Assembly: GCA_017399005.1 (NCBI GenBank)
Contig: JAFQEO010000037.1
Span: 1 to 63,768 of the forward strand
Direction of reading: 5' to 3'
From: Peptococcaceae bacterium
GTDB taxonomy: Bacteria > Bacillota > Peptococcia > Peptococcales > Peptococcaceae
Length of the DNA stretch: 63,768 bases
Position 1 is the stretch's first letter, and each line of letters opens with the position of its first letter. Below are positions 1 to 63,768 of this stretch, piece by piece. The notes below the pieces were generated by a model. The model saw nothing but the letters and a program-made list of their open reading frames with translations, made no database searches and was not told the DNA's origin. The position numbers and the translations under genes are program-made.

Positions 1-1308
1 ATTGCCCTGGTCATATTCCATCTGGATGACAAACACATCACTGTGTTTCCAGTCACGACCCTGCAGAATTTTGCGGGCAGTAATGCTGATATTGTCGCCA
101 ATAGCCGGTGCCGGTTCATAGATATTGATAAACTCAACCGTCTCACCGTCTTCACCGATTTCGATAATCTGCACCGGTTCATCACCGTTTACTCTAAAGC
201 CCGGCATAGCACTCAATTCGGTAACCGTTACTCTGGTGTAGGCATCCACACCTTCAATATCAATCTGTTCACCCGGTTTCAGAGTGATAAGCAACACACC
301 GTTCTCATCGGTAGTAACCTCATCCTCTGTTCTTTCTTCCCCCAGAATACGCACTGCCTTAAAGGTGCGATTCACATAGGAATTTTCAGAATCTTCTTCT
401 TTCGTAGCCTGTTCCTCGTCCTGAGGTTTGTTGTTCTGCCCCTCATTATTCTGAGAGTTATTGTTCAGTGCTTCATCATTCTGCCCCTCATTATTCTGAG
501 AGTTATTGTTCAGTGCTTCATCATTCTGGCTCTCGTTATTCTGAGAGTCATCGCTCAGTGATTCGTCATCCTGACTTTCATTACTCTGAGAGTCGTTATT
601 CAGTAATTCATCATCTGGAGCCTCATTCCCCTGAGATTCATTGTTCAATGTTTCATCATTCTGACTCTCACTATTCTGCGATTCATTACCCGGCACTGCA
701 TCGCTCTGACCTTCACTGCCTTGTGTTTCACCAGCAGGTTCACTTACAGACCCCTCAGTGCCACCAGCTTCACCACCGGATACCTCCGCACCGGTAAAAT
801 TTGTTTTTGCAATTTCACTGCTTATCACATCCGCAGCACCATCCGGCTCCACAGATGTATCAGGTTCAACCACAACGTCCGGTTCTGCCGCACCATCCAT
901 CCCAGCATTGCCCTCAACCGGTGGTTCCATTCCATCTGTTTCCGGTTCACTTACAGAAGGCTGTTCCATTGCAGAACCATCCTCTGCATCATCCAGCAGA
1001 TTCTCCTGCGAACCCTCATACTCCTCCGGAGGCTGCGATTCTGTCATGTTTTCAAACTTAACCTCAAACTCAAACTCCAAATCCCGCGGATATACATAAT
1101 CCGCACCTAGCGGATGCTGCACTGTTTTGGCAATACTTAATGTACCCTGCGTATACGTTGCCGGCTTAAACGTATTTACATAACTCGGTGTACCCGCTAC
1201 CAGAAACGCCATCGTAGCCTGAGCTCCCACCAGCAGTACCAGCCCTGCCGATACCAAAACCGCCAGCCCTTTTCTGTTTTTTATCAGTTCCCGTATTTTA
1301 TGTTTCAA
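1..1308 (-). CDS. Pilin/adhesin-like surface protein, cut by left edge
   Basis: Open from a TTG start at 1308 to the window edge, so the C-terminus is missing. The TTG is chosen because an AAAAGGGGG ribosome site lies about 9 bases before it and no ATG fits. A charged N-terminus is followed by a hydrophobic segment (residues about 14-30) that may be a signal or anchor. Then come a short beta region containing NTFKPATYTQG, an acidic Pro/Glu linker, a 15-residue Asn/Gln/Ser/Glu repeat, and a region reading ITARKILQGRDW, which resembles streptococcal FctA/Spy0128-type isopeptide pilin domains. It is last in the SipW/TasA operon and follows RNA element a. A surface fibre or adhesin subunit is likely; the pilin-domain call is by eye. 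Confidence 0.6.
   Translation of the reverse strand, partial: MKHKIRELIKNRKGLAVLVSAGLVLLVGAQATMAFLVAGTPSYVNTFKPATYTQGTLSIAKTVQHPLGADYVYPRDLEFEFEVKFENMTESQPPEEYEGSQENLLDDAEDGSAMEQPSVSEPETDGMEPPVEGNAGMDGAAEPDVVVEPDTSVEPDGAADVISSEIAKTNFTGAEVSGGEAGGTEGSVSEPAGETQGSEGQSDAVPGNESQNSESQNDETLNNESQGNEAPDDELLNNDSQSNESQDDESLSDDSQNNESQNDEALNNNSQNNEGQNDEALNNNSQNNEGQNNKPQDEEQATKEEDSENSYVNRTFKAVRILGEERTEDEVTTDENGVLLITLKPGEQIDIEGVDAYTRVTVTELSAMPGFRVNGDEPVQIIEIGEDGETVEFINIYEPAPAIGDNISITARKILQGRDWKHSDVFVIQMEYDQGN
436..705 (-). repeat. 45-nt tandem repeat coding a 15-residue hydrophilic spacer
   Basis: About six consecutive 45-nt units lie inside the left-edge surface protein. The units at 436-480 and 481-525 are identical and the rest diverge. 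The period is a multiple of three, so copy-number changes would keep the frame and alter only the length of the Asn/Gln/Glu/Ser stalk. Confidence 0.85.
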
Positions 1309-1403
1309 GGAAACAGTCCCCCTTTTGTGAAAAATAAATCTATGGATAAGTACCTCTCATTATTCTTTCGTTTCATTATTACATTTGGTCAAAATTCTTT
1401 ACA

Positions 1404-1467
1404 GCAATCAAAAGGCACTGGTTTTCTCAATGCCCTTTGATTACCGCCCCGCAAAAGCGGGGTGGTA
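1404..1467 (-). promoter_or_regulatory. Two-hairpin intergenic RNA element, copy a
   Basis: On the minus strand a C/G hairpin (CCCCGC-TTTT-GCGGGG) is followed by a longer hairpin whose arms contain AATCAAAGGGCATTG and CAGTGCCTTTTGATT. It sits between the stop at 1493 and the next gene. It is one of six copies in this operon, all placed just downstream of a TasA-like gene. Confidence 0.75.
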
Positions 1468-1492
1468 AGTATAAAACAATGTTAATTATTTA

Positions 1493-3328
1493 TTATGGAT
1501 ATACTACTGTTACGCCATCATAAGTTTTCAGGCCTTTAACGCCCTGTCCACCACCGAACAGCTGATCAAAGACGATGAGTACATTATGGGACTCGTCAGC
1601 ATTGTGGTTACAGGTAGACAAATCAATGCCATCTGTACCAGTACCAGCTTCAACGCGCGCATACTTATATTCACCTGGGCCGTTGTAACTGCCAGCGCCA
1701 AGATCGGCATCTTCACAATAGTGATAGTTGACCCAATCGCCGTAAGTAACGGTTACATTCTCACAAGTTACATAACCGGTAGGGTCTGCCACACCATTCA
1801 CACCATCTACATGACCAATCAGCATACCGGAATAACGGTACAGCCAGTACTGATAGTTGGCAGCCACGTCATTAATCGCATCTAACTTACAAGCTACGTT
1901 AACATTGCTAAAGCTTACATTGTTGCCGGCATGTACCAGACCTACTACGCCGCCCAGACGGACATCGTAAGTACCCCACAGAGGACCGATTACAGTATCC
2001 TCATCCACGGTGATGTTCGTGAAGGAGCAGGTTCCATAACATTCAGAGGCAACACCGCCAGCAGAGTTATTGTATGCAATCAATGTAGTGTTGGAAATTG
2101 TGATATCAGAGAATGTTGTATCCACCGCATTGCCGACAACACCAGCAGCTTCATTTCTACCGCTGGAGATGTATGCATCTGCGATAGTCACATTCTTAAT
2201 AGTGGCACCATTGGTATATGCAAAAAGACCATAATATTCGCCTTCGTACTGCCAAGCACCAAGGTCACTTTGTTCATACATATTGGAAACGGTATAACCT
2301 TGACCATCAAATGTACCGTTGAAGGACTTCCCGTTAGAAGAATGACCAATAGGGTTAAATCCGATTTTATTGCCATTTTCATCTTCGCAATACAGGTCAA
2401 TATTCTGACCCAGTTTTACAGTTTTACCTGCAAAATTGTTACCACCATCAACTAATTCAGCCAGACCAGCCAGCTGTTCAGCAGTTTCGATTACAAACTC
2501 GGTATCTGTGTCATTATACCAGGATGTATCCGCAGTACCATCCCATGTATCAGCATCACTAGCATTTACTCCATCAAACCACAGCTGTGCATTTTCCTGG
2601 GTAAATTCACCAAAACCAGCAGTCAGAGCAGCTTCAGCACTGTTAAAACCTTCAATCTGTACCGCCTGTGATAAAGCAATTACTTTATATTCATCGCCTG
2701 CAATTTCTGCAAATTCATTATTTGCAGATGGATCCAGCCACATCTGAACTAAACTTGCATTAGAAGACTGACCCGCTACTAACTTGTCGCTATATGTGAA
2801 TGCACATACAGTATAAGTAACATCGTCTTTAGTAATCATAGGATAACTTCCATCATCAGCCACCAGCCATTCAACAATACCGGAAGCCCCCCATAATGTA
2901 TGAATCTGTTCAGTTAAGTAACTGCCATCTTTCAGAACTTTATCCTCAAATGCAAACAGCGTACGTACATAAGCATCTGTTTTACCGCTATTCTTTACAG
3001 TGACAATTTTATCAACTTCACCGTTAATGTTGGCATCCCAGATTTCTTGTGTATTACCATTATCTAAGGTAACAGTACTATCATAGCCATTAGCAACGAT
3101 AACAGCAGGTAACATTCCCTTGTCATTTCTAAAGTCTGTTAAAGCTTCTGCTTTTGGATTCCCATTCTCATCTAATGGTCTCTGCTGCTCAATCTGTTCA
3201 ATCTCTACATTGCCCAGTGTCATTACGTTTACATCGCTAGCAGTATCGCTCAGATACGCCAGAGAGCCGCCAGCTACCAGGCAGGCAATCAGCAGAATAC
3301 TAATCGCCATTGTTGCAAATTTTTTCAT
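1493..3328 (-). CDS. SipW-dependent TasA-like exported protein with GLUG-like C-terminus
   Basis: 611 residues. Residues 1-28 are a SipW-type signal peptide with a GGSLAYL region before the cleavage site. The following VNVMTLGNVEIEQ matches the start of the mature TasA/camelysin fold. Residues about 30-245 align with the other paralogues here (NSGKTDAYVRT, VIALSQAVQ). The remaining 360 residues hold FNPIGHSSNGKSFNGTFDGQ-type motifs typical of GLUG/beta-helix surface repeats. Start chosen at an ATG behind AGAGGAGGC. It probably forms or decorates an extracellular fibre after SipW cleavage. The ligand is unknown. Confidence 0.8.
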   Translation of the reverse strand: MKKFATMAISILLIACLVAGGSLAYLSDTASDVNVMTLGNVEIEQIEQQRPLDENGNPKAEALTDFRNDKGMLPAVIVANGYDSTVTLDNGNTQEIWDANINGEVDKIVTVKNSGKTDAYVRTLFAFEDKVLKDGSYLTEQIHTLWGASGIVEWLVADDGSYPMITKDDVTYTVCAFTYSDKLVAGQSSNASLVQMWLDPSANNEFAEIAGDEYKVIALSQAVQIEGFNSAEAALTAGFGEFTQENAQLWFDGVNASDADTWDGTADTSWYNDTDTEFVIETAEQLAGLAELVDGGNNFAGKTVKLGQNIDLYCEDENGNKIGFNPIGHSSNGKSFNGTFDGQGYTVSNMYEQSDLGAWQYEGEYYGLFAYTNGATIKNVTIADAYISSGRNEAAGVVGNAVDTTFSDITISNTTLIAYNNSAGGVASECYGTCSFTNITVDEDTVIGPLWGTYDVRLGGVVGLVHAGNNVSFSNVNVACKLDAINDVAANYQYWLYRYSGMLIGHVDGVNGVADPTGYVTCENVTVTYGDWVNYHYCEDADLGAGSYNGPGEYKYARVEAGTGTDGIDLSTCNHNADESHNVLIVFDQLFGGGQGVKGLKTYDGVTVVYP

Positions 3329-3420
3329 ATTTATTGCCTCCTCTATTCAGTTTTGTCAGCATCATAAACAAACCATCCCCTGCCGATACTGACAAACCTC
3401 AGAGGCGGTTTTTAAATTTT
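3329..3420 (-). promoter_or_regulatory. Ribosome-site-sequestering leader region, copy 1
   Basis: Upstream of the ATG at 3328, GCCTCT can pair either with the ribosome site AGAGGAGGC or, through CCTCTG, with CAGGGG a little downstream (one G-U pair). TTTGTCAG and CTGACAAA form another stem. The same arrangement precedes the genes at 6016 and 7827. The two pairings exclude one another, so this could act as a translational switch. Confidence 0.5.
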
Positions 3421-3469
3421 GTGCTGTTCCATCCGGGTGCTGGTAATCATCACCATCAGATGGTAATTT

Positions 3470-3511
3470 TTACCCCCCCATATCAATTTTTTGCCATTTG
3501 TATGTTCTCAT
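3470..3511 (-). pseudogene. Leader peptide ORF, copy 1, shortened at the G tract
   Basis: ATG at 3511 follows TAAAGGAG. The first ten codons match copy 2 exactly. The G tract is 7 long rather than 8 and the flanking C is absent (a net 2-nt difference), so the frame meets TAA after 13 codons instead of 33. The DNA beyond the stop still resembles copy 2. This copy therefore ends well upstream of the leader region that contains the ribosome-site pairing. Confidence 0.6.
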
Positions 3512-3573
3512 ATTATTCATTCTCCTTTACACATGGCATTTTGCCAGAATGTTTGAATTGTTCGTTCACCTTC

Positions 3574-3642
3574 GGCAATCAAAAGGTACTGGTTTTTTCA
3601 ATGCCTTTTGATTACCGCCCCACTAAAATGCGAGGCAGCATA
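3574..3642 (-). promoter_or_regulatory. Two-hairpin intergenic RNA element, copy b
   Basis: Same two hairpins as the other copies. The first stem is CCTCGC/GTGGGG, which still pairs through G-U. The second has one C-A mismatch near the loop. It lies between the stop at 3652 and the leader ORF at 3511. Confidence 0.7.
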
Positions 3643-3651
3643 TAATTGCTG

Positions 3652-4437
3652 TTATACTTCCGTTTCCGAGTTCTGTGCTGCAGCCTGGGAAGTTTTCTCT
3701 AAAACAGATGCCGTCCATGGATGAACATCTTCTGTAATGTTTGTAAAAACAGTTTCATCAGACACTGCCCACGATTTCACCATAATTCTATACTGCCCGA
3801 AATTAAATTCTTTACCGGTAACCCCTTTATCAAAACAGAACTGCTTCATGCTATACATGGTTTCATTCACATCAACCGAATTGCAGGTGCAGACAAACAA
3901 ACGATAATCAATTCCGTTTATTGTTGTTTTAACGGCATTTTCTGTAACACGGCCGTTCTGGCCAATACCCTGCCATGTCACACCATCCCGATTTACATTA
4001 AAGTACATCTTATCGACAATATTGTTTGTATCCTGAAACGCAAATACCGTACGCACAGAAACACCGCCGTTCTGTGCCGCAGTAGAATCCTGGCTGCCAT
4101 CTGCATCTGTAGCAGCCGCATCCCCGGCATCAGCAGCTCTGGTAACCGATACAAAGTAATCCACTGCATTGCCAACAGCATTAAAATATCCATCTTTTAC
4201 AACAGGCACTTCCCCCTGATACACCGCCGGGAATAAAGGTTTGGTTAATTCCTCTGCAACCAGCTGCAATGTACCAGCAGCATCCCTCTGCTGCACCTTC
4301 TGGTCAATATAAATACTTTCCGTATTGTTTATCTGTGTAGCAAGGTCATTTCTTGCTGCCTCCGTTGCCAGAGTACTTCCAATGGCCGCTGTTGCAATCA
4401 GCCCCACTGCCAGCAGCATCGTAATCAATTTTTTCAT
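3652..4437 (-). CDS. Short exported TasA-operon protein
   Basis: 261 residues from the ATG at 4437, chosen because GGAAAGGGG lies 8-9 bases before it. A longer reading from 4497 would run into RNA element c. The N-terminus MKKLITMLLAVGLIATAAIG is a signal peptide. The body lacks the VNVMTLGNV signature but keeps operon-typical pieces: QQRDAAGTLQ, FPAVYQGEVP, VRTVFAFQDT and a final VHPWTASVL. There is no beta-helix extension. It is a diverged TasA-like subunit of unknown role, and its junction lacks the leader ORF. Confidence 0.65.
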   Translation of the reverse strand: MKKLITMLLAVGLIATAAIGSTLATEAARNDLATQINNTESIYIDQKVQQRDAAGTLQLVAEELTKPLFPAVYQGEVPVVKDGYFNAVGNAVDYFVSVTRAADAGDAAATDADGSQDSTAAQNGGVSVRTVFAFQDTNNIVDKMYFNVNRDGVTWQGIGQNGRVTENAVKTTINGIDYRLFVCTCNSVDVNETMYSMKQFCFDKGVTGKEFNFGQYRIMVKSWAVSDETVFTNITEDVHPWTASVLEKTSQAAAQNSETEV

Positions 4438-4469
4438 ATGTTCGAACCCCTTTCCGGGATATATTTTTC

Positions 4470-4540
4470 GGCAATCAAAAGGCACTGGTTTCCTCAATGC
4501 CCTTTGATTACCGCCCCGCTCATAAGAGCGGGGACGGTAG
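4470..4540 (-). promoter_or_regulatory. Two-hairpin intergenic RNA element, copy c
   Basis: The clearest copy. Minus strand: TACCG, one bulged T, CCCCGCTC-TTAT-GAGCGGGG, CGGTA. The 3-prime CGGTA also belongs to the second hairpin (GGTAATCAAAGGG pairing with the CCTTTTGATTGCC arm), so the bases of the two stems compete. Confidence 0.75.
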
Positions 4541-4555
4541 AATAATTATTGTTTA

Positions 4556-6016
4556 TTATTCAGCAACTACTGTGTACCAGATATCACCATTAGCCTGTGT
4601 TTCAGATACTACTTTATAACCGTCCATAACTTTAATATTACCCGGGTCATTACCACCAGTAGAAGGGTCAAAGTTTACAAAAGTACCTCCATAGATGTTA
4701 ATAAAGCCCGTGCTACGATTAGCATCTGCCACATTTACTGGACGATTTTCCCATTCTTTATTATGGAAGAACCCACCATAAATATCAATTACACCACCAC
4801 TGGAGTAAATCAGTTCTTCATCCCCAGCACTACCAGTAGAAACAAAGCTGCCACCATTTATGGTAACTTTACCATTTTTCCCTGCCCAGACGGCAATCCC
4901 TTTATCAACATTAACATTAACACCATTAATCACAATTTCGCTTGGCCCCTGTGCATAAAAAACGCTTGCACAGCCTTCGCTATTTGCGGAGTTAATGGTA
5001 CCTTCACCGTTAATAGTCAGTTTGCCGTTATAAGCAGTTGTGTAAAGATAGGTATAACCAGTATTTTTTCCATCCTGATAAGTACCATCATGGTTAATGG
5101 TATGACCATTTAAATTAATGGTATAATCTCTAGCACCTGTGATAGCATATTCACGGTTTCCACTATAATGGTTATCGGCATCCGAAGTGTTGATGTCGGA
5201 AGTCAAAGTGAAATTACCATTTTCCAGAGTAGACTGGTAAACCTCCTCAGAATTATCAACCAGTGTAGGTGCTTGCATATCAGCAAACCATTTTACAACA
5301 TTCGTTGTGTTTACTTCACCAAAAGCAGTGTTCAGAGCTGTAGCTGCAGGACTATTACCATTACTCTGAACTACTGTTTCATTTTCAAAACCTGCTGTTT
5401 GAACAGCCTGAGACAGAACTAATACTTCCCATGTATCACCAAATTTAGCGCAATCCTCATTAGTTGCTTTAGAATCCAGGAAGAGCTGCATTAAAGATGG
5501 AGCAGATTTTTCTTTAGCTTTAAGAGCATCGTTATATGTGAAATCAAAAACTACAAAATCTACACCGTTAATGGCAACGTTAACAGGATCACCAATCGCA
5601 ACATCTGTTGCATTGTAGTTAAAATGAATCAAATTATCCTGGTCATATCCTGGTGCCTCGATAGCAACGATAGTACGTACATATGCATCGGAGTTGCCTT
5701 TGTTTTCTACAGTAACGATTTTATCGATAACATTTTTCAGTTCAGGTGTAAACATTTTGTACTCAACTTCATTAACAGTAACACCATTTTCAGCCCATTC
5801 AATCGGACCAACAGCTGGCATAGCAGGTTTACCCTGAGTAAATTTAGTCAGGCTGCCATCATCAGCTCTTTCCTGTTCAAGCTGTTCAATCTTAACATTA
5901 CCCAGTGTCATTACGTTTACATCGCTGTCTTCACTGGTCAGATATGCCAGAGAACCGCCTGCTACCATTGCGCCAATCAAGCCAACACTGATAGCCATTG
6001 TTGCTAATTTTTTCAT
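4556..6016 (-). CDS. SipW-dependent TasA-like protein with beta-helix-like C-terminus
   Basis: 486 residues. A SipW-type signal (MKKLATMAISVGLIGAMVAG) is followed by LAYLTSEDSDVNVMTLGNV and the TasA-like domain to about residue 245 (VENKGNSDAYVRT, VLVLSQAVQTAGF). The C-terminal half carries short Asn/Gly-rich rungs (NLNGHTIN, KLTINGEGTINS, KVTINGGSF, VIDIYGGFF) as in right-handed beta-helix surface proteins. Start follows AGAGGAGGC. Its 5-prime leader includes leader peptide copy 2 and RNA element d. Likely an extracellular fibre or adhesin variant. Confidence 0.8.
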   Translation of the reverse strand: MKKLATMAISVGLIGAMVAGGSLAYLTSEDSDVNVMTLGNVKIEQLEQERADDGSLTKFTQGKPAMPAVGPIEWAENGVTVNEVEYKMFTPELKNVIDKIVTVENKGNSDAYVRTIVAIEAPGYDQDNLIHFNYNATDVAIGDPVNVAINGVDFVVFDFTYNDALKAKEKSAPSLMQLFLDSKATNEDCAKFGDTWEVLVLSQAVQTAGFENETVVQSNGNSPAATALNTAFGEVNTTNVVKWFADMQAPTLVDNSEEVYQSTLENGNFTLTSDINTSDADNHYSGNREYAITGARDYTINLNGHTINHDGTYQDGKNTGYTYLYTTAYNGKLTINGEGTINSANSEGCASVFYAQGPSEIVINGVNVNVDKGIAVWAGKNGKVTINGGSFVSTGSAGDEELIYSSGGVIDIYGGFFHNKEWENRPVNVADANRSTGFINIYGGTFVNFDPSTGGNDPGNIKVMDGYKVVSETQANGDIWYTVVAE

Positions 6017-6101
6017 ATTTATTAGCCTCCTCTATTCAGTTTTGTCAGCATCACAAAGCAAACCATCCTCTGCCGATACTGACAAACCTCAGAGGCGGTT
6101 T
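6017..6101 (-). promoter_or_regulatory. Ribosome-site-sequestering leader region, copy 2
   Basis: Begins immediately after the stop of the 33-residue leader ORF. GCCTCT can pair with the downstream GGAGGC ribosome site. CCTCTG can instead pair with CAGAGG (6 bp). TTTGTCAG/CTGACAAA gives a third stem. A ribosome ending at the leader stop would cover the GCCTCT element. Confidence 0.55.
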
Positions 6102-6203
6102 TTAAATTTTGTGCTGTTCCATCCGGGTGCTGGTAATCATCACCATCAGATGGTAATTTTTACCCCCCCCGATATCAATTTTTTGCCATTTGTATGTTCT
6201 CAT
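6102..6203 (-). CDS. Conserved 33-residue leader peptide, copy 2
   Basis: Too short for normal gene calling. ATG at 6203 follows TAAAGGAG with about 10-base spacing. An earlier in-frame ATG is too close to the ribosome site. The peptide has an aromatic/basic start (MRTYKWQKID), then GGGKNY encoded across a run of eight G, and a hydrophobic, Thr/Arg-containing tail. Copy 3 preserves GGGKNY, the following Leu, an Ile and the Thr-Arg pair despite many DNA differences, which argues for translation. The stop lies 6 bases before the ribosome-site-pairing GCCTCT. It is either a regulatory leader or a small functional protein; no known family recognised. Confidence 0.55.
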   Translation of the reverse strand: MRTYKWQKIDIGGGKNYHLMVMITSTRMEQHKI

Positions 6204-6265
6204 ATTATTCATTCTCCTTTACACATGGCATTTTGCCAGAATGTTTACATGATTCGTTCACCTTC

Positions 6266-6337
6266 GGCAATCAAAAGGCACTGACATTTCCCAATGCCCT
6301 TTGATTACCGCCCCGCCCATAAGAGAGGGGACGGTAG
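6266..6337 (-). promoter_or_regulatory. Two-hairpin intergenic RNA element, copy d
   Basis: Same element between the stop at 6343 and leader peptide copy 2. The first stem has one mismatch. The second stem keeps full pairing with G-U pairs. Confidence 0.75.
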
Positions 6338-6342
6338 AAATT

Positions 6343-7827
6343 TTAAATGTAACTTAATTCAAAAGAACCACCATAAGAAGCAAAATCAGAATCGGTTACT
6401 GTTTTATCAGTTGTTTTCAGAACTAAATTACCCATTGTAGTACCAACTGTTTCGGCCTGTACAGAAACATTATTCATTGTAACCGTACTGTTCCCCATTC
6501 CAGAAATTGCAGTTTCCAAATCGGTACTGGATGCACCGGCACTCTCAATAACAATCGAACCGCCATTCAGAGTTACATTAGCATTATTTACTGTAATCCC
6601 GTATGTGTAGTTCCATGTCCGATAGGTTTCATTAGAAACTTTAACATTGCAATCATTTAAAACTGCAGTCGCATCAGCCACTTCAAGACCGGTATATTCT
6701 CCATAGGAACGATTACCAGAAACCTGATAATTCAGATAATCATCAATCACAACATTTACATCTTCCATTGTCAGAGTGCCGGAAGATACTTTCAGATGTG
6801 GAACCATGCTGGTTGCACCGGCACTTTCAATTGTACCGTTTTGGATAGAACCGCCAGCTGCAAAGTCCAGACCAACAGTAGCCAGAGTGTGGTTATTTAA
6901 ATCAATAGCACTTTCTTCACTCACTGTTACCGCACTATCAAGAGTAATGTCGCTAGTCAGATATACATCTTCCCCAGCTTCCATTGCTGCAACCAGTTCC
7001 GCTGCAGTAGAAACCGGATTACCCTGAGGAATTACACCGCTAAGCCATTCAGCAGCTGTTTCAGCTGTTACTTCACCAAAGCCTGCATTCAGAGCTTCTG
7101 CAGCATTTTCAAAACCTGCTGTCTGTACTGCCTGAGACAGGGCTAAGATGTTGTAGTTGCCATCTTTATTACCATCAATTGCTTCAACATCTTCATTAGT
7201 GGCAGTATTGTACAACATTACCTGTAATAAAGATGGACGTGTGGTCTCTCCAGAAGCAAGTACACCATTTGGATGTACATCTCTATTGTCACCAGCGTTG
7301 CCAGTATAAGTCGCAACTTTAATGAGATATTTATTGCCTTCAATCTCTACATTAGATGCTACTGTTTCCCAAGCCCAATGAGTAGCATTAATGTTCTGAC
7401 CAACCAGTGCTTCAAATTCTGCTTCAGTTAAATCGCCCTGTTCAAAAGCAAATAATGTGCGAACATACGCTTTACTTGCTCCGGTATTTTCAACAAAAAC
7501 AATTTTATCCTGCACATTTTTCATTTCATCTGTAAACATTGCAGACCCACCGCCAGTAGGCCACTGCTGATAACTATCCGCGAAATCCATTGTGTTATAT
7601 ACAGCTGGGAAAAGCGGTTTGTCCTGCTTAAACTCCTGCAGATTTGTGTCAGCAGTATTGCTGTCACTCTGCTCAATACGTTCTTTTTCAATCTGTTCAA
7701 TCTTTACATTGCCCAGTGTCATTACGTTAACGTCGCTGTCGGTATCACTCAGATAAGCGAGAGAGCCCCCAGCTACCATTGCACCAATTAAGCCAACGCT
7801 TAACGCCATTGTTGCTAATTTTTTCAT
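6343..7827 (-). CDS. SipW-dependent TasA-like protein with beta-helix-like C-terminus
   Basis: 494 residues. Signal peptide MKKLATMALSVGLIGAMVAG, then LAYLSDTDSDVNVMTLGNV and a TasA-like domain to about residue 260 (VENTGASKAYVRT, ILALSQAVQTAGF). The C-terminus (about 265-494) has short repeated strands (DVYLTSDITLDSA, SIQNGTIESAG, NVTLNGGSIVIES, STVTMNNVSV), consistent with a beta-helix. The ATG follows AGAGGAGGC. Preceded by leader peptide copy 3 and RNA element e. It is a paralogue of its neighbours with a different exposed domain, as expected for a variable surface fibre. Confidence 0.8.
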   Translation of the reverse strand: MKKLATMALSVGLIGAMVAGGSLAYLSDTDSDVNVMTLGNVKIEQIEKERIEQSDSNTADTNLQEFKQDKPLFPAVYNTMDFADSYQQWPTGGGSAMFTDEMKNVQDKIVFVENTGASKAYVRTLFAFEQGDLTEAEFEALVGQNINATHWAWETVASNVEIEGNKYLIKVATYTGNAGDNRDVHPNGVLASGETTRPSLLQVMLYNTATNEDVEAIDGNKDGNYNILALSQAVQTAGFENAAEALNAGFGEVTAETAAEWLSGVIPQGNPVSTAAELVAAMEAGEDVYLTSDITLDSAVTVSEESAIDLNNHTLATVGLDFAAGGSIQNGTIESAGATSMVPHLKVSSGTLTMEDVNVVIDDYLNYQVSGNRSYGEYTGLEVADATAVLNDCNVKVSNETYRTWNYTYGITVNNANVTLNGGSIVIESAGASSTDLETAISGMGNSTVTMNNVSVQAETVGTTMGNLVLKTTDKTVTDSDFASYGGSFELSYI

Positions 7828-7913
7828 TTATATTAGCCTCCTCTATTTAGTTTTGCCAGCATCACAAAGTAAACCATCCTCTGCCGATACTGACAACCCT
7901 CAGAGGCGGCTGT
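7828..7913 (-). promoter_or_regulatory. Ribosome-site-sequestering leader region, copy 3
   Basis: Same layout as copies 1 and 2: GCCTCT able to pair with the ribosome site, and the alternative CCTCTG/CAGAGG. It begins directly after the stop codon of leader peptide copy 3. Confidence 0.5.
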
Positions 7914-8006
7914 TTAACTGTTGTTACGGGTTTCATCAATTACCAATTTCAACTGGTAATTTTTACCCCCCCCGAAATTTAATTTTGCCATTTGTACATT
8001 TTTCAT
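7914..8006 (-). CDS. Conserved 30-residue leader peptide, copy 3
   Basis: ATG at 8006 follows AAAGGAG. The reading frame runs MKNVQMAKLNFGGGKNY, then an amphipathic stretch ending in Asn-Ser. The frame passes through eight consecutive G residues and would break on loss or gain of one or two. It shares GGGKNY and the surrounding pattern with copy 2 (6102-6203). Its stop lies a few bases before the GCCTCT element that can occlude the ribosome site of the gene at 7827. Confidence 0.55.
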   Translation of the reverse strand: MKNVQMAKLNFGGGKNYQLKLVIDETRNNS

Positions 8007-8068
8007 AATTTTCTGACTCCTTTACATATGGCATTTTGCCAGAATGTTTGAATTATTCGTTCACCTTC

Positions 8069-8139
8069 GGCAATCAAAAGGCACTAACATAAGGCTAATG
8101 CCCTTTGATTACCGCCCCGCTAAAAAACGGGGACGGTAG
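8069..8139 (-). promoter_or_regulatory. Two-hairpin intergenic RNA element, copy e
   Basis: Same element. Next to the loop of the second hairpin the G-C pair of the other copies is replaced by A-U (ATTA/TAGT), a compensatory change supporting a conserved RNA fold. Confidence 0.75.
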
Positions 8140-8154
8140 ATATTTTTAAATTAA

Positions 8155-10179
8155 TTAGTTTGCCTGTAATCTGAATGTACTGGTATTAGCATCCCAGTAA
8201 GTGCTGTATCCTTCATTCAGGCAAATCAGTTTCGCTTCATCGCCAGCTGTGTAGGTATAATCTGCAGCTGGTTTGAAGTTAAAGTTACTGAATTTTGAAC
8301 TTTCTTCATTCACTTTAAATTTGAAAGAATTGAAGTCCGCTGCCAGATATGCAGTATTGTGATTTGTACCTAAATCGTAAGTAATGCACTCAACATTTGC
8401 ATCACCTACTGTCAGCCCAAGACCACCAGCATAAGACATTACACCCACTGTACCGCCAGTAATGCTCATATTATTGTTATTCGCAAAAATATTGCTTTCT
8501 TCATTATTTACATAGTTATCGTCAACAGAACCATCTTTAATGTTAAGTGTTGTATGATCACATAAACGGAATGCACCACCCAACTCAGTTGCCTTGTTAT
8601 TAACAAAAACTGTACCATTTACATTAATAGTTTCATAGGTACCAGTCCACATAGCACCACCTGCTGTCGCAGAGTTATTAGCAACAATGCCCCCATTGAA
8701 ATTGTATGTTGCTCTATTACCGCCCCAGATAGCACCACCAGTGCCATCAGAAGTGTTGTTTTTCATTTCGCCACCATTCATAGTAAAGGTGATTTTATTA
8801 TATCCATCAACCATACGGATGGCACCACCAATAGTTGTTGCATGGTTACCATTAATTTTAGAACCTTCATTAATGATAATGTCACCGCCACCCCAGATTG
8901 CACCAGCAGCAGAAGTATTGTTAATAATTGCTGCACCATTCAGGGTTAAGCTCCCGCCACCACGAGTAGCTAAAGATACTGCATTTGCACCATTGTTATT
9001 CTGCAGAACAGTCCCCTTATTCAGAACAATACTACCATTGCCTTCTGTAGCAATCAGATTGCCAGTTGCAGTTGCACCTTCACCATTCAGATGTAAACCT
9101 TCCACAGTCAATGTTGCACCATTTTTTACAGTAAACATTGTACCGGTATAACCTTCTACACGACTGTACTGGTAGTTATCAGCTTCAATAGTAATATCGA
9201 ATGTAATCTCTACAGGACGATTGATTACTTTATCAGTAGTTCCCAGAATTTTAATCGTACCGCCACCATTTGCATTGGCAGCTTCTACGGCTTTATAAAT
9301 ATCGTCATATACAATGCTGTTATACTCCGCTTGAGGATTCTCAGTTAAATCCGCCTCGCCATTTGCTTCTGCTTCATCCTTAACTACTTTATCAAACCAA
9401 CCAGTGGCTGTTCCTTCAGTCACATCACCAAAAGATTCATCCAATGCAACAGCGGCACTGGCAAAACCCTGAGCCTGAACTGCCTGAGATAATACATAAA
9501 TTTTCATATTTTCGCCAAAGAGAGCACAATCTTCATTAGTCGCATTATGTGTCATCACAACCTGTAACAGGGATGGACGCGATACTTCATCTGGTTTCAG
9601 AATTTCTGTATAGTTCGCTACAAGCAACGCATACCGCGCATCTTTAAGTGTAATGAAACCTGCATCTTCCCAAACAAAGCGTTCATTGCCATTAACATTC
9701 AGCATAATTTCAGCACCAGCAGCAGCTTCACCGATAGTAATGCCTTCCGGACATTCGACAGCAATTAAAGTACGGTAATAAGCATCAGATGCACCAGTGT
9801 TTTTTACCATAACAATTTTGTCTTTTACATTAGAAAGTTTCGAATCATCCCAAAGACCGTTTCCACCTACACCATTGGTGTAATAGCCCTAATTAAACAA
9901 GTCTGTAGTTTCTGCAGAATAGTCAGTCGCTAAGCCATTCTTAGGAACTGCTGGATAAAGCGGTCCATCCACAAACGTAACCAGCTCCCCGTCTACTGCA
10001 CCATCATTAATATGGCTAACGCCTTCAGCGCGCTGCCATTCCTGCTGTTCAATCTGAACATTACCCAGTGTCATAACGTTTACATCACTGTCATCGCTGG
10101 TCAGATATGCCAGAGAGCCGCCAGCTACCATGCAGGCAATCAGCAGAATACTAATCGCCATTGTTGCAAATTTCTTCAT
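8155..10179 (-). pseudogene. TasA-like beta-helix protein interrupted by in-frame TAG
   Basis: One uninterrupted frame of 675 codons except a TAG at 9889-9891 (codon 97). The first 96 codons give a SipW-type signal (MKKFATMAISILLIACMVAG) and VNVMTLGNVQIEQ. After the TAG the frame continues with GNGLWDD and VKNTGASDAYYRT, the normal TasA-like domain, then a long beta-helix with repeated GGAIWGG/NNSA-type rungs. In the paralogue at 10350-11927 the same position is Trp (LLSWGPYV), so TAG is one transition from TGG. Translation could restart at 9810 but without a signal peptide. TAG is used as a real stop elsewhere (murJ), so recoding is unlikely. Probably a recent nonsense allele or a sequencing error. 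Confidence 0.75.
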
Positions 10180-10258
10180 AAGTTTTGCCTCCTTTATTTT
10201 GTCTTATCATTTCCCCAATAGCATTTTGCCAGAATGTTTACATTATTCGTTCACCTTC

Positions 10259-10330
10259 GGCAATCAAAAGACACTGCACATTCCAATGCCCTTTGATTAC
10301 CGCCCCGCTCATGAGGAGAGGGGACGGTAA
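10259..10330 (-). promoter_or_regulatory. Two-hairpin intergenic RNA element, copy f
   Basis: Most upstream copy of the element in the operon. Pairing is preserved with extra G-U pairs. The stretch that follows, before the ATG at 10179, lacks the leader peptide and goes straight to AAAGGAGGC. Confidence 0.75.
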
Positions 10331-10349
10331 AATAATTAAGATTATTTAA

Positions 10350-11927
10350 TTACTGAGCTGCTTTCCATGCATCGATAGAAGCATATTCTACGCCATTGTC
10401 AACGATTGCACCAACATTTGCACCGTCTTCGATGGTGATATTCACTCCGTTCGGGTCATTGATATTACTCAGGTCGATAGTATTAACTGTAGCACCTGCT
10501 TTAACAGTCAGACCATATTTAGTGGTATTCATATTGCCTAAAATCTTGATAGAATCCACTACTGTACCATCCGCAACAGTAACTTTTGCCTGATTCCACA
10601 TTATAATAGAACCAATTGTACTGTTCTTAATGGTAACATCTGTATAGTTTACAGCTGCTACATCATAAACTGGCCACATTGGATCTGTATCCAGTGGAGA
10701 TAAGGTAGTACCGTATACATTACAATTATTAAGAGTTGCAGTACCGTAAATGCAAACAGCAGGAGAAACATTATTGGAGAAAGATACAACCTCAGTATTA
10801 ATTACGTCCACGTTATTGAAAACAGTATTGTAATTGTTGTAAGTTGACCCTTGATAATGCCCCAGCATAATAGCAGACATTGTACCACTAAAGGACAAAT
10901 CATTTACAGTAACAGTACTACCGTCCGCAGAAGAGAAAATAGCAGACATTGCCGGGATAGTACCACCTTCCCACTGGAATGCATCAACGGAAGTTGCTGT
11001 ACCTACAACAGTGTTATCATTACCGTTAATAGTTACAGCCTCAGTTACATCCTGAGTATGGAAATAGCCTGTGTCAATGGTGATAATATCACCTGTCAGT
11101 TCGTATGTGCCAGCATCTGTAATTCCAAGTTCATTAACAAAAGTAGCGTTAACCCAAGGATGATTTTCAGCTGTAATATCGCCAAAAGCAGCGTCTAATG
11201 CTGTTGTAGCATCAGCAAAACCATCAGCCTGAACAGCCTGAGACACTACTAAAATTTCATAAGTATCACCCAGTTTTTCAACTGTATCATTTGTTGCATT
11301 GTGTGTCATAACCACCTGCAGCAGGGATGGACGGGAAATTTCATCAGGTTTCAGAGCTTCCTGATAGGTTGCAACCTCAACAAGATATCTAGTTCCATCA
11401 ATAGTTGTGTAACCAACTTCTTCCCAATCAAATAAATCATGACCATTCACATTCATCATAAATTCTTTATCCGACCCCTGACTGTATTCAGTACCTTCCG
11501 GACATTCAAATGCAATGATTGTTCTGTAATATGCATCAGATTTCCCGGTGTTTTCAACAAACACCATTTTATCTACGACATTGCTCAGTTTGTCGTCATT
11601 CCACAAACCATTGCCAGCACCTGGTGCAGTAACATAAGGTCCCCAAGAAAGCAAGTTAGATTGTTCAGCTGTATATGCACTATCATCTGCAGGTACAGCC
11701 GGCATCAGACTCGACCCCTGTTTAAAATCTACCAGATCGCCATCGGTCAATGTGCCAGTATGCTCAATATTTTCTGCACGCTGATACTCATGCTGCGCAA
11801 TCTCTACATTGCCCAGTGTCATAACGTTAACATCACGGTCTTCGCTAGTCAGATATGCTAAAGAGCCGCCGGCTACCATAGTACCGATTAAGCCAACGCT
11901 CAGCGCTACTGTTGCAAATTTTTTCAT
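10350..11927 (-). CDS. SipW-dependent TasA-like protein with beta-helix-like C-terminus
   Basis: 525 residues. Signal peptide MKKFATVALSVGLIGTMVAG followed by LAYLTSEDRDVNVMTLGNV. The TasA-like domain spans about 30-265 (GNGLWNDDKLSNVVDKMVF, YYRTIIAFECPEG, ILVVSQAVQADGF). The C-terminal part is strand-rich (YELTGDIITIDTG, NGNDNTVVGTA, TVTVNDLSFSG, ATLNNCNVYG), like a beta-helix. It is the closest paralogue of the interrupted gene next to it. Only 89 bases separate it from the preceding gene, with no copy of the repeated RNA element there. Confidence 0.8.
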   Translation of the reverse strand: MKKFATVALSVGLIGTMVAGGSLAYLTSEDRDVNVMTLGNVEIAQHEYQRAENIEHTGTLTDGDLVDFKQGSSLMPAVPADDSAYTAEQSNLLSWGPYVTAPGAGNGLWNDDKLSNVVDKMVFVENTGKSDAYYRTIIAFECPEGTEYSQGSDKEFMMNVNGHDLFDWEEVGYTTIDGTRYLVEVATYQEALKPDEISRPSLLQVVMTHNATNDTVEKLGDTYEILVVSQAVQADGFADATTALDAAFGDITAENHPWVNATFVNELGITDAGTYELTGDIITIDTGYFHTQDVTEAVTINGNDNTVVGTATSVDAFQWEGGTIPAMSAIFSSADGSTVTVNDLSFSGTMSAIMLGHYQGSTYNNYNTVFNNVDVINTEVVSFSNNVSPAVCIYGTATLNNCNVYGTTLSPLDTDPMWPVYDVAAVNYTDVTIKNSTIGSIIMWNQAKVTVADGTVVDSIKILGNMNTTKYGLTVKAGATVNTIDLSNINDPNGVNITIEDGANVGAIVDNGVEYASIDAWKAAQ

Positions 11928-12016
11928 AATTATTTGCCTGCTCAGTTTTGTTATTTGTCAGCATTTTTTACCCACACTCCCGCCTGCCGACAATCGTCAG
12001 AAGCTGGTTTGTTACC

Positions 12017-12709
12017 TTACTCTTCTTCAGGTTCTTCCTGAGCCTGTTCTAATTCCATCTGTTCCTGTACCAGCAGCCAGGCTTCTTCCGGTTCGTCAAA
12101 GCCTTCTTTTTGCACAGCATAGGCGGTTACCGTTAACGTTGGATAAAATTCATTCCCCTGTTCATGCAGCATCTGCAAGTCGGTACGGGTTACGTTTTCC
12201 TGCACATATACCATATCTTCCTGAATCACATGCAGCCCGCCAGCTGCTTCTTCCATGGATGCTTCATCGGCCAGTTCCCGGTAGTAAACGCCGTCGTATT
12301 CCGGCAGGGCAATCCAGCCGTCTGCAATATCATAAGTCAGATAACTGTCAAATTTTTCAGACTTCTCAAGATGCACAAACAGCCAGCAAAATTCGCTTCC
12401 GCCGGCAACTGTCACTACAGGATTTTTGGTAATTGCTTTGCCCGGCAGCATGATATACTCATTCGGGATAACATCATCGTCCGGATTATCATCCGGAATG
12501 GTATAATCTTCCGTCAGTACAAGCTGCACATCGCCGTAGGTAAAGGTATTTACCAGTACCCCGGTTTGCCCGGTCAGCCAGGCCAGTACTCCGCTGATGG
12601 ATACAGAGCAGATAAGTGCCACCGCCGCCAGCGAAAGTATTAATTTGTTTATGGTTTTCATCTGTAACGCTGCCTTTTTAGCATGTTTACATTGATACAT
12701 GCGATACAT
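12017..12709 (-). CDS. Short SipW-dependent TasA-family protein
   Basis: 230 residues. The ATG at 12709 is preferred because GAAAGGAG lies 9 bases upstream. An internal ATG at 12661 has only a weak site. A basic N-terminus of about 20 residues precedes a hydrophobic signal segment ending in GVLAWLTG. GVLVNTFTYGDVQLVLTEDY is the TasA/camelysin mature start. Later features are PGKAITKNPVVTVAGGSE and an AVQKEGFDEPEEAW end, followed by an acidic tail. There is no beta-helix extension, so it may be a minor or base subunit of the fibre. Confidence 0.75.
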   Translation of the reverse strand: MYRMYQCKHAKKAALQMKTINKLILSLAAVALICSVSISGVLAWLTGQTGVLVNTFTYGDVQLVLTEDYTIPDDNPDDDVIPNEYIMLPGKAITKNPVVTVAGGSEFCWLFVHLEKSEKFDSYLTYDIADGWIALPEYDGVYYRELADEASMEEAAGGLHVIQEDMVYVQENVTRTDLQMLHEQGNEFYPTLTVTAYAVQKEGFDEPEEAWLLVQEQMELEQAQEEPEEE

Positions 12710-12741
12710 GCCGTTCTGCTCCTTTCAGCCGAGATTTTTTA

Positions 12742-13707
12742 TTATTCGTCACCATCGCTGGAACCGCCAGCAGGGGTTCCGCCAGCAGGGGTTCCGCCAG
12801 TAGTGCCAGTGTCTGTACCGGTATTTCCGGAGTCAGCATTGTCACCGTTGGAATCGCCATTATTAGAATTGTCATCAGTTGAATCAGTTGTGTCAGAATC
12901 AGCTGGAGCGTTTACGCTCATCTGCTGTTCAAAACCAGCCCATGCAGCTTTTGCATCAGCAAAACCTTCAGCCTGAATTGCCTGGCCAACTACAACCATT
13001 TCAAAGTCGTTATCATACAGTGCTTTCAGCTGATCGTTGTTGATAATGCCTGGCAGAGTAAAGGAATCGAATAATGCATCCAGTTTTACATCCTCATCTT
13101 TTTCAGTTACATTGCCTGCAGCGTCAGTTACAGAAACAACACCATCCACAGTTTCTTTATAACGGAATTCATAAGTAATGTATTTGCCGTCTTCGTCTTC
13201 AGAACGTGTATCACCTACATACATCCATTCCTTTTCATCATAGCCGTTAAAAATGCTTCTTAAATCCGCATTTCCTGCACCGGCAGCACGCAGAATATCA
13301 AAAATTTCATCCAGTTCATCTGCACAGTTTACAATTACCAGCATACGTACATATGCATCTTCACTACCAGCTTTTACAGTCACAGTAGGGTCTTTTACAT
13401 ACTCTTTGCCAGGAACCAGTTTGTACTTGTTACCATCTTTTGTACGAACAACATCTTCTTCTGGAACAGCATCAGGGTCTTTCACAGGGTTACCGTCTGC
13501 ATCAACAACAGGCTCGCCGTTTTTATCAACAATTTCCCCTTTTTCGTTTACCTTTGCCTCGTCCAGGTCAAGTTTTACATCGCCGACAGTAAAAGTATTA
13601 GTCACTTTTGCTTCCGATGTCAGATAAGCCAGAGTACCGAACAGTGCGGTAGACAGTACCAGTGCCAGGCTGACAAACAGAATCAGTTTTTTAGATTTTC
13701 CTTTCAT
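12742..13707 (-). CDS. SipW-dependent TasA-family protein with Gly/Asp/Asn tail
   Basis: 321 residues. Signal peptide about 1-27 ending GTLAYLTSEAKV, then TNTFTVGDVKLDLDEA, the classical TasA-type beginning. Also present are LVPGKEYVKDPTVTVKAGSE and VVGQAIQAEGFADAKAAW, all hallmarks of this family. The last 50 residues are a low-complexity Asp/Asn/Gly/Thr spacer with a repeated GGTPA unit, encoded by a 15-nt direct repeat near 12770-12800. First structural gene after sipW, so plausibly the major subunit. Confidence 0.8.
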   Translation of the reverse strand: MKGKSKKLILFVSLALVLSTALFGTLAYLTSEAKVTNTFTVGDVKLDLDEAKVNEKGEIVDKNGEPVVDADGNPVKDPDAVPEEDVVRTKDGNKYKLVPGKEYVKDPTVTVKAGSEDAYVRMLVIVNCADELDEIFDILRAAGAGNADLRSIFNGYDEKEWMYVGDTRSEDEDGKYITYEFRYKETVDGVVSVTDAAGNVTEKDEDVKLDALFDSFTLPGIINNDQLKALYDNDFEMVVVGQAIQAEGFADAKAAWAGFEQQMSVNAPADSDTTDSTDDNSNNGDSNGDNADSGNTGTDTGTTGGTPAGGTPAGGSSDGDE

Positions 13708-13802
13708 TGTCGCACCTCCTTTTTAATTTTTTTCAGAAAAAGCGGTTTGCTTTATTCTCTGAGTGTATATCTGCAGTTCAGAACCGGTAAACGCTCTGAA
13801 CA

Positions 13803-14396
13803 TTACAGCGTATCGGATGGTTCTTCCTGTTCCGGCTTTTCTTCCGGTTCATTCTCATTTTCTTTGCGTTTTTTCTTTTTCTGTGGCTTGTCGCTCTCAC
13901 CGGCAAGAGAATCGGTCAGCAATACAAACAGCATCAGCCCTGCTGCCACCGAAACCGCAATGTACATGCCCGGCGGCTGCTGGATATAACTTGCCAGATA
14001 GCCAAGCTGCGGGATACTGAACACCGGTTTCCCGACTACCTGGTTACAGGCCACTAAGCTGCCGTCCTCCATTTCGTTGGCATCGCCTTTGGTTCGGAAA
14101 TACTGGTTATTCGGATTTTCCGTATCCGGCACCACTTCTACAATACGGTGGGTTACCAGAGTATCCTCCGATACACGGAAGGTAACCGGATCACCGTTTT
14201 CCAGTGTCATCGGGTCTACTTCTTTTACATAAATCAGTGAGCCGGTCTGATAGGTTGGTTCCATAGAACCGGATAACACCACATACACATCAAAGCCAAT
14301 AAACCGCACCCCTACCAGTAGAAATGCCAGTATTACAACAGCGGCCACAAGCCCTGTGCTGACACCGTTCAGAATTTTCAGTATTTTTTTATTCAT
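13803..14396 (-). CDS. sipW: Signal peptidase I, SipW (ER-type, S26B)
   Basis: 197 residues. Membrane segment about 13-32, then LSGSMEPTY with catalytic Ser44, VTHRIVEV with His83 in place of the usual bacterial Lys, and TKGDAN with Asp105. This Ser/His arrangement defines the SipW/ER-type enzymes that cleave TasA-like preproteins. A second membrane segment near 145-165 and a Lys/Glu-rich cytoplasmic tail follow. It directly precedes the TasA-like genes on the same strand, so its substrates are very probably the exported proteins of this operon. Confidence 0.92.
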   Translation of the reverse strand: MNKKILKILNGVSTGLVAAVVILAFLLVGVRFIGFDVYVVLSGSMEPTYQTGSLIYVKEVDPMTLENGDPVTFRVSEDTLVTHRIVEVVPDTENPNNQYFRTKGDANEMEDGSLVACNQVVGKPVFSIPQLGYLASYIQQPPGMYIAVSVAAGLMLFVLLTDSLAGESDKPQKKKKRKENENEPEEKPEQEEPSDTL

Positions 14397-14471
14397 ATAG
14401 CCTATTACCTTCTTTCTGTTTATGAACTGTTTATGAAAAAACGCACTTATTTTTCCAAAAACACATCGGCA

Positions 14472-14804
14472 TTAAACATATTGTTCAATGGCTGTTTTTG
14501 CGGTTTTTAACAATTCCTTAAGCACCTGTGCCTGCTGGTATGTGCAGGAATTCATAATATCAAAAACCTCCTGCGTCATAGCCTGCGTATGTAAATTGCC
14601 TGCCTCAAAGAGCAAATCGTCGGTGGAAACATGCAGGCTGCGCGCAATATCTACCAGTACAGGCAGACTTAGTTTGGTATTGCCGGTTTCAATATGGCTC
14701 ATGTGTGTCTTCGAAATACCGACCTGTTCAGCCAGCTGTTCCTGTGATAATCCATGCGCCTTGCGTACTTTTCGAATTCTTTGCCCGATTGCGTAATAAT
14801 CCAT
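14472..14804 (-). CDS. XRE-family transcriptional regulator
   Basis: 110 residues from the ATG at 14804 (MDYYAIGQRIRKVRKAHGLS). An upstream GTG reading adds 12 atypical residues. The helix-turn-helix is residues 8-65 (QEQLAEQVGISKTHMSHIE), followed by LSVPVLVDIARS-like helices. The C-terminal 40 residues may dimerise. Placed directly before sipW, like regulators of matrix operons such as SinR, but SinR identity is not shown. A perfect palindrome at 14864-14883 lies upstream and could be its operator. Confidence 0.8.
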   Translation of the reverse strand: MDYYAIGQRIRKVRKAHGLSQEQLAEQVGISKTHMSHIETGNTKLSLPVLVDIARSLHVSTDDLLFEAGNLHTQAMTQEVFDIMNSCTYQQAQVLKELLKTAKTAIEQYV

Positions 14805-14863
14805 AGCTGTACCGCCTGTGTAGTTAAATTTTATTTTCACAAAAGTCTTATTGTATTCTGCTG

Positions 14864-14883
14864 GACATAATATGAATTATGTC
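14864..14883. promoter_or_regulatory. Palindrome, probable operator of the XRE gene
   Basis: GACATAAT-ATGA-ATTATGTC is an 8-bp perfect inverted repeat 60 bases upstream of the XRE start. Its size and position suit a dimeric helix-turn-helix repressor. Binding is inferred. Confidence 0.5.
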
Positions 14884-14897
14884 AGGTTTTTTTCTGC

Positions 14898-15737
14898 CTA
14901 CAGCACCAGTCTGAGCTGTTCTATTTTTCTGCGATGTTCGGTGCCGGTGGTCATAATATAAATGCGTGTGGTATCAATACTGCTATGGCCCAGAATGTCG
15001 GCCAGTTTTGCAATATCTTTTTCCAGCCCGTAAAAAGTACGGGCAAACAGTTTGCGCAGATTGTGCGGAAAAACTTTGCCGGAATTAACCCCGGCATCTC
15101 TGCACAATGCTTTCATCTGCGCCCAGATACAGCTTCGATTCAGCGGTTTTCCGTTCCGGTTTGTAAAAATTACACCGGAGCGGATTTTTTCTTTTCCGGC
15201 ATAGTCCAGCAGCAGTTTTCGCAGTTTACCGGGAATCAGTATGGTTCTGTTTTTTCCCTTGCAGTTTACATTCACCTCTCCCTTTTTTACTGCCTCCACC
15301 GTAAAAAATCGCAGTTCCGAAACCCGAATCCCCGTGCTGCAGATTGCCTGCATTACCAGCTGCAGCTGCGGTTTTCGTTTTGCCGCTTCCAGCAGACGCA
15401 TATATTCGGCTCTGGTCAGTTCTTTTTCTTCGGCACAGTAAATCTGTTTCTGCTGTTTCAGCGCTTTTACTTTGCAGTCAGTCCAGCCAAGAAACTCCAG
15501 CAGGCTGTTCAGACTGGCCAGCATGGAATTAATCGAACGTACCGCATACTCTTTCACCTGTAAATATTTTTTGTAGCTCATTGTCAGGTCTTTTGTCACC
15601 GGTTCATCACCGGCATAAACAGCAAAAGCACGCGTATCCCGCAGATATTTCTCTATCGTTGCTGTGCTTTTTTCCTCCTGCATCAGATACTGGCGAAATT
15701 CCTGAATTGTATGTTCGGTTATTTTTCGTTCACTCAT
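14898..15737 (-). CDS. Tyrosine recombinase/integrase
   Basis: 279 residues. N-terminal SAM-like core-binding domain about 8-90, catalytic domain about 105-275. Catalytic residues are readable: Arg138 (STGIRVSEL), Lys162 region, His225 and Arg228 (PHNLRKLFA), His251 (LGHSSIDTT) and Tyr260. All are intact, so it is probably active. ATG follows CAGGAGGTAATCAAA. It is a stand-alone XerC/D-like enzyme rather than a phage-length integrase. It sits beside the repeated TasA locus, where it might rearrange DNA, but no flanking inverted repeat typical of an invertible promoter was found. Confidence 0.85.
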   Translation of the reverse strand: MSERKITEHTIQEFRQYLMQEEKSTATIEKYLRDTRAFAVYAGDEPVTKDLTMSYKKYLQVKEYAVRSINSMLASLNSLLEFLGWTDCKVKALKQQKQIYCAEEKELTRAEYMRLLEAAKRKPQLQLVMQAICSTGIRVSELRFFTVEAVKKGEVNVNCKGKNRTILIPGKLRKLLLDYAGKEKIRSGVIFTNRNGKPLNRSCIWAQMKALCRDAGVNSGKVFPHNLRKLFARTFYGLEKDIAKLADILGHSSIDTTRIYIMTTGTEHRRKIEQLRLVL

Positions 15738-15842
15738 TTTGATTACCTCCTGAAATTCCTGTCTTTGTTTCTTCTGTAGCTACTATTGTATCCAGTATTT
15801 CCATACAATATTTCAACATACCCCATACTGAAAAGATTACAA

Positions 15843-15882
15843 TAAAAAATGGATATTCAGGGTCTGTCCCCAAATATCCATT
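15843..15882 (-). terminator. Rho-independent terminator
   Basis: Minus strand: ATGGATAT stem with an internal GGG/CCC pairing, closing ATATCCAT, then TTTTTTATT. It ends the gene at 15938-16633. Confidence 0.75.
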
Positions 15883-15937
15883 CATTATCATTTTTCACAT
15901 TACTATTTTTCAGTTTTTCTTTGCTGATGCCATGTTT

Positions 15938-16633
15938 CTATGCTTTCCGCAAGAGGCCCATTGGTGTGCATTCGGTACCCTGACCCAGTGGATTGTCGCG
16001 CAGTGCTTCTTCCAGAACCGGAATCATTTTTTTCTTGCCGGTAAAGCCTAAAATTTCAATGCTTAAATCGTTGGCATCGATGATTGCCACATCATAACCA
16101 ATTGCCTGTGCAATTTCTTTTGCACTTTTCTCCGGATTTTCCGGCCCCAGTGTTACACAGCGGTCCAGAGGAGGCAGCGCACCCGGGCATGGCCCGTCGA
16201 TCGCACGCACTTTTTCCCCGGCAATGGCATAGAAAATACCTCTTTTCTTAAACAATTTTCCGATAGCAGAACATGCTGCTGCAAACAGAATACGCGCAGT
16301 CCCTGCCTGCTGCAGAGTAACTTCCATGGTTTCCGGCAGAGTACGCCCCAGGCCATGCGGAGAACGATACACAAATTTCACCAGAAACCGTGCCAGCGGA
16401 CGCGGATGAATCTCGTCCATTGGAATTGCACGGTTCTGTGTGCAGGCTACTGCTTTCTCCGACATAAACAGGATGTCCCCTTTTTTCATGTGCGGCACTG
16501 CATAGTTTTTCACCACATCCACAATATTATCGGTGTTACTGATAACATGGGTTTTGATAGCATGGCGCTCATAACTTGTCCCGTTCACTTCGCGCACCAG
16601 TTCTTTTCCTTCGTTGATTCTTACATTATCCAT
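15938..16633 (-). CDS. Coenzyme F420-0:L-glutamate ligase-like protein
   Basis: 231 residues matching the CofE-like family fold. N-terminal AIKTHVISNTDNIVDVVKNY, then GDILFMSEKAVACTQNRAIP and HPRPLARFLVKFVYRSPHGLG. A central DGPCPGALPPLDRC and a C-terminal DVAIIDANDLSIEILGF follow. Bona fide CofE adds glutamate to F420-0, but no F420 biosynthesis gene is visible here and many Bacillota carry this family with unknown substrate. Cytoplasmic. Transcribed alone after murJ, with its own terminator. Confidence 0.65.
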   Translation of the reverse strand: MDNVRINEGKELVREVNGTSYERHAIKTHVISNTDNIVDVVKNYAVPHMKKGDILFMSEKAVACTQNRAIPMDEIHPRPLARFLVKFVYRSPHGLGRTLPETMEVTLQQAGTARILFAAACSAIGKLFKKRGIFYAIAGEKVRAIDGPCPGALPPLDRCVTLGPENPEKSAKEIAQAIGYDVAIIDANDLSIEILGFTGKKKMIPVLEEALRDNPLGQGTECTPMGLLRKA

Positions 16634-16680
16634 ACTGCTTCCACTCCTTTATCTTAACTGTAAACGCCGAACTGCCTGTC

Positions 16681-18360
16681 CTAGCGGCGCAGTTTTCTCT
16701 TCACAACGCTCAGTACCATACGAGCCTCTTCCATTTTCATCACAACTGCCATCACAGCATATACAATCACACCCGCACAGATACCTGCTGCAACCTGCAC
16801 AACCTGCATCAGTTTGCCGGATACATCCATCACCTGTTCCAGCCCTGCAGCGGTAAAATACACAATAAGGCCCATCACTGCCGACGCAATGATAGACTGC
16901 ACTGCAGATTTTACCAGCGCTGTTCCGCCAAAGGAACCGATTTTGCGACGCAGAAAAAATCCAAGCACAGCCATACTTAACAGCCCTGTCAGCGAATAAG
17001 CCAGCGCCAGCCCGCGATAGGTCAGCGGCCCGACCAGTGCAATGCTGAGAACAATGTTAAACAGCAATACAAACACATTAATCAGCACCGGCGATTTTGT
17101 ATCCTGCACCGCATAAAACCCGCGGTTCAGAATCTGCTGGGAGCCATAGCCCACAATCCCGATACAGTAAAATACTAAAATCACAGAAACCAGTTCTACC
17201 TGATTTGCGGTTACCGCACCCTGCTGATACATGGCACGCACAATAGGATGGCTCAGCGCCATCAGCCCGGCTGATGCCGGCAGGGTAATAAAAATAATGG
17301 TACGCAGCCCCATGGTCAGGTTCTGCTTATATTCTTCCATCTCACCGCGCGCCACATGGCTGGTCATAGTCGGGAACACCGAAAGCCCGATAGCTGCCGC
17401 AAAAATACCAACCGGCAGCATCATAATCCGCTGCGCCTGTTTCAGTGCATATACAACCCCTTCGCCCAGTGTGGATGCCAGATACTGGCTCACCAGAAGG
17501 TTAATCTCATTCATAGACAGCCCCAGCACCACCGGCAGAAACAGCATAAAAAATTTCTTTACCCCTGGATGATGCAGATTAATGGTCAGCCGGTAAGAGA
17601 AGCGGTACTGCCGCATGGAACGAATTTGCAGCAGCAGGTTCAGCGCTGCACCCACAACCACACCGATGGTAAAGCCCATAATACCGATGTGCCGCGACAG
17701 CAGCAGACCAATCACAATAATTGCAATATTGTAAATCACAGCACCCAGTGCCGGGATGGTAAATTCTTTATAACACTGCAGAATCCCCTGCGAAATGCCG
17801 GCCAGACACATAAAAAAGCTCTGTGCAAACATAATGCGAGTCAGCAGCACCGTCAGCGCCGTTGCCTGCTCCGCCTCTGCATGCTGGAAATTGGTCAGCA
17901 GATTCACCAGCTGCGGTGTAAAAATCATCCCGATGGCAATCAGCACCATCGATGCCACCGCAACAATATTTAAAATGGTGCTGGCCATCTCGTAGCCGTC
18001 TTCCTCTTTATTTGTTGCCAGATAACTGCTGAACACCGGAATAAAGGCCGAGCTCAGCCCGCCGCCAACCAGCGCAAAATAAATCAGGTCTGGAATGGTA
18101 AACGCTGCCGCATAGGCATCCGCCTGCCAGCTGATACCAAACATTCCGCTGACAGAAATATCCCGCACAAAACCCAGCACACGGGAAATGGTCATCATAA
18201 TGGTCAGCATTCCCGCCGCATACAGTACACTGTTATGTTTCTTTTTCACCGGTTCTGTGCCGCCTTCCGGTTTCTTGACAGCGTTTTGTTCTGCGTTCTG
18301 CACTGCATCCGGTTTGATTTTCTTTTTATGCGTTTTCGCCTCATGTTTTGGCTGATACAT
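16681..18360 (-). CDS. murJ: Lipid II flippase MurJ
   Basis: 559 residues, about 14 hydrophobic segments. The first 50 residues are a Lys-rich cytoplasmic extension, then SVLYAAGMLTIMMTISRVLGF and GFVRDISVSGMFG, the MurJ signature. FIPVFSSYLATNKEEDG and LSVFPTMTSH are also typical. It moves the peptidoglycan precursor across the membrane. The stop is TAG, which shows TAG works as a stop in this genome. A possible promoter (TTGTCT-17-TAAGAT) lies upstream. Confidence 0.88.
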   Translation of the reverse strand: MYQPKHEAKTHKKKIKPDAVQNAEQNAVKKPEGGTEPVKKKHNSVLYAAGMLTIMMTISRVLGFVRDISVSGMFGISWQADAYAAAFTIPDLIYFALVGGGLSSAFIPVFSSYLATNKEEDGYEMASTILNIVAVASMVLIAIGMIFTPQLVNLLTNFQHAEAEQATALTVLLTRIMFAQSFFMCLAGISQGILQCYKEFTIPALGAVIYNIAIIVIGLLLSRHIGIMGFTIGVVVGAALNLLLQIRSMRQYRFSYRLTINLHHPGVKKFFMLFLPVVLGLSMNEINLLVSQYLASTLGEGVVYALKQAQRIMMLPVGIFAAAIGLSVFPTMTSHVARGEMEEYKQNLTMGLRTIIFITLPASAGLMALSHPIVRAMYQQGAVTANQVELVSVILVFYCIGIVGYGSQQILNRGFYAVQDTKSPVLINVFVLLFNIVLSIALVGPLTYRGLALAYSLTGLLSMAVLGFFLRRKIGSFGGTALVKSAVQSIIASAVMGLIVYFTAAGLEQVMDVSGKLMQVVQVAAGICAGVIVYAVMAVVMKMEEARMVLSVVKRKLRR

Positions 18361-18480
18361 GTTCCGTCTACCTGATCTTTCCTCAAAGATTTTTACATCA
18401 ACTATTTTATCTTATTAGAAAATATTTGTATAGACAAATCTTCTGTATTTTGTCATGTTTTTCATTTTAAACGGTCACTG

Positions 18481-19473
18481 TTATGACAGTATACTCCAGA
18501 GTATTGCCAGAAGAAAGATTAAATATCCCAGCCCGCAGTAAATCAGCGCCAGAACCGGCACACAGTTTCGCTGCCGGATGGTCAGATACAATCCGCCTGC
18601 TGTAACCAGCAGAATCAGGCTGCTGAGGCCTGCTGCCGTGTTCAGAGCCCAGTTGCTCAAAAGAATTCCCATTGCCGGTATCATAGTACTCTGAAACACC
18701 ATCGCCCCGGTTATATTGCCCAGAGCAAGCCGGTCTTTTCCGTGGGTCACCCAGATAACGCTGTTGAATTTTTCCGGCAGTTCTGTGGCTATGGGTGCAA
18801 TAATCATAGACAGCACCAGCGGATGAATCCCATATACACCTGCCGCATATTCAATACCGTTTACAAAATAGCGGGCACCGCCCACAATAGCGCCAAGCCC
18901 CAGCGCAAGCTGCAGAATAATCAGAAAATAAGAAGGCTGCGGCTGTCTGCTGAAATACAGCGGATGCATCCCCTCTTCCGAGAGCGACTGCCCGCTGTGC
19001 ACCGCCGTCCACGCATAAAACAGATAACCCAGAATCAGCAGCACTGCCACCGCCGGTTTGCACCACTCCGGCAGAAATGCGGCACTGAGTGCAACAACAT
19101 ACATGATTATAAAATAGCTTAAATCTTTGCCGATACTCTGCGCATCCACCTGCATAACCATCTGCCCGCTGCGTCTTTTTTTCAATAGCAAAGCAGCAAA
19201 ACCGGTTACAAACATAGCCAGTGTCCCCAGCATGAAGGGAGCGCCAAGAATAGCACCAATACCGATATGCATCGCTTCTGGATTACCTGCCAGAAAAGCT
19301 ACCAGAGGCACAATGGATTCGGGCAGTGCCGTACCCACAGCAGCCAGCAGATTGCCAACAGCCCCTTCCGATAATCCTAAACGGCTGCCCAGCCATTCCA
19401 CCGCATTGGTAAAAAGTTCTGCCCCGATTAAAATTGTCAGCAGTCCTGCCAGTAACTGTATCACCATAAACAA
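18481..19473 (-). CDS. Sodium/calcium exchanger family protein
   Basis: 330 residues, about 10 membrane segments, with the two alpha repeats of CaCA transporters: AVGNLLAAVGTALPESIVPL (about 38-58) and APIATELPEKFNSVIW (about 225-240). The second repeat deviates from the classic GTSLPE form. It exchanges Ca2+ or another divalent cation for Na+ or H+ across the membrane. Ion specificity cannot be read. It stands between murJ and the DUF421 gene, apparently its own unit. Confidence 0.78.
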   Translation of the reverse strand: MFMVIQLLAGLLTILIGAELFTNAVEWLGSRLGLSEGAVGNLLAAVGTALPESIVPLVAFLAGNPEAMHIGIGAILGAPFMLGTLAMFVTGFAALLLKKRRSGQMVMQVDAQSIGKDLSYFIIMYVVALSAAFLPEWCKPAVAVLLILGYLFYAWTAVHSGQSLSEEGMHPLYFSRQPQPSYFLIILQLALGLGAIVGGARYFVNGIEYAAGVYGIHPLVLSMIIAPIATELPEKFNSVIWVTHGKDRLALGNITGAMVFQSTMIPAMGILLSNWALNTAAGLSSLILLVTAGGLYLTIRQRNCVPVLALIYCGLGYLIFLLAILWSILS

Positions 19474-19576
19474 CGCCCCCGCATATCAGATTCCATTCAA
19501 TCCGCTTCGATTTCAATGGTTCCTGATATTTTTATGCAGAGGCATTCTGAAATGTTCCTGTCAGCACTGCTAAATA

Positions 19577-20284
19577 TCAGTGAATGCATTCTCTGGTCTG
19601 CATGGCCTCCTGCCTGGTAATCAGATACACCTTGCCGTCCTGCGACAGACTGGCATAAAACACATCTTTTGCCGCTTCCACTTCCTGACGGCGCAGCTGT
19701 TCTGTAAGCCACTGCTCTGTAATGCCGTGATCTGCCATCCCGCGCCAGTTTACTTCGCCGTCATCAATCAGCGTCAGCGGCATACCGCAGAAATGAATAT
19801 GATTTTCCATCTTCAAATCGTTGCGTGTTGCCGGGCAGTATGCCTGTTTCAGCAAAACCGTCAACTCGCCCGATGTTTCCAGCACTGCATAATCCACACT
19901 GGCTACATCAAACACATCTTTCTGCCGCAGCTGACTTAACAAATCGTCAATGTTATAACGGGCTTTCCGCATTTCTCCCATCTGCATTTTTCCTCCGGCA
20001 ATCAGCACATTGGGCCGCCCGTACAGCACACGTCGAAACCGGTTGCTTTTCAGACACACCAGTGAAACTGCCACCTGCATTGCCGTAATAATCAGCATGG
20101 GCAGAATGGTCTCTGCCAGTGTCAGATGGTGGTCGGTAATGGGCAATGTGGCCAGCTCCGCCACAACAATCGCCACCACAAAATCCAGATTGGACAGCTG
20201 CCCGATTTCCCGCTTACCCATAATGCGAATAGCTGTCAGCAGCAGTATGTATACCATCAGCACTCGCAAACCAATATTCAGCAT
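19577..20284 (-). CDS. DUF421 (YetF-like) membrane protein
   Basis: 235 residues. Three membrane segments in the first 90 residues include MGKREIGQLSNLDFVVAIVVAELATLPITD, the recognised YetF/DUF421 signature. The cytoplasmic C-terminus has the paired beta modules (GRPNVLIAGGKMQMGEMRKARYNIDDLLSQLR; a DVASVDYAVLE strand). In spore formers such proteins act in the spore membrane; here the role is unknown. Confidence 0.8.
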   Translation of the reverse strand: MLNIGLRVLMVYILLLTAIRIMGKREIGQLSNLDFVVAIVVAELATLPITDHHLTLAETILPMLIITAMQVAVSLVCLKSNRFRRVLYGRPNVLIAGGKMQMGEMRKARYNIDDLLSQLRQKDVFDVASVDYAVLETSGELTVLLKQAYCPATRNDLKMENHIHFCGMPLTLIDDGEVNWRGMADHGITEQWLTEQLRRQEVEAAKDVFYASLSQDGKVYLITRQEAMQTRECIH

Positions 20285-20370
20285 AAAATCCCTCCATTAG
20301 ACAAAGACAGAGAAATAGAGTATAATAACATCAAAACAGATTTTAACGAATCATTCACTGGAGGTTTCCC

Positions 20371-20571
20371 ATGTTCACAACACTCGAACTCGTTGCTTAC
20401 GCACTGATTTTTCTTTCCATTCCGTTCAAAGGCATTGCGCTGATGAACCTGAACAACAAAACCCGCGATTTCGCCATCAGCAAAAAGAAATATATGCAGT
20501 GGAATATTATTTCCTATCTGCTGCTGGTTCCAGGCATCGTTCTTTTTGTGATGGAAGTCATTTTAAAATAA
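20371..20571 (+). CDS. Small two-segment membrane protein
   Basis: 66 residues. ATG preceded by ACTGGAGG with suitable spacing. Two hydrophobic segments (about 5-25 and 45-64) are separated by a basic loop NNKTRDFAISKKKYMQW. Family not recognised. It is divergent from the DUF421 gene and is followed by a terminator at 20612-20646, which supports an independent small gene. Confidence 0.6.
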   Translation: MFTTLELVAYALIFLSIPFKGIALMNLNNKTRDFAISKKKYMQWNIISYLLLVPGIVLFVMEVILK

Positions 20572-20611
20572 TCAGTGTTAGTATGCCGCAAAATTGCACG
20601 CTTATACCAGA

Positions 20612-20646
20612 AGAAGCATCGTATCCATACGGATTCGATGCTTCTT
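20612..20646 (+). terminator. Rho-independent terminator
   Basis: AGAAGCATCG ... CGATGCTTCT followed by TTGCATTTC, 40 bases after the small membrane protein stop. Confidence 0.7.
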
Positions 20647-20684
20647 TGCATTTCATTTCTATGAACTTTTCTAACCCTTATAGC

Positions 20685-20755
20685 ATCCGCTGACTGTTAA
20701 TGACAACCGATTCTGCAGGTTCAGTTTTTCCGCGGCCTTGCGGCACAGCAGCATA
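20685..20755 (-). pseudogene. Remnant of the HD-domain gene 3-prime end
   Basis: 71 bases nearly matching 22387-22458, the last 24 codons of the HD gene. The encoded start MLLCRKAAEKLNLQ is conserved, then the frame is lost by an indel. The two copies form imperfect direct repeats in the same orientation, flanking the lactonase-like and TetR genes. Confidence 0.8.
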
Positions 20756-20775
20756 TCAGTACCGCACCCCTTTTC

Positions 20776-21624
20776 TCAAAAACATATATTATGCGGTATG
20801 ACATCCGCATCGTGATTGGCAATAGACTCCACACACTTCTCATGCATGCTCTGTTCCCGAATCCATGCCAGAGATTTTTTCTGCGCTTCTTTATCGTTAC
20901 ACACACCGGACGAAATCATTTCTTTCCACGATTTATCTGCATACCCACCATCGGAAAACAGCAGCACATATCTGCCTTCCTCATTTTTTATTTTGAGTGC
21001 ACACAAACCGTCACTATGCCCCGGAATAGCAATCATTTTTACGCTGCCATCGCCAAATAAATCAAAAGCTTTTCCAAAAGGGCCTTCTGTATCATTCCAG
21101 TCAAAGCCTTCTAAATGGCAGTCGCTCCACCATTTGCTCTGAAAACGAATTTTATTCTTGCAAGATTTTTTCCGGCTTCCTGCCAGTTCGTCGTTTGACA
21201 CCAGCATATGTTTCGCTTCTTTTACCAGACTCGCTCCATTCACATGATCACAGTCCAGATGAGATAAAAGCACATAGTCTAAATCCGATGGTTTTATGCC
21301 GATTTTTAAAAGCTGTTCATCAATGGTCTGGCCTTTCTCCACTTTCCCCTGATTTACCATATATAATAATCTAGAACCTAGAGACTGAATCTGTGCCTGT
21401 TTGTCAAATTCTCCCTCCGGGCTCATATCTCTGTGCCATCCACAGTCAAACAATATGTTTCCTTTTGGATGTTCAATCAGGTAAGATGACACCGGAAGCC
21501 AGAGCCGGTCTTTTTTTCTTGTCATTAACGGTGACAGCTTTAGTGGGTTGACATTATCACCGCCAAAGGGAAGCGCTGGTGATACACATACACTTCCCGT
21601 ATGAAAAACGCGTATTTTAATCAT
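20776..21624 (-). CDS. Metallo-beta-lactamase-fold hydrolase, lactonase-like
   Basis: 282 residues. Metal motif LLSHLDCDHVNG (HxDxDH form, about 113-124), later a His in IPGHSDG and Asp in LFSDGGYADKSW. N-terminal VPVSSYLIEHPKGNILFDCG is typical of AHL-lactonase-like MBL enzymes (AiiA/AttM group). It could open a lactone ring such as a signal molecule, but the substrate is not readable. The pairing with a TetR regulator on the same strand suggests a response to an external small molecule. It lies inside a segment bounded by direct repeats. Confidence 0.7.
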   Translation of the reverse strand: MIKIRVFHTGSVCVSPALPFGGDNVNPLKLSPLMTRKKDRLWLPVSSYLIEHPKGNILFDCGWHRDMSPEGEFDKQAQIQSLGSRLLYMVNQGKVEKGQTIDEQLLKIGIKPSDLDYVLLSHLDCDHVNGASLVKEAKHMLVSNDELAGSRKKSCKNKIRFQSKWWSDCHLEGFDWNDTEGPFGKAFDLFGDGSVKMIAIPGHSDGLCALKIKNEEGRYVLLFSDGGYADKSWKEMISSGVCNDKEAQKKSLAWIREQSMHEKCVESIANHDADVIPHNICF

Positions 21625-21753
21625 AATTACCCCTCCTGATAATTCATCATAGCAGCCCTTTTTCTAGAAAAATATCGTGACATCAACATTTTTCTTCTTT
21701 CTATGTTAACAAATATATGTTATCTTCACCACGACAGTTTTTTTTAATCTGTA

Positions 21754-21785
21754 TAAAAAACTGTCGGTCTATTCTGACCGACAGT
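21754..21785 (-). terminator. Rho-independent terminator after the TetR gene
   Basis: Minus strand ACTGTCGGT-loop-ACCGACAGT then TTTTTTAT, immediately after the stop at 21788. Confidence 0.8.
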
Positions 21786-21787
21786 CT

Positions 21788-22369
21788 CTATTCCCATTCC
21801 GTATACACTTCTATTGTTTTTCGAATCAGTTGTTTTGCATAATCCACATCAATATCGTACGGATTATTTAGCCAGTACTGATACGCACCAATCGCCACCG
21901 CTGCAATCATTTCCAGTGTCAATTCCCGGTTTTTTTCATCAATTTGGATAGACATCCGCTGATATAAATGGTATTTGATTGCATCTTTCCATTTATTAAT
22001 GAACCTGTGATTATAGCGTTTTATCATAAACAAATACAGCAGTTTCTGGTTTTCTTCGATATAACGAAGCGTTTCTTCAAAAAATGTTAAATCAACCGTT
22101 TCGATTTTCCTGCATCCCGCCAGGTCTTCGTTTAATTCAATTATTTTATGCAGAAACCGGTTTTCTATTGCAAGCAGACAATCATCCGCCACATCATAAT
22201 AGGCATAAAAGGTACTGCGTGCCACATTTGCTCGCTCACAGATTTCCTTCACCGAAATTTTATGCATCTCTTTTTCATCAAGCAGGGAAAGAAGCGCAGC
22301 CTCAATCGCTTCCTGCGCAGCTGTTTTCCTGTGCACTGAAAAGTCACAGACATATTTGTATGGATTCAT
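21788..22369 (-). CDS. TetR/AcrR-family regulator
   Basis: 193 residues. N-terminal DNA-binding domain about 15-65: AIEAALLSLLDEKEMHKISV, then KEICERANVARSTFYAYYD, the TetR recognition helix with its Thr/Phe/Tyr ending. The C-terminal ligand domain contains a run of helices and no recognised ligand motif. Only 10 bases separate it from the HD gene stop, yet it belongs with the lactonase-like gene downstream, which it may repress. Its own terminator follows, so the two genes may be separate transcripts. Confidence 0.82.
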   Translation of the reverse strand: MNPYKYVCDFSVHRKTAAQEAIEAALLSLLDEKEMHKISVKEICERANVARSTFYAYYDVADDCLLAIENRFLHKIIELNEDLAGCRKIETVDLTFFEETLRYIEENQKLLYLFMIKRYNHRFINKWKDAIKYHLYQRMSIQIDEKNRELTLEMIAAVAIGAYQYWLNNPYDIDVDYAKQLIRKTIEVYTEWE

Positions 22370-22379
22370 CTTTTTTTAT

Positions 22380-23039
22380 TTACAGAATCCGCTGACTGTT
22401 AATGGTCAGACGAAACTGCAGGTTCAGTTTTTCTGCGGCCTTGCGGCACAGCAGCATACGTTCCATGAAAATTTCAAAGTAATCCATCACGGCACAGATT
22501 TCGGTGTCAATCTGCAGGCTTAGTTCAATGTGGCTGTCTTTTTCCACATACAGGTCAGATTTTTTTACCGAATAGTTTACGCGGTCATGGATATCAAAGG
22601 TTGCAAAGTCTTTATTGCGTACCCGGCTGCAGCGTACATCGGCTTTGTCGGCCAGAATGATAGCTGCAGAAATCGGATTCACCGGAAATGCAGTGCCTTC
22701 ATCGTGATTTCCGATGGCCGTCACAATGGTGGCAATATCATCCGGGTCGGCTTTCATTTCCTTTAACAGATAAAACGCCATCAGCGCACTGTTCTGCGCA
22801 TGATCCTGCCGGTTAATCATATTGCCCATATCATGCATAAAACCAGCTATACGAGCAAGTTCCGCATCTCGTTCTGAATACCCCAGCTTTAGCAGAATTT
22901 CCTGCGCCCAGCTTGCAACACGACCCACATGCGCAAAGCTGTGTTCGGTATATCCCATAGCCTTCATTGATTCATCGGCCTGACGAATATACAGCTGAAT
23001 TTCAGGATTGTTAAAAATATCTTCAAATGTGATTTTCAT
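22380..23039 (-). CDS. HD-domain phosphohydrolase
   Basis: 219 residues. HD motif elements EHSFAHVGRVASWAQEI (about 32-48) and GFMHDMGNMINRQDHAQNS (about 66-84). GNHDEG and AIILADKADV follow, as in metal-dependent HD phosphohydrolases acting on nucleotides or phosphate esters. Start ATG with an AAAGG site inside the overlapping upstream ORF. Its 3-prime end is duplicated at 20685-20755, marking it as a past recombination point. Confidence 0.8.
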   Translation of the reverse strand: MKITFEDIFNNPEIQLYIRQADESMKAMGYTEHSFAHVGRVASWAQEILLKLGYSERDAELARIAGFMHDMGNMINRQDHAQNSALMAFYLLKEMKADPDDIATIVTAIGNHDEGTAFPVNPISAAIILADKADVRCSRVRNKDFATFDIHDRVNYSVKKSDLYVEKDSHIELSLQIDTEICAVMDYFEIFMERMLLCRKAAEKLNLQFRLTINSQRIL

Positions 23040-23280
23040 ATTGTTTCATTCCTTTAACCGTTTTGCTATACGCCCAAAAGATAAAACAGGGCTCTGTATC
23101 AGAATATTTCTGCACGCAGAGACCAGCATCCTGCATCATTTCCGTTCTATTTTGCTGATAGAACACCATACATCTTTTATTCTGTCCAGCTTCTCTGCCT
23201 TTCATAATACTAATATGCACATGTTTACAGAAAAGCGCCTGTTCCAGTTTATCGGATGACAGATTTGTACGATATTCCAT
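23023..23280 (-). CDS. Small overlapping ORF between prsW and the HD gene
   Basis: 85 residues from the ATG at 23280 (MEYRTNLSSDKLEQALFCKH); a longer start at 23295 exists. It overlaps the 3-prime end of the PrsW gene by 32 bases and the start of the HD gene by 17 bases, filling an otherwise empty gap of 209 bases. Composition is ordinary for protein and the overlaps fit translational coupling. No family recognised and no strong ribosome site, so it may be spurious. Confidence 0.4.
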   Translation of the reverse strand: MEYRTNLSSDKLEQALFCKHVHISIMKGREAGQNKRCMVFYQQNRTEMMQDAGLCVQKYSDTEPCFIFWAYSKTVKGMKQYENHI

Positions 23281-23974
23281 CCAGATAGTGATCATGGCTG
23301 GCCTGCTGTTTTACCATACGCAGCGTAATCCAGAACATCCCTGCAATAAATACAACAAACAGCCATGTGCACCAGGCTGTTTCCAGCGAAGCAATAAAGT
23401 CATAGCTGCCGTGTAGAATTACCGGACACAGCACAGCCAGTTTGCGATACCGCTTTGCTTTTTCATCCTGACCGTAGCGGTCAAACTTTTTAGCCAGCCC
23501 GTACCATACACCCATAAACACACCAAAGCAGGCATGACCAGGAATGGCAGTAACCGCACGCAGCATAGCGACTTCCAGTCCGTATATACCAACATAACCG
23601 ATATTTTCCCACAAAGCAAATCCAAGCGACACAAATACCGCATATACCACACCATCAAACCGGCAGTTAAAATGTGGTGAATTCCATGTACGGCGTTTCA
23701 GAAGCAGATATTTAAACCCTTCCTCCGATAAAGCCACCACAAAAAAGAAAAATATAAAATTATAAAGAATACTGCCTTCCAGGAAAATTGCCCCTAAAAC
23801 AATAGAACCAAGCATTTCTGCAAACATCGCCAGAAACGTTGCTATAATCCCCGAAACCGCCAGAGAAATCAGCAGCCGTGCCGGTTCTTTTTCTACATGG
23901 TCCGCCTGATAAATCCGATAAAGCAGATAAACCGCCGGCAGCACAGCGGCAAGAATCAATACGGGATCTGTCAT
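23249..23974 (-). CDS. prsW: PrsW-family intramembrane metalloprotease
   Basis: 241 residues with about 7 membrane segments. Catalytic motifs are ALSEEGFKYLLLK (Glu-Glu, about 80-92), HACFGVFMGVWYG (His about 147) and ILHGSYDF (His about 182). These are the three PrsW motifs. In Bacillus PrsW cleaves the anti-sigma factor RsiW, but no sigma/anti-sigma pair is visible here, so the substrate is unknown. Confidence 0.85.
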   Translation of the reverse strand: MTDPVLILAAVLPAVYLLYRIYQADHVEKEPARLLISLAVSGIIATFLAMFAEMLGSIVLGAIFLEGSILYNFIFFFFVVALSEEGFKYLLLKRRTWNSPHFNCRFDGVVYAVFVSLGFALWENIGYVGIYGLEVAMLRAVTAIPGHACFGVFMGVWYGLAKKFDRYGQDEKAKRYRKLAVLCPVILHGSYDFIASLETAWCTWLFVVFIAGMFWITLRMVKQQASHDHYLDGISYKSVIR

Positions 23975-24176
23975 ATTTCAAACACCTTCTTTTCTTTTTT
24001 TCCGTTCCACAATTTTTGGATTTTTTCCATCTTACACGTTCTGCACGCTTTTGTCCAGAACTTCAGGGAAGATTATAAGAGGAATTGTCATATGCTTCGA
24101 TTTCTTTTATAATAAAAGCAGCATAAAGAAAAGCAGCATAAAGATTTATTTACTCTGTAAGAAAGGAGCGATTTCT

Positions 24177-24749
24177 ATGTACACACATCAGGAACTGGAA
24201 ACCATGATTCAGCAGTGCAGCCGATGTCCGTTAAGCCAGAGCCGCAAACAGCCTGTAATCGGCAGAGGCAGTCTGAAAGCCGATATTATGTTTGTAGCCG
24301 AGGCCCCAGGAGCTCAGGAAGATGTACAGGGAATCCCCTTTGTCGGTCCTGCCGGACGGGTACTGGACATTCTTCTGGCTTCCGCCGGTTTAACACGGCA
24401 GGATGTATATATCACCAATATCATCAAATGCCACCCGCCTGGAAATCGTGACCCCAAACCGGAAGAACAGGAAGCCTGTATTCCATTTCTGCGAGCCGAA
24501 ACCACTCTGCTGCGCCCGCCGGTTATCGTCTGTCTTGGCCGTATCGCCGCTCAGAAACTGATTGATCCGCAGTTTAAAATCACAAGACAGCACGGCACCT
24601 GGGTTCACCGCAAAGGCTACTGGATGACTGCCGTGTATCATCCGTCCGCCATTCTGCGCGACCCGTCCAAACTGGAAGAAACAAAAAAAGATTTCCAGAG
24701 TATCATCCAGAAACTGCAGGAAATCGAAGAAAGCAAATATCCTCTGTAA
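24177..24749 (+). CDS. Family 4 (Fe-S) uracil-DNA glycosylase
   Basis: 190 residues from the ATG at 24177, chosen by GAAAGGAG 9 bases upstream; the frame is open further 5-prime but without a site. Cys pairs for the 4Fe-4S cluster are CSRCPLSQSR (Cys14/Cys17), then KCHPPGNRDPKPEEQEAC. Active-site motifs are EAPGAQEDVQGIPFVGPAG and HPSAILRDPSK. It removes uracil arising from cytosine deamination to start base-excision repair. Stand-alone plus-strand gene. Confidence 0.9.
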   Translation: MYTHQELETMIQQCSRCPLSQSRKQPVIGRGSLKADIMFVAEAPGAQEDVQGIPFVGPAGRVLDILLASAGLTRQDVYITNIIKCHPPGNRDPKPEEQEACIPFLRAETTLLRPPVIVCLGRIAAQKLIDPQFKITRQHGTWVHRKGYWMTAVYHPSAILRDPSKLEETKKDFQSIIQKLQEIEESKYPL

Positions 24750-24792
24750 GTGCTCTTTTAAACAGCAACCCGTTTATCTGAATAACAAACCA

Positions 24793-24938
24793 AAAGCACC
24801 TGTATTTCTGTTTGTCCAGCAGAATCCGGACACTCTTTTCGAATTGTTCCCCTTTGCCAGACTATGTCTGTCACGGCAGGAACAATCCGAAAAAGTGTCA
24901 CGTTTCACGCGGGACTGCACAAATAATACAGGTGCTTT
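24793..24938. repeat. 146-nt imperfect palindrome
   Basis: Outer arms AAAGCACCTGTATT (24793-24806) and AATACAGGTGCTTT (24925-24938) are perfect complements. Inner arms 24828-24850 (GGACACTCTTTTC...) and 24879-24899 (...GAAAAAGTGTC) also pair. It lies between convergent genes and could end transcription in both directions, but it is longer than a usual terminator and may be a miniature mobile-element remnant. Confidence 0.65.
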
Positions 24939-24956
24939 ATTTGGTCATTGTTCGTG

Positions 24957-25643
24957 TTATGTTTCGGCATTCTGACGTTTTTTCTTTAAAAACTCCATAC
25001 GCTGCATAGCATCCCTGTCATCCGGTGCATATTCCAGCGCCTTGTTTAAATCAGCCTCAGCCTCATCAAACCGGTTCAGAACCGTATACAGACTGCCTCT
25101 GCCTTTATAGGCATAAGTGTAGTACGGGTCAAGCTCCAGAGATTTATTAAAACTTTCCAGACTTTTCTCCCACTCTTCCAGCTTGTAATACAGATTCCCC
25201 ATGTCTTTATACACAATGGCTGCCGAGTAAGGTGACAGTTCCAGAACACGGTTCAGCCCTTCCAGAGCCGATTCAAACTCTTCCATGTCCATTTCAATCA
25301 ACGCTTTATCCCAGATTGCCAGTGCATAATCCGGATTAATGGCCAGAGCTGCATTATAATCTTCCAGCGCTGCATCCACATCTCCCATATTCAGAAACAG
25401 CAGCGCACGATTATAAAAATAGCCTTCATCGTCCCGCTTCAACTCAATGGCTTTATCATAATCCTCCAACGCTTTGCCGTACTCTTTTAAGCTGTGATTA
25501 TAAATATTGGCGCGATAAAAATAAGCCTGCGGCTGTGCTGCATCCAGCGCAACCGCTTTAGCAAACCATTCCAGAGCCTCATCAAAGCGTTCATAGTTTT
25601 TTGCCTCCACGCCTTTTTTCAGCGTTTCCTGATAATCCATCAC
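24957..25643 (-). CDS. Tetratricopeptide repeat protein
   Basis: 228 residues made of about six TPR units of 34 residues. Examples are ALEWFAKAVALDAAQPQAYF, ALEDYDKAIELKRDDEGYFY, ALEDYNAALAINPDYALAIW and SLESFNKSLELDPYYTYAYK. No signal peptide and no extra domain, so it is a cytoplasmic scaffold. The partner is unknown. Follows the serine dehydratase genes on the same strand by 37 bases. Confidence 0.85.
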   Translation of the reverse strand: MMDYQETLKKGVEAKNYERFDEALEWFAKAVALDAAQPQAYFYRANIYNHSLKEYGKALEDYDKAIELKRDDEGYFYNRALLFLNMGDVDAALEDYNAALAINPDYALAIWDKALIEMDMEEFESALEGLNRVLELSPYSAAIVYKDMGNLYYKLEEWEKSLESFNKSLELDPYYTYAYKGRGSLYTVLNRFDEAEADLNKALEYAPDDRDAMQRMEFLKKKRQNAET

Positions 25644-25679
25644 AAATCACTCCTTCCAAAATCAAAGCCTCTGCCTGTT

Positions 25680-26555
25680 TTATCCGAAGATTTTTTTATT
25701 CAGCTCCAGCCCGGTCGGAGTAACCGCCAGACCGCCTTTTGCCGTTTCCCGCAGACTTTCCGGAAGACTACGGCCAACCGCGCCCATCGCTGTAATCACT
25801 TCATCAGCCGGAATTACACTGGTAATACCAGCCAGAGCCATATCCGCCATTACCATAGCCAGAGAGGCTCCCAGCGCATTTCGTTTGGCACAAGGTACTT
25901 CCACCAGCCCTGCCACCGGGTCACATACCAGCCCCATTACATTTTTCAGCACCATTGCACAGGCTTCCCCGGCCTGTTCCGGTGTGCCGCCTCTTAATTC
26001 TACCGCAGCTGCTGCAGCCATAGCCGATGCCGCACCGCATTCCGCCTGGCAGCCTCCTACCGCACCAGATACCGATGCACGATGCGCAATTACCATGCCA
26101 AATCCTGCACAAGTCATTAATGCAGTGGCAATCCGCTCATCTGATAAATGATCCATCTCCTGCAGTTTTTTCAGCACACCCGGCACAATCCCGCAAGACC
26201 CTGCTGTCGGGCAGGCTACAATTCGACCCATTGTTGCATTTACTTCCGCCACTGCCAGTGCATAACTGACAGCCTCCATAACATTACTGCCGCACAATAA
26301 CGGCTGCTCACTCCGGCAGTAATCATAAAGTTTACGCCCTTCCCCGCCAATCAATCCGCCTTTGGATTTCTGCGGATTGTTTATGCCGGTGGCAATAGAT
26401 TCTTTCATAACCTGCCAGTTGTATTTCATCTGCTCCAGTACAGCCTCTTCCGAAATCTGTTTCAGAACTGCTTCCTGTTTTATCATCGCCTGCCCGATTG
26501 TACCGCTGTTATCGTGTGCAAGCTGAATCAATGTTTCCACCGAACCAATTACCAT
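25680..26555 (-). CDS. sdaAA: L-serine dehydratase, alpha subunit (Fe-S)
   Basis: 291 residues, the usual alpha-chain length. Conserved cysteine regions are LLCGSNVMEAVSYALAVAEV, RIVACPTAGSCGIVPGVL, and VCDPVAGLVEVPCAKRNALG, which hold the 4Fe-4S cluster. With the beta subunit it deaminates L-serine to pyruvate and ammonia. It follows sdaAB by 43 bases. Pyruvate made here is also the substrate of the acetolactate synthases upstream. Confidence 0.92.
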   Translation of the reverse strand: MVIGSVETLIQLAHDNSGTIGQAMIKQEAVLKQISEEAVLEQMKYNWQVMKESIATGINNPQKSKGGLIGGEGRKLYDYCRSEQPLLCGSNVMEAVSYALAVAEVNATMGRIVACPTAGSCGIVPGVLKKLQEMDHLSDERIATALMTCAGFGMVIAHRASVSGAVGGCQAECGAASAMAAAAAVELRGGTPEQAGEACAMVLKNVMGLVCDPVAGLVEVPCAKRNALGASLAMVMADMALAGITSVIPADEVITAMGAVGRSLPESLRETAKGGLAVTPTGLELNKKIFG

Positions 26556-26598
26556 GTGCGTTCCTCCTGTTTCACCCGTTTAAATCCTCTTCTGCGCA

Positions 26599-27270
26599 TT
26601 AAAACGGTTTAATAAATTTGATATCCAGCACCGACCGCATCGCAATAATTTCTTTCAATGCATCGTCCGGCACTTCCTGGTCTGTCTCAATTACCATATA
26701 CGCAACCGTATTTTTTTCCTGACGGAATACCTTCATGGCCGCAATATTCACATGATAATCCACCAGTACACCGGTAATTTTATGAATCACACCCGGCTGA
26801 TCCAGATGGGTATCAATCAGGGTTGGATAAATCCCTTCAATTTCAACAGGGAAACCGTCCAGTTCGGTAATCAGAACCTTGCCGCCGCCTATCGAGCAGC
26901 CGGTTACCTCTTTTTTACTGCCGTCTGCCAGCGTCATTACAAATCTGGCGGTATTGGCATGGTAGCCTTCGCCCAGATCCGTTGCAATAAACTGATACTG
27001 CAGCCCGGCTTCCTCTGCCAGCCGATAGGATTCCCGAATCTGCACATCATCGGTTTCCATGCCAAGCAGGCCGCCCAGCAGCGCTAAATCGGTCCCATGG
27101 CCTTTATAAGTCTGGGCAAAAGAACCATGCAAATAAATTTCTACCGCCTGCGGCAGTTCTTTTGCAATAGCTCTGGCAAAACGACCCAGACGCACCGCAC
27201 CGGCAGTATGAGAGCTGGATGGGCCAACCATCACCGGCCCGATAATATCAAAACAACTGTATTCACTCAT
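26599..27270 (-). CDS. sdaAB: L-serine dehydratase, beta subunit (ACT domain)
   Basis: 223 residues. N-terminal FDIIGPVMVGPSSSHTAGAV is the diagnostic serine-dehydratase beta motif. ALLGGLLGMETDD and GYHANTARFVMTLADG follow. The C-terminal 70 residues (TLIDTHLDQPGVIHKITGVL) form an ACT domain. Forms the enzyme with SdaAA. First gene of the pair, separated from the ilv genes by a terminator. Confidence 0.92.
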   Translation of the reverse strand: MSEYSCFDIIGPVMVGPSSSHTAGAVRLGRFARAIAKELPQAVEIYLHGSFAQTYKGHGTDLALLGGLLGMETDDVQIRESYRLAEEAGLQYQFIATDLGEGYHANTARFVMTLADGSKKEVTGCSIGGGKVLITELDGFPVEIEGIYPTLIDTHLDQPGVIHKITGVLVDYHVNIAAMKVFRQEKNTVAYMVIETDQEVPDDALKEIIAMRSVLDIKFIKPF

Positions 27271-27366
27271 ATTCCAACCTCCTGTCCTTCACAGCTGAAC
27301 ATTTTCTCTTTCTGTACTGCTATTTTACTATTTCACATGCATCTATGTAAATACAAAACAGAAAAA

Positions 27367-27396
27367 AAGAGGTTGAAACTGATGTCTCAACCTCTT
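27367..27396 (-). terminator. Rho-independent terminator of the ilv operon
   Basis: Minus strand AAGAGGTTGA-loop-TCAACCTCTT followed by a T run (27362-27366 as A on plus), 55 bases after the ilvB1 stop. Confidence 0.85.
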
Positions 27397-27451
27397 ATCA
27401 TTCTTTATCTCTGCGATAGTTCTATATGCACTTTTTCGCGCATTCTTACGC

Positions 27452-29122
27452 TTATTCCTCCGGCTGCAGGAACATGTCATCCAGCGCATGACCGCCCAGT
27501 ACAATCGGCAGGCATAAGTCATCCGGGTCAATGGCAATCTCGATAATGGAGAACCGCCCGTTGCTGAACGCCTCTTTCAGAATGTCCGGTGCCTCTTCTT
27601 TACTGGTAATCTGATAACCAGCCGCACCGTACGCTTTTGCAAGCATCATAAAGTCTACCGTTTTGCTGAAATGTACACCGCTGTAACGCTGCCCGCTGTA
27701 ATGATACTGCAGCTGACGCACCATACCCAGAACATTATTGTTGAATACCATAATTTTAATCGGCAGTTCCTGTTCCAGGATAGTTCCCAGCTCATGCATA
27801 CACATCTGGAAGCTGCCATCACCGGTAACCGCAATTACCAGATTATCCGGGCATGCCACCTGAGCACCAACAGCTGCCGGAATCCCGTAGCCCATAGTCC
27901 CCAGACCGCCGGAACTGATAAATTTACGCGGTGTAGTAAACCGATAACTGTTTGCTGTCCATACCTGATGCTGACCAACATCAGTGGTAACAATGGTCTT
28001 TTCTTTATCAACCAGTGATTCCACCAGCTGCATGGTCCATGGCACATTAATGCCGTCAGACATTGGCAGCGGAATCTGCGGATACAGGTTTTCACATACA
28101 ATCATGTCATCCTGTTTTTCCAGCTGAGCATTCAAATCATCCAGAACAAAACGCAAATCACCAACGATTGGAATATTAATCTCTACGTTTTTACCGATTT
28201 CCGCCGGGTCAACATCCACATGAATAATTTCTGCATTTGGTGCAAAACTGCCCGGTGTGCTGATAACACGGTCATCAAAACGCATCCCCAGAGCCAGCAG
28301 ACAGTCACAGTCCTGCACTGCCAGATTGGCACCTTCGTTGCCGTAAGTCCCCAGCATACCCAGGAAACGCGGGTCGTTATCCGGATAACCGGACAGCCCC
28401 ATCATTGTAGACACAACCGTTGCATTTTTCATTTCAGCCAGTTTCATAACCGCCGCTGTGGAGTTGCTGGCAACAACACCGCCGCCTACACAGATAACCA
28501 TTTTTCTGGAGGCTTTGATGGTTTTCACAGCCCGTTTAATCATGCCCATATGGCCGGAAACGGTCGGCTTATAGCTGCGGATATCCACTTCTTTTACTGG
28601 TACATATTCGGTCTTTGCCTGAGACACATCGCGCGGAATATCTATCAGTACAGGGCCTGGACGGCCTGTGCTGGCAATGTAGAACGCCTCTGCAATAATA
28701 CGCGGGAGGTCTTCTACATTCTGTACCAGATAATTGTGTTTTGTAATCGGGGAGGTAATCCCTGTAATATCGATTTCCTGGAAAGCATCGGTACCAATCA
28801 TAGAACGAGGCACCTGGCCTGTGATAGCCACCAGCGGAACGGAGTCCATATTTGCTGTTGCAATCCCGGTTACCAGGTTTGTTGCCCCTGGGCCGGAAGT
28901 TGCCAGACATACGCCGACTTTCCCTGTTGCACGTGCATAACCGCTTGCTGCGTGAGCACCGCCCTGTTCATTGCGAACCAGCACGTGACGAATATTACTT
29001 GTCTTTAATGCATCATAAATTTCCAGCACTGCCCCGCCCGGATAGCCAAAAATGGTATCAACTCCCTGGGCTTCCAGTGCACTGATTAAAATCTGCGCTC
29101 CGTTTTGCTGCATTGCTTTCAC
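27452..29122 (-). CDS. ilvB: Acetolactate synthase large subunit (copy 1)
   Basis: 556 residues, full length. ThDP and FAD features are FGYPGGAVLEIYDAL, VRNEQGGAHAASGYARATG, SGPGATNLVTGIATA, DVGQHQVWTA, GLGTMGYGIPAAVGAQ and VTGDGSFQMCMHELGT. It condenses two pyruvates to acetolactate (valine, leucine) or pyruvate with 2-ketobutyrate (isoleucine). Last gene of the operon, 63 bases after ilvC. A second large subunit lies at the operon start, so one may be anabolic and one adapted to another role. Which pairs with IlvN is not readable. Confidence 0.92.
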   Translation of the reverse strand: MKAMQQNGAQILISALEAQGVDTIFGYPGGAVLEIYDALKTSNIRHVLVRNEQGGAHAASGYARATGKVGVCLATSGPGATNLVTGIATANMDSVPLVAITGQVPRSMIGTDAFQEIDITGITSPITKHNYLVQNVEDLPRIIAEAFYIASTGRPGPVLIDIPRDVSQAKTEYVPVKEVDIRSYKPTVSGHMGMIKRAVKTIKASRKMVICVGGGVVASNSTAAVMKLAEMKNATVVSTMMGLSGYPDNDPRFLGMLGTYGNEGANLAVQDCDCLLALGMRFDDRVISTPGSFAPNAEIIHVDVDPAEIGKNVEINIPIVGDLRFVLDDLNAQLEKQDDMIVCENLYPQIPLPMSDGINVPWTMQLVESLVDKEKTIVTTDVGQHQVWTANSYRFTTPRKFISSGGLGTMGYGIPAAVGAQVACPDNLVIAVTGDGSFQMCMHELGTILEQELPIKIMVFNNNVLGMVRQLQYHYSGQRYSGVHFSKTVDFMMLAKAYGAAGYQITSKEEAPDILKEAFSNGRFSIIEIAIDPDDLCLPIVLGGHALDDMFLQPEE

Positions 29123-29185
29123 CCCTGAAAAATCATTCTATCTAATTATTTCTGTCAGATTGTTTCTGTAACTTATTTCTATAGC

Positions 29186-30178
29186 TTATTTCTGTAACCA
29201 AGGCATTTTGTCTCTTAATTCTTTACCAACCTGTTCAATCTGATGGTCAGCTACCATTGCACGCATACGATTGAAGGATGGACGGCCTGCCTGGTTTTCC
29301 AGAATCCAGTTTTTCGCAAATACGCCTTTCTGGATATCGTCCAGAATACGTTTCATTTCTTTTTTGGTTTCTTCTGTGATTACACGTGGACCGCTTACAT
29401 AATCACCATATTCCGCTGTGTCACTGATGGAGTAGTGCATGTATTCCAGACCGCCTACATACATCAGGTCTACAATCAGTTTTAATTCATGGAAGCATTC
29501 AAAGTATGCACTTTCCGGCTGATAGCCTGCTTCTACCAGAGTTTCAAAACCAGCCTGTACCAGAGCGCTGATACCGCCGCACAGGATTGCCTGTTCACCA
29601 AACAGGTCTGTTTCGGTTTCTTCTTTGAAAGTTGTTTCCAGTACACCTGCTCTTGTGCAGCCTACTGCTCTTGCAAATGCCAGTGCAATATTTTTGCAGT
29701 TGCCGGTTGCATCCTGCTCAACCGCTACCAGACCAGGTACACCGGTACCCTGCTGAACCGCTTTACGGAAGCTGTGGCCAGGAGATTTTGGAGCTACCAT
29801 AAATACATCTACATCAGCTGGCGGAACAATCTGTTTGAAGTGAATGTTGAAGCCGTGAGAGAAGCTCAGAGCTTTGCCTGCTGTCATATAAGGCGCGATA
29901 TCTCTTTTGTATACTTCTGCCTGTTTTTCGTCTGGAATCAGAATATGAATGATATCTGCTGCTTTTGCTGCATCTGCAACAGTCATAACCTGCAGACCAT
30001 CTTCTTCTGCTTTCGCCCAGTTTTTGCTGCCTTCACGCAGACCTACAACCACTTTCATACCAGCATCGCGCATATTCTGAGCCTGAGCATGACCCTGGCT
30101 GCCGTAGCCAATAACTGCGATTGTTTTACCGTTTAAATATTCTAAATTTGCATCCTGATCATAATACATAACTGCCAT
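29186..30178 (-). CDS. ilvC: Ketol-acid reductoisomerase
   Basis: 330 residues from the ATG at 30178, chosen by GAGGAGGAAC 6-8 bases upstream; a longer reading lacks a site. Rossmann motif [14 protein letters not shown] (about 21-34) is followed by the loop [16 protein letters not shown] that sets NADPH/NADH use. [18 protein letters not shown] and the knotted C-domain place it in the short class I. It converts acetolactate to dihydroxyisovalerate. A 237-base spacer with a hairpin separates it from ilvN. Confidence 0.93.
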
Positions 30179-30322
30179 AATAAAGTTCCTCCTCAAATCA
30201 ATTCAAAAATTTATGTGTAACAGATTGCCATCTGTTTTTAGCTAAACTAAAAATTCAAAAAATTTATTTCATGCGTTACCGCATCCCTAAGACGAAGTTA
30301 TTTTTGTGGCTGACCAGGCGGC

Positions 30323-30377
30323 TTTCAAAATTGTGCCGCGCCGCGTACATGAGGTACGCAAGCAAGCAATTTTGAAA
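30323..30377. repeat. Nested inverted repeat in the ilvN-ilvC spacer
   Basis: Outer arms TTTCAAAATTG (30323-30333) and CAATTTTGAAA (30367-30377), inner arms GCGTAC (30343-30348) and GTACGC (30354-30359). ACGAAGT occurs on both sides of the hairpin. It may be a dispersed REP-like element, or an mRNA-processing or pausing hairpin within the operon. No T-box motif is present. Confidence 0.6.
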
Positions 30378-30415
30378 ACAACGAAGTCAGGCGCAAAAAG
30401 AACGAGTCTGCACTC

Positions 30416-30901
30416 TTACTTTTCTTTTGGGCTGCGCACCATCGCCGAGATCCCAGTCTTTACAATCTCCTGAATCCCGAACGGCTGCAGAGATTTCAGA
30501 ATCGCTTCAATTTTGGATTCATCACCGGTTGCCTCAATAATTAAAGAACGACGACCAATATCAATGATTCTTGCACGGAAGATATCCATCAGCTGAATAA
30601 TTTCGCCTCTGGTTTCTCTGTCGGCCGCTACACGCACCAGCAGCAGCTGACGGCATACGGTATCATCATGGGTTAAATCGTTTACTTTGATTACATCTAC
30701 CAGTTTGTGCAGCTGTTTTGTTACCTGCTCAACGGTTTTTTCATCGCCGTCTACCACGATGGTCATTCTGGAAATGCTTTTGTCTTCGGTGTCACTTACA
30801 ACCAGGCTGTCAATGTTGTATCCTCTTCTGGAGAACAGATTGGCAACTTTCGCCAGTACACCAGGATTATTTTCTACTAATACTGCTACCTTATGTTTCA
30901 T
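30416..30901 (-). CDS. ilvN: Acetolactate synthase small (regulatory) subunit
   Basis: 161 residues, usual length. N-terminal ACT domain HKVAVLVENNPGVLAKVANL followed by FSRRGYNIDSLVVSDTED. C-terminal half has DIFRARIIDIGRRSLIIEATG and FGIQEIVKTGISAMVR. It activates the large subunit and confers valine feedback. Four bases separate it from ilvB2, which suggests they are translated together and form the holoenzyme. Confidence 0.93.
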   Translation of the reverse strand: MKHKVAVLVENNPGVLAKVANLFSRRGYNIDSLVVSDTEDKSISRMTIVVDGDEKTVEQVTKQLHKLVDVIKVNDLTHDDTVCRQLLLVRVAADRETRGEIIQLMDIFRARIIDIGRRSLIIEATGDESKIEAILKSLQPFGIQEIVKTGISAMVRSPKEK

Positions 30902-30905
30902 ATCT

Positions 30906-32648
30906 CTACTCCCCCACTAAAATATCGTCCAGAGTTTTCCCTGCCGGTACCATTGGATATACGTCAGCGCCTGCATCAATCCGGAAATCGATGAACCAGC
31001 CTTCATTGGAGGTTAACGCTGCCGCCAGTTTCTCATCACACTGTTCCAGTGTATCAATGCGCATATATTTGATATCATATGCATCCGCAAGTTTTTCCCA
31101 GTTTGGCGCACTGTCCAGAATGGTTGCAGAATAGTTGCCGTTAAAGAACAGTTTCTGCCACTGATGCACCATACCCAGGAACCCGTTGTTCATTAAGCAG
31201 ATTTTGATTGGCAGTTTAAACTGTTTCATAATCGCCAGTTCCTGCATATTCATCTGGAAACTGCCGTCACCGGTAATCAGGATAACGTTGCGATTCGGGA
31301 ACCCGAACTGAGACCCGATGGCTGCCGGGAACCCGAAGCCCATAGTACCCAGACCGCCGGATGTAATGAACTGTCTTGGGCCTTTTGTATTCAGGAACAG
31401 CGCTGCCCACATCTGGTGCTGGCCTACGTCTGTTACCACGATAGTATTTTCGTCTACATATTTATCGATAAAACCGAAGGTTTCTTTCGGAGGCAGAACG
31501 CTGCCTGCCGGAGATTTCACTTCATAACGGCTCTGCTGTACTTCTTCCATCCATGCTTTGTGTTCACACGGCTGCAGAACTTCTGCCAGTGCATCCAGGA
31601 AATCTGCACTGTCGGCTACCAGCGGATAGGTTGGTTTTACTGTTTTACCGATTTCCGCTGCATCGATATCTACATGAATAATTCTCTTTGCATTTGGTGC
31701 AAAACCGCTTACGTTACTGGTTACGCGGTCATCAAAACGCATCCCTACGGCCACCAGACAGTCACAGTGCTGCACGGTGTAGTTGGCTTCTACAGTGCCG
31801 TGCATCCCTGGCATCCCGATATCATACGGATTACCGTCAGGGAACACACCACGAGCCATCAGAGTAGTAGCCACCGGCATATCGGCTTTCTGTGCAATGC
31901 TGTATAACAGGTCGCGGTTTTCCAGACGGTTGTTTACACCGCCGCCCACTACCATCATTGGTTTTTCAGCCTCTTTGATGTAGCTGGCAACTTTCATAAC
32001 CTGTTCTTTATTCACCTGGCAAGGTTTATATTTCATTTCAATGCGGTTGCGTACCGTACCGGTATCGTATGGCACCTGCACATCCTGCACAAAAACATCT
32101 TTTGGAATATCAATCACAACCGGACCAGGACGGCCATTGCTTGCCACATAAAAGGCTTCTGCAACAATGTCAGGCAGCTGTGCCGCATCGGTTACAGCGT
32201 AGGTGTGTTTACAGATTGGCTGACAGATCCCTGTCATGTGCGCCTCCTGGAAACCGTCTTTCCCTAACAGTTCTTTTACAACCTGCCCCATGATGCATAC
32301 CATCGGGATAGAGTCCATATTCGCAGTTGCAATCCCGGTTACCAGATTGGTTGCACCTGGGCCGGATGTTGCAAAGCAGACACCCACTTTGCCGGTTGCT
32401 CTGGCATAACCGTCGGCTGCATGCGCTGCACCCTGTTCATGACGAACCAGAACATGATGAATATTCGGAAATTCTTTCAGACGGTCATACAGTGGAATTA
32501 CCACGCCGCCTGGTAAACCAAACACGGTATCAACACCATGTAATTCTAAACAATGTAATAAGATATCAGCACCTAACACTGATTCAAACACCTCCTGCAA
32601 AACTTCAGCAACGCTGTTTACGTTTATCTTGTTTCTAGTATTTATCAT
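30906..32648 (-). CDS. ilvB: Acetolactate synthase large subunit (copy 2)
   Basis: 580 residues including an extra N-terminal stretch of about 25 (MINTRNKINVNSVAEVLQEV) before ADILLHCLELHGVDTVFGLP. ThDP/FAD motifs are FGLPGGVVIPLYDRL, VRHEQGAAHAADGYARATG, DVGQHQMWAA, GLGTMGFGFPAAIGSQ and ITGDGSFQMNMQELA. First gene of ilvB2-ilvN-ilvC-ilvB1. The extension could be removed if a later start is used, but the ATG at 32648 is kept because no better site is evident. Regulation upstream is not obvious: no T-box was seen. Confidence 0.9.
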   Translation of the reverse strand: MINTRNKINVNSVAEVLQEVFESVLGADILLHCLELHGVDTVFGLPGGVVIPLYDRLKEFPNIHHVLVRHEQGAAHAADGYARATGKVGVCFATSGPGATNLVTGIATANMDSIPMVCIMGQVVKELLGKDGFQEAHMTGICQPICKHTYAVTDAAQLPDIVAEAFYVASNGRPGPVVIDIPKDVFVQDVQVPYDTGTVRNRIEMKYKPCQVNKEQVMKVASYIKEAEKPMMVVGGGVNNRLENRDLLYSIAQKADMPVATTLMARGVFPDGNPYDIGMPGMHGTVEANYTVQHCDCLVAVGMRFDDRVTSNVSGFAPNAKRIIHVDIDAAEIGKTVKPTYPLVADSADFLDALAEVLQPCEHKAWMEEVQQSRYEVKSPAGSVLPPKETFGFIDKYVDENTIVVTDVGQHQMWAALFLNTKGPRQFITSGGLGTMGFGFPAAIGSQFGFPNRNVILITGDGSFQMNMQELAIMKQFKLPIKICLMNNGFLGMVHQWQKLFFNGNYSATILDSAPNWEKLADAYDIKYMRIDTLEQCDEKLAAALTSNEGWFIDFRIDAGADVYPMVPAGKTLDDILVGE

Positions 32649-32841
32649 GTTGTACTATAACAGATTTTTCTGTTATGCTACAAAAGTATTGTGACTAGTA
32701 TACACTGCTGTTTTTCAAATTGCAACTACAAGTTGTTTAAAATAATATAAAAAAAGCTAATACCCCCAAACACTCTAAAATACTGTATTCACGATACATT
32801 ACGCATTTAATATTCCTGTAAAATCTGCACCGTTTCCGCAG

Positions 32842-32870
32842 TTGACGGCAGCAGGAGCGTGGTATAAAAT
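32842..32870 (+). promoter_or_regulatory. Promoter of the DUF401 permease gene
   Basis: TTGACG (32842-32847), 17 bases, TAAAAT (32865-32870). It lies in the 300-base divergent spacer between ilvB2 and the permease. The rest of that spacer is AT-rich, with only a weak AACAG/CTGTT hairpin near ilvB2. Confidence 0.7.
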
Positions 32871-32948
32871 GCAGATAGCACCTGTTGTTTTAACAGACAT
32901 ATTTTAGACCTGTTTCATTAGCTATTTCATTAGAAAGAAGGCATTTTT

Positions 32949-34166
32949 ATGTACGCACTTCTGCAGATTCTTGCTGCACTTGCACTTATGATTTTTCTTC
33001 TGAACCGGCGCATTCATATCAGCTATGCCGTTCTGGCCGCTACCGCTGTATTGTTTGTGCTGTCGGGCTTTGTACCGGCCCATCTGGGCGAAGCACTTTA
33101 CAGCACCGCTGTCAGCTTTACCACCTGGAACATGGTGCTGACTCTTTATCTGGTTATGTGCCTGGAATATCTGCTGCGTACCAGCGGCATTTTAAAAAAC
33201 TTTACACTGGCTGCCGGCAATCTGTTTCGCGACAACCGCATTATACTGGCAGTTATGCCGGCCTTTCTGGGCTTTCTGCCATCTCTGGGCGGTGCCATTT
33301 TCTCCGCACCGATGGTAGAAGAAGCGGCTCAGCCTTACAAACTCTCCCCGGAAAAGAAAACAGCCATTAACTACTGGTTCCGTCATGTGTGGGAATTCTG
33401 TAACCCGATTCTGCCTTCCCTGCTGCTGGCATCCTCTTTCACCATGATTCCGATTGGTGAAATTGTCAGCCATCAGTTTATCATGTCCTTTGCTGCCATT
33501 TTCATCGGCGCTGTGCTGATGCTGCGCGGTAAGGATTACGAACTCGCTGAAACAGATGCCGAAGTTCCAGCAAGCGATAATAAAAAAGAACAGATTATGG
33601 CCGTGGTTCTGGCTATCGGGCCAATTCTGCTCAATGTGTTTTTTGTAACCGTATGCAATATGAACACCACTGTTTCCATGCTGCTCATCGTGGCTCTGCT
33701 GGCGCTTCTGCTGCGCTATACGCCAAAACAGTGGATTGCCATGTTCCGCGACTCTCTGAATCTGCCGATTATCACCAGTATTCTGGCAATTCTGTTTTTT
33801 CAGGGGATGCTCTATGCAACCGGCACCATCGACGGATTAATTACATTCTTCCAGTCCTCCGGTATTCCGGCACTGGCCGTTGTATGCCTGACCGCCTTTT
33901 TCATGGGGCTTCTGACCGGTCTGCCGCAGGGCTTTGCCGCAATTGCCTTCCCGCTGATTCTGCCAATGCTGGGGCCAGGCAGCCTGGATGCACTGGCACT
34001 GACTTACATCTGCGGTTTAACCGGTGTAATGCTCTCGCCGGCACATCTTTGCCTGATTGTAACCGTGGAATATTTCCACTCCACCATGTTCGGCTCTTTA
34101 AAACCGGCCGCCATTGCCCAGTTTTTACTACTTGCCTTCTGCTTTGCATGGATGATGATTTTTTAA
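32949..34166 (+). CDS. DUF401-family membrane transporter
   Basis: 405 residues, about 11 membrane segments. FLGFLPSLGGAIFSAPMVEE near 110-130 and YICGLTGVMLSPAHLCLIVT near 360 are typical for DUF401 permeases related to GntP/CitMHS-type transporters. WFRHVWEFCNPILPSLLLAS is also conserved. Start follows AGAAAGAAGG. It is divergent from the ilv operon. A carboxylate or amino-acid-related substrate is plausible but not shown. Confidence 0.75.
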   Translation: MYALLQILAALALMIFLLNRRIHISYAVLAATAVLFVLSGFVPAHLGEALYSTAVSFTTWNMVLTLYLVMCLEYLLRTSGILKNFTLAAGNLFRDNRIILAVMPAFLGFLPSLGGAIFSAPMVEEAAQPYKLSPEKKTAINYWFRHVWEFCNPILPSLLLASSFTMIPIGEIVSHQFIMSFAAIFIGAVLMLRGKDYELAETDAEVPASDNKKEQIMAVVLAIGPILLNVFFVTVCNMNTTVSMLLIVALLALLLRYTPKQWIAMFRDSLNLPIITSILAILFFQGMLYATGTIDGLITFFQSSGIPALAVVCLTAFFMGLLTGLPQGFAAIAFPLILPMLGPGSLDALALTYICGLTGVMLSPAHLCLIVTVEYFHSTMFGSLKPAAIAQFLLLAFCFAWMMIF

Positions 34167-34176
34167 TATACAAATC

Positions 34177-34200
34177 AAGCCCGCGATTTCTCGCGGGCTT
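34177..34200 (+). terminator. Rho-independent terminator
   Basis: AAGCCCGCGA-TTTC-TCGCGGGCTT then TCTGCGTTTC. Similar hairpins recur at 36572 and 38763 and, decayed, near 35238. Confidence 0.8.
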
Positions 34201-34218
34201 TCTGCGTTTCATTCCTTG

Positions 34219-35124
34219 TTATTCCTTTTTCACTGCCTTATACGGTACACTGTCTTCCGATACCAGCCAGCCGTCGTTCAGTACTGCCATTACATATTCC
34301 AGCGACACCTGAAATTTTTCGGCTATCACTTCCGGGCTTAAAACATCTTTCAAAGCCAGAATCAGTTCCCTGCGTTCATCCATTCTGCCATCTTCATATC
34401 CCTCTTCTTTGGATATCGCCAGTGCCTTGTCCATATCCCACTCTGTAAACAGCATGTTCGCCACCTCCGCCCCGTTTGCCTCTAAAAATTCTTTCATAAT
34501 ATCATGTTCAATTCCATACTTAATCGCCTGTTCTATAGCCTCTTCCCGCGTCATACCGCCAGCCTCATTGGCTCGTACACGCCCTGTAAACCAGCTATAT
34601 TCCGCCAGACTTCGGCTTCTCTGTACTATTTCTGCATTTACTTCATAATTAATATTATATATATCTACTTTCAACTCTAACTGCGGATTCTCCTGCTGGA
34701 AAACAAAAGATTCAGACAATTTCTGTACTCCGTACTCCGGATACGGTTCCTCCCCGTTATACAGTACAATAAATCTTGGAACCGGTATTGGAATTCGTTT
34801 TTTACGGTAGATAACGTCAGACTTTACCATCTTTTCATACACTCTGGCACTGTATAACAATAACCGCAATGCCATATTTTCATTTAAGGTGGATTGATGT
34901 TCGATTAGTACCACAATCTGGTTGTCCAGTACAAAAGACAGGTCATTCATCTGATTTTTATACAACGCCTCTGTCAGTGTATTAATTTCCACCGGCGTGT
35001 CCAGTGGATAATCAGTTCCTGCCACCGCATTGTAAACCTCAATCAGCCGTTCCGGCTTACTCAGATACAGCGAAAACACACTATCCTTGTACGCTCTGTT
35101 TGCACTCACGCAATACGCCTCCAT
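34219..35124 (-). CDS. Rpn-family PD-(D/E)XK nuclease/putative transposase (copy 1)
   Basis: 301 residues. YKDSVFSLYLSKPERLIEVY and AVAGTDYPLDTPVEI match the Rpn (recombination-promoting nuclease) family. The nuclease core shows MNDLSFVLDNQIVVLIEHQS, with Asp and Glu-x-Gln in PD-(D/E)XK positions. C-terminal helices have KDVLSPEVIAEKFQVSLEYV. Close relative of the gene at 61235-62179. Such proteins cut DNA and are linked to RecA-independent recombination. Phage defence has been suggested for some, not shown here. Confidence 0.85.
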   Translation of the reverse strand: MEAYCVSANRAYKDSVFSLYLSKPERLIEVYNAVAGTDYPLDTPVEINTLTEALYKNQMNDLSFVLDNQIVVLIEHQSTLNENMALRLLLYSARVYEKMVKSDVIYRKKRIPIPVPRFIVLYNGEEPYPEYGVQKLSESFVFQQENPQLELKVDIYNINYEVNAEIVQRSRSLAEYSWFTGRVRANEAGGMTREEAIEQAIKYGIEHDIMKEFLEANGAEVANMLFTEWDMDKALAISKEEGYEDGRMDERRELILALKDVLSPEVIAEKFQVSLEYVMAVLNDGWLVSEDSVPYKAVKKE

Positions 35125-35266
35125 GTATTTTTAATTATATCCGGATATATGATACAGGATTCGCCGTTCCGCAGGAAACTCCTTCCAGTATTCTGGAAAT
35201 TAATCTCATTATTCTGGTAATTTTTTTCTTTATAAAATCAAGCCTGCGATTTCTCGAGAGCTTAAA

Positions 35267-35602
35267 CTATACCCGATAACGGGAAACAACTTCCCGAATC
35301 CGGTCTAAAAAGGCCTCTTCTCCTATCGTATCCATCTTAAAGAATACCGCATTGCTTCCGCCAGATGTAATTGCCGAAAAATGAATTGTGTCCCCTTTCT
35401 GCATCAGTACGATTGTCATACTGAGCCGGTTGCCGCCAAAAGCACTGTATCGCTCATACACACGCACTGCACAACTGGCATCCTCTATGATAAAATTACT
35501 GGAATCCTCCAGCGTTGCCGAAATACTCTGCATAATCACATGTTCCAGATCACCAAGAATCTGTTTAAAATCCCCTGCTAACATTGCTTCTAGTTTTGCC
35601 AT
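35267..35602 (-). CDS. DUF6054-like small cytoplasmic protein
   Basis: 111 residues from the ATG at 35602; the upstream GTG lies inside the ribosome site AGGGGTGA. Alternating strands with IIEDASCAVRVYERYSAFGG and LSMTIVLMQKGD resemble the DUF6054 family as remembered. It ends SRYRV. No signal peptide. Function unknown. Confidence 0.5.
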   Translation of the reverse strand: MAKLEAMLAGDFKQILGDLEHVIMQSISATLEDSSNFIIEDASCAVRVYERYSAFGGNRLSMTIVLMQKGDTIHFSAITSGGSNAVFFKMDTIGEEAFLDRIREVVSRYRV

Positions 35603-35638
35603 AAAAATCACCCCTGCCTGATGTAATGAACTGGTTCT

Positions 35639-36475
35639 CTATTTTTGTTTTGCGAGCTGCATATTCTCCAGCAATCGCTTCTGGTGCAGATACCCGTCAT
35701 AATGTTCCAGATAATTAAACAGCCAGTTGCTTTCATTTACATAATCCGTTACGGAAACACCATGTTTCAGTTCCATTTCCAGAAACAAGAGCTGACTGTT
35801 GGATGTATAATAGCCGGTTTTCTCTTCGCAGATAAACCACAAATACGGGGAATGCTGTACAAGCGATTCCTTATAGTACAGGTCGCTTTTGTGATTATGC
35901 AAAACCTTATACACATGCCAGATGCCATCCTCCAGCGGTATCCGCTCCGGATTCACATAAGCATTTTCAAAATTGTATGCCAGAAACCGCTCCGGAACCT
36001 CCGCCAGTGTAATCCTCTCCACATCCAGAACCGATGTAAAATACTCCGCCAGTTCTGATGCCGATAAATCCTTTTCCACTGGAGTAATTTTATGCTTATA
36101 CTCTTTTATAAGAAATTCGTGCCGTTCCCGGCGTTCTTTTATCCGTTCCGTGCTATCATCTATAATCACACGGCCTGCTGTATGGTTCGCCCAAAACTTC
36201 TGCTTTAACCCCGATGCCACAAGATACAGCCCGCCTGCAAACACGATTATAACAAGAATCAGCGATGTCGGGTATTGCTCAAAACCAAGCCATGCCGGAT
36301 CTTTGCCGCTGTCAATCAGCGCAAGCCGCCAGTTATACGCCGAAAGCGTAATAAATACCATCGTTACCACACCCCAGAACACACGAAGCAGCGGTTTATT
36401 CTTTATAAAACACAGCGCATAGAAACAGATAAACGCAGCCGACATCCCGAACACAATGGTTTCAAACATTCCCAT
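35639..36475 (-). CDS. Unrecognised membrane protein with cytoplasmic domain
   Basis: 278 residues from the ATG at 36475, chosen by AAGAGG 9 bases upstream; 17 further residues upstream would run through the promoter repeat. Membrane segments are at about 4-22, 28-48 and 68-90. A soluble region of about 185 residues follows, rich in aromatic and charged residues (ERFLAYNFENAYVNPERIPL, YYKESLVQHSPYLWFICEEK). Expressed from the copied promoter at 36496-36594. It is next in line after the secreted effector-like genes and could be an accessory or immunity protein, but no evidence decides this. Confidence 0.55.
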   Translation of the reverse strand: MGMFETIVFGMSAAFICFYALCFIKNKPLLRVFWGVVTMVFITLSAYNWRLALIDSGKDPAWLGFEQYPTSLILVIIVFAGGLYLVASGLKQKFWANHTAGRVIIDDSTERIKERRERHEFLIKEYKHKITPVEKDLSASELAEYFTSVLDVERITLAEVPERFLAYNFENAYVNPERIPLEDGIWHVYKVLHNHKSDLYYKESLVQHSPYLWFICEEKTGYYTSNSQLLFLEMELKHGVSVTDYVNESNWLFNYLEHYDGYLHQKRLLENMQLAKQK

Positions 36476-36495
36476 ATACAACGCCTCTTTTCCTG

Positions 36496-36594
36496 TTATA
36501 TTTGTAATTCTACAATCACTATACATGATTCAGCAGTGAATAGCAAGAATGATTCTGTGTATTATGTAAAACAAGCCCGCGATTTGCGGGCTTA
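36496..36594. repeat. 99-bp promoter-plus-terminator repeat, copy 1
   Basis: 98 of 99 bases match 38687-38785. Minus strand: a terminator AAGCCCGC-AAATC-GCGGGCTT, then a promoter TTGCTA (plus TAGCAA 36541-36546), 17 bases, TATAGT (36518-36523), reading into the gene at 35639. Confidence 0.88.
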
Positions 36595-36665
36595 TTGTGC
36601 ATCGATAATCTCTGTATGTTGTTAATACTTTCCATTTCAGAATAGCAAAAGTTGTACTTATGGTT

Positions 36666-37094
36666 TTAAAATAAGTTTGATAACTGATACTCAATTACAC
36701 AATTGCATAACAACGCTGTTACCAAAAGATTGGCCATTTGATCTGACACCAGGATACTGGCCTTTGCTTTTTCAGGTTCTACATCAGAATTTTCATACAC
36801 TGTATACTCTGCAATCATTTTATCATAACCGTCAATCAGACTCTGAATTTGTTTCTGCTCCTCTACAGTTGAAACTTGTTCCAATCGTTCTAGCAACATC
36901 TGTTTACCCTGCTTCAAACCTGCAACAACATCTGTATTCTGCTCTGCCAGTTTATCTTCAATCGTTTCAATAGTATCCACAGCAGGATTGTCCAATGTAA
37001 CCGTTACCAATACTGCCGCCATTGCCGGATTAGCAAAACCGATAAAGATAGTTAACAAAAGAAACAAACATATTATCTTTTTTGTTTTTACCAT
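36666..37094 (-). CDS. Secreted helical protein, paralogue of upstream gene's N-domain
   Basis: 142 residues. Signal peptide about 1-27 (IICLFLLLTIFIGFANPAMA). The mature part is helical: VVAGLKQGKQMLLERLEQVS and IQSLIDGYDKMIAEYTVYEN align with VIEGLEIGMAKFQTIYNQTE and IITGYENMITEYQQFEANKE of the protein at 37127-37933. It lies 32 bases downstream of that gene, probably in the same LytTR-controlled unit. It could bind or neutralise its neighbour, or be a truncated paralogue. Confidence 0.6.
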   Translation of the reverse strand: MVKTKKIICLFLLLTIFIGFANPAMAAVLVTVTLDNPAVDTIETIEDKLAEQNTDVVAGLKQGKQMLLERLEQVSTVEEQKQIQSLIDGYDKMIAEYTVYENSDVEPEKAKASILVSDQMANLLVTALLCNCVIEYQLSNLF

Positions 37095-37126
37095 AAGCCC
37101 ACCTCATCATTTACTGCATCATAGTC

Positions 37127-37933
37127 TTACATGCTAATAACTACATTATACGGTACAATAACACCTGCTGTCTGAGCCATAAACATTGCATTCACAGCTG
37201 TTCCAGCAAGATTGTCATAATTCAAATCACCGCCATCTGGCGCAAAATCATACACATCGTGAATTGTAATATTATGACCTGTTTTATAATACCTACATCC
37301 ATGAATTGCATAATAACAATCTTTTTCTGCCACAGAGGAACCTCCGTTGAATACACCTGCCATGGAAGAACCATCTCTACCATTAAGCATTCTTACATAC
37401 TCTGTTGTTTGATAAACATGGTTCATTAATACAGGTCTGTATGTGCTATTCTCCGTTGCATTTTCTTTCGCATGTGTCAATAATTCAGCAGACAGCATAT
37501 AATTATTCACAGAAAAAAAGGATACGATAGCAGATACTGCTGGGGATAATACCGGATGCTCTACACCTAATAAGTTTACGGTTTCTTTGTTGGCTTCAAA
37601 CTGCTGATATTCTGTAATCATATTCTCATAGCCAGTAATAATTTCCTGCAGTTTGGCTTTTTCAGTCAAGTCCTCTGTTTGGTTATAAATAGTTTGAAAT
37701 TTTGCCATTCCAATTTCTAAACCTTCAATAACAGTATACCCTTCCTTTTCCACAGCTGCTTCAATATTATTAAGTACTACAAGTGCATCTGTTTTATTAT
37801 TCACGAATTGTTCATATTGTCCCTGCATCTCCAGTTTTTCTGCCGGTGTATATGCAAATGCAGGTACACCAGTGGTCATCATCATGGTAGCAGCCAAAGC
37901 AACTGCTACAGTTTTCTTTAATTTGTCATTCAT
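37127..37933 (-). CDS. Secreted effector-like protein 1 (LytTR-controlled)
   Basis: 268 residues. Signal peptide MNDKLKKTVAVALAATMMMT...AFA is nearly the same as that of the protein at 40774-41421. N-terminal helical region about 28-115 is shared with the downstream small protein. The C-terminal half is different: CYYAIHGCRYYKTGHNITIH and NAMFMAQTAGVIVPYNVVIS. Shared leader with unlike C-termini resembles polymorphic exported effectors. Start follows TTAGGAGGCG. Promoter and LytTR sites are at 37987-38076. No enzymatic motif recognised. Confidence 0.6.
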   Translation of the reverse strand: MNDKLKKTVAVALAATMMMTTGVPAFAYTPAEKLEMQGQYEQFVNNKTDALVVLNNIEAAVEKEGYTVIEGLEIGMAKFQTIYNQTEDLTEKAKLQEIITGYENMITEYQQFEANKETVNLLGVEHPVLSPAVSAIVSFFSVNNYMLSAELLTHAKENATENSTYRPVLMNHVYQTTEYVRMLNGRDGSSMAGVFNGGSSVAEKDCYYAIHGCRYYKTGHNITIHDVYDFAPDGGDLNYDNLAGTAVNAMFMAQTAGVIVPYNVVISM

Positions 37934-37986
37934 AAATTTCGCCTCCTAAAATCAACAAAATTATTTCTCACTGGCCAGTGATTTTC

Positions 37987-38076
37987 AGAAAGCTTTCTCG
38001 TTCTTACCTTAACAAATTTATTTTCAGTTTGCAATACTTCCTGCATAACTAACCCTTCCAATGTCATAACTAACCC
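37987..38076 (-). promoter_or_regulatory. LytTR-type promoter A
   Basis: Direct repeats CATAACTAACCC (plus strand) at 38044-38055 and 38065-38076, 21 bp apart. The -35 TTGCAA (38029-38034) is 9 bases beyond, then 17 bases and -10 TAAGGT (38006-38011). The palindrome AGAAAGCTTTCT (37987-37998) lies near the expected start. It drives the gene at 37933. Confidence 0.85.
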
Positions 38077-38086
38077 ATAAATTAAA

Positions 38087-38112
38087 ACCAGCCTGCAAAT
38101 TTGCAGGCTGGT
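38087..38112 (-). terminator. Rho-independent terminator
   Basis: ACCAGCCTGCAAA/TTTGCAGGCTGGT, perfect 13-bp stem, followed on minus by TTTAATTT. Ends the gene at 38129. Confidence 0.85.
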
Positions 38113-38128
38113 ATAGTCATTCTGTAAA

Positions 38129-38659
38129 TTATTCTGTCGATTTTTCCCATCCGGTCTGTTCATAAAATTCATCCACATAACGGATTTTTGAATGGTCGAA
38201 CTCTTTCTGCAGCTCTATAACATAATCGTATGGGTCTTCCATCGGCACAATGTTCAGCTCTTTTTGAATCACCGCCAGTGTCTCTACCACTTCCTGACGA
38301 TTATTATATTCCTTCCAACTGTCCAATTTAAAAAAACTTAAAAATTTCTCTTTTTCAAAAATAATAATCTGATGCAACGCATTTGTTGTTTTATACGTAA
38401 GCAGCATACTTAAAAAATCGGAAAAATTTCTTGCCAGCGGATATACATAGGGGCCGCCGAAATTTTCCGGATTTACCGCAAACACCATTTCACCAAAACT
38501 ATCGATAAAACAGTAATGCAAGCCTCCACAATCCCAGCCAAATATTCTTGCACCAATTGGCGTACAGGAATAACGCATCTCCTCCCGCTTTTCCAGCCCA
38601 ATCCATGTTGTATCAATGTTCAGGTTCATATATTGTTCAAAAAGAGTATTCACGTTCAA
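38129..38659 (-). CDS. Immunity-like cytoplasmic protein
   Basis: 176 residues, no signal. Conserved-looking core CTPIGARIFGWDCGGLHYCF, GEMVFAVNP and YPLARNFSDFLSMLL recalls widespread small Clostridia proteins and SUKH-like immunity proteins; this link is by eye. C-terminus FDHSKIRYVDEFYEQTGWEK. A broken copy of that C-terminus survives at 42049-42097. Its promoter is in the 99-bp repeat at 38687-38785, so it is not under the LytTR sites. Position among secreted effector-like genes supports an immunity role. Confidence 0.5.
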   Translation of the reverse strand: MNVNTLFEQYMNLNIDTTWIGLEKREEMRYSCTPIGARIFGWDCGGLHYCFIDSFGEMVFAVNPENFGGPYVYPLARNFSDFLSMLLTYKTTNALHQIIIFEKEKFLSFFKLDSWKEYNNRQEVVETLAVIQKELNIVPMEDPYDYVIELQKEFDHSKIRYVDEFYEQTGWEKSTE

Positions 38660-38686
38660 GCCCCCGTATCCATTAATTTTTCCACT

Positions 38687-38785
38687 TTATATTTGTAATT
38701 CTACAATCACTATACATGATTCAGCAGTGAATAGCAAGAATGATTCTGTGTATTATGTAAAACAAGCCCGCAATTTGCGGGCTTA
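38687..38785. repeat. 99-bp promoter-plus-terminator repeat, copy 2
   Basis: Differs by one base from 36496-36594. Minus strand TTGCTA-17-TATAGT promoter (plus 38709-38737) reads into the gene at 38129. The AAGCCCGC/GCGGGCTT hairpin (38763-38785) ends the gene before it. Confidence 0.88.
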
Positions 38786-38830
38786 AAACCGTAGGCAAGA
38801 TTTTGGTTTGTTTCTAGTGAAATAATTCTA

Positions 38831-38995
38831 TTATTTTTCTTCAGCAAATATCCCTATTACACTTAGAACAGTACCCAATAAAAAAGCAAAACGCGATATA
38901 TCTATGAATAACGAAGTAAAATTTCCCATGATAAAGTATTGTAATAAATATTGTGCTACAATACAGAGCAATATTCCAATTTTAAATACTTTCAT
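38831..38995 (-). CDS. 54-residue two-segment membrane protein
   Basis: ATG at 38995 follows GAGGG with 6-7 base spacing, 15 bases after the stop of the secreted protein at 39011. Two hydrophobic segments (about 4-23 and 35-50, ending VIGIFAEEK) are separated by a short loop. The size, membrane topology and place directly behind an exported effector-like gene are those of a small immunity protein, which is inference. Family not recognised. Confidence 0.55.
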   Translation of the reverse strand: MKVFKIGILLCIVAQYLLQYFIMGNFTSLFIDISRFAFLLGTVLSVIGIFAEEK

Positions 38996-39010
38996 TTATT
39001 TCCCTCATAT

Positions 39011-39976
39011 TTAAACTTGAGCAGGTGTTGAACGATAAGCTATTGGCGCACTATAAATATCAGAAACTCCTGTAAAAGTAAATCCAATCCCCCAAGGTAA
39101 CGCTACACTTGGTTCTCCTCCAAGTTTATTATGGCCATACTTAAACTGAAGTTTTGCATTATTAGCCAGCCCAGTCTGGGACAATGCAATTGTGCCGTAA
39201 CCTTCCTGCGCAAAATAAGTAGAACCTGCTGAAGACCCATTTAAATCAAATACATCTTCAATCGTATTCAATTCTACTTCACTTAAACTACTCCGTTCTG
39301 TAGCTCCATAGACTTTGTCTCCCTCAACAGAAACAATTCGATATACGCGTGTATGTTTATTGTAATTGCTAGAAATTGTTCGATCAATTGCAAATTCATT
39401 ATTCCAACCAATGCCAATGCAATCATGCAACAACCACAGAGGAGACGTATCCCATTCCCAGCCAAACTGCACAATAAAATATGTTTTATTCTTCGAAGTA
39501 TCATAATAATAATCTGTTATAGCTGTGTACGGTAGCAAACTAGCTGCCAAAGCTAAAGCTTCAATATCTGATATTGTTTCATCTCCATCCAATGTTCTCA
39601 ACTTAGAAATTGCCTCATCTGAATAACCAAGCCTTTTTAAGTCTGCTGTAGGCAGCTTTGCTCTCTCAAACATTAACTGCATATATTCTGCTTCTAAATC
39701 TCTACTTGTGATTTCATTAATTATATCTTCTGAAAAACCCTCTTGCTGTAATTCTTTTACAGACATTGATTCTAATTTTTGATAATACTCAAGTTCATTG
39801 AATTTTACTGTATTTTGATTTTCCCTAGCGATTTCTAAGTTTCTTCGATGACTTTGATATTCACTATCCTCTGTAAGATTAACCATAGTACTTGCTGCAA
39901 AGACCGGTGTTCCAATAGATAATGCCATTGCTGCTGTTAATACAATAGCAGCTAATTTTCTTAAACCTTTTTTCAT
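39011..39976 (-). CDS. Secreted effector-like protein 2 (LytTR-controlled)
   Basis: 321 residues. Signal peptide MKKGLRKLAAIVLTAAMALS...VFA. Helical N-region about 30-135 (MSVKELQQEGFSEDIINEIT, LKRLGYSDEAISKLRTLDGD), then a strand-rich C-terminus with DYYYDTSKNKTYFIVQFGWE, DCIGIGWNNEFAI and ALPWGIGFTFTGVSD. No known catalytic motif seen. Promoter B with LytTR repeats lies at 40033-40123. Followed by the 54-residue membrane protein. The C-terminus resembles secreted proteins of unknown function in Clostridia; a toxin role is not established. Confidence 0.6.
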   Translation of the reverse strand: MKKGLRKLAAIVLTAAMALSIGTPVFAASTMVNLTEDSEYQSHRRNLEIARENQNTVKFNELEYYQKLESMSVKELQQEGFSEDIINEITSRDLEAEYMQLMFERAKLPTADLKRLGYSDEAISKLRTLDGDETISDIEALALAASLLPYTAITDYYYDTSKNKTYFIVQFGWEWDTSPLWLLHDCIGIGWNNEFAIDRTISSNYNKHTRVYRIVSVEGDKVYGATERSSLSEVELNTIEDVFDLNGSSAGSTYFAQEGYGTIALSQTGLANNAKLQFKYGHNKLGGEPSVALPWGIGFTFTGVSDIYSAPIAYRSTPAQV

Positions 39977-40032
39977 AATTGTTTCCTCACTTTCTAAAAT
40001 TAATTTTTCTAGTTACCGGCCGGTAATTTTTC

Positions 40033-40123
40033 AGAAAGCTTTCTTTGCATTTACCATAACAGATACCAATTTGCATTACAATACTTCCTACATAACTAAC
40101 CCTTCCAGTGTCATAACTAACCC
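40033..40123 (-). promoter_or_regulatory. LytTR-type promoter B
   Basis: CATAACTAACCC at 40091-40102 and 40112-40123 (21-bp period), 9 bases to -35 TTGTAA (40076-40081), 17 bases to -10 TATGGT (40053-40058), and AGAAAGCTTTCT at 40033-40044. Drives the gene at 39976. Confidence 0.88.
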
Positions 40124-40131
40124 ATAAACAG

Positions 40132-40172
40132 CAAAAAGGCTAGTGTATAAATCTCTTTTCATACACTAGCCT
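40132..40172 (-). terminator. Rho-independent terminator
   Basis: Minus strand AGGCTAGTGTAT-loop-ATACACTAGCCT then TTTTTGC. Ends the immunity-like gene at 40275. Confidence 0.85.
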
Positions 40173-40274
40173 CTAACTTGTTATAGTTATTTTCTTTTTC
40201 CGATATTAAGCATTAACGCACAAATACTGAATATCATCTTCGGTCAGTTCTTAGTAATTAGCTTATTCTCTTTA

Positions 40275-40763
40275 TTATACCAGTATCCTGTTGCCTTCTT
40301 CCGTTTTGTATTTCAAAAACAACCCTTCTGCTTGACATAATTGCTTTGCAAATGCAACCATTTTGTCTGGCGGCTGATACAACACCACCTGAAACCCGCC
40401 GCCAATCGTAACAAGCGCTTTCATATCAGAAAAAAGAACTGAAAAATGAGTAAAATCCTGCAGAATTACAGATTTTATTATGTCCGCCAGCTTTTCTGGT
40501 GTGTAATGGCGAATGTCTGTAAACGGCGGTATCAGTCTATATTTCTCAATCTGTTTCTCCATTTCTCCAAGACATACACTGCATGGATATTCCCACATCA
40601 CCTGCAGCAGAATACGACTGATTTTATCCGCAAATACAGGCAAATAGGTATTTTCATAATATTCTTCCAATTCCAGATAAGCCTGTGATTTAGGATTATG
40701 AGGAATATAATCAATATAATAATATGTGTCATTTTCCACCAATTCACTAATTGCTGTAAGCAT
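40275..40763 (-). CDS. Putative immunity protein of effector 3
   Basis: 162 residues, no signal peptide. Starts 10 bases after the effector gene stop, with AGAGGG inside its last codons as ribosome site, so the two are translationally linked. Helical and acidic, with YRLIPPFTDIRHYTPEKLAD, LVTIGGGFQVVLYQP and a Cys pair (CSVCLG). Family not recognised. The function as the cognate inhibitor of the toxin-like protein is inferred from the tight pairing and the terminator that closes the two-gene unit. Confidence 0.55.
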   Translation of the reverse strand: MLTAISELVENDTYYYIDYIPHNPKSQAYLELEEYYENTYLPVFADKISRILLQVMWEYPCSVCLGEMEKQIEKYRLIPPFTDIRHYTPEKLADIIKSVILQDFTHFSVLFSDMKALVTIGGGFQVVLYQPPDKMVAFAKQLCQAEGLFLKYKTEEGNRILV

Positions 40764-40773
40764 AATTAAGCGC

Positions 40774-41421
40774 CTACCCTCTCAAAACTTTTCCATCTTT
40801 ATCTAACGATGCAATCCTCTTTCCACTTTTATCTTTAAGCTTCCACGCACTTCCACCATGGCCACTTGTATCTTTTTCAACAGTCCAACCACCATCTTCT
40901 TTATACTTAACGCTTGATCCGTTTACTTTTTCATCAAATTGACTTAAATCAACATCCCCGCTATCAGTTCGAAATCTAGAAGGAATTTTTGCTTTAATCG
41001 CAGCAATTTCCTGTGCTTCCGAATCACTTAACCATTCTGTAATTGTTTCATACAACCAAGTTCCTGCCGCAATTGTAACCCCTGCAATAGTAATAACACC
41101 TGTAGCAGCAATTAATACCTGTCCAATTCCCGGAAGAAAATATGCACCTGCAGCAATAGCAGCGCATGTTTGAGCTGTACCAGAATCCTGATTATTCACC
41201 TTTATTGCCTGATACAACAAATTTGTAAATTCTGCACGAGTATAATAAGCGCCATTAATTATAACACCTTCATCGACAATAATCAAATTATTTATATTTT
41301 CGGTCATACTCTGCATATTGTAGCTAATGGCATTTGTTTCTGCAAAGGCAGGTACACCGGCAGTCATCATCATAGTCGCGGTCAGCACACTTGCAACTGT
41401 TTTCTTTAATTTATTGTTCAT
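40774..41421 (-). CDS. Secreted effector-like protein 3 with toxin-like C-terminus
   Basis: 215 residues from the ATG at 41421 (GAGAGG upstream); the longer reading has no site. Signal peptide MNNKLKKTVASVLTATMMMT...AFA nearly equals that of effector 1. Middle region about 85-135 is Ala/Gly-rich and hydrophobic (AAIAAGAYFLPGIGQVLIAA, ITIAGVTIAAGTWLYETI), able to form a membrane hairpin. The C-terminal 65 residues contain GGWTVEKDTSGHGGSAWKLK and SGKRIASLDKDGKVLRG, a pattern like the compact C-terminal domains of polymorphic toxins. The exact family was not confirmed. Regulated by promoter C. Confidence 0.6.
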   Translation of the reverse strand: MNNKLKKTVASVLTATMMMTAGVPAFAETNAISYNMQSMTENINNLIIVDEGVIINGAYYTRAEFTNLLYQAIKVNNQDSGTAQTCAAIAAGAYFLPGIGQVLIAATGVITIAGVTIAAGTWLYETITEWLSDSEAQEIAAIKAKIPSRFRTDSGDVDLSQFDEKVNGSSVKYKEDGGWTVEKDTSGHGGSAWKLKDKSGKRIASLDKDGKVLRG

Positions 41422-41484
41422 AAAAATTTCCTCTCTTGTCTTAAAACCTTTTAAATTTTCTTTTTGCAAATAAACAACTTTTTT

Positions 41485-41575
41485 AGAAAGCTTTCCTTGC
41501 ACCTACCATAACAGATACCGATTTGCATTGCAATACACCCTGCATAACTAGACCTTTCAATGTCATAACTAACCC
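41485..41575 (-). promoter_or_regulatory. LytTR-type promoter C
   Basis: CATAACTAGACC (41543-41554) and CATAACTAACCC (41564-41575), 9 bases to -35 TTGCAA (41528-41533), 17 bases to -10 TATGGT (41505-41510), and AGAAAGCTTTCC at 41485-41496. Drives the gene at 41421. Confidence 0.87.
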
Positions 41576-41600
41576 TAAATACAAATTATTTTAGTCAAAT

Positions 41601-41628
41601 AAAAACAGCCCATGATTATCATGAGCTG
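41601..41628 (-). terminator. Rho-independent terminator
   Basis: Minus strand CAGCTCATGATAATCATGGGCTG followed by TTTTTATTT, after the gene at 41636. Confidence 0.8.
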
Positions 41629-41635
41629 CTATGGT

Positions 41636-42034
41636 TTAGAACTTTTGTTTTTTCATATAAATCACGGTAATTATGAACGTAACCGCCATCATAGCAAGAT
41701 ACGCATAATATCCCGGTAATATATAGCGCATTTCAAATGAAATATCACCAATAAAAAAGCTGTAACGCTTCCACCAGATATAAATCGCCAGAAACGCATC
41801 CAGAAAAAGTACACCATAAACAGCAAGTAGATACTTTGGCCGCCACCGTTCCCACAAAAAATATTCAAACAAAGCTACACAAAGCAAATACAAATAATTG
41901 AGTAGCAAAACCGTTTCTATACCACGGCATGTATTGATATTAGGCGTCCCGAACCATGTAAAAAATATACCAATCTGCCCAAAACAAAAAACAAATTGTA
42001 AGAAACATTTAGTTTTTCTACCTGATATATCCAT
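41636..42034 (-). CDS. Four-segment membrane protein
   Basis: 132 residues, four hydrophobic segments with aromatic-rich loops (ALFEYFLWERWRPKYLLAVY, AIYIWWKRYSFFIGDISFEM). ATG follows AAAGGAAG. No family recognised. Lies between the regulatory pair and the effectors, and is closed by a terminator. It could export, process or sense a signal, or provide immunity, but there is no motif for any of these. The 77 bases before it hold a remnant of an immunity-like gene. Confidence 0.55.
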   Translation of the reverse strand: MDISGRKTKCFLQFVFCFGQIGIFFTWFGTPNINTCRGIETVLLLNYLYLLCVALFEYFLWERWRPKYLLAVYGVLFLDAFLAIYIWWKRYSFFIGDISFEMRYILPGYYAYLAMMAVTFIITVIYMKKQKF

Positions 42035-42048
42035 ATGACACTTCCTTT

Positions 42049-42097
42049 CAATTTCTATATAAAATCCATCACAGTAACGGATTTTTGTATAGTCAAA
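42049..42097 (-). pseudogene. Remnant of an immunity-like gene C-terminus
   Basis: One minus-strand frame reads FDYTKIRYCDGFYIEI, matching FDHSKIRYVDEFYEQT of the intact protein at 38129-38659. The DNA also matches (AACGGATTTTTG and flanks). No start or upstream portion remains. It shows that effector/immunity genes here were duplicated and deleted. Confidence 0.6.
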
Positions 42098-42111
42098 TGC
42101 CTTCTATCAGT

Positions 42112-42471
42112 TCAATATTCATTTCTTTCTGTACTGTTGCGTTCTGGATATTTTTGTGCCAATGCATCTACTAATTTATCACGTCGTGCTAATAAATCAT
42201 CAGATGGAGCTTTCATATGTGCACCCATAATGGCCAATAATTCTGTTCGCATACGAAATTCTTCTTCTGTCATAACTACATTTATTTCTTTTGGAACTTT
42301 TAATTCTACTCCATACTGCTGCTCCAGGTCATTGCAAATTATGCTGGCACGTTCTGCGGTAATTTCTGAGTTTGCACGAACATATTCGTTTGCAAATACA
42401 AACAACGCAACCGACAGAACCATAATGGTCATTATTGAAGCTACTGTGAATTTTCGGGATTGTTTTTTCAT
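42112..42471 (-). CDS. Small membrane-anchored or secreted helical protein
   Basis: 119 residues from the ATG at 42471, chosen by CAGGAGGCGAGG upstream; the longer frame overlaps the kinase. One N-terminal hydrophobic segment (SIMTIMVLSVALFVFANEYV) may be a signal peptide or anchor. The rest is charged and helical (AERASIICNDLEQQYGVELK, RRDKLVDALAQKYPERNSTE). It follows the kinase gene by 34 bases in the LytTR operon. Role unknown; a signal precursor or export accessory is possible. Confidence 0.6.
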   Translation of the reverse strand: MKKQSRKFTVASIMTIMVLSVALFVFANEYVRANSEITAERASIICNDLEQQYGVELKVPKEINVVMTEEEFRMRTELLAIMGAHMKAPSDDLLARRDKLVDALAQKYPERNSTERNEY

Positions 42472-42505
42472 AAACCTCGCCTCCTGAAAACGATAGTCTG
42501 GTTTC

Positions 42506-43849
42506 TTACAGTTCAGCCTGTGTGCCTTCCCCAGCTTCCCTGCGAAGCGGCAGTATAATATGAACTGTAAACAGCCGTTCTTTATACTGTAACGTGCATG
42601 TACCATTGTACTTCTCGGTAATCTGCCGGATAATCTGCAATCCAAAGCCATGCAAAGCTTTATCTGTTTTGCTGGTTTCTACGGTGTTATCCGCAATTTT
42701 TACATCACAGGCAGTGGTATTCCGCACTTGAATGTATAAATGGTGCCTGTCCTGTGTGATGGAACACCATATTTTTCGCTGCGATGGCTCCGCAATCTGT
42801 TCTACTGCTTCTAATGCATTGCTCAGGGCATTGGAACAGATAGAAGCCAGGTCGTCCATAGAAATCAGTATTTGCTGCAGATTTGCCGATACATAACTCT
42901 GAAACTCAGCCTGCATTGCTTTTGCCTGTTCCTCCCGGATTGTTAAAATGGTATCCAGCAGTGGATGACCTGTTTCAACGACTGAAGTGGCAGCCAGCTG
43001 GTCACCCTGAAGCTGTGCATATTGCAGAGCTTCATCGGTATGACCGTTTTTAATAAGCCCTGCAATTGTATTCATGCTGTGTTTCATATCATGGCGTAAA
43101 TGCTGAAAATTCTGATGCTTTTCCAGCAGAATTTTATGATACTGCTGCTCCTGTTCCAGCTGATTACGTAGAAGTTCCAGCTGCTGTTTGTTCTGAATAC
43201 TTCGCAAAAGCCCGTCAAAGAAAAAGAAAAACGCTACAGTAAAGCCGGTTAAAATAAGTGTGGGAAATGTAGTAATCAGGTTGATGGCACCTGAATCCAG
43301 CACAAAAAATTCTATCTGATGAATTACAAACAGCATAGAGGCCGGAAAAATAAACAGAATCGAAAAATATAACGGAATCTCGATATCGTGCTTTCTTATA
43401 TACCAGTAATCTTTTGCGTTGGCCAGAAGCCGCACAATTAACAGAATAGTCAGATTGGAGAGCACAACACCGGTAAAATAATATACATTACGCCCTGCCT
43501 GGCCATATACAAGCGCCGCCTGCCTCATTGGTTCAAGAATCACCACATAACAGCCTTCCACCATTATCCCGACTGTCTGAAACAGAAAGGGTACAAACAG
43601 TTTTACAAACAACTGCCCCTCATAGCACATAGCCAGAATCAGAATCACTGCATAATAGCCAGTAGTCTGCACCATATCCGGTATGGCAAACCACGACAGA
43701 CAAAACGAAACCACGCCAAGCGCTGCATATACGGCAAGCATAATTGCAGAGGAAAACTTTTCTTTTCCAAAAAAGTGACGGAAGAAGAAAAAATATATAA
43801 TCAGTTCCAGAACAATTGCCAGTGCATCAATTGCCATTGCTGCCATCAT
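42506..43849 (-). CDS. GHKL sensor histidine kinase (AgrC-like)
   Basis: 447 residues. About 6-7 membrane segments up to residue 215, the peptide-sensing type. Coiled-coil about 216-245, then HLRHDMKHSMNTIAGLIKNG with the phospho-acceptor His253. ATPase region with SNALSNALEAVE (N box, about 340-351) and DKALHGFGLQII (G box). Start follows AAAGGAG. Seven bases after the LytTR gene, forming one operon. Kinases of this class read secreted peptides in agr, fsr or blp-type systems. No agrB/agrD pair is present in the window, so the ligand is unknown. Confidence 0.88.
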   Translation of the reverse strand: MMAAMAIDALAIVLELIIYFFFFRHFFGKEKFSSAIMLAVYAALGVVSFCLSWFAIPDMVQTTGYYAVILILAMCYEGQLFVKLFVPFLFQTVGIMVEGCYVVILEPMRQAALVYGQAGRNVYYFTGVVLSNLTILLIVRLLANAKDYWYIRKHDIEIPLYFSILFIFPASMLFVIHQIEFFVLDSGAINLITTFPTLILTGFTVAFFFFFDGLLRSIQNKQQLELLRNQLEQEQQYHKILLEKHQNFQHLRHDMKHSMNTIAGLIKNGHTDEALQYAQLQGDQLAATSVVETGHPLLDTILTIREEQAKAMQAEFQSYVSANLQQILISMDDLASICSNALSNALEAVEQIAEPSQRKIWCSITQDRHHLYIQVRNTTACDVKIADNTVETSKTDKALHGFGLQIIRQITEKYNGTCTLQYKERLFTVHIILPLRREAGEGTQAEL

Positions 43850-43855
43850 ATATTA

Positions 43856-44602
43856 TCAGCTCCTTTGCATCTGCAGCCACTGGTGATACTGCTGCCGTGT
43901 CTGCTGTATTCTGCCCTTGCTTACCGGAATTCTGAGAAGCTCGCCAGGCCTCTGCGGGTCTGGAATGTTCAGAATGACATCCTGCCCTTTCAGCAGTTCA
44001 ATATAGCGGGCGTTTACCAGATATCCATGATGACAGCGCAAAAAACCGTATGCTTTCAGCCGCTGTTCCTCCTTCCCGATTTGCCCGACCACTTCGTATA
44101 TCCCGTTCTGGCAGTGATAAATCTTCAAATATCGCAACGATGACTCGATATACACAATCTCGCTGACTGGAAAACAGATTGTCTCACCTTTTTGTGTTAT
44201 GGTGTACATCTCTCTGGAACGGTGAAACCGCTCGTAAAAGCGGTCTAGTTCCTCAAAGAAAATCTGTTCATCAAAAGGTTTTGTTAAAAACTGAAACACA
44301 TTAAGCCGGTGGGAATAAATAAAATATTTTGTATGCGATGAAATAAACATAATAGTGATATCCGGATGTTTCTGCTGCATCATCGGCACCATATCAATGC
44401 CCGACTTCTCACCCAGTTCAATATCCAGAAACAGTAAATCAATCGAATCGCTGTATTCCATTAACGATTCACCATCGGCAAAACTGTTAAAATACATCTG
44501 CTCCTGCGGATGCTGCCGGTTATATGCCAGCAGCAGGTCGTACACCCGCTTATGAATATTTATGTCGTCGTCACATACTACAATTCTTGGAATCTGCTCC
44601 AT
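43856..44602 (-). CDS. LytTR-family response regulator (AgrA-like)
   Basis: 248 residues from the ATG at 44602 (MEQIPRIVVCDDD) behind GAAGGCGG; the longer reading enters the promoter. Receiver domain about 5-130 with acidic cluster CDDD, phospho-acceptor Asp in LLFLDIELG and Lys in FLTKPFDEQ. LytTR DNA-binding domain about 145-245 (VSEIVYIESSLRYLKIYHCQ, GFLRCHHGYLVNARYIELL). Its own promoter carries the same paired repeats as three effector promoters, so it is probably an autoregulated activator of all four. Confidence 0.9.
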   Translation of the reverse strand: MEQIPRIVVCDDDINIHKRVYDLLLAYNRQHPQEQMYFNSFADGESLMEYSDSIDLLFLDIELGEKSGIDMVPMMQQKHPDITIMFISSHTKYFIYSHRLNVFQFLTKPFDEQIFFEELDRFYERFHRSREMYTITQKGETICFPVSEIVYIESSLRYLKIYHCQNGIYEVVGQIGKEEQRLKAYGFLRCHHGYLVNARYIELLKGQDVILNIPDPQRPGELLRIPVSKGRIQQTRQQYHQWLQMQRS

Positions 44603-44630
44603 GATGCCCACCGCCTTCGAAGTTTTGCTC

Positions 44631-44701
44631 ATTATATAAAATATTCTATACATTTACAATAGCAATGTCATAACTAACCCATCCGGTGTCATAACTGGAC
44701 G
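44631..44701 (-). promoter_or_regulatory. LytTR-type promoter D (autoregulatory)
   Basis: CATAACTAACCC (44669-44680) and CATAACTGGACG (44690-44701), 21-bp period, 9 bases to -35 TTGTAA (44654-44659), 17 bases to -10 TATAAT (44631-44636). Unlike A-C it has a consensus -10 and no AGAAAGCTTTCT, fitting a basal, positively autoregulated promoter. Confidence 0.85.
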
Positions 44702-44735
44702 AAAAATGCCCTTATTAATCTGTAAATAAAATACA

Positions 44736-44751
44736 CATACCATGTGGTATG
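44736..44751. promoter_or_regulatory. 16-bp perfect palindrome
   Basis: CATACCATGTGGTATG lies between the divergent LytTR gene and the toxin locus. Possible operator; no binding protein assigned. Confidence 0.35.
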
Positions 44752-44824
44752 CGCTAAACCAATTCCCAATAAATAACTTTTATAGAACTGCTCTTCTATT
44801 TCGACAAGGTTCGCACGAGCTTTG

Positions 44825-44833
44825 TGCTATACT
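44825..44833 (+). promoter_or_regulatory. Extended -10 promoter of the type I toxin
   Basis: TGCTATACT (TG-n-TATACT). No good -35 at normal spacing; TCGACA lies 21 bases before. The expected transcript starts near 44840 and leads to the toxin ORF. Confidence 0.5.
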
Positions 44834-44883
44834 CCTCTCTGTTGTCGTTTCCCTTATTCTGGAACAGGAAGGAGGTGAATGGC

Positions 44884-44967
44884 ATGGAATTAATTATTGC
44901 TTATGCAATCTCCGTTGCGGCCAGCATTACTGCAAATTTTATTTGCCTGTGGCTGAACCGCAAATGA
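44884..44967 (+). CDS. Type I toxin-like 27-residue membrane peptide
   Basis: ATG behind a perfect GGAGGTGA with 6-base spacing. The peptide is acidic at residue 2, then one hydrophobic helix (LIIAYAISVAASITANFI), then a basic tail ending LWLNRK. This is the form of Fst/holin-like membrane toxins. An antisense RNA with its own promoter starts downstream on the other strand and carries a copy of the toxin start region, as in par-type toxin/antitoxin loci. Confidence 0.75.
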   Translation: MELIIAYAISVAASITANFICLWLNRK

Positions 44968-45007
44968 GAGCGGCAGCAAAAAGACATTACAGATAATGAC
45001 ATAAAAG

Positions 45008-45039
45008 AAAAAGCAGCGGATGGCCGTCCGCTGCTTTTT
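45008..45039. terminator. Shared bidirectional terminator
   Basis: AAAAAGCAGCGGA-TGGCCG-TCCGCTGCTTTTT, with A and T runs on both sides. It ends both the toxin mRNA (plus) and the antisense RNA (minus). Confidence 0.85.
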
Positions 45040-45092
45040 CTTTGCATTCATTTTCCTTAAAGGCATGGAAAACTATTGCATTCAATCTCCGT
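45008..45092 (-). ncRNA. Antisense RNA antitoxin (par/RNAII-like)
   Basis: Predicted from a promoter at 45099-45127 and the hairpin terminator at 45008-45039. The RNA contains ACGGAGATTG, complementary to CAATCTCCGT within the toxin ORF (44906-44915), and the complement of GGCATGGAA at the toxin start codon. The direct repeats (44881-44915 and 45063-45092, plus strand) are how par-type antisense RNAs pair with toxin mRNA. Confidence 0.7.
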
Positions 45093-45098
45093 GCCTTT

Positions 45099-45127
45099 AC
45101 TATACCACATAGCAACGGCATTTTCAA
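45099..45127 (-). promoter_or_regulatory. Promoter of the antisense RNA
   Basis: Minus strand TTGAAA (45122-45127), 17 bases, TATAGT (45099-45104). Near consensus, so strong constitutive expression is expected. Confidence 0.7.
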
Positions 45128-45571
45128 GTATATTCCAGAAAACAGTTTTATATACATACCCTCTCCGTCTGCAGCGCAAGGTTTCGGTCGTGCAGTGCAG
45201 AAAGCTGCTGAATAGCTTCCATTACAAAGCAATCCGTTATTTCAACTAACGGCATAGTTTCTGAAATAAGAAATTGAAAATTAATTTTTATTTCAATATC
45301 TGCTGTACTTTCTAAAATAAGGACTGATTTTCAGATGTGTTATTTCAGATTGCAATGTTCTGTTTTAAAATTCCCGGTATAAAACTACCCTTTCACATCT
45401 GACACCCCTATTTAATTCTACAAACGCTTATATATTATATATATTATTATAAAAACATGTTTTAAACATTATAAAACATGGAAAAACCTTAAATACATAA
45501 TAAACATTGGGCGCAAGCGAAGCTGAGAGGGCATAATCTTCTTTATTTTAATCATAAGTTTTCTTTAGTCA
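45128..45571. other. AT-rich intergenic stretch, no gene seen
   Basis: No convincing ORF. Contains AT-rich runs (TATATATTATATATATT-like near 45430-45450) and weak AAATTG/TTTCAA repeats. It separates the minus-strand LytTR region from the plus-strand phage-derived block and may be the boundary of an insertion. Confidence 0.5.
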
Positions 45572-45603
45572 AAGCAGGACTTCCAGCATTTCAGGCAGGA
45601 CTT
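45572..45603. promoter_or_regulatory. AGCAGGACTT boxes upstream of the replication-like gene
   Basis: AAGCAGGACTT (45572-45582) and GGCAGGACTT (45594-45603), 22 bases apart, in front of the promoter at 45662. The same box family recurs at 47655-47795, so one DNA-binding protein may control both units. Confidence 0.55.
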
Positions 45604-45661
45604 TCAACATATCGGTTCCTTTTTTCGACAAATTGTAAAAATAAATTGCAAAAAACAATAT

Positions 45662-45690
45662 TTGACAAATTTCATTTCCAGTTGTATATT
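45662..45690 (+). promoter_or_regulatory. Promoter of the replication-like gene
   Basis: TTGACA (45662-45667), 17 bases, TATATT (45685-45690). Near-perfect. The transcript has a 60-70 base leader. Confidence 0.8.
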
Positions 45691-45762
45691 GTGCTGGAAG
45701 GAACTTCTATGCATAGTAAACTTCACCCAGTTTTACAAATCCACCGGAAGGAGAGATACTTC

Positions 45763-46764
45763 ATGACAGCAGCCACTATTTACAGAGATTTTAACCGTTC
45801 CGCCATTGCCAGCAATCTGAGCGGCCGTCAGATGCAGCTCTGGCTCAAATTATACGAGTTTCTGCACAGTTACCGCCGTCAGGATGTGCAGCTGTATACA
45901 CCAATGCTGCTGGATATGCTGAACATCAGCCTCAGCCAGTTCCGCCGTGCACGGCAGGGGCTGATTGAGGCAGGGTTTCTCTCCATCCGGCAGGATAGCC
46001 AGCAGCACACCAGCTATACACTGCTGTTAAACGGCAGAGCCATTTCGTTTGTGCCGGAGAAATCCTGCGGGACGTCGGGGGCGCCGTCCCCTACGGGAAT
46101 CGAAACCGTATGTGCAACGGAAAATCACGGGACGGGAAACCCGTCCCCTACGGGTATCAAAACCCCGAATCCGGTCTATGCGGGTACCGAAACCGTATGT
46201 GCAACAAAAAATCCCGGGACGGGAAACCCGTCCCCTACGGGCATCAAAACCTCAAATCCGGTCCATGCGGGTACCGAAACCGTATGTGAAATGGAAAATC
46301 ACGGGACGGGAAACCTGTCCCCTACCGTAGGGGCGGGGTCTCCCCGCCCGTATGCACAGGCAGAATGTTCCCGCCCGCAGTATCCGTCTGGCGATATTAT
46401 GTTAAACGGCGGGTATCAGGCGGATTTGCAGGAATTTTTCCGCAGTTTTCCGGATACTGCCCTGTCGGGCTGGCTGCAGCAGTGGGCAGATATGCGCCGT
46501 AAAAACGGCTGGACACTGACTCGCTGGGGGCTTACCGCCCTGCTGGACAAGCTCCAGTCGCTTTCCGGCGGCAATCTGCAAACCATGGCGGCCATTGTGA
46601 AGCAGTCGGTATCCCGGCGGTGGAAAGGCTTTTATCCGTTAAAGGCCGAGCGCAAACCAAGCGGCGAAAAGCTGCTTCGTATGGAACAGCAGCAGCGCAG
46701 CCGCCAGCCGATACACCAGAAGTTTAAACCGGAACAGCGGGATTTATCGTTTTTAGAGCGCTGA
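45763..46764 (+). CDS. Phage-type replisome-organiser/DnaD-like protein
   Basis: 333 residues from the ATG at 45763, chosen by GGAAGGAGAG. An upstream frame extension includes the promoter, so it is not used. N-terminal winged helix about 1-90 (NLSGRQMQLWLKLYEFLHSY, NISLSQFRRARQGLIEAGFL). C-terminal DnaD-like part about 215-300 (FFRSFPDTALSGWLQQW, MAAIVKQSVSRRWKGFYPLK). Between them about 100 residues come from in-frame GC-rich palindromic repeats. It probably helps load helicase or acts as a replication initiator of a mobile element. No other replication gene is next to it. Confidence 0.6.
   Translation: MTAATIYRDFNRSAIASNLSGRQMQLWLKLYEFLHSYRRQDVQLYTPMLLDMLNISLSQFRRARQGLIEAGFLSIRQDSQQHTSYTLLLNGRAISFVPEKSCGTSGAPSPTGIETVCATENHGTGNPSPTGIKTPNPVYAGTETVCATKNPGTGNPSPTGIKTSNPVHAGTETVCEMENHGTGNLSPTVGAGSPRPYAQAECSRPQYPSGDIMLNGGYQADLQEFFRSFPDTALSGWLQQWADMRRKNGWTLTRWGLTALLDKLQSLSGGNLQTMAAIVKQSVSRRWKGFYPLKAERKPSGEKLLRMEQQQRSRQPIHQKFKPEQRDLSFLER
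46060..46350 (+). repeat. 87-nt tandem repeats with GC-rich palindromes inside a CDS
   Basis: Units start at 46105, 46192 and 46279 (87-nt period, 29 codons). Each holds GGGACGGGAAACCCGTCCC-type hairpins. The last ends in a longer one (GGGGCGGGGTCTCCCCGCCC). A related palindrome stands alone at 48162-48179. Looks like a REP-type element that has entered and multiplied in frame. Confidence 0.8.
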
Positions 46765-46846
46765 TTCCCTCATTTTATAAACATTTACGCATTTAACATC
46801 TACCATACAATTACCCTGCAACTACCATACAACGGAGGTATATACT

Positions 46847-47422
46847 ATGACTCATTCTCAAACCTGCAACTTACACAAAGAACCTGCTGACTCCACACAG
46901 AAAAGCCACAAGTTACAGCTTCTGGCATGGGATAACATCTGCATGCTGGAGCCGGTGTATCTGCCGGACGGCACCAACGGCTGCCGTGTGCATTATGATA
47001 ACGGCACATTTGAGGATATCAGCTGCCGCTTGAATCTGGTGCTGGATACCTGGGCAAAAGAAGAACTCACCAGCGTGGAACTTGCAAAAGAACTGAGCCG
47101 CGCATGGCTGGCCAGTAGGGTGAAGCTGCGGCTTCCGCTGCCCTTCCACCCGGATTTATGCCTGGCACCGGTAAAATGCCGCCGTCGGCAGCGCCATAAC
47201 GACTGCGCCAGCGGCTATGTGGTGCTGCACAAGGTACGCACAGTAAATATAAAAGCAGGAGGCGGCAGCTATATCTATTTTAACGGCAGACCTCGCCCGG
47301 TTCCGGTACTGGAAAGCCGCCGCTCCATTCTGGAAAATCTGGCCTATGGCCGCATGGTTGCCGAAGCATATCGCAAAGCCCATGTGCGTGCTGTATCGGA
47401 AACCTTCCATATGCTGTATTAG
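46847..47422 (+). CDS. Unrecognised protein, weak ComK-like pattern
   Basis: 191 residues, start behind CGGAGG. N-terminal EPVYLPDGTNGCRVHYDNG, central RLPLPFHPDLCLAPVKCRRR and NDCASGYVVLHKV, then YIYFNGRPRPVPVLESRRSI and a helical C-terminus. Length and order of elements recall ComK (about 190 residues, with a strand-rich middle and a late SY/R...L segment), but the resemblance is weak and by eye. It could be a transcription factor for the following lysis unit, perhaps binding the AGCAGGA boxes. Confidence 0.35.
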   Translation: MTHSQTCNLHKEPADSTQKSHKLQLLAWDNICMLEPVYLPDGTNGCRVHYDNGTFEDISCRLNLVLDTWAKEELTSVELAKELSRAWLASRVKLRLPLPFHPDLCLAPVKCRRRQRHNDCASGYVVLHKVRTVNIKAGGGSYIYFNGRPRPVPVLESRRSILENLAYGRMVAEAYRKAHVRAVSETFHMLY

Positions 47423-47654
47423 CCCGCTGGTGACAAGGGGTTCTGTTTCTCATGCTGTATTCGATAATGTTTTTTCTAATATTTTATTCTATGGTTCTGT
47501 TATTCTGCTGCAAGGCGGCGCAATCCGCTTCTGCAGCAGTTTTTTTATGCAGTTTTTTATGCGCTTTTTACCGGTTTACGGGCTGCAGGCAGGCGGTTCC
47601 GGCAGATGGTTTATGAAAAACGTTTGATTTTTTATAAAATTTTTATAAAAAAAT

Positions 47655-47824
47655 AAGTCCTGCCCTGCCTCAACCCTACTGGTTGACACAAAAAAATTTT
47701 TCCAATGTAGGACTTCTGCACAAAAAGCAGGAGAACCAGCAAAAAAGCAGGAGATATGACGTCGTAAGTCCTGCTTTCTGTTCAATCTCCTGCTTTGAGA
47801 GGTTCTGCCCTCCTGCGGTATAAT
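47655..47824 (+). promoter_or_regulatory. AGCAGGA-box cluster and promoter of the lysis unit
   Basis: At least five boxes: 47655-47663, 47725-47734 and 47745-47755 (AAGCAGGAGAT), then inverted 47766-47776 (AAGTCCTGCTT) and 47785-47795 (ATCTCCTGCTT). They are followed by a promoter TTGAGA (47795-47800), 18 bases, TATAAT (47819-47824). The remainder of 47423-47939 has no gene. Crowding of boxes against the -35 suggests repressor or activator control of the holin/endolysin genes. Confidence 0.65.
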
Positions 47825-47939
47825 CATATCAGGGTAAGGGCCTACCCTGAAATACACTGTCATGACAGACACATGCACAATCGATACAAATCGATACAAA
47901 TCAACACAAAACGAAACAAACAAAAAGGAGATTGATACT

Positions 47940-48137
47940 ATGGCAGTAAGCAACAGTACAAAAGCACAGATTATCAGCAGAGTTGATGAGAACAAAACAA
48001 AAACAACCACATTACCAAATGTAAATCCCGATGCAGCCGATACCGATGTGGCAGCATGCATGAACCAGTATGCCGGGCTGATGCCGCATCCGGCAGAAGA
48101 GCTCCGCATCGTACAGACCAGAGTGGTCATTGAGTAG
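47940..48137 (+). CDS. DUF1659-like small protein
   Basis: 65 residues from the ATG at 47940 behind AAAAAGGAGA. LPNVNPDAADTDVAACMNQYAGL is the DUF1659 pattern (N-V-x-P-D-A-x-D-x-D...AGL). In Bacillota this family is commonly next to DUF2922 and near phage-type holins. Function unknown. Confidence 0.65.
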   Translation: MAVSNSTKAQIISRVDENKTKTTTLPNVNPDAADTDVAACMNQYAGLMPHPAEELRIVQTRVVIE

Positions 48138-48158
48138 TACAGAATCTGTATAACCTGC

Positions 48159-48181
48159 AGGGGCGGGGCTTCCCGCCCGCA
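48159..48181 (+). repeat. Solitary REP-like palindrome
   Basis: GGGCGGG-GCTT-CCCGCCC (48162-48179), related to the palindromes inside the replication-like gene. It lies between two small genes of one operon. Confidence 0.6.
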
Positions 48182-48213
48182 ATCTATTATGAATTTTAAA
48201 GGAGAAATAAACC

Positions 48214-48441
48214 ATGTCTGAAATTACAACAAGCCAGAAAGTAGAAGTCACATACAGCACCGATGCCGGCACCAGAGTAAAACACAGCCTGGATGCCCGT
48301 GCCGATATCACCGCCGAAGAGGTTTCCACCGCAGCGGATACCATTATCAGCAAAAATGTATTCTGCGACTCGGAAGGCAATGCCATCAGTGTGGCAGAAA
48401 GCGCCCTGCTGCGCACCATCACCGAGAAACCGCTGTTTTAA
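48214..48441 (+). CDS. DUF2922-like small protein
   Basis: 75 residues; start behind AAAGGAG. VEVTYSTDAGTRVKHSLDAR, then VSTAADTIISKNVFCDSEGN and AISVAESALLRT reproduce the DUF2922 order (I..KN.F....G..I..A..A). Usual partner of DUF1659. Function unknown, cytoplasmic. Confidence 0.65.
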   Translation: MSEITTSQKVEVTYSTDAGTRVKHSLDARADITAEEVSTAADTIISKNVFCDSEGNAISVAESALLRTITEKPLF

Positions 48442-48463
48442 GCAGCAGGAAGGACGATGCTCC

Positions 48464-48655
48464 ATGACAAAAGAGCAGATTGCCATGCTGGTTCGCACAG
48501 CGGTGCTGTTTCTGGCACTGCTGAACCAGCTGCTGCTGGTATTCGGCTATACCATTCTGCCCATATCAGAAGAAGAACTCAGTGAATTGTTATCCACCCT
48601 GCTGACGATGTTATCGGCATTGTGGGTCTGGTGGGGAGAAAACAGGACTGGGTAA
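48464..48655 (+). CDS. SPP1-type phage holin
   Basis: 63 residues from the ATG at 48464 behind AGGAAGG. First membrane segment LVRTAVLFLALLNQLLLVFG, then PISEEELSELLSTLLTMLSA and second segment ending WWGENRTG, characteristic of the SPP1/BhlB-like holin family. It permeabilises the membrane so that the endolysin coded downstream can reach the wall. 202 bases without a gene separate it from the endolysin. Confidence 0.8.
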   Translation: MTKEQIAMLVRTAVLFLALLNQLLLVFGYTILPISEEELSELLSTLLTMLSALWVWWGENRTG

Positions 48656-48857
48656 ATTTCAAGTCAGATGTCAGGAAGCACAGAACGTGTGGATCGCCTT
48701 CTGCTTTACGATGGACATTGCCGAAGATTGTTCATGGCGTGGAAGACAACGTCTTACAAAGCCGAACAATCGAGAAGATGTCCAGCATTAAACAGGAAAG
48801 GGAACACGTCTGTCCTTCCTGACACAATATCTTATAAAAACAAAGGAGACAAAGTAT

Positions 48858-49772
48858 ATGTCACGCAATTATAGAAAAGAACCTCTGCGGATTTTTATTG
48901 CCGCAGGGCACGGCGGGCCTGACCCGGGTGCGGTGAATGCAGCACTGGGGCTGACGGAGGCAGCCTGCAATCTGTCCATCGCTATGCTGATGCAGCAGGA
49001 GCTGCGCCGCCATGGTGTACAGGTAAAGCTGTCCCGCTATCAGGATGAGGAAGACCGCTTAAAAGAACAGATTGCCGAGTGCAACGCCTATAAGCCCGAC
49101 TTTGCCGTTGCCATTCACACCAATGCAGGAGGCGGCACCGGTTTTGAGGTGTACTACCAGATGGAGCCGTGGGCGAACAGCAAAATCTCACTGCAGATGG
49201 CAAACCTGTTTGACAGCAATGTATGCCGGTATTTAACCGTGCACACCCGCGGTGTAAAAACCAGCCGTAATCTGGGATGGCTCAATCAGGTAACCGCACC
49301 GTGTATTCTGGTGGAGAATTTCTTCATCGACGGTCCCCGGGCAGCCTGGTACAGTGCACCGGAACAGCTGGAAAAACTGAGCAAAGCCTATGTGCGGGCT
49401 ATTCTGGAATGTTACGGTATCCCCTATCAGCCCGACACCACCGTCACCCTGCGCTACCGCATGGTAACCGATGAACTCACCACCGCAAAAAATTGCGCCT
49501 GCCCTGCTGTGCAGATTAACGGCAATTATTATGTGCATCTGCGCCAGTTCAGCCGCAGCTTTGGCATGGCTGTCTATTACGATGAAAAAACAAAACAGAT
49601 TCTGCTGTATCCGCCGGAATATTACACCGAAAGCGAATTTCAGAGCGGTCTGTTAAAAATCAGCGATTTTGAAGACCCTGCCAGCCGGGCACTGGCCGGT
49701 ATCGGTACCGGTATCAGTATCGATGAAGCCGACAGCTGGCATTTTGATGAATACGAAGAAGAAACCCCATAA
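48858..49772 (+). CDS. N-acetylmuramoyl-L-alanine amidase (phage-type endolysin)
   Basis: 304 residues, no signal peptide. Amidase_3 domain about 10-185 with zinc ligands in AAGHGGPDPGAV (His), LTEAACNL (Glu) and AIHTNAGGGTGFEV (His), and catalytic Glu in LVENFFID. C-terminal half (RYRMVTDELTTAKNCACPAV, YVHLRQFSRSF) resembles the strand pairs of copper-amine-oxidase-like wall-binding domains. Start behind AAAGGAGAC. Cleaves the peptide stem from glycan; release depends on the holin. Confidence 0.85.
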   Translation: MSRNYRKEPLRIFIAAGHGGPDPGAVNAALGLTEAACNLSIAMLMQQELRRHGVQVKLSRYQDEEDRLKEQIAECNAYKPDFAVAIHTNAGGGTGFEVYYQMEPWANSKISLQMANLFDSNVCRYLTVHTRGVKTSRNLGWLNQVTAPCILVENFFIDGPRAAWYSAPEQLEKLSKAYVRAILECYGIPYQPDTTVTLRYRMVTDELTTAKNCACPAVQINGNYYVHLRQFSRSFGMAVYYDEKTKQILLYPPEYYTESEFQSGLLKISDFEDPASRALAGIGTGISIDEADSWHFDEYEEETP

Positions 49773-49805
49773 GAAGCAATGATACGCATAAAAGGAGATT
49801 TTACC

Positions 49806-50051
49806 ATGTTACATTTAACACCACACGAAAAAGAAACCATTTTAATGATGCCCGAGGATGAACCTTTTGCCTCTATTTCCACGTACGATGATGACCTGGA
49901 TGCCGTTTTAACCCGGTTCAGTTACGATTATCCGCATCTGTGCCAGCATCTCTACCACACCGAAGAAGGCCGCAACACCTACGCTGTGCTGCGAAGCTGC
50001 ATCACCATGATTTTCTCACCGTCCGGTTTTGTTACGCCGTGTGCAGATTAA
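49806..50051 (+). CDS. Small acidic protein at the end of the lysis unit
   Basis: 81 residues from the ATG at 49806 behind AAAGGAGA. Acidic N-terminal half (MMPEDEPFASISTYDDDLDA), then HLCQHLYHTEEGRNTYAVLR and a hydrophobic end with two Cys. Family not recognised. It is followed by a strong terminator, so it closes the operon. Confidence 0.55.
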   Translation: MLHLTPHEKETILMMPEDEPFASISTYDDDLDAVLTRFSYDYPHLCQHLYHTEEGRNTYAVLRSCITMIFSPSGFVTPCAD

Positions 50052-50076
50052 ATACACTATTTCAACAGATCGTATA

Positions 50077-50113
50077 AAAGGAGGCTGGTCGAAATAACGA
50101 CCAGCCTCCTTTA
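50077..50113 (+). terminator. Rho-independent terminator
   Basis: AAAGGAGGCTGGTCG-AAATAA-CGACCAGCCTCCTTT, 15-bp stem, then TATCTGTTTT. Confidence 0.9.
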
Positions 50114-50149
50114 TCTGTTTTGCATCTATAAACAACTATACACAACCCA

Positions 50150-51871
50150 TTAAAACTGATTAAAGTAATCCACCACGCCGGCATAAATGCCTTCCGCCAG
50201 TTTCTGGCGGTATGCATCGGTTGCCAGCAATGCCTCATCGTGCGGATTGCTGAGAAATGCCGTTTCCACCAGTACTGATGGATGGTTGTTCAGCCGCAGC
50301 ACATAGTAGTTGGCCGCTTTTGTCACCGATTTTTCTCCGGTACTTGCGCCCAGCCCTGCACAGATTTTTTGCGCCAGATTATCGGCCAGTGCTTTCTGGC
50401 TGTAGCATTTACCGTTATAGGTATAGGTTTCGGCACCGGTCGCTTTTGTCTCTCCCTCGGTGGAGTTTGCATGGATACTGATGTAGATATCCGGTTCTAA
50501 GCTGTTGCTCATTTCAATGCGCTCAGTCATAAACACACGTTCATTGCGAGCTAAATCGCCACGGGTAAACACAACTCTGGCACCTTCGGCCTCCAGCAGC
50601 TTTTGCAGTTTCACAGCCACCGTATAGCCCACATCGGCATCGGTTACATGTTTCATGGTAATACCCTCGGCACCTACATCAGCACCGCCGTGCCCAGGGT
50701 CCAGCACAATGGTACGGCCTGCCAGGCCGCTGCCGGTCTGGTAACCATTCAGAAGCAGCCAGTCCCCTTCCTGCACGATAGCAGCATAGCCGCCTTTCTC
50801 ATATTCCACGGTCACAGCCGCTTTGCCGGGTTCTGCCGGGGCAACTGTAACAGCAAAGCCTCCGCCCTGTGCGGTCAGTGTATTGTTTACATTCACATTA
50901 TCCAGTGTCAGTTTCAGCTGGGTTTCACTAACAGCATCCACGCTGTAAATATTGCCTTCCCCGTTTCGAACAGACAATACGGTTTTTCTGCCGTCCTGCA
51001 CAATCCGCCCCAGTTCAGCGTCAGTTCTCACACCAGTGGAAACAGCAGCGCTGTTGTCAGCCTCTGCCCTGCTGGCCGATACCAGCCAGGATGCCACCCA
51101 GAATCTGGCACCGTCCTCCATCTGTACCTGATACCACACTTTCCCGTCTTTATCTTTGCTGTTGCCGGTTACCGTCAGCGCATCACCTTCCAGCACCTGG
51201 CCGCTGCGCTGGTAATCGGTTCCGGCTCCAGTACGCAGATTCACCACATCGCCGGTTACATACACGGTTGTGCCGCTGCTGATAACCGATGTACCCGGGC
51301 TGAGGGCATCTTCTGTAACAGCCGGAGTTGGAACCGGCGCAATATTCAGGCCGTTTTCTGCATCAAAGGTATAGTTCCAGCCGAATTCATCCACCGCAAA
51401 CCGCCATGTTAAAGGAAAATATGTAACATCCCGAAATACCAGCAGCGGGTATTCCTCCTGGCTGTTGTCGATGGATTTCCCGTTTACCGTAATGGCAAAT
51501 GCCGGTCTTACCGCTGTGTAATCCGCTGCATTGGTGCTGTCGCTGATATACGGCACATAGGCCTGCTGTGCCGCAAGTGCTTCTGGCACAACATCCAGCT
51601 TCTCAATAACAAGGCCGTTCTCCACAGTCCAGTCCGTTTTCAGCCCCAGCAGACGGGCATCGTGATAAGTCATCGCCACATAGGTGATATCTTTATATAC
51701 CAGCAGCGGATACTGCAGCTGTGTCTGGTCAAAGGTAATGCCGTTCAGGGTTACCGGAAACGCCGGCAGATTCACATTTACCTGTTCGTCGGCCAGTGCT
51801 GCGCCGGATGGCGCCATCAGCAGCCCGGCTGCAAGGCATAAGGTCAGTAATTGTTTTTTCACAGGCTTCAT
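50150..51871 (-). CDS. Exported N-acetylmuramoyl-L-alanine amidase, multidomain
   Basis: 573 residues. Signal peptide about 1-27. Two copper-amine-oxidase-like modules about 30-180 (QYPLLVYKDITYVAMTYHDA, EYPLLVFRDVTYFPLTWRFA), an SH3b domain about 205-265 (VNLRTGAGTDYQRSGQVLEG), an AMIN-like beta region, and Amidase_3 about 390-570. Zinc and catalytic residues are in VLDPGHGGADVGAEG, AIHANS-like ISIHANSTEG and LVETAFLSN. It trims peptidoglycan outside the cell, unlike the phage-type amidase at 48858. Confidence 0.88.
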   Translation of the reverse strand: MKPVKKQLLTLCLAAGLLMAPSGAALADEQVNVNLPAFPVTLNGITFDQTQLQYPLLVYKDITYVAMTYHDARLLGLKTDWTVENGLVIEKLDVVPEALAAQQAYVPYISDSTNAADYTAVRPAFAITVNGKSIDNSQEEYPLLVFRDVTYFPLTWRFAVDEFGWNYTFDAENGLNIAPVPTPAVTEDALSPGTSVISSGTTVYVTGDVVNLRTGAGTDYQRSGQVLEGDALTVTGNSKDKDGKVWYQVQMEDGARFWVASWLVSASRAEADNSAAVSTGVRTDAELGRIVQDGRKTVLSVRNGEGNIYSVDAVSETQLKLTLDNVNVNNTLTAQGGGFAVTVAPAEPGKAAVTVEYEKGGYAAIVQEGDWLLLNGYQTGSGLAGRTIVLDPGHGGADVGAEGITMKHVTDADVGYTVAVKLQKLLEAEGARVVFTRGDLARNERVFMTERIEMSNSLEPDIYISIHANSTEGETKATGAETYTYNGKCYSQKALADNLAQKICAGLGASTGEKSVTKAANYYVLRLNNHPSVLVETAFLSNPHDEALLATDAYRQKLAEGIYAGVVDYFNQF

Positions 51872-52001
51872 TCCTTTTTATGATTTATATCGTTATGTTT
51901 CTCATTCTATTATTTTGCATCAAATGAATAATTGCAAGTACTTTTTACCGGTTTCTGAAAAAAACGTATTTCTTTTTAGTTTTTCTTTCGGGCAAAACAA
52001 A

Positions 52002-52033
52002 AGGAGCTGCCCGTCAAAAACCGGACAACTCCT
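52002..52033 (-). terminator. Rho-independent terminator after degV
   Basis: Minus strand AGGAGTTGTCCGG-loop-GGGCAGCTCCT then TTTGTTTT. Confidence 0.75.
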
Positions 52034-52069
52034 GATAATCCTCTGTTCCTTTTTATGCAGATACTTCTT

Positions 52070-52933
52070 TTATGCTTCCAGCTGATAGAACGCCAGCCCT
52101 ACAGCCCCCATACCAATATGGGTAGCAACAACACTGCCAATCTGCAGATAAATAAATTCATCACAGTCTACATGTTCTTTCAGCTTTTCTACCATATAGT
52201 CGGCAATCTCACGGTTATCGCAGTAACCTACTGTGCAGTACAGCTTTTTATGCGGGTCGATTTTCTCGGCCAGAATGGCAATCAGCCGTTCCAGTGCCTT
52301 GTTGCCTTTATTGCCGCGCACTTTCTCATAAGCGCTGATAACCCCGTTGCTCAGATTCAGAACCGGCTTGATATTCAGCAGCGAGCCAACCATGTGACTT
52401 GCCTTGCCGATTCTGCCGCCTTTGTGCAGATTGTCCAGAGAATCCAGCAGAAAATACAAATCAGAATTCTGAATCATGTAATCAACCTGTGCCAGAATTT
52501 CATCCAGACTTTTTCCTTCCTTCGCCATACAGGCAGCGGACAGTACAATCAGCCCAAGCCCCATAGTGGCTGTGCGGCTGTCAAAATTGTGCACCGTTAC
52601 AGCATCGGCAACCAGCCCTGCTGCCAGTACACTGCTCTGATAGGTTCCGCTCAGCTCGCTGGAAATCTGAATGGAGATAATATGCTCTGCGCCTTCTGCT
52701 GCCAGTTCCCGGTAGGTTTGAGCAAACACAGCCGGCGACGGCTGCGATGTGGTCGGCAGAACAGTGGCCGAGCGCAGAATCTCGTAATATTCTTCGTTGG
52801 TGATATCTATTTTATCTTTGTACGCTTTTCCTTCTGCCAGAACTTCCAGCGGTACAACGCGAATCCCATATCGTTCTACCAGCTCCGGTGTTAGATCGGC
52901 AGTACTGTCAGTCACAATTCTGATATTCGACAT
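52070..52933 (-). CDS. DegV-family fatty-acid-binding protein
   Basis: 287 residues. IVTDSTADLTPELVERYGIR, TSQPSPAVF and VHNFDSRTATMGLGLIVLSA are standard DegV motifs that hold a fatty acid head group; HKGGRIGKASHMVGSLLNIK follows. It acts as the FakB-like carrier for a fatty acid kinase. The next gene upstream (52978-54624) is a DAK2/FakA-like kinase, 44 bases away, so both probably form the exogenous fatty acid kinase. Confidence 0.9.
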   Translation of the reverse strand: MSNIRIVTDSTADLTPELVERYGIRVVPLEVLAEGKAYKDKIDITNEEYYEILRSATVLPTTSQPSPAVFAQTYRELAAEGAEHIISIQISSELSGTYQSSVLAAGLVADAVTVHNFDSRTATMGLGLIVLSAACMAKEGKSLDEILAQVDYMIQNSDLYFLLDSLDNLHKGGRIGKASHMVGSLLNIKPVLNLSNGVISAYEKVRGNKGNKALERLIAILAEKIDPHKKLYCTVGYCDNREIADYMVEKLKEHVDCDEFIYLQIGSVVATHIGMGAVGLAFYQLEA

Positions 52934-52977
52934 GTCGTGTCCCTCCGTTAAAATCAGATAATGCTATCGTCAATTAT

Positions 52978-54624
52978 TTATTCTACAGAAATCAGGTAGG
53001 AGTAAACGGCCTGTGCGCCATTGTACAGTTCAAAATCCACATCCGGATATTCTTCTTCCAGATATGTCAGCAGTTCATTGGCTGCCTCTTCGGTTACATC
53101 GGCACCGTAGTACAGAGTTACCAGTTCCGCATCATCCATCTGCATATTTTCCAGTGTATCGTGAATCAGCTGCTGCATTTCATCGCCTACTGCTTTGATT
53201 TTGCCTTCCACAATCCCCAGCAGCTGGCCTTCTCTGATTTCAAACGCATCGATAGAAGTGTCGCGCACCGCGTAAGTTACTTCACCGGAACGCACATACT
53301 GCATAGATTCTGTCATAGCTTCCACATTGTCATCCAGTTCGCCTTCGCTGTCGTATGCCATCAGCGCTGCAATCCCCTGCGGAATGGTACGGCTTGCCAC
53401 TACCTGCACCTGTACATCTGTACTCATTTTTGCAGCCTGGTCGGCAGCCATAATAATATTTTTATTGTTTGGCAGCAGAACCACCTGGTCTGCATTCACT
53501 TTTTCAATAGCATTGATAAAATCTTCGGTACTCGGGTTCATGGTCTGACCACCGGTAATCACATAGTCAACACCCAGGCTGGCGAAAATTTCGTTCAGCC
53601 CTTCCCCTGCGCTTACGGCAACAACTGCCATGTGTTTATGCTCTGCAGGCATTTCCACGCTGCTGTCAGCCACACCGAAGCGTTCGCTCTGTGCTTTCAT
53701 ATTTTCAATTTTCATATCGTTCAGGTCGCCGTACTCTACAAAGTATTCCAGCACTTTCCCCGGACGATTGGTATGCACATGCACTTTTGTAATATCGCCG
53801 GCACTTACTACCAGTACACAGTCACCCAGTGTGTCCAGATATTCACGTGCAGCCTCTGCATCCACCTGTTTACCGTCACGGCTTCTTACAATCAGTTCGG
53901 TACAGTACTGGAATGTAATCTGGTCCGGATGGATATGGAATTCTGCAAATTCGTTTTCCACAACGGTTTCCTGTTTGTTTTCCGCTGCGAAATCAATCTG
54001 GCCGTTTAAACCAGCCAGCATCCCTTCCACGATGGTCAGCAGCCCTTTTGCACCGGCATCTACTACGCCCGCCTGTTTCAGAACCGGTAAAATTTCCGGT
54101 GTCCGGTCCAGACTGCGGTAGCCTTCTTCCAGATAGGCTTTTAAACAGTCTTCAATGGTGAAGCTGTCTTCATAAACCGATGTTAAATATTCGCTGGCTT
54201 CGCGGCATACAGTCAGAATGGTACCTTCCATTGGTTTTACAACCGCTTTGTAGGCAGATTCCACACCGCCGGCAAACCCTTCCACGAAGCTTTTTGCATC
54301 TGCCTCGTCGCCTTTTGTTACAAAGACTTTGGAAATGCCGCCTAAAATCTGCGACAGAATAACACCCGAGTTGCCGCGGGCCCCCATCAGTGCACCGTAA
54401 GACATCTGTTCTGCAACTTTTGCCACAGTTACTTCATCTTCCGGAATCTGACCCAGAAAACGTGCCACGGAGTTTAATGTTAACGACATATTTGTCCCGG
54501 TATCGCCATCCGGTACTGGGAAAACATTCAGGCTGTCAATCGATGCTTTATCTGTATTCAGTTTATTTACGCCGGCTAAAACCATATTCATAAACAGTTT
54601 GCCATCAATACGTGTATAATCCAA
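52978..54624 (-). CDS. DAK2-domain fatty acid kinase-like protein (FakA/YloV)
   Basis: 548 residues, typical of YloV/FakA. N-terminal DhaL-like kinase domain about 1-200 with NVFPVPDGDTGTNMSLTLNS (Asp cluster for Mg-ATP) and GARGNSGVILSQILGG. Middle domain with TVEYEFAEFHI-like and HVHTNRPGKVLEYFVEYGDL. The C-terminal DegV-like part (YVITGGQTMNPSTEDFINAI, LLPNNKNIIMAADQAAKMS) docks the carrier. It phosphorylates fatty acid bound to a DegV partner. Starts the operon fakA-degV. Confidence 0.9.
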   Translation of the reverse strand: MDYTRIDGKLFMNMVLAGVNKLNTDKASIDSLNVFPVPDGDTGTNMSLTLNSVARFLGQIPEDEVTVAKVAEQMSYGALMGARGNSGVILSQILGGISKVFVTKGDEADAKSFVEGFAGGVESAYKAVVKPMEGTILTVCREASEYLTSVYEDSFTIEDCLKAYLEEGYRSLDRTPEILPVLKQAGVVDAGAKGLLTIVEGMLAGLNGQIDFAAENKQETVVENEFAEFHIHPDQITFQYCTELIVRSRDGKQVDAEAAREYLDTLGDCVLVVSAGDITKVHVHTNRPGKVLEYFVEYGDLNDMKIENMKAQSERFGVADSSVEMPAEHKHMAVVAVSAGEGLNEIFASLGVDYVITGGQTMNPSTEDFINAIEKVNADQVVLLPNNKNIIMAADQAAKMSTDVQVQVVASRTIPQGIAALMAYDSEGELDDNVEAMTESMQYVRSGEVTYAVRDTSIDAFEIREGQLLGIVEGKIKAVGDEMQQLIHDTLENMQMDDAELVTLYYGADVTEEAANELLTYLEEEYPDVDFELYNGAQAVYSYLISVE

Positions 54625-54750
54625 TGCAAGATCCTCCTCGTTTCGCCGATAAATCTATCTTATAATCATACATCATTCTGCGAAACTTTGCAATTTTTAT
54701 CTCGTATTTCGTGAAAAATTTTTCTATTTTCTTTGTAAGACCTAGAGGAA

Positions 54751-54796
54751 AAAACAAGATGCCGCCCGAATATCTTCAGAATCTTCCTGCGGCACC
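54751..54796 (-). terminator. Probable terminator
   Basis: Minus strand GGTGCCGC ... GCGGCATC followed by TTGTTTTTTCC, downstream of the GNAT gene at 54812. Confidence 0.6.
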
Positions 54797-54811
54797 ATTT
54801 TCTGTTTTTAT

Positions 54812-56017
54812 TTAATAATATTCATTAATATACAGCGGCTGTGCCGGCCACATCTGCTGCAGCAGCTGAACAAAAGGCAGCTCTGCCTGCAGCTGATTCT
54901 GCTTCTGCAGCTGCACTGCACTGCGTGCCCCCATCACCAGCTGGCTCAAGCCTTCGATGGTAACCGATATATCCGCAATCGATGCATCCGGCTCTGCAAC
55001 TTCTTCTTTTTTCACTACCGCTTTTCCATTCTGCACAGAAACGCGGAATACGCCCTGATTCCACGGTGCAAATTCATCCTGCACCGCCATACAGAACTCG
55101 GCTGTCACGGTTTGGGGATAACACAGATGTTCCAGGCACGGTTCAAGATCCACAATACGCGCCATCAGAAACGGATAGCGCACTACGGCTGTTTTCGTTG
55201 CCGCCAGCTGCCCTGCCAGCACATCATCATCGGGCAGTTCCAGCCACAGCAGCTGCCCTTCCGGCACATGCTCCATCAGAAACTGCAGCATACCGGCTCG
55301 TGCATCCTCACAACGCCATGCCATCTCACGGATAAACACGGTGTCCTTTCCATTGTCCTTTATCTGATTCCATAAACAGTAGGCCTCTGCCTGTCCATCC
55401 TGCTCCAGCAGATAGCAGAAGGTATTTTCCAGTGCTGCATCTTCCAGCAGTAGCTTCCAGCTTTCTGCACTCCGCTCCACGGCACCGTCATAGTTCTGGA
55501 TAAACGCCCCGTAAATCCGCTGCATGATATCCACTGCATCCTGAAGCTCCGCCTGGCGGATATTGCCCCACGGCTTTGCAGCACAGCGCAGTTCTCGCGG
55601 CATAATTTTAATCTGCTGATGAAAATAGCAGAACGGCCAGCCGTAACGATAATAAAACTGCCCCTCAAATGGCATCAGAAGACTGATGCTCTGTTTTCTA
55701 TCACGCTGCATCTGCAGACATTCCTGCAGCAGCGTACGGGCATAGCCGCGATTTCTCGCTTCCGGCGCAGTATCCACACCAACCACATACCCGCTGTCCA
55801 GAATCTGCCCTCTCAGATGAATGCGGTAGGGAATCACCTGAGCCGATGCCAGCAGCTTACTGCCCTGAAAAATTCCGATTGTGTTTTCCGCCCGGTAATA
55901 GCGCTCAAAATACCACTGCACAAACCGGGGCGTATCATCAAAACAGCGCAGCCACAGTTCCTGCATCTGCGCTGTATCCTGTTCTTCCGCCATACGGCAG
56001 TTTACGGTGTCGGTCAT
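54812..56017 (-). CDS. Eis-like GNAT acetyltransferase
   Basis: 401 residues, length of the Eis group. GNAT core about 1-150: RVIP-like ASAQVIPYRIHLRGQILDSG, then VGVDTAPEARNRGYARTLLQ holding the acetyl-CoA loop (RNRGYA), and PFEGQFYYRYGWPFC. Second GNAT-like domain and SCP2-like C-terminus (VTIEGLSQLVMGARSAVQL) complete the architecture. Eis acetylates aminoglycosides or polyamines in some bacteria. Here the substrate is unknown. Its ATG overlaps the stop of the DUF2156 gene by 4 bases, so the pair is co-translated. Confidence 0.82.
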   Translation of the reverse strand: MTDTVNCRMAEEQDTAQMQELWLRCFDDTPRFVQWYFERYYRAENTIGIFQGSKLLASAQVIPYRIHLRGQILDSGYVVGVDTAPEARNRGYARTLLQECLQMQRDRKQSISLLMPFEGQFYYRYGWPFCYFHQQIKIMPRELRCAAKPWGNIRQAELQDAVDIMQRIYGAFIQNYDGAVERSAESWKLLLEDAALENTFCYLLEQDGQAEAYCLWNQIKDNGKDTVFIREMAWRCEDARAGMLQFLMEHVPEGQLLWLELPDDDVLAGQLAATKTAVVRYPFLMARIVDLEPCLEHLCYPQTVTAEFCMAVQDEFAPWNQGVFRVSVQNGKAVVKKEEVAEPDASIADISVTIEGLSQLVMGARSAVQLQKQNQLQAELPFVQLLQQMWPAQPLYINEYY

Positions 56018-56922
56018 CCCTGATACACTCCCTTGTATTTTTTCACCAGCGCTACCGGATGATACGACATCTTTGCCTTGCGCAGCCCTTCATCCCCGGT
56101 ATCTTCCTCCCGGTTCACAAAATTGACATCGGGCCATTCATGCAGCAGAAACTCCTGGTTGATAGCACTGTACAGCCCGTTAATCGTGCCGTTGGCCTTT
56201 TCCACATGAATAACCACGGTTTCATCGTTGATTTTTTCGCCCATGGTAAATGCCTCAATATGTCCGTTTAAACGGATAACCGCCCCTTTGTAATCCAGCA
56301 CATCAAAGTGGTCCAGCGCTTCCCGGATGGCCTGTTTTTCGCAAATCAGACCAGGGCTGAATTTGCCGCTGCACTCTTTCTGCTTACACCACAGATTGAT
56401 ATAGTCCCATACTTCCTCACGCATATCCGCAGTCAGCGGCTGATATTCATAATCCGGATAGTTTTTGCGGAAATTGCTCAGATGGTTACGTTTGCTGTGA
56501 TATTTTCTGCCTTTCAGCTCCCGCAGGTCATCACCGCTGTACAGATAATCCTCCAGGTCCCGTTCTTCTTCCAGAACAAACATCCCCGGACAGGTTTCCT
56601 CCAGAACCGTTGCAAACGATTCTGTAACTGCACGCAGCATCAGAGGTTTGCCCTGTGCCGCAAAATAGTCACGCAGCTGCATCAGAACCCCTTTCAAATC
56701 ACATTTGGTATAATCGCCGTACGGAGGCAGAATCCAGCTTTCCTCCGCCTGGCCGGGTTTCACTACCAGAAGCCCGTCAATCACAGTCCACTGAACTGCA
56801 TAACAGTCTCTCCAGATAAACATATTAGTGAAAGTACACTCGGAGTTGTTATACTGTCCTTTCCTGAAATAGCTGTTAATCAGTTCTTTATCTTCTAATG
56901 TTAAATCTCGAAATTCTATCAT
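56014..56922 (-). CDS. DUF2156 / phosphatidylglycerol lysyltransferase-like domain protein
   Basis: 302 residues. SYFRKGQYNNSECTFTNMFI and WRDCYAVQWTVIDGLLVVKP open the domain; YLYSGDDLRELKGRKYHSKR and NHLSNFRKNYPDYEYQPLT follow, the LpxBD/DUF2156 acyl-carrier-like motif. RLNGHIEAFTMGEKINDETV is the GNAT-like core. There is no N-terminal flippase membrane part, so it is a soluble relative of MprF's catalytic domain. It is coupled to the acetyltransferase and could modify lipids or peptides. Confidence 0.8.
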   Translation of the reverse strand: MIEFRDLTLEDKELINSYFRKGQYNNSECTFTNMFIWRDCYAVQWTVIDGLLVVKPGQAEESWILPPYGDYTKCDLKGVLMQLRDYFAAQGKPLMLRAVTESFATVLEETCPGMFVLEEERDLEDYLYSGDDLRELKGRKYHSKRNHLSNFRKNYPDYEYQPLTADMREEVWDYINLWCKQKECSGKFSPGLICEKQAIREALDHFDVLDYKGAVIRLNGHIEAFTMGEKINDETVVIHVEKANGTINGLYSAINQEFLLHEWPDVNFVNREEDTGDEGLRKAKMSYHPVALVKKYKGVYQG

Positions 56923-57154
56923 AATCTCTCTCCTGTTTCAAGTTTGCTGTATTCTTTTCACTGTATTTTTTCTTGTCTTAAAATATTTATATCCGTTTTT
57001 CTATTCTTCAAAACGTCACAATTCAGTTGTATTATATTATTTAGCATATTATCTTTATTTTTTATTTCTGCCACTAATCTGCACTTTCCTTTTTTTCTTT
57101 CTCATTGTATCATAAATAATATCATAAATAGTAGCAAAAAGGCAGGTAAATACA

Positions 57155-58201
57155 ATGTCTCAGACAAACTTTCAGAAATCACGGCAGCTGTCTATCTATT
57201 CTGGCAACTGTCTGCGCAATATCAGCCCGATGGCGCAGTGCAGCACCTGTGAACAGCTCTGCCCGGAACACGCACTGTCGTTTCAGGACAATCGCTGGCA
57301 GGCGGTCAACTGCAGCCTCTGCGGATTATGTGCCGCAATCTGCCCGACGCAGGTGTTTCAGATTGACCAGTACCGTATCATACAATATCAGCAAAATGAA
57401 CCGCTCAGCCTTTGCTGTTCCCAGAATACCACTGCCCCGGACAAGGCTCTGCGCGTGAACTGCCTGCAGCAGTTTTCGCCGCTGTCGCTGTTGTATCTAC
57501 TGTATCATCATCCGCAGCTCACCCTTTATATCACACCGGAGCAATGCAGTCGGTGCCGTCACAACTGGTATGTGCAGGGGCTTTTGCAGCAGCTGGGGCA
57601 GTACCAGCTTCCTGCCGACAGGCTGCAGATTATTATGCAGCAGCCGGAAACACAGGCATCTGCTCCTGAAAATCAGCGCCGTGAACTTTTCCGCGGTCTT
57701 TTCCAGCGCACAGAGGAACACTCCAGAAAAACCGTTGTGAACACCGTTGAAAAACTGGCTGCAACATTTTCTTCTGCGGAAGCCGCTATAGAACAGACAG
57801 AAATTTTCCCGGTTCGTCTGCCGCTTTATGCATTGTATGTGAAAAAGCAGCTGCCTGTTCATGCCGAAGCCGAACTGCCATTTCGCCAGATGGAATGCAC
57901 AATCTGCAATTTCTGCAGTGCCTGTACCCGTGTCTGCCCGACACAGGCACTTAACATTCAGGAAAGCGAGCAGCAGAAACAGCTTGTCTTCCAGCCAGAA
58001 CTATGTATCAACTGTAATCTGTGCCAGTCGGTCTGCATGCAGCATGGGCTACAGTGGAGCGATTTTTTAACACAGCAGCAGTTTCTGCAGACACCGCAGC
58101 TGCTGGCACACAGCACCGAAAAAATCTGCACCGAATGCGAACACGAATTTTACCAGTGGCCCGATTCCGATGATTCTGTCTGCCGGTTCTGCAAACATTA
58201 A
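57155..58201 (+). CDS. Multi-cluster ferredoxin-like 4Fe-4S protein
   Basis: 348 residues. N-terminal pair of cluster motifs about 28-66 (CSTCEQLCPEHAL, CSLCGLCAAICPT). A middle region about 90-240 has more Cys (CCSQN, CSRCRHNWYV). A second pair is at about 248-300 (CTICNFCSACTRVCPT, CINCNLCQSVCMQHG). The C-terminal CTECEHEFYQW...CRFCKH is zinc-ribbon-like. It looks like an electron-transfer protein of an anaerobe, partner unknown. Its composition is Gln/Cys-rich and unlike its neighbours. ATG follows AAAGGCAGG. Confidence 0.75.
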   Translation: MSQTNFQKSRQLSIYSGNCLRNISPMAQCSTCEQLCPEHALSFQDNRWQAVNCSLCGLCAAICPTQVFQIDQYRIIQYQQNEPLSLCCSQNTTAPDKALRVNCLQQFSPLSLLYLLYHHPQLTLYITPEQCSRCRHNWYVQGLLQQLGQYQLPADRLQIIMQQPETQASAPENQRRELFRGLFQRTEEHSRKTVVNTVEKLAATFSSAEAAIEQTEIFPVRLPLYALYVKKQLPVHAEAELPFRQMECTICNFCSACTRVCPTQALNIQESEQQKQLVFQPELCINCNLCQSVCMQHGLQWSDFLTQQQFLQTPQLLAHSTEKICTECEHEFYQWPDSDDSVCRFCKH

Positions 58202-58223
58202 AGCAAACCAGATGAAAACAAAT

Positions 58224-58281
58224 AAAAAGCTGTTGCTTCTGAGCGCACATAAAATATGACGCTTCAAAAGCAGCAGCTTTT
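58224..58281. terminator. Bidirectional terminator between convergent genes
   Basis: AAAAAGCTGTTGCTTCTGAGCG ... CGCTTCAAAAGCAGCAGCTTTT, flanked by A and T runs; serves the iron-sulfur gene (plus) and the RlpA-like gene (minus). Confidence 0.75.
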
Positions 58282-58297
58282 CTATTTTATCTGTAAT

Positions 58298-59227
58298 TTA
58301 TTGCGGATACGACACAATTTCCAGTGTCACATGACCGATACCTTTGCTGATCATGCCGAGTTCTCTGGCAGCAGCCGTAGAAATATCAATTACACGCCCG
58401 TGAGAAAATGGACCGCGGTCATTGATTTTCACATCAACCGATTTTCCGTTCCACTGCGCGGTTACACGCACAATGGTGCCAAACGGCAATGTTTTATGGG
58501 CTGCGGTGTATGCATCCTTGTTGTATGCCTCCCCGCTGGAGGTTCTTCTGCCATGGAATTTTGCACCATAGTAAGAAGCCACGCCCTGTTCAAAAACTTC
58601 TCCGCTGAGTACCGCACGGCTCTGCACCGCCCCGGAACGGGATACAACCGGCGCTGCGGTTTTCTGATACTCCGGCAGATTTAAAATCTTTTTGTAGCTG
58701 ATCCCCCCGTTGGTTGGGTTGAAAATGGTCACGCCATCTTTTTTATCAGCATCATTCAGGGTCAGCAGACATTTTTCACGGTTCCATACCAGACCACAGT
58801 TCACCAGGTCGGTATAAAAATGAACCGGCAAATATAAGATATTCCCTTCATGTTTTAAAGCATATACTTTGTTATCCAGACCATATGCTTCACATTTTTC
58901 TAAATCGACAACCATCTGGTATCGATTTTTGCCTGCAGTGACAATCACTTTGTCTTCTGCTTCTCCTACTGCCCAGCTTGTGCTGGCACCATAGGCAGCC
59001 AATACCTCCCGCAGCGGCAGGTAGGTAACATCTCCGCTTTTAATCGCTGCATTTTCGCATTTTACTGTCTGTTTTCCATATAAAATAGTCAATTCTGTTT
59101 CTTCTGCGTTATAAAATGCGCCTGTTTCTTTTGCCGAAACAGACTCTCCTTCGGTGGCAGCATATACCGGCAATGCCAGTAATAACAGAGAAAGTGTCAG
59201 AAAAGTTATCATCCATAACTTTTTCAA
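58298..59227 (-). CDS. RlpA-like cell-wall protein with copper-amine-oxidase-like domain
   Basis: 309 residues. Signal peptide about 1-23. Copper-amine-oxidase-like module about 40-165 (ENAAIKSGDVTYLPLREVLA, YALKHEGNILYLPVHFYTD). C-terminal double-psi beta-barrel about 215-305: GVASYYGAKFHGRRTSSGEA, HKTLPFGTIVRV and KINDRGPFSHGRVIDIS. The essential Asp in NDRGP is present. In RlpA/3D proteins this domain acts on glycan strands. Exported and wall-associated. Confidence 0.85.
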   Translation of the reverse strand: MKKLWMITFLTLSLLLLALPVYAATEGESVSAKETGAFYNAEETELTILYGKQTVKCENAAIKSGDVTYLPLREVLAAYGASTSWAVGEAEDKVIVTAGKNRYQMVVDLEKCEAYGLDNKVYALKHEGNILYLPVHFYTDLVNCGLVWNREKCLLTLNDADKKDGVTIFNPTNGGISYKKILNLPEYQKTAAPVVSRSGAVQSRAVLSGEVFEQGVASYYGAKFHGRRTSSGEAYNKDAYTAAHKTLPFGTIVRVTAQWNGKSVDVKINDRGPFSHGRVIDISTAAARELGMISKGIGHVTLEIVSYPQ

Positions 59228-59534
59228 TTGGCAACTCTCCTTCCATCTGAATTGGGTCTATTATACCAGAAAAATGACCATTCGTAAAGTTTTTCGCCTA
59301 TTTTTATACAGCGTTTCCATATTATATGTTTTTCTTCATTTTAATCTGTGTCCGAAAATACATTCATACCATATTATAAAAACATTTTCTTTCTACACAG
59401 TATAAAAACTATGTAAAACAGCTGAAAACCGCTCAACCATCGCTATTTTATGCCCTTTAGCGCTGTAAAGCGACTCTTTGATTTGATTTTCGCCAACCTT
59501 TTCATTTGAAATATGTGAACAGCAAATTTTACAA
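59228..59534. other. Intergenic stretch without a supported gene
   Basis: About 300 AT-rich bases between the RlpA-like gene and the terminator behind menG. It should contain the promoter of the RlpA-like gene; none stands out. A 69-codon minus-strand frame is not supported by a ribosome site. Confidence 0.5.
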
Positions 59535-59570
59535 ACAAAAAAGGATTCCGAAATCCGCTCCGAAATCCTT
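59535..59570 (-). terminator. Terminator after menG
   Basis: Minus strand AAGGATTTCGG ... CGGAATCC then TTTTTTGTTTG. Confidence 0.7.
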
Positions 59571-59634
59571 AAAAAACGCCCTGTTTTTATGTTAAAATAC
59601 ATTCTATTAAATTTATTGATAGAAAAAATCTGTT

Positions 59635-60354
59635 TTATCGTTTTGTGCCCCAGTAAATAGTGGATGCCCCAAACCCGACACCGCGATAATCAGCATCATC
59701 CAGCCCGGCATTGATAAACATCTGTTTGATTTCATCCTGCGGCGGCAGTGTTTTCAGCGATTCTGCCAGCCAGGTATACGCCGGGAACTTGCTGCCGATT
59801 TTTTTATTTTTATCAACTGCATGGCCCATAATCGGCACGATTTTATAATAATAGATATTAAAGAACCAGCGGAACAGGAAAAACTTCGGCACCGAAACAT
59901 CAATGCACACCACCCGGCCGCCAGGAGCTGTTACACGAGCCATTTCTGAAATAGTTTTCTGAATATCCACCACATTGCGCAGCGCAAACCCATTGGTTAC
60001 CGCCTGGAAGCTGTTATCTTCAAACGGCAGGTCCATAGCATCTCCCTGAACAAACGACACATTTTTATAGCGCAGTTTTTCCAGTTTGGCATTGGCTACA
60101 TCCAGCATACTCTGGGTAAAATCCAGACCGATAACTTCACCGGCAGGGCCCACAATCTCACGCTGCTGAAACGCCATTTCACCAGTGCCGCAGCATACAT
60201 CCAGCCCTCTGTCGCCGGTTTTCAGCTGTGTTTTCTGCATAACAATCTTCTGCCAGCCTTTCAGCATCCCCCATGTCATCTTATTATTCATCTGATCATA
60301 ATCATCAGCAATTTCAGTAAATACTTCCTGTACGTATTCGGATTTTCCTTCCAC
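59635..60354 (-). CDS. menG: Demethylmenaquinone methyltransferase (UbiE/MenG family)
   Basis: 239 residues. SAM-binding GLDVCCGTGEMAFQ (about 49-62), VIGLDFTQSMLDVA, GDAMDLPFEDNSFQAVTNGFALRNV (split as GDAMDLPFEDNSF then VTNGFALRNV) and WGMLKGWQKIV are UbiE/COQ5 signatures. C-terminus LKTLPPQDEIKQMFINAGL and TIYWGTKR. It methylates demethylmenaquinone to menaquinone, implying respiratory electron transport. No other men gene is in the window. Confidence 0.88.
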   Translation of the reverse strand: MEGKSEYVQEVFTEIADDYDQMNNKMTWGMLKGWQKIVMQKTQLKTGDRGLDVCCGTGEMAFQQREIVGPAGEVIGLDFTQSMLDVANAKLEKLRYKNVSFVQGDAMDLPFEDNSFQAVTNGFALRNVVDIQKTISEMARVTAPGGRVVCIDVSVPKFFLFRWFFNIYYYKIVPIMGHAVDKNKKIGSKFPAYTWLAESLKTLPPQDEIKQMFINAGLDDADYRGVGFGASTIYWGTKR

Positions 60355-60488
60355 TCAGGCCACCTCATTTATTCAAATTCTTATAGTATCGTCAGCTTCA
60401 GTGCTGTCATCATCTCTCTAACACAGCATTATAGCACAGGCTGTATCCGTTATGCAAACAAATGTCAAACGGTTTTATAAACCGCCAG

Positions 60489-60527
60489 AAAAAATAAAAA
60501 AGCAGACTCCAAAGAATCTGCTTTTTG
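60489..60527 (-). terminator. Terminator of the tRNA operon
   Basis: Minus strand AGCAGATTC-TTTG-GAGTCTGCT then TTTTTATTTTTT, two bases after the tRNA-Gly CCA. Confidence 0.85.
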
Positions 60528-60528
60528 C

Positions 60529-60603
60529 TGGAGCGGAAGACGAGATTCGAACTCGCGACCCTCGCCTTGGCAAGGCGATGCTCTACCACTGAGCCACTTC
60601 CGC
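60529..60603 (-). tRNA. tRNA-Gly (GCC)
   Basis: 75 nt including encoded CCA. Acceptor GCGGAAG/CTTCCGC, D stem GCTC/GAGC, anticodon loop TTGCCAA, T arm GCGAG-TTCGAAT-CTCGT. Last of four tRNAs transcribed from 60904. Confidence 0.93.
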
Positions 60604-60617
60604 ATATAGAATTGGGA

Positions 60618-60690
60618 TGCCTCGAGCCGGAATCTAACCAGCGACACGAGGATTTTCATTCCTCTGCTCTACCGACTGAGCTATCGAGGC
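60618..60690 (-). tRNA. tRNA-Phe (GAA), unusual T loop
   Basis: 73 nt, CCA not encoded. Acceptor GCCTCGA/TCGAGGC, anticodon stem-loop GAGGA-ATGAAAA-TCCTC. The T loop reads TTAGATT instead of TTCGATT, so position 56 is A rather than the near-universal C, and position 32 is A. Stems are intact, so it folds, but the G19-C56 contact would be lost. Confidence 0.85.
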
Positions 60691-60701
60691 TTAAAAAAGA
60701 G

Positions 60702-60775
60702 CGACGCAGAAGGGACTCGAACCCTCGACCTCCAGCGTGACAGGCTGGCATTCTAACCGGCTGAACTACTGCGCC
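60702..60775 (-). tRNA. tRNA-Asp (GTC)
   Basis: 74 nt, CCA not encoded. Acceptor GGCGCAG/CTGCGTC, anticodon loop CTGTCAC, T arm GAGGG-TTCGAGT-CCCTT. Confidence 0.93.
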
Positions 60776-60785
60776 AAATAAAGAA

Positions 60786-60858
60786 TGGGAGTTGACGGGA
60801 TCGAACCGCCGACATCCTGCTTGTAAGGCAGACGCTCTCCCAGCTGAGCTAAACTCCC
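60786..60858 (-). tRNA. tRNA-Val (TAC)
   Basis: 73 nt, CCA not encoded. Acceptor GGGAGTT/AACTCCC, anticodon loop CTTACAA, T arm GGCGG-TTCGATC-CCGTC. First tRNA after the promoter. Confidence 0.93.
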
Positions 60859-60903
60859 ACATTCTCTGTCGCTCTTCCGTGTTGCTCACTAGCGACATTG
60901 ACT

Positions 60904-60932
60904 ATTATATGCTCCCTAAAGAGAAATGTCAA
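60904..60932 (-). promoter_or_regulatory. Consensus promoter of the tRNA operon
   Basis: Minus strand TTGACA (60927-60932), 17 bases, TATAAT (60904-60909): a perfect sigma-A-type promoter about 45 bases before tRNA-Val. Confidence 0.93.
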
Positions 60933-61173
60933 CACTTTTTTCAAAAAAATTTCATATTTTTTTGAGTTTCTTTTAAAACGGCTTAATAGATAGGGTTTCC
61001 TAGTTCTCCGCCGCTTGAATTTTCCCTGTTTTTCATTTAGATTTCAGAAAAATTTTCGAAAATTTCTACGTTCTTTTTCTATTGCAGCATCCGATTTTTT
61101 CCGTTTTCACTATATAATTATTGCTTATTCTTTCCATTTTCCATCTCCTATTCGCCGATATCCACAGACAGAC
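60933..61173. other. Intergenic stretch without a supported gene
   Basis: About 240 AT-rich bases between the tRNA promoter and the terminator of the Rpn gene. Short T runs and no ORF with a ribosome site. Confidence 0.5.
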
Positions 61174-61217
61174 AAAAAACGGACGCTGTAAATCTACATC
61201 CAATTTACAACATCCGT
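61174..61217 (-). terminator. Terminator after Rpn copy 2
   Basis: Minus strand ACGGATGTTGTAAAT ... ATTTACAGCGTCCGT followed by TTTTTTGTC. Confidence 0.8.
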
Positions 61218-61234
61218 ATCCTGCTATACCGCTC

Positions 61235-62179
61235 TTATTTCTTTTCCGCCTTATATTCCACACTCTCCAGCTCTGATACCACCGAAGCCCCGCTTAACAC
61301 CGCCAGTACATATTCCAGAGATATCTGCAGTTTATCCGCAATGGCTTCCGGTGTCAGAACATCCTGCAATGCCCGCACCATCTTTTCGCGCTCTTTCAGT
61401 TCCCCAAGACGTTCGCCTTCTGCTCTTCCTTCTTTTCTTCCCTCTTCACGGCCTTTCTGCTCTTTATATTCCATAGCCTCTTCCAGTTTCCATTCTCCCA
61501 GCAGCATGTTATGCACCTCCGAACCGTTCTCTCTCAAAAATTCACTCATAATATCATGCTCTATACAATACAGGATGGCTTCTCTAATCGCATCCTCCAG
61601 CTCTTTTCCTGCTGCTCTGCCCTCATTTACATGATGGATAAACAAACTGTAATCGGTCAGATGTCTGCTTTTCTGCAGCAGCTCACTGTGTTCCTCATAA
61701 TTAATATTATACACATCTACCTTTAATTCTAATACCGGTTCTTCATCCTGCACTATAAAAGAACTAGATAAATACTGCACCGTATGTTTGGGACAGACTG
61801 CATCGCCGTTATACAGCACTACAAATTTTGGCTTCGGTATCGGGATGCGTTTTTCCTCGTACACAGCCCGTTTGTTCCATTTGTTTAACAGCTTTTCATA
61901 CAGCCTTGCCACATACATCAGTAATCTGAGTGCCATATTCTCGTTAATCGTGGACTGATGTTCCACCAGTACCAGAATCTGATTATCCAGCACAAAGGAT
62001 AAATCATTGATGCGTTCCTTGTACAGCACATCCTCCAGGCTGTCCGGTTCTACCGGAGTATCCAGCGGATAATCAGTGCCTGCAATCGCATTATACAGCT
62101 CGATTAACCCCTCCGGATGCTCCCGGAAATACTTTGTAAATACACTGTCCCGGTAATTTCTGTTTGCGTGTTCTGTCAT
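61235..62179 (-). CDS. Rpn-family PD-(D/E)XK nuclease/putative transposase (copy 2)
   Basis: 314 residues from the ATG at 62179, chosen because AGGAGGA lies too close to an ATG two codons upstream. Near-identical framework to copy 1 (34219-35124): NYRDSVFTKYFREHPEGLIE, AIAGTDYPLDTPVE, NDLSFVLDNQILVLVEHQST, and the C-terminal ADKLQISLEYVLAVLSG. It adds a charged repeat QKGREEGRKEGRAEGERLGE before the C-terminal helix. Two paralogues 27 kb apart suggest spread of this family in the genome. Confidence 0.87.
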   Translation of the reverse strand: MTEHANRNYRDSVFTKYFREHPEGLIELYNAIAGTDYPLDTPVEPDSLEDVLYKERINDLSFVLDNQILVLVEHQSTINENMALRLLMYVARLYEKLLNKWNKRAVYEEKRIPIPKPKFVVLYNGDAVCPKHTVQYLSSSFIVQDEEPVLELKVDVYNINYEEHSELLQKSRHLTDYSLFIHHVNEGRAAGKELEDAIREAILYCIEHDIMSEFLRENGSEVHNMLLGEWKLEEAMEYKEQKGREEGRKEGRAEGERLGELKEREKMVRALQDVLTPEAIADKLQISLEYVLAVLSGASVVSELESVEYKAEKK

Positions 62180-62347
62180 ACACATTCCTCCTGTGTTTCA
62201 ATTCGGAATTGTCTGCCCTGCTGTCATGTATATTGCTGCGTTGTATGCTGTGATAATGGATAATTCTGCACTACAGTTCCCATGTTTAGAATACCATATA
62301 TTTACAAAGTTTTCAACGGATTCGAATATATTATTTTAATCTGGAAA

Positions 62348-62382
62348 TAAAAAATGCAGCGACCATAACATCGCTGCATTTT
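62348..62382 (-). terminator. Terminator of the repeat protein gene
   Basis: Minus strand ATGCAGCGA-TGTTATGG-TCGCTGCAT then TTTTTATTTCC, just after the stop at 62401. Confidence 0.85.
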
Positions 62383-62400
62383 TGTATTTTCGTGCATATT

Positions 62401-63768
62401 TTACTTTTCAATGATAATCTGGCGGGTCGCACCAATCCAGTCCACATTCGCACCCAGTTTTTCCGCTACATAACGTACCGGTACATAGGTACGATTGTCC
62501 AGAATCACGGCAGAAGTGCCAAAGCCAGGGATTGGTTTACCGATAGTCATAGACATGGTTTTACCTTCAATTTTCAGCGTTACAGTACGGGTTTCGTTGT
62601 CCCATGCAGCTGTGCCGCCTAACAGTTCCGTTACAACACGCACCGGAACCAGAGTACGGTCATCCACGATAACCGGAGCCACATCATTCACTTTTGTTTT
62701 GCCGTTAACCAGAATATTTTTGTTGTTAATCTGCATCACAATGCGTAAATCATAATCCGCAGCCTCTGTAACAACCGCCACATTTACTTTACCTGCAGGC
62801 ATTGTAAAGGTGTACTGATTATCGCCCGCTTTTGTTACAGGGATAATGTCACCGTCTGCATCCGTAACAATCACTTCATCCACCTGTTTACCAGCAGCAG
62901 GGTCAACAGTTACGGTTACTTTATCACCAGCAACCGCATAATTTTTACTTGCTGTTACATCCGCATCATCATTATCCGCAATTACTACCGGATAATTATA
63001 CTTGCCGGTAAAGCCGCCACCGGAAGAAGAACCGGAGGATACCGTTCTGGTGTAGCCACATACATTACATTCCGCATCTTTGCTGTTATCGTATACATGT
63101 GCCGCTACTTCTTTCTTATCCCCACAGCCGCATTCTTTCCAGTGATTCTGGCTGTCTTTCGACCATTCGGTTGCATAAACATGCGTATGACCTAATGCCG
63201 GAGCAATCACATAACCACATTCAGTACAGCTTACCGCTTCTGTTTCAGTCGCTTCTGCACGATCTGGGGTATGTGCTGCTTTGCTGCTTTCAATAACTAC
63301 ACCGCAGTTTTCAACAGTACAGATGTGCCAGTGATTGGTTTCATCATATTTCCACTCAGTACCTTCCGTATGACCCAGTGCATCACCGGATGTAAAGGTT
63401 TCTGTACCTTTTTCACCACATTTACAGGATTTGAAGTATTTAGCTGCTTCTGTGCAGTTTGCTTTGCTTGCCAGATACTGTTCCGCTACTACTTCTTTAT
63501 CAAATACATGAGTGTGACCCAGCTGTGCTTCCATTTCATAGCCGCATACCGAACACTTAACTGCATATTCTTCTGTTGCACCACCCTGATGGTCTGGGGT
63601 GTGTGCTGCTTTGCTGCTTTCGATAACTACACCGCAGTTTTCAACAGTACAGATGTGCCAGTGATTGGTTTCATCATATTTCCACTCAGTACCTTCGGTG
63701 TGACCCAGTGCGTCACCGGATGTAAAGGTTTCTACTGTGCCTTTTTCACCGCACTTACAGGATTTGAA
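62401..63768 (-). CDS. Surface repeat protein with Cys/His modules and copper-amine-oxidase-like C-terminus, cut by right edge
   Basis: The frame is open to the right edge, so the N-terminus is missing; at least 455 residues. Repeats of about 111 residues hold short Cys pairs and His (CKCGEKGT, TNHWHICTVENCGVVI, CTECGYVIAPALGHTH), like zinc-ribbon-type bacterial surface repeats. After a Ser/Gly linker comes a VVIADNDDADVTASKNYAVA and TVTVDPAAGKQVDEV module. The C-terminal 115 residues form a copper-amine-oxidase-like domain (VIVDDRTLVPVRVVTELLGG, VILDNRTYVPVRYVAEKLGA). Probably wall-associated; ligand unknown. Confidence 0.72.
   Translation of the reverse strand, partial: FKSCKCGEKGTVETFTSGDALGHTEGTEWKYDETNHWHICTVENCGVVIESSKAAHTPDHQGGATEEYAVKCSVCGYEMEAQLGHTHVFDKEVVAEQYLASKANCTEAAKYFKSCKCGEKGTETFTSGDALGHTEGTEWKYDETNHWHICTVENCGVVIESSKAAHTPDRAEATETEAVSCTECGYVIAPALGHTHVYATEWSKDSQNHWKECGCGDKKEVAAHVYDNSKDAECNVCGYTRTVSSGSSSGGGFTGKYNYPVVIADNDDADVTASKNYAVAGDKVTVTVDPAAGKQVDEVIVTDADGDIIPVTKAGDNQYTFTMPAGKVNVAVVTEAADYDLRIVMQINNKNILVNGKTKVNDVAPVIVDDRTLVPVRVVTELLGGTAAWDNETRTVTLKIEGKTMSMTIGKPIPGFGTSAVILDNRTYVPVRYVAEKLGANVDWIGATRQIIIEK
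63424..63768 (-). repeat. 333-nt tandem repeat in the right-edge gene
   Basis: ACAGGATTTGAA ends one unit at 63435 and recurs at 63757-63768, 333 bases apart, with long near-identical stretches (63270-63420 against 63600-63750). The period is 111 codons, so unit number can vary in frame. More units may lie beyond the edge. Confidence 0.8.

Follow-up and report, generated by a model that had tools for sequence, protein, structure and literature searches.

In the window analysed here (the whole 63,768-nt stretch of DNA), three minus-strand genes for SipW/TasA-type secreted proteins, starting at 3328, 6016 and 7827, each lie just downstream of a related module some 200 nt long. We propose that each module could be a translational gate built on a short leader ORF, whose frame would be set by a G tract and in which slippage of the tract would make a switch; we give this reading a probability of roughly 0.4. 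The anatomy appears real and unusual, and a translational gate is its likeliest interpretation, while the use of the gate as a phase-variable switch is plausible as a prediction from one genome. We hold more tentatively that the modules may be phase-variable translational attenuators in the full sense, in which slippage would move the leader stop off the hairpin that sequesters the Shine-Dalgarno (SD) sequence, so that paralogous surface proteins could be switched independently while they themselves stay unmutated.

The first-pass annotation of this DNA described two intact small ORFs, each following a ribosome site, and a third copy with a net loss of 2 nt at its tract, all of them upstream of TasA paralogues. 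These observations hold. Copies 2 and 3 were recovered at the same coordinates on the minus strand, each behind an AAAGGAG motif; copy 1 stops after 13 codons because CG8 became G7; and the three downstream genes are all of the TIGR04088 type (Table 1). The tract of copy 2 had been misplaced at 6172-6179, and the positions of the other two were refined to those listed. The downstream genes share their type of signal peptide with SipW-dependent TasA/camelysin-type proteins (TIGR04088), and a SipW-like signal peptidase is encoded nearby, which scores 114 bits against the SipW model NF046067, below its cut-off of 190.

Table 1. Coordinates of the leader modules, the genes downstream and associated features. 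Positions are those of the window unless a contig is named; the leader and SD-sequestering hairpins are predictions.
Feature	Position	Strand	Remarks
SipW/TasA-type secreted protein gene, 3' of copy 1	1493..3328	-	611 aa; TIGR04088
SipW/TasA-type secreted protein gene, 3' of copy 2	4556..6016	-	486 aa; TIGR04088; alignment A1
SipW/TasA-type secreted protein gene, 3' of copy 3	6343..7827	-	494 aa; TIGR04088, E 2.2e-5
SipW-like signal peptidase of the cluster	13803..14396	-	TIGR02228, 94 bits, over cut-off
Leader ORF, copy 1	3470..3511	-	frameshifted at tract, 13 codons; predicted OFF
Leader ORF, copy 2	6102..6203	-	33 codons + stop; G8 in frame; MRTYKWQKIDIGGGKNYHLMVMITSTRMEQHKI
Leader ORF, copy 3	7914..8006	-	30 codons + stop; G8 in frame; MKNVQMAKLNFGGGKNYQLKLVIDETRNNS
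Leader ribosome site AAAGGAG, copy 2	6214..6220	-	10 nt 5' of ATG
Leader ribosome site AAAGGAG, copy 3	8017..8023	-	10 nt 5' of ATG
G7 tract, copy 1	3473..3479	-	CG8 to G7
G8 tract, copy 2	6163..6170	-	
G8 tract, copy 3	7966..7973	-	
Leader hairpin TGCCAT-G-TGTA / TACA-A-ATGGCA, copy 2	6184..6230	-	encloses leader SD and ATG
Leader hairpin TGCCAT-A-TGTA / TACA-A-ATGGCA, copy 3	7986..8033	-	encloses leader SD and ATG
SD-sequestering hairpin, copy 1	3337..3408	-	intact
SD-sequestering hairpin, copy 2	6026..6098	-	CCGCCUCU from 6098 pairs with SD AGAGGAGG at 6026-6033
SD-sequestering hairpin, copy 3	7837..7909	-	anti-SD from 7909; SD at 7837-7844
Hairpin repeat	1404-1450, 3560-3625, 4467-4520, 6253-6314, 8056-8122, 10246-10309		
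Hairpin repeat	contig C1: 1366, 7366, 11029		

The structure predicted for the modules has two parts. In the first, TACAAATGGCA pairs as the 3' arm with TGCCAT-N-TGTA to form a hairpin whose loop would expose the leader ribosome site; in the model, the probability of being unpaired is 0.78-0.87 for the leader SD (0.78 in copy 2 and 0.84 in copy 3) and 0.04-0.53 for the leader AUG, which is thus partly paired. In the second, a 73-nt hairpin, CCGCCUCU is predicted to sequester the SD of the TasA gene, AGAGGAGG, whose modelled probability of being unpaired is 0.14-0.20. The stretch between leader stop and gene folds with -35.2 kcal/mol in copy 2 (z = -6.1) and -38.9 kcal/mol in copy 3 (z = -6.0), and the corresponding stretch of copy 1 with -30.7 kcal/mol (z = -5.3); none of 200 shuffles reaches such a stability in any of the three. 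In both in-frame copies, the leader stop lies 3-4 nt 5' of the anti-SD arm, and although the leaders of copies 2 and 3 are unequal in length, 85 and 86 nt, respectively, separate it from the gene start. Shuffled leaders place their first in-frame stop 0-6 nt 5' of the anti-SD in 4.5% (copy 2) and 1.4% (copy 3) of cases. Leaderless TasA-like paralogues (at 11927, 10179, 4437, C1:12668 and C1:10978) have no such SD hairpin, and the cost of opening the SD of our three genes ranks 3, 4 and 11 among 51 ORFs taken from the window and C1, which is high but not extreme. The ten pairs of the leader hairpin are all invariant across the three copies, which are paralogous and not independent; since nearly all pairs of the key helices are invariant, compensatory changes that would prove these helices are lacking, and the three copies give no covariation support.

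These predictions suggest how the gate might work. Ribosomes would load at the leader site in its open loop and, with the tract in frame (G8, as in copies 2 and 3), would terminate beside the strong hairpin in which the downstream SD is locked, displacing the anti-SD arm so that the TasA-like protein could be made. With a tract off by 1 or 2 bases, as in copy 1, they would stop 39-61 nt short, and the hairpin would remain shut, with low translation of the gene. Translation of the leader and the position of its stop would thus matter, and the sequence of the peptide would not. Finally, and this is the weakest step, slippage of the tract would provide a heritable on/off switch acting on the three surface proteins independently.

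Modelling of the opening step is consistent with such a sequence of events. A ribosome that terminates in the G8 frame and extends 10 nt beyond the stop codon lowers the modelled cost of SD opening from 9.7 to 3.8 kcal/mol in copy 2 and from 8.7 to 4.1 kcal/mol in copy 3, while a shorter reach opens the SD only partly and leaves 5.7-7.2 kcal/mol to be paid. In copies 2 and 3 modelled with G6, G7 or G9, termination comes 39-61 nt too early and the cost remains at about 10-11 kcal/mol; copy 1 with its native G7 is predicted to be closed, at 8.4 kcal/mol, and a tract of G6 or G9 would open it. Two of the features that define coupling, a short ORF with an accessible SD of its own and a main-gene SD sequestered within reach of the leader ribosome, are both present by computation. 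Since the position of the leader stop would let a terminating ribosome free the SD of the gene, the G run could act as a switch. The first-pass annotation had proposed that the frame of the tract switches the downstream gene, and this proposal gains structural support in that the stop abuts the anti-SD arm and is reached only in frame.

Comparable control by the position of a ribosome on a leader is well known from the erm/cat leader-peptide attenuators, in which a drug-stalled ribosome opens an SD-sequestering hairpin and the peptide sequence matters. The modules resemble them in having a leader ORF 5' of an SD-sequestering hairpin, with accessibility decided by where the ribosome stands on the leader, and differ in that termination at the stop is proposed here, the peptide is seemingly unconstrained and the frame depends on a mutable tract. 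The nearest documented mechanism is that of iraD in E. coli, a gene with a sequestered SD to which the short ORF27 is coupled and where translation of ORF27 is needed for opening (PMC5574718). Both systems combine a short upstream ORF that has its own SD with a strong structure that sequesters the SD of the main gene. In contrast, the stop of ORF27 overlaps the iraD start, whereas here it lies 85-86 nt upstream beside the anti-SD arm; iraD carries no G tract; and its regulator, CsrA, has no homologue in this genome, which is 99.8% complete and contains no match to PF02599, so that control by CsrA was rejected.

The tracts of the modules are not chance background. They are the sole G or C runs of at least 7 in the window, and only 13 such runs occur in the 2.41-Mb genome, where about 99 would be expected from base composition alone; runs of 8 number 4, against about 22 expected on the same basis, and 2 of the 4 are those of copies 2 and 3. 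As for the remaining two, one (C7:8493-8500; L051 near 4494) lies at the ribosome site of a gene for a secreted surface protein, where the same frame is also open upstream and across the tract, and the other, on C21, is in an unrelated region with no shared design; neither was retained as a further case of the leader design. Among the tract lengths computed, only G5, G8 and G11 keep the leaders of copies 2 and 3 in frame, and the others bring a stop after 13-19 codons from the proper ATG. In neither copy does a tract of 5 to 11 Gs give a frame that continues into the gene, and the idea that the tract governs a frame fusion to TasA was discarded.

Whether the tract also mutates often enough to serve as a switch is a separate matter. 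The tract is the lone difference between copies 1 and 2 across 178 alignment columns, which suggests a mutable site. Nevertheless, copy 1 has lost a C plus a G, so its change is not a clean one in the number of Gs and may be simple decay; the genome encodes MutS, which argues against very fast slippage; and eight Gs are short for fast switching. The phase variation put forward in the first-pass annotation is weakened on the first two of these counts. They also favour an alternative in which coupling or attenuation operates without phase variation and the leader gates the gene according to the conditions of translation, the G tract being incidental or structural and copy 1 a decayed leader. Coupling geometry is the best-supported part of our proposal, and the closest documented mechanism, that of iraD, does without a tract (PMC5574718). 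However, this alternative has to accommodate a G8 kept by both intact copies, whose ORFs are otherwise about 51-77% identical, in a genome depleted of poly-G, as well as the 178 columns over which copies 1 and 2 differ solely at the tract; we regard it as a serious contender, if on balance a rather unlikely one.

With respect to slippage, the leaders can be compared with Cj0170 of Campylobacter jejuni, a poly-G contingency locus whose reference state is G8-ON (PMC11955535, PMC4965091). Its G tract is of similar length, lies in a reading frame and, when the frame is lost, translation ends just past the tract. Unlike here, that tract is in the protein-coding gene itself and not in a separate short leader ORF, and what we have seen in our one genome is only the difference between CG8 and G7 among paralogues.

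An important question is whether selection acts on the leader peptide or on the nucleic acid that encodes it. The first-pass annotation favoured the peptide, on the grounds that GGGKNY and a Thr-Arg tail are kept although the DNA has diverged, but the codons concerned are the nucleotide-identical parts of copies 2 and 3. Between these copies, identity is 1.00 in a 21-nt block around CG8 (21/21), 0.91 in the hairpin 3' of the leader stop and 0.85 in the leader 5' region, and it is 0.77 and 0.51 in the N-terminal and C-terminal parts of the ORF, so the ORF outside the G block is the least conserved part. TACAAATGGCA is kept as DNA, yet the two copies read it in different frames because indels of +1 and -1 flank it. 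The excess of pS over pN that would mark a conserved peptide family is not seen, as pN is 0.38 and pS is 0.33 (pN/pS about 1.2). Thus, a conserved and selected peptide family, to which the 11 identical residues among 26 aligned and the shared GGGKNY would point, is very improbable: identical residues come largely from identical nucleotides, the conserved DNA of the N-terminal part changes frame, and the peptide has no match in the genus. What is conserved is DNA or RNA, namely, the leader ribosome site in its putative exposed loop, the CG8 block and the predicted 73-nt hairpin. The indels that separate the two leader ORFs (+1, -1 and -9) sum to multiples of three and preserve the frame. A frame that is kept around a sequence that is not would fit selection for translation and stop position instead of sequence, although the evidence is modest, as chance could suffice to explain so few indels.

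In the leader, the CG8-TAAAAATTACCA block alone is fully identical in copies 2 and 3, which would also suit a target for a C/U-rich small RNA, with tract length tuning expression gradually and the ORF being incidental. Such a mechanism is established in Helicobacter pylori, where the small RNA RepG pairs with a variable G-repeat in the 5' UTR of the receptor gene tlpB and exerts graded control (PMC8295292). The position of the repeat, in the mRNA leader 5' of the gene, is the same in our modules, but control of tlpB acts through pairing with the small RNA and involves no leader ORF frame. As a small RNA target would leave unexplained a short ORF with its own SD, the frame-preserving indels and the stop beside the anti-SD arm, we consider it quite improbable here. 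Known cis-regulatory RNAs of Rfam were rejected as well, since only four tRNAs reach the gathering score in the window and nothing relevant appears in region 3200-12100 at E values up to 5. No intrinsic terminator or attenuator was found at the leader, and promoter-like sites there are at chance level.

The first-pass annotation suggested a search for the GGGKNY small ORF in related genomes. The peptide has no counterpart in the genus, and neither the module nor these TasA-like genes were found in the genomes searched from the genus (seven other species), the family and the class. One match in the genus (genome G006) proved to mark the boundary between genes of an unrelated operon, matches in the family were short and chance-like, and a pattern search of broader genome contigs yielded four matches in unrelated taxa, which we took as chance. 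Viral contigs, phages and plasmids gave no match to the module. Outside this genome, no TasA-like homologue was found in the class at the threshold used, and distant TasA-like matches were limited to 1 genome in a sample of 398 from the phylum. As no relative among those searched carries the module, the cluster looks acquired or restricted to this species. This restriction is compatible with a duplicated intergenic cassette that is structured and has no regulatory role, for instance, an mRNA stabiliser or a relic of gene conversion, as is the fact that copies 1 and 2 have about 310 nt in common at 94% identity, flanking hairpin repeats included. Neutral copying would nevertheless have difficulty in explaining why the diverged copy 3 retains the SD-sequestering arm, the leader SD and the frame, and we think that such a cassette is an unlikely explanation.

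The proposed gate plausibly combines two known principles. Phase variation by homopolymer tracts normally takes place inside coding sequences or promoters. If the gate exists, placing the tract in a leader ORF would separate the switch from the protein, and one cassette could be copied before different surface genes. Annotation would miss such a switch, because gene calling passes over ORFs this short and the protein genes appear intact. A testable rule would be to look for poly-G in a short ORF that ends at an anti-Shine-Dalgarno arm. The titles and abstracts of the TasA/SipW literature that we found mention no such leader ORF or G tract, and those of the literature searched, whose coverage is partial, name no homopolymer-gated leader ORF.

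Several other features of the cluster deserve mention. A second SipW/TasA cluster (C1 1-16000, L016) matches positions 1-14400 of the window in gene order beside the signal peptidase, and the start of both contigs lies in the same repeated gene; the leader module was not found in the C1 cluster. Within the window, the TasA-like paralogue at 8155-10179 (minus strand) is interrupted by an in-frame TAG (9889-9891), with frame and homology continuing on both sides, and its start region has neither leader nor SD hairpin. Between the genes of copies 1 and 2 lies a diverged, shorter TasA-like paralogue (3652-4437, minus strand), whose start region differs (AAAGGGGTTCGAACATATG). Finally, most genes of the SipW/TasA clusters are followed by a long, near-perfect hairpin repeat (GGTAATCAAAGGGCATTG ... 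CAGTGCCTTTTGATTGCC), whose 9 matches in the genome all fall on the two cluster contigs and which is perhaps a cluster-specific mRNA stabiliser or terminator.
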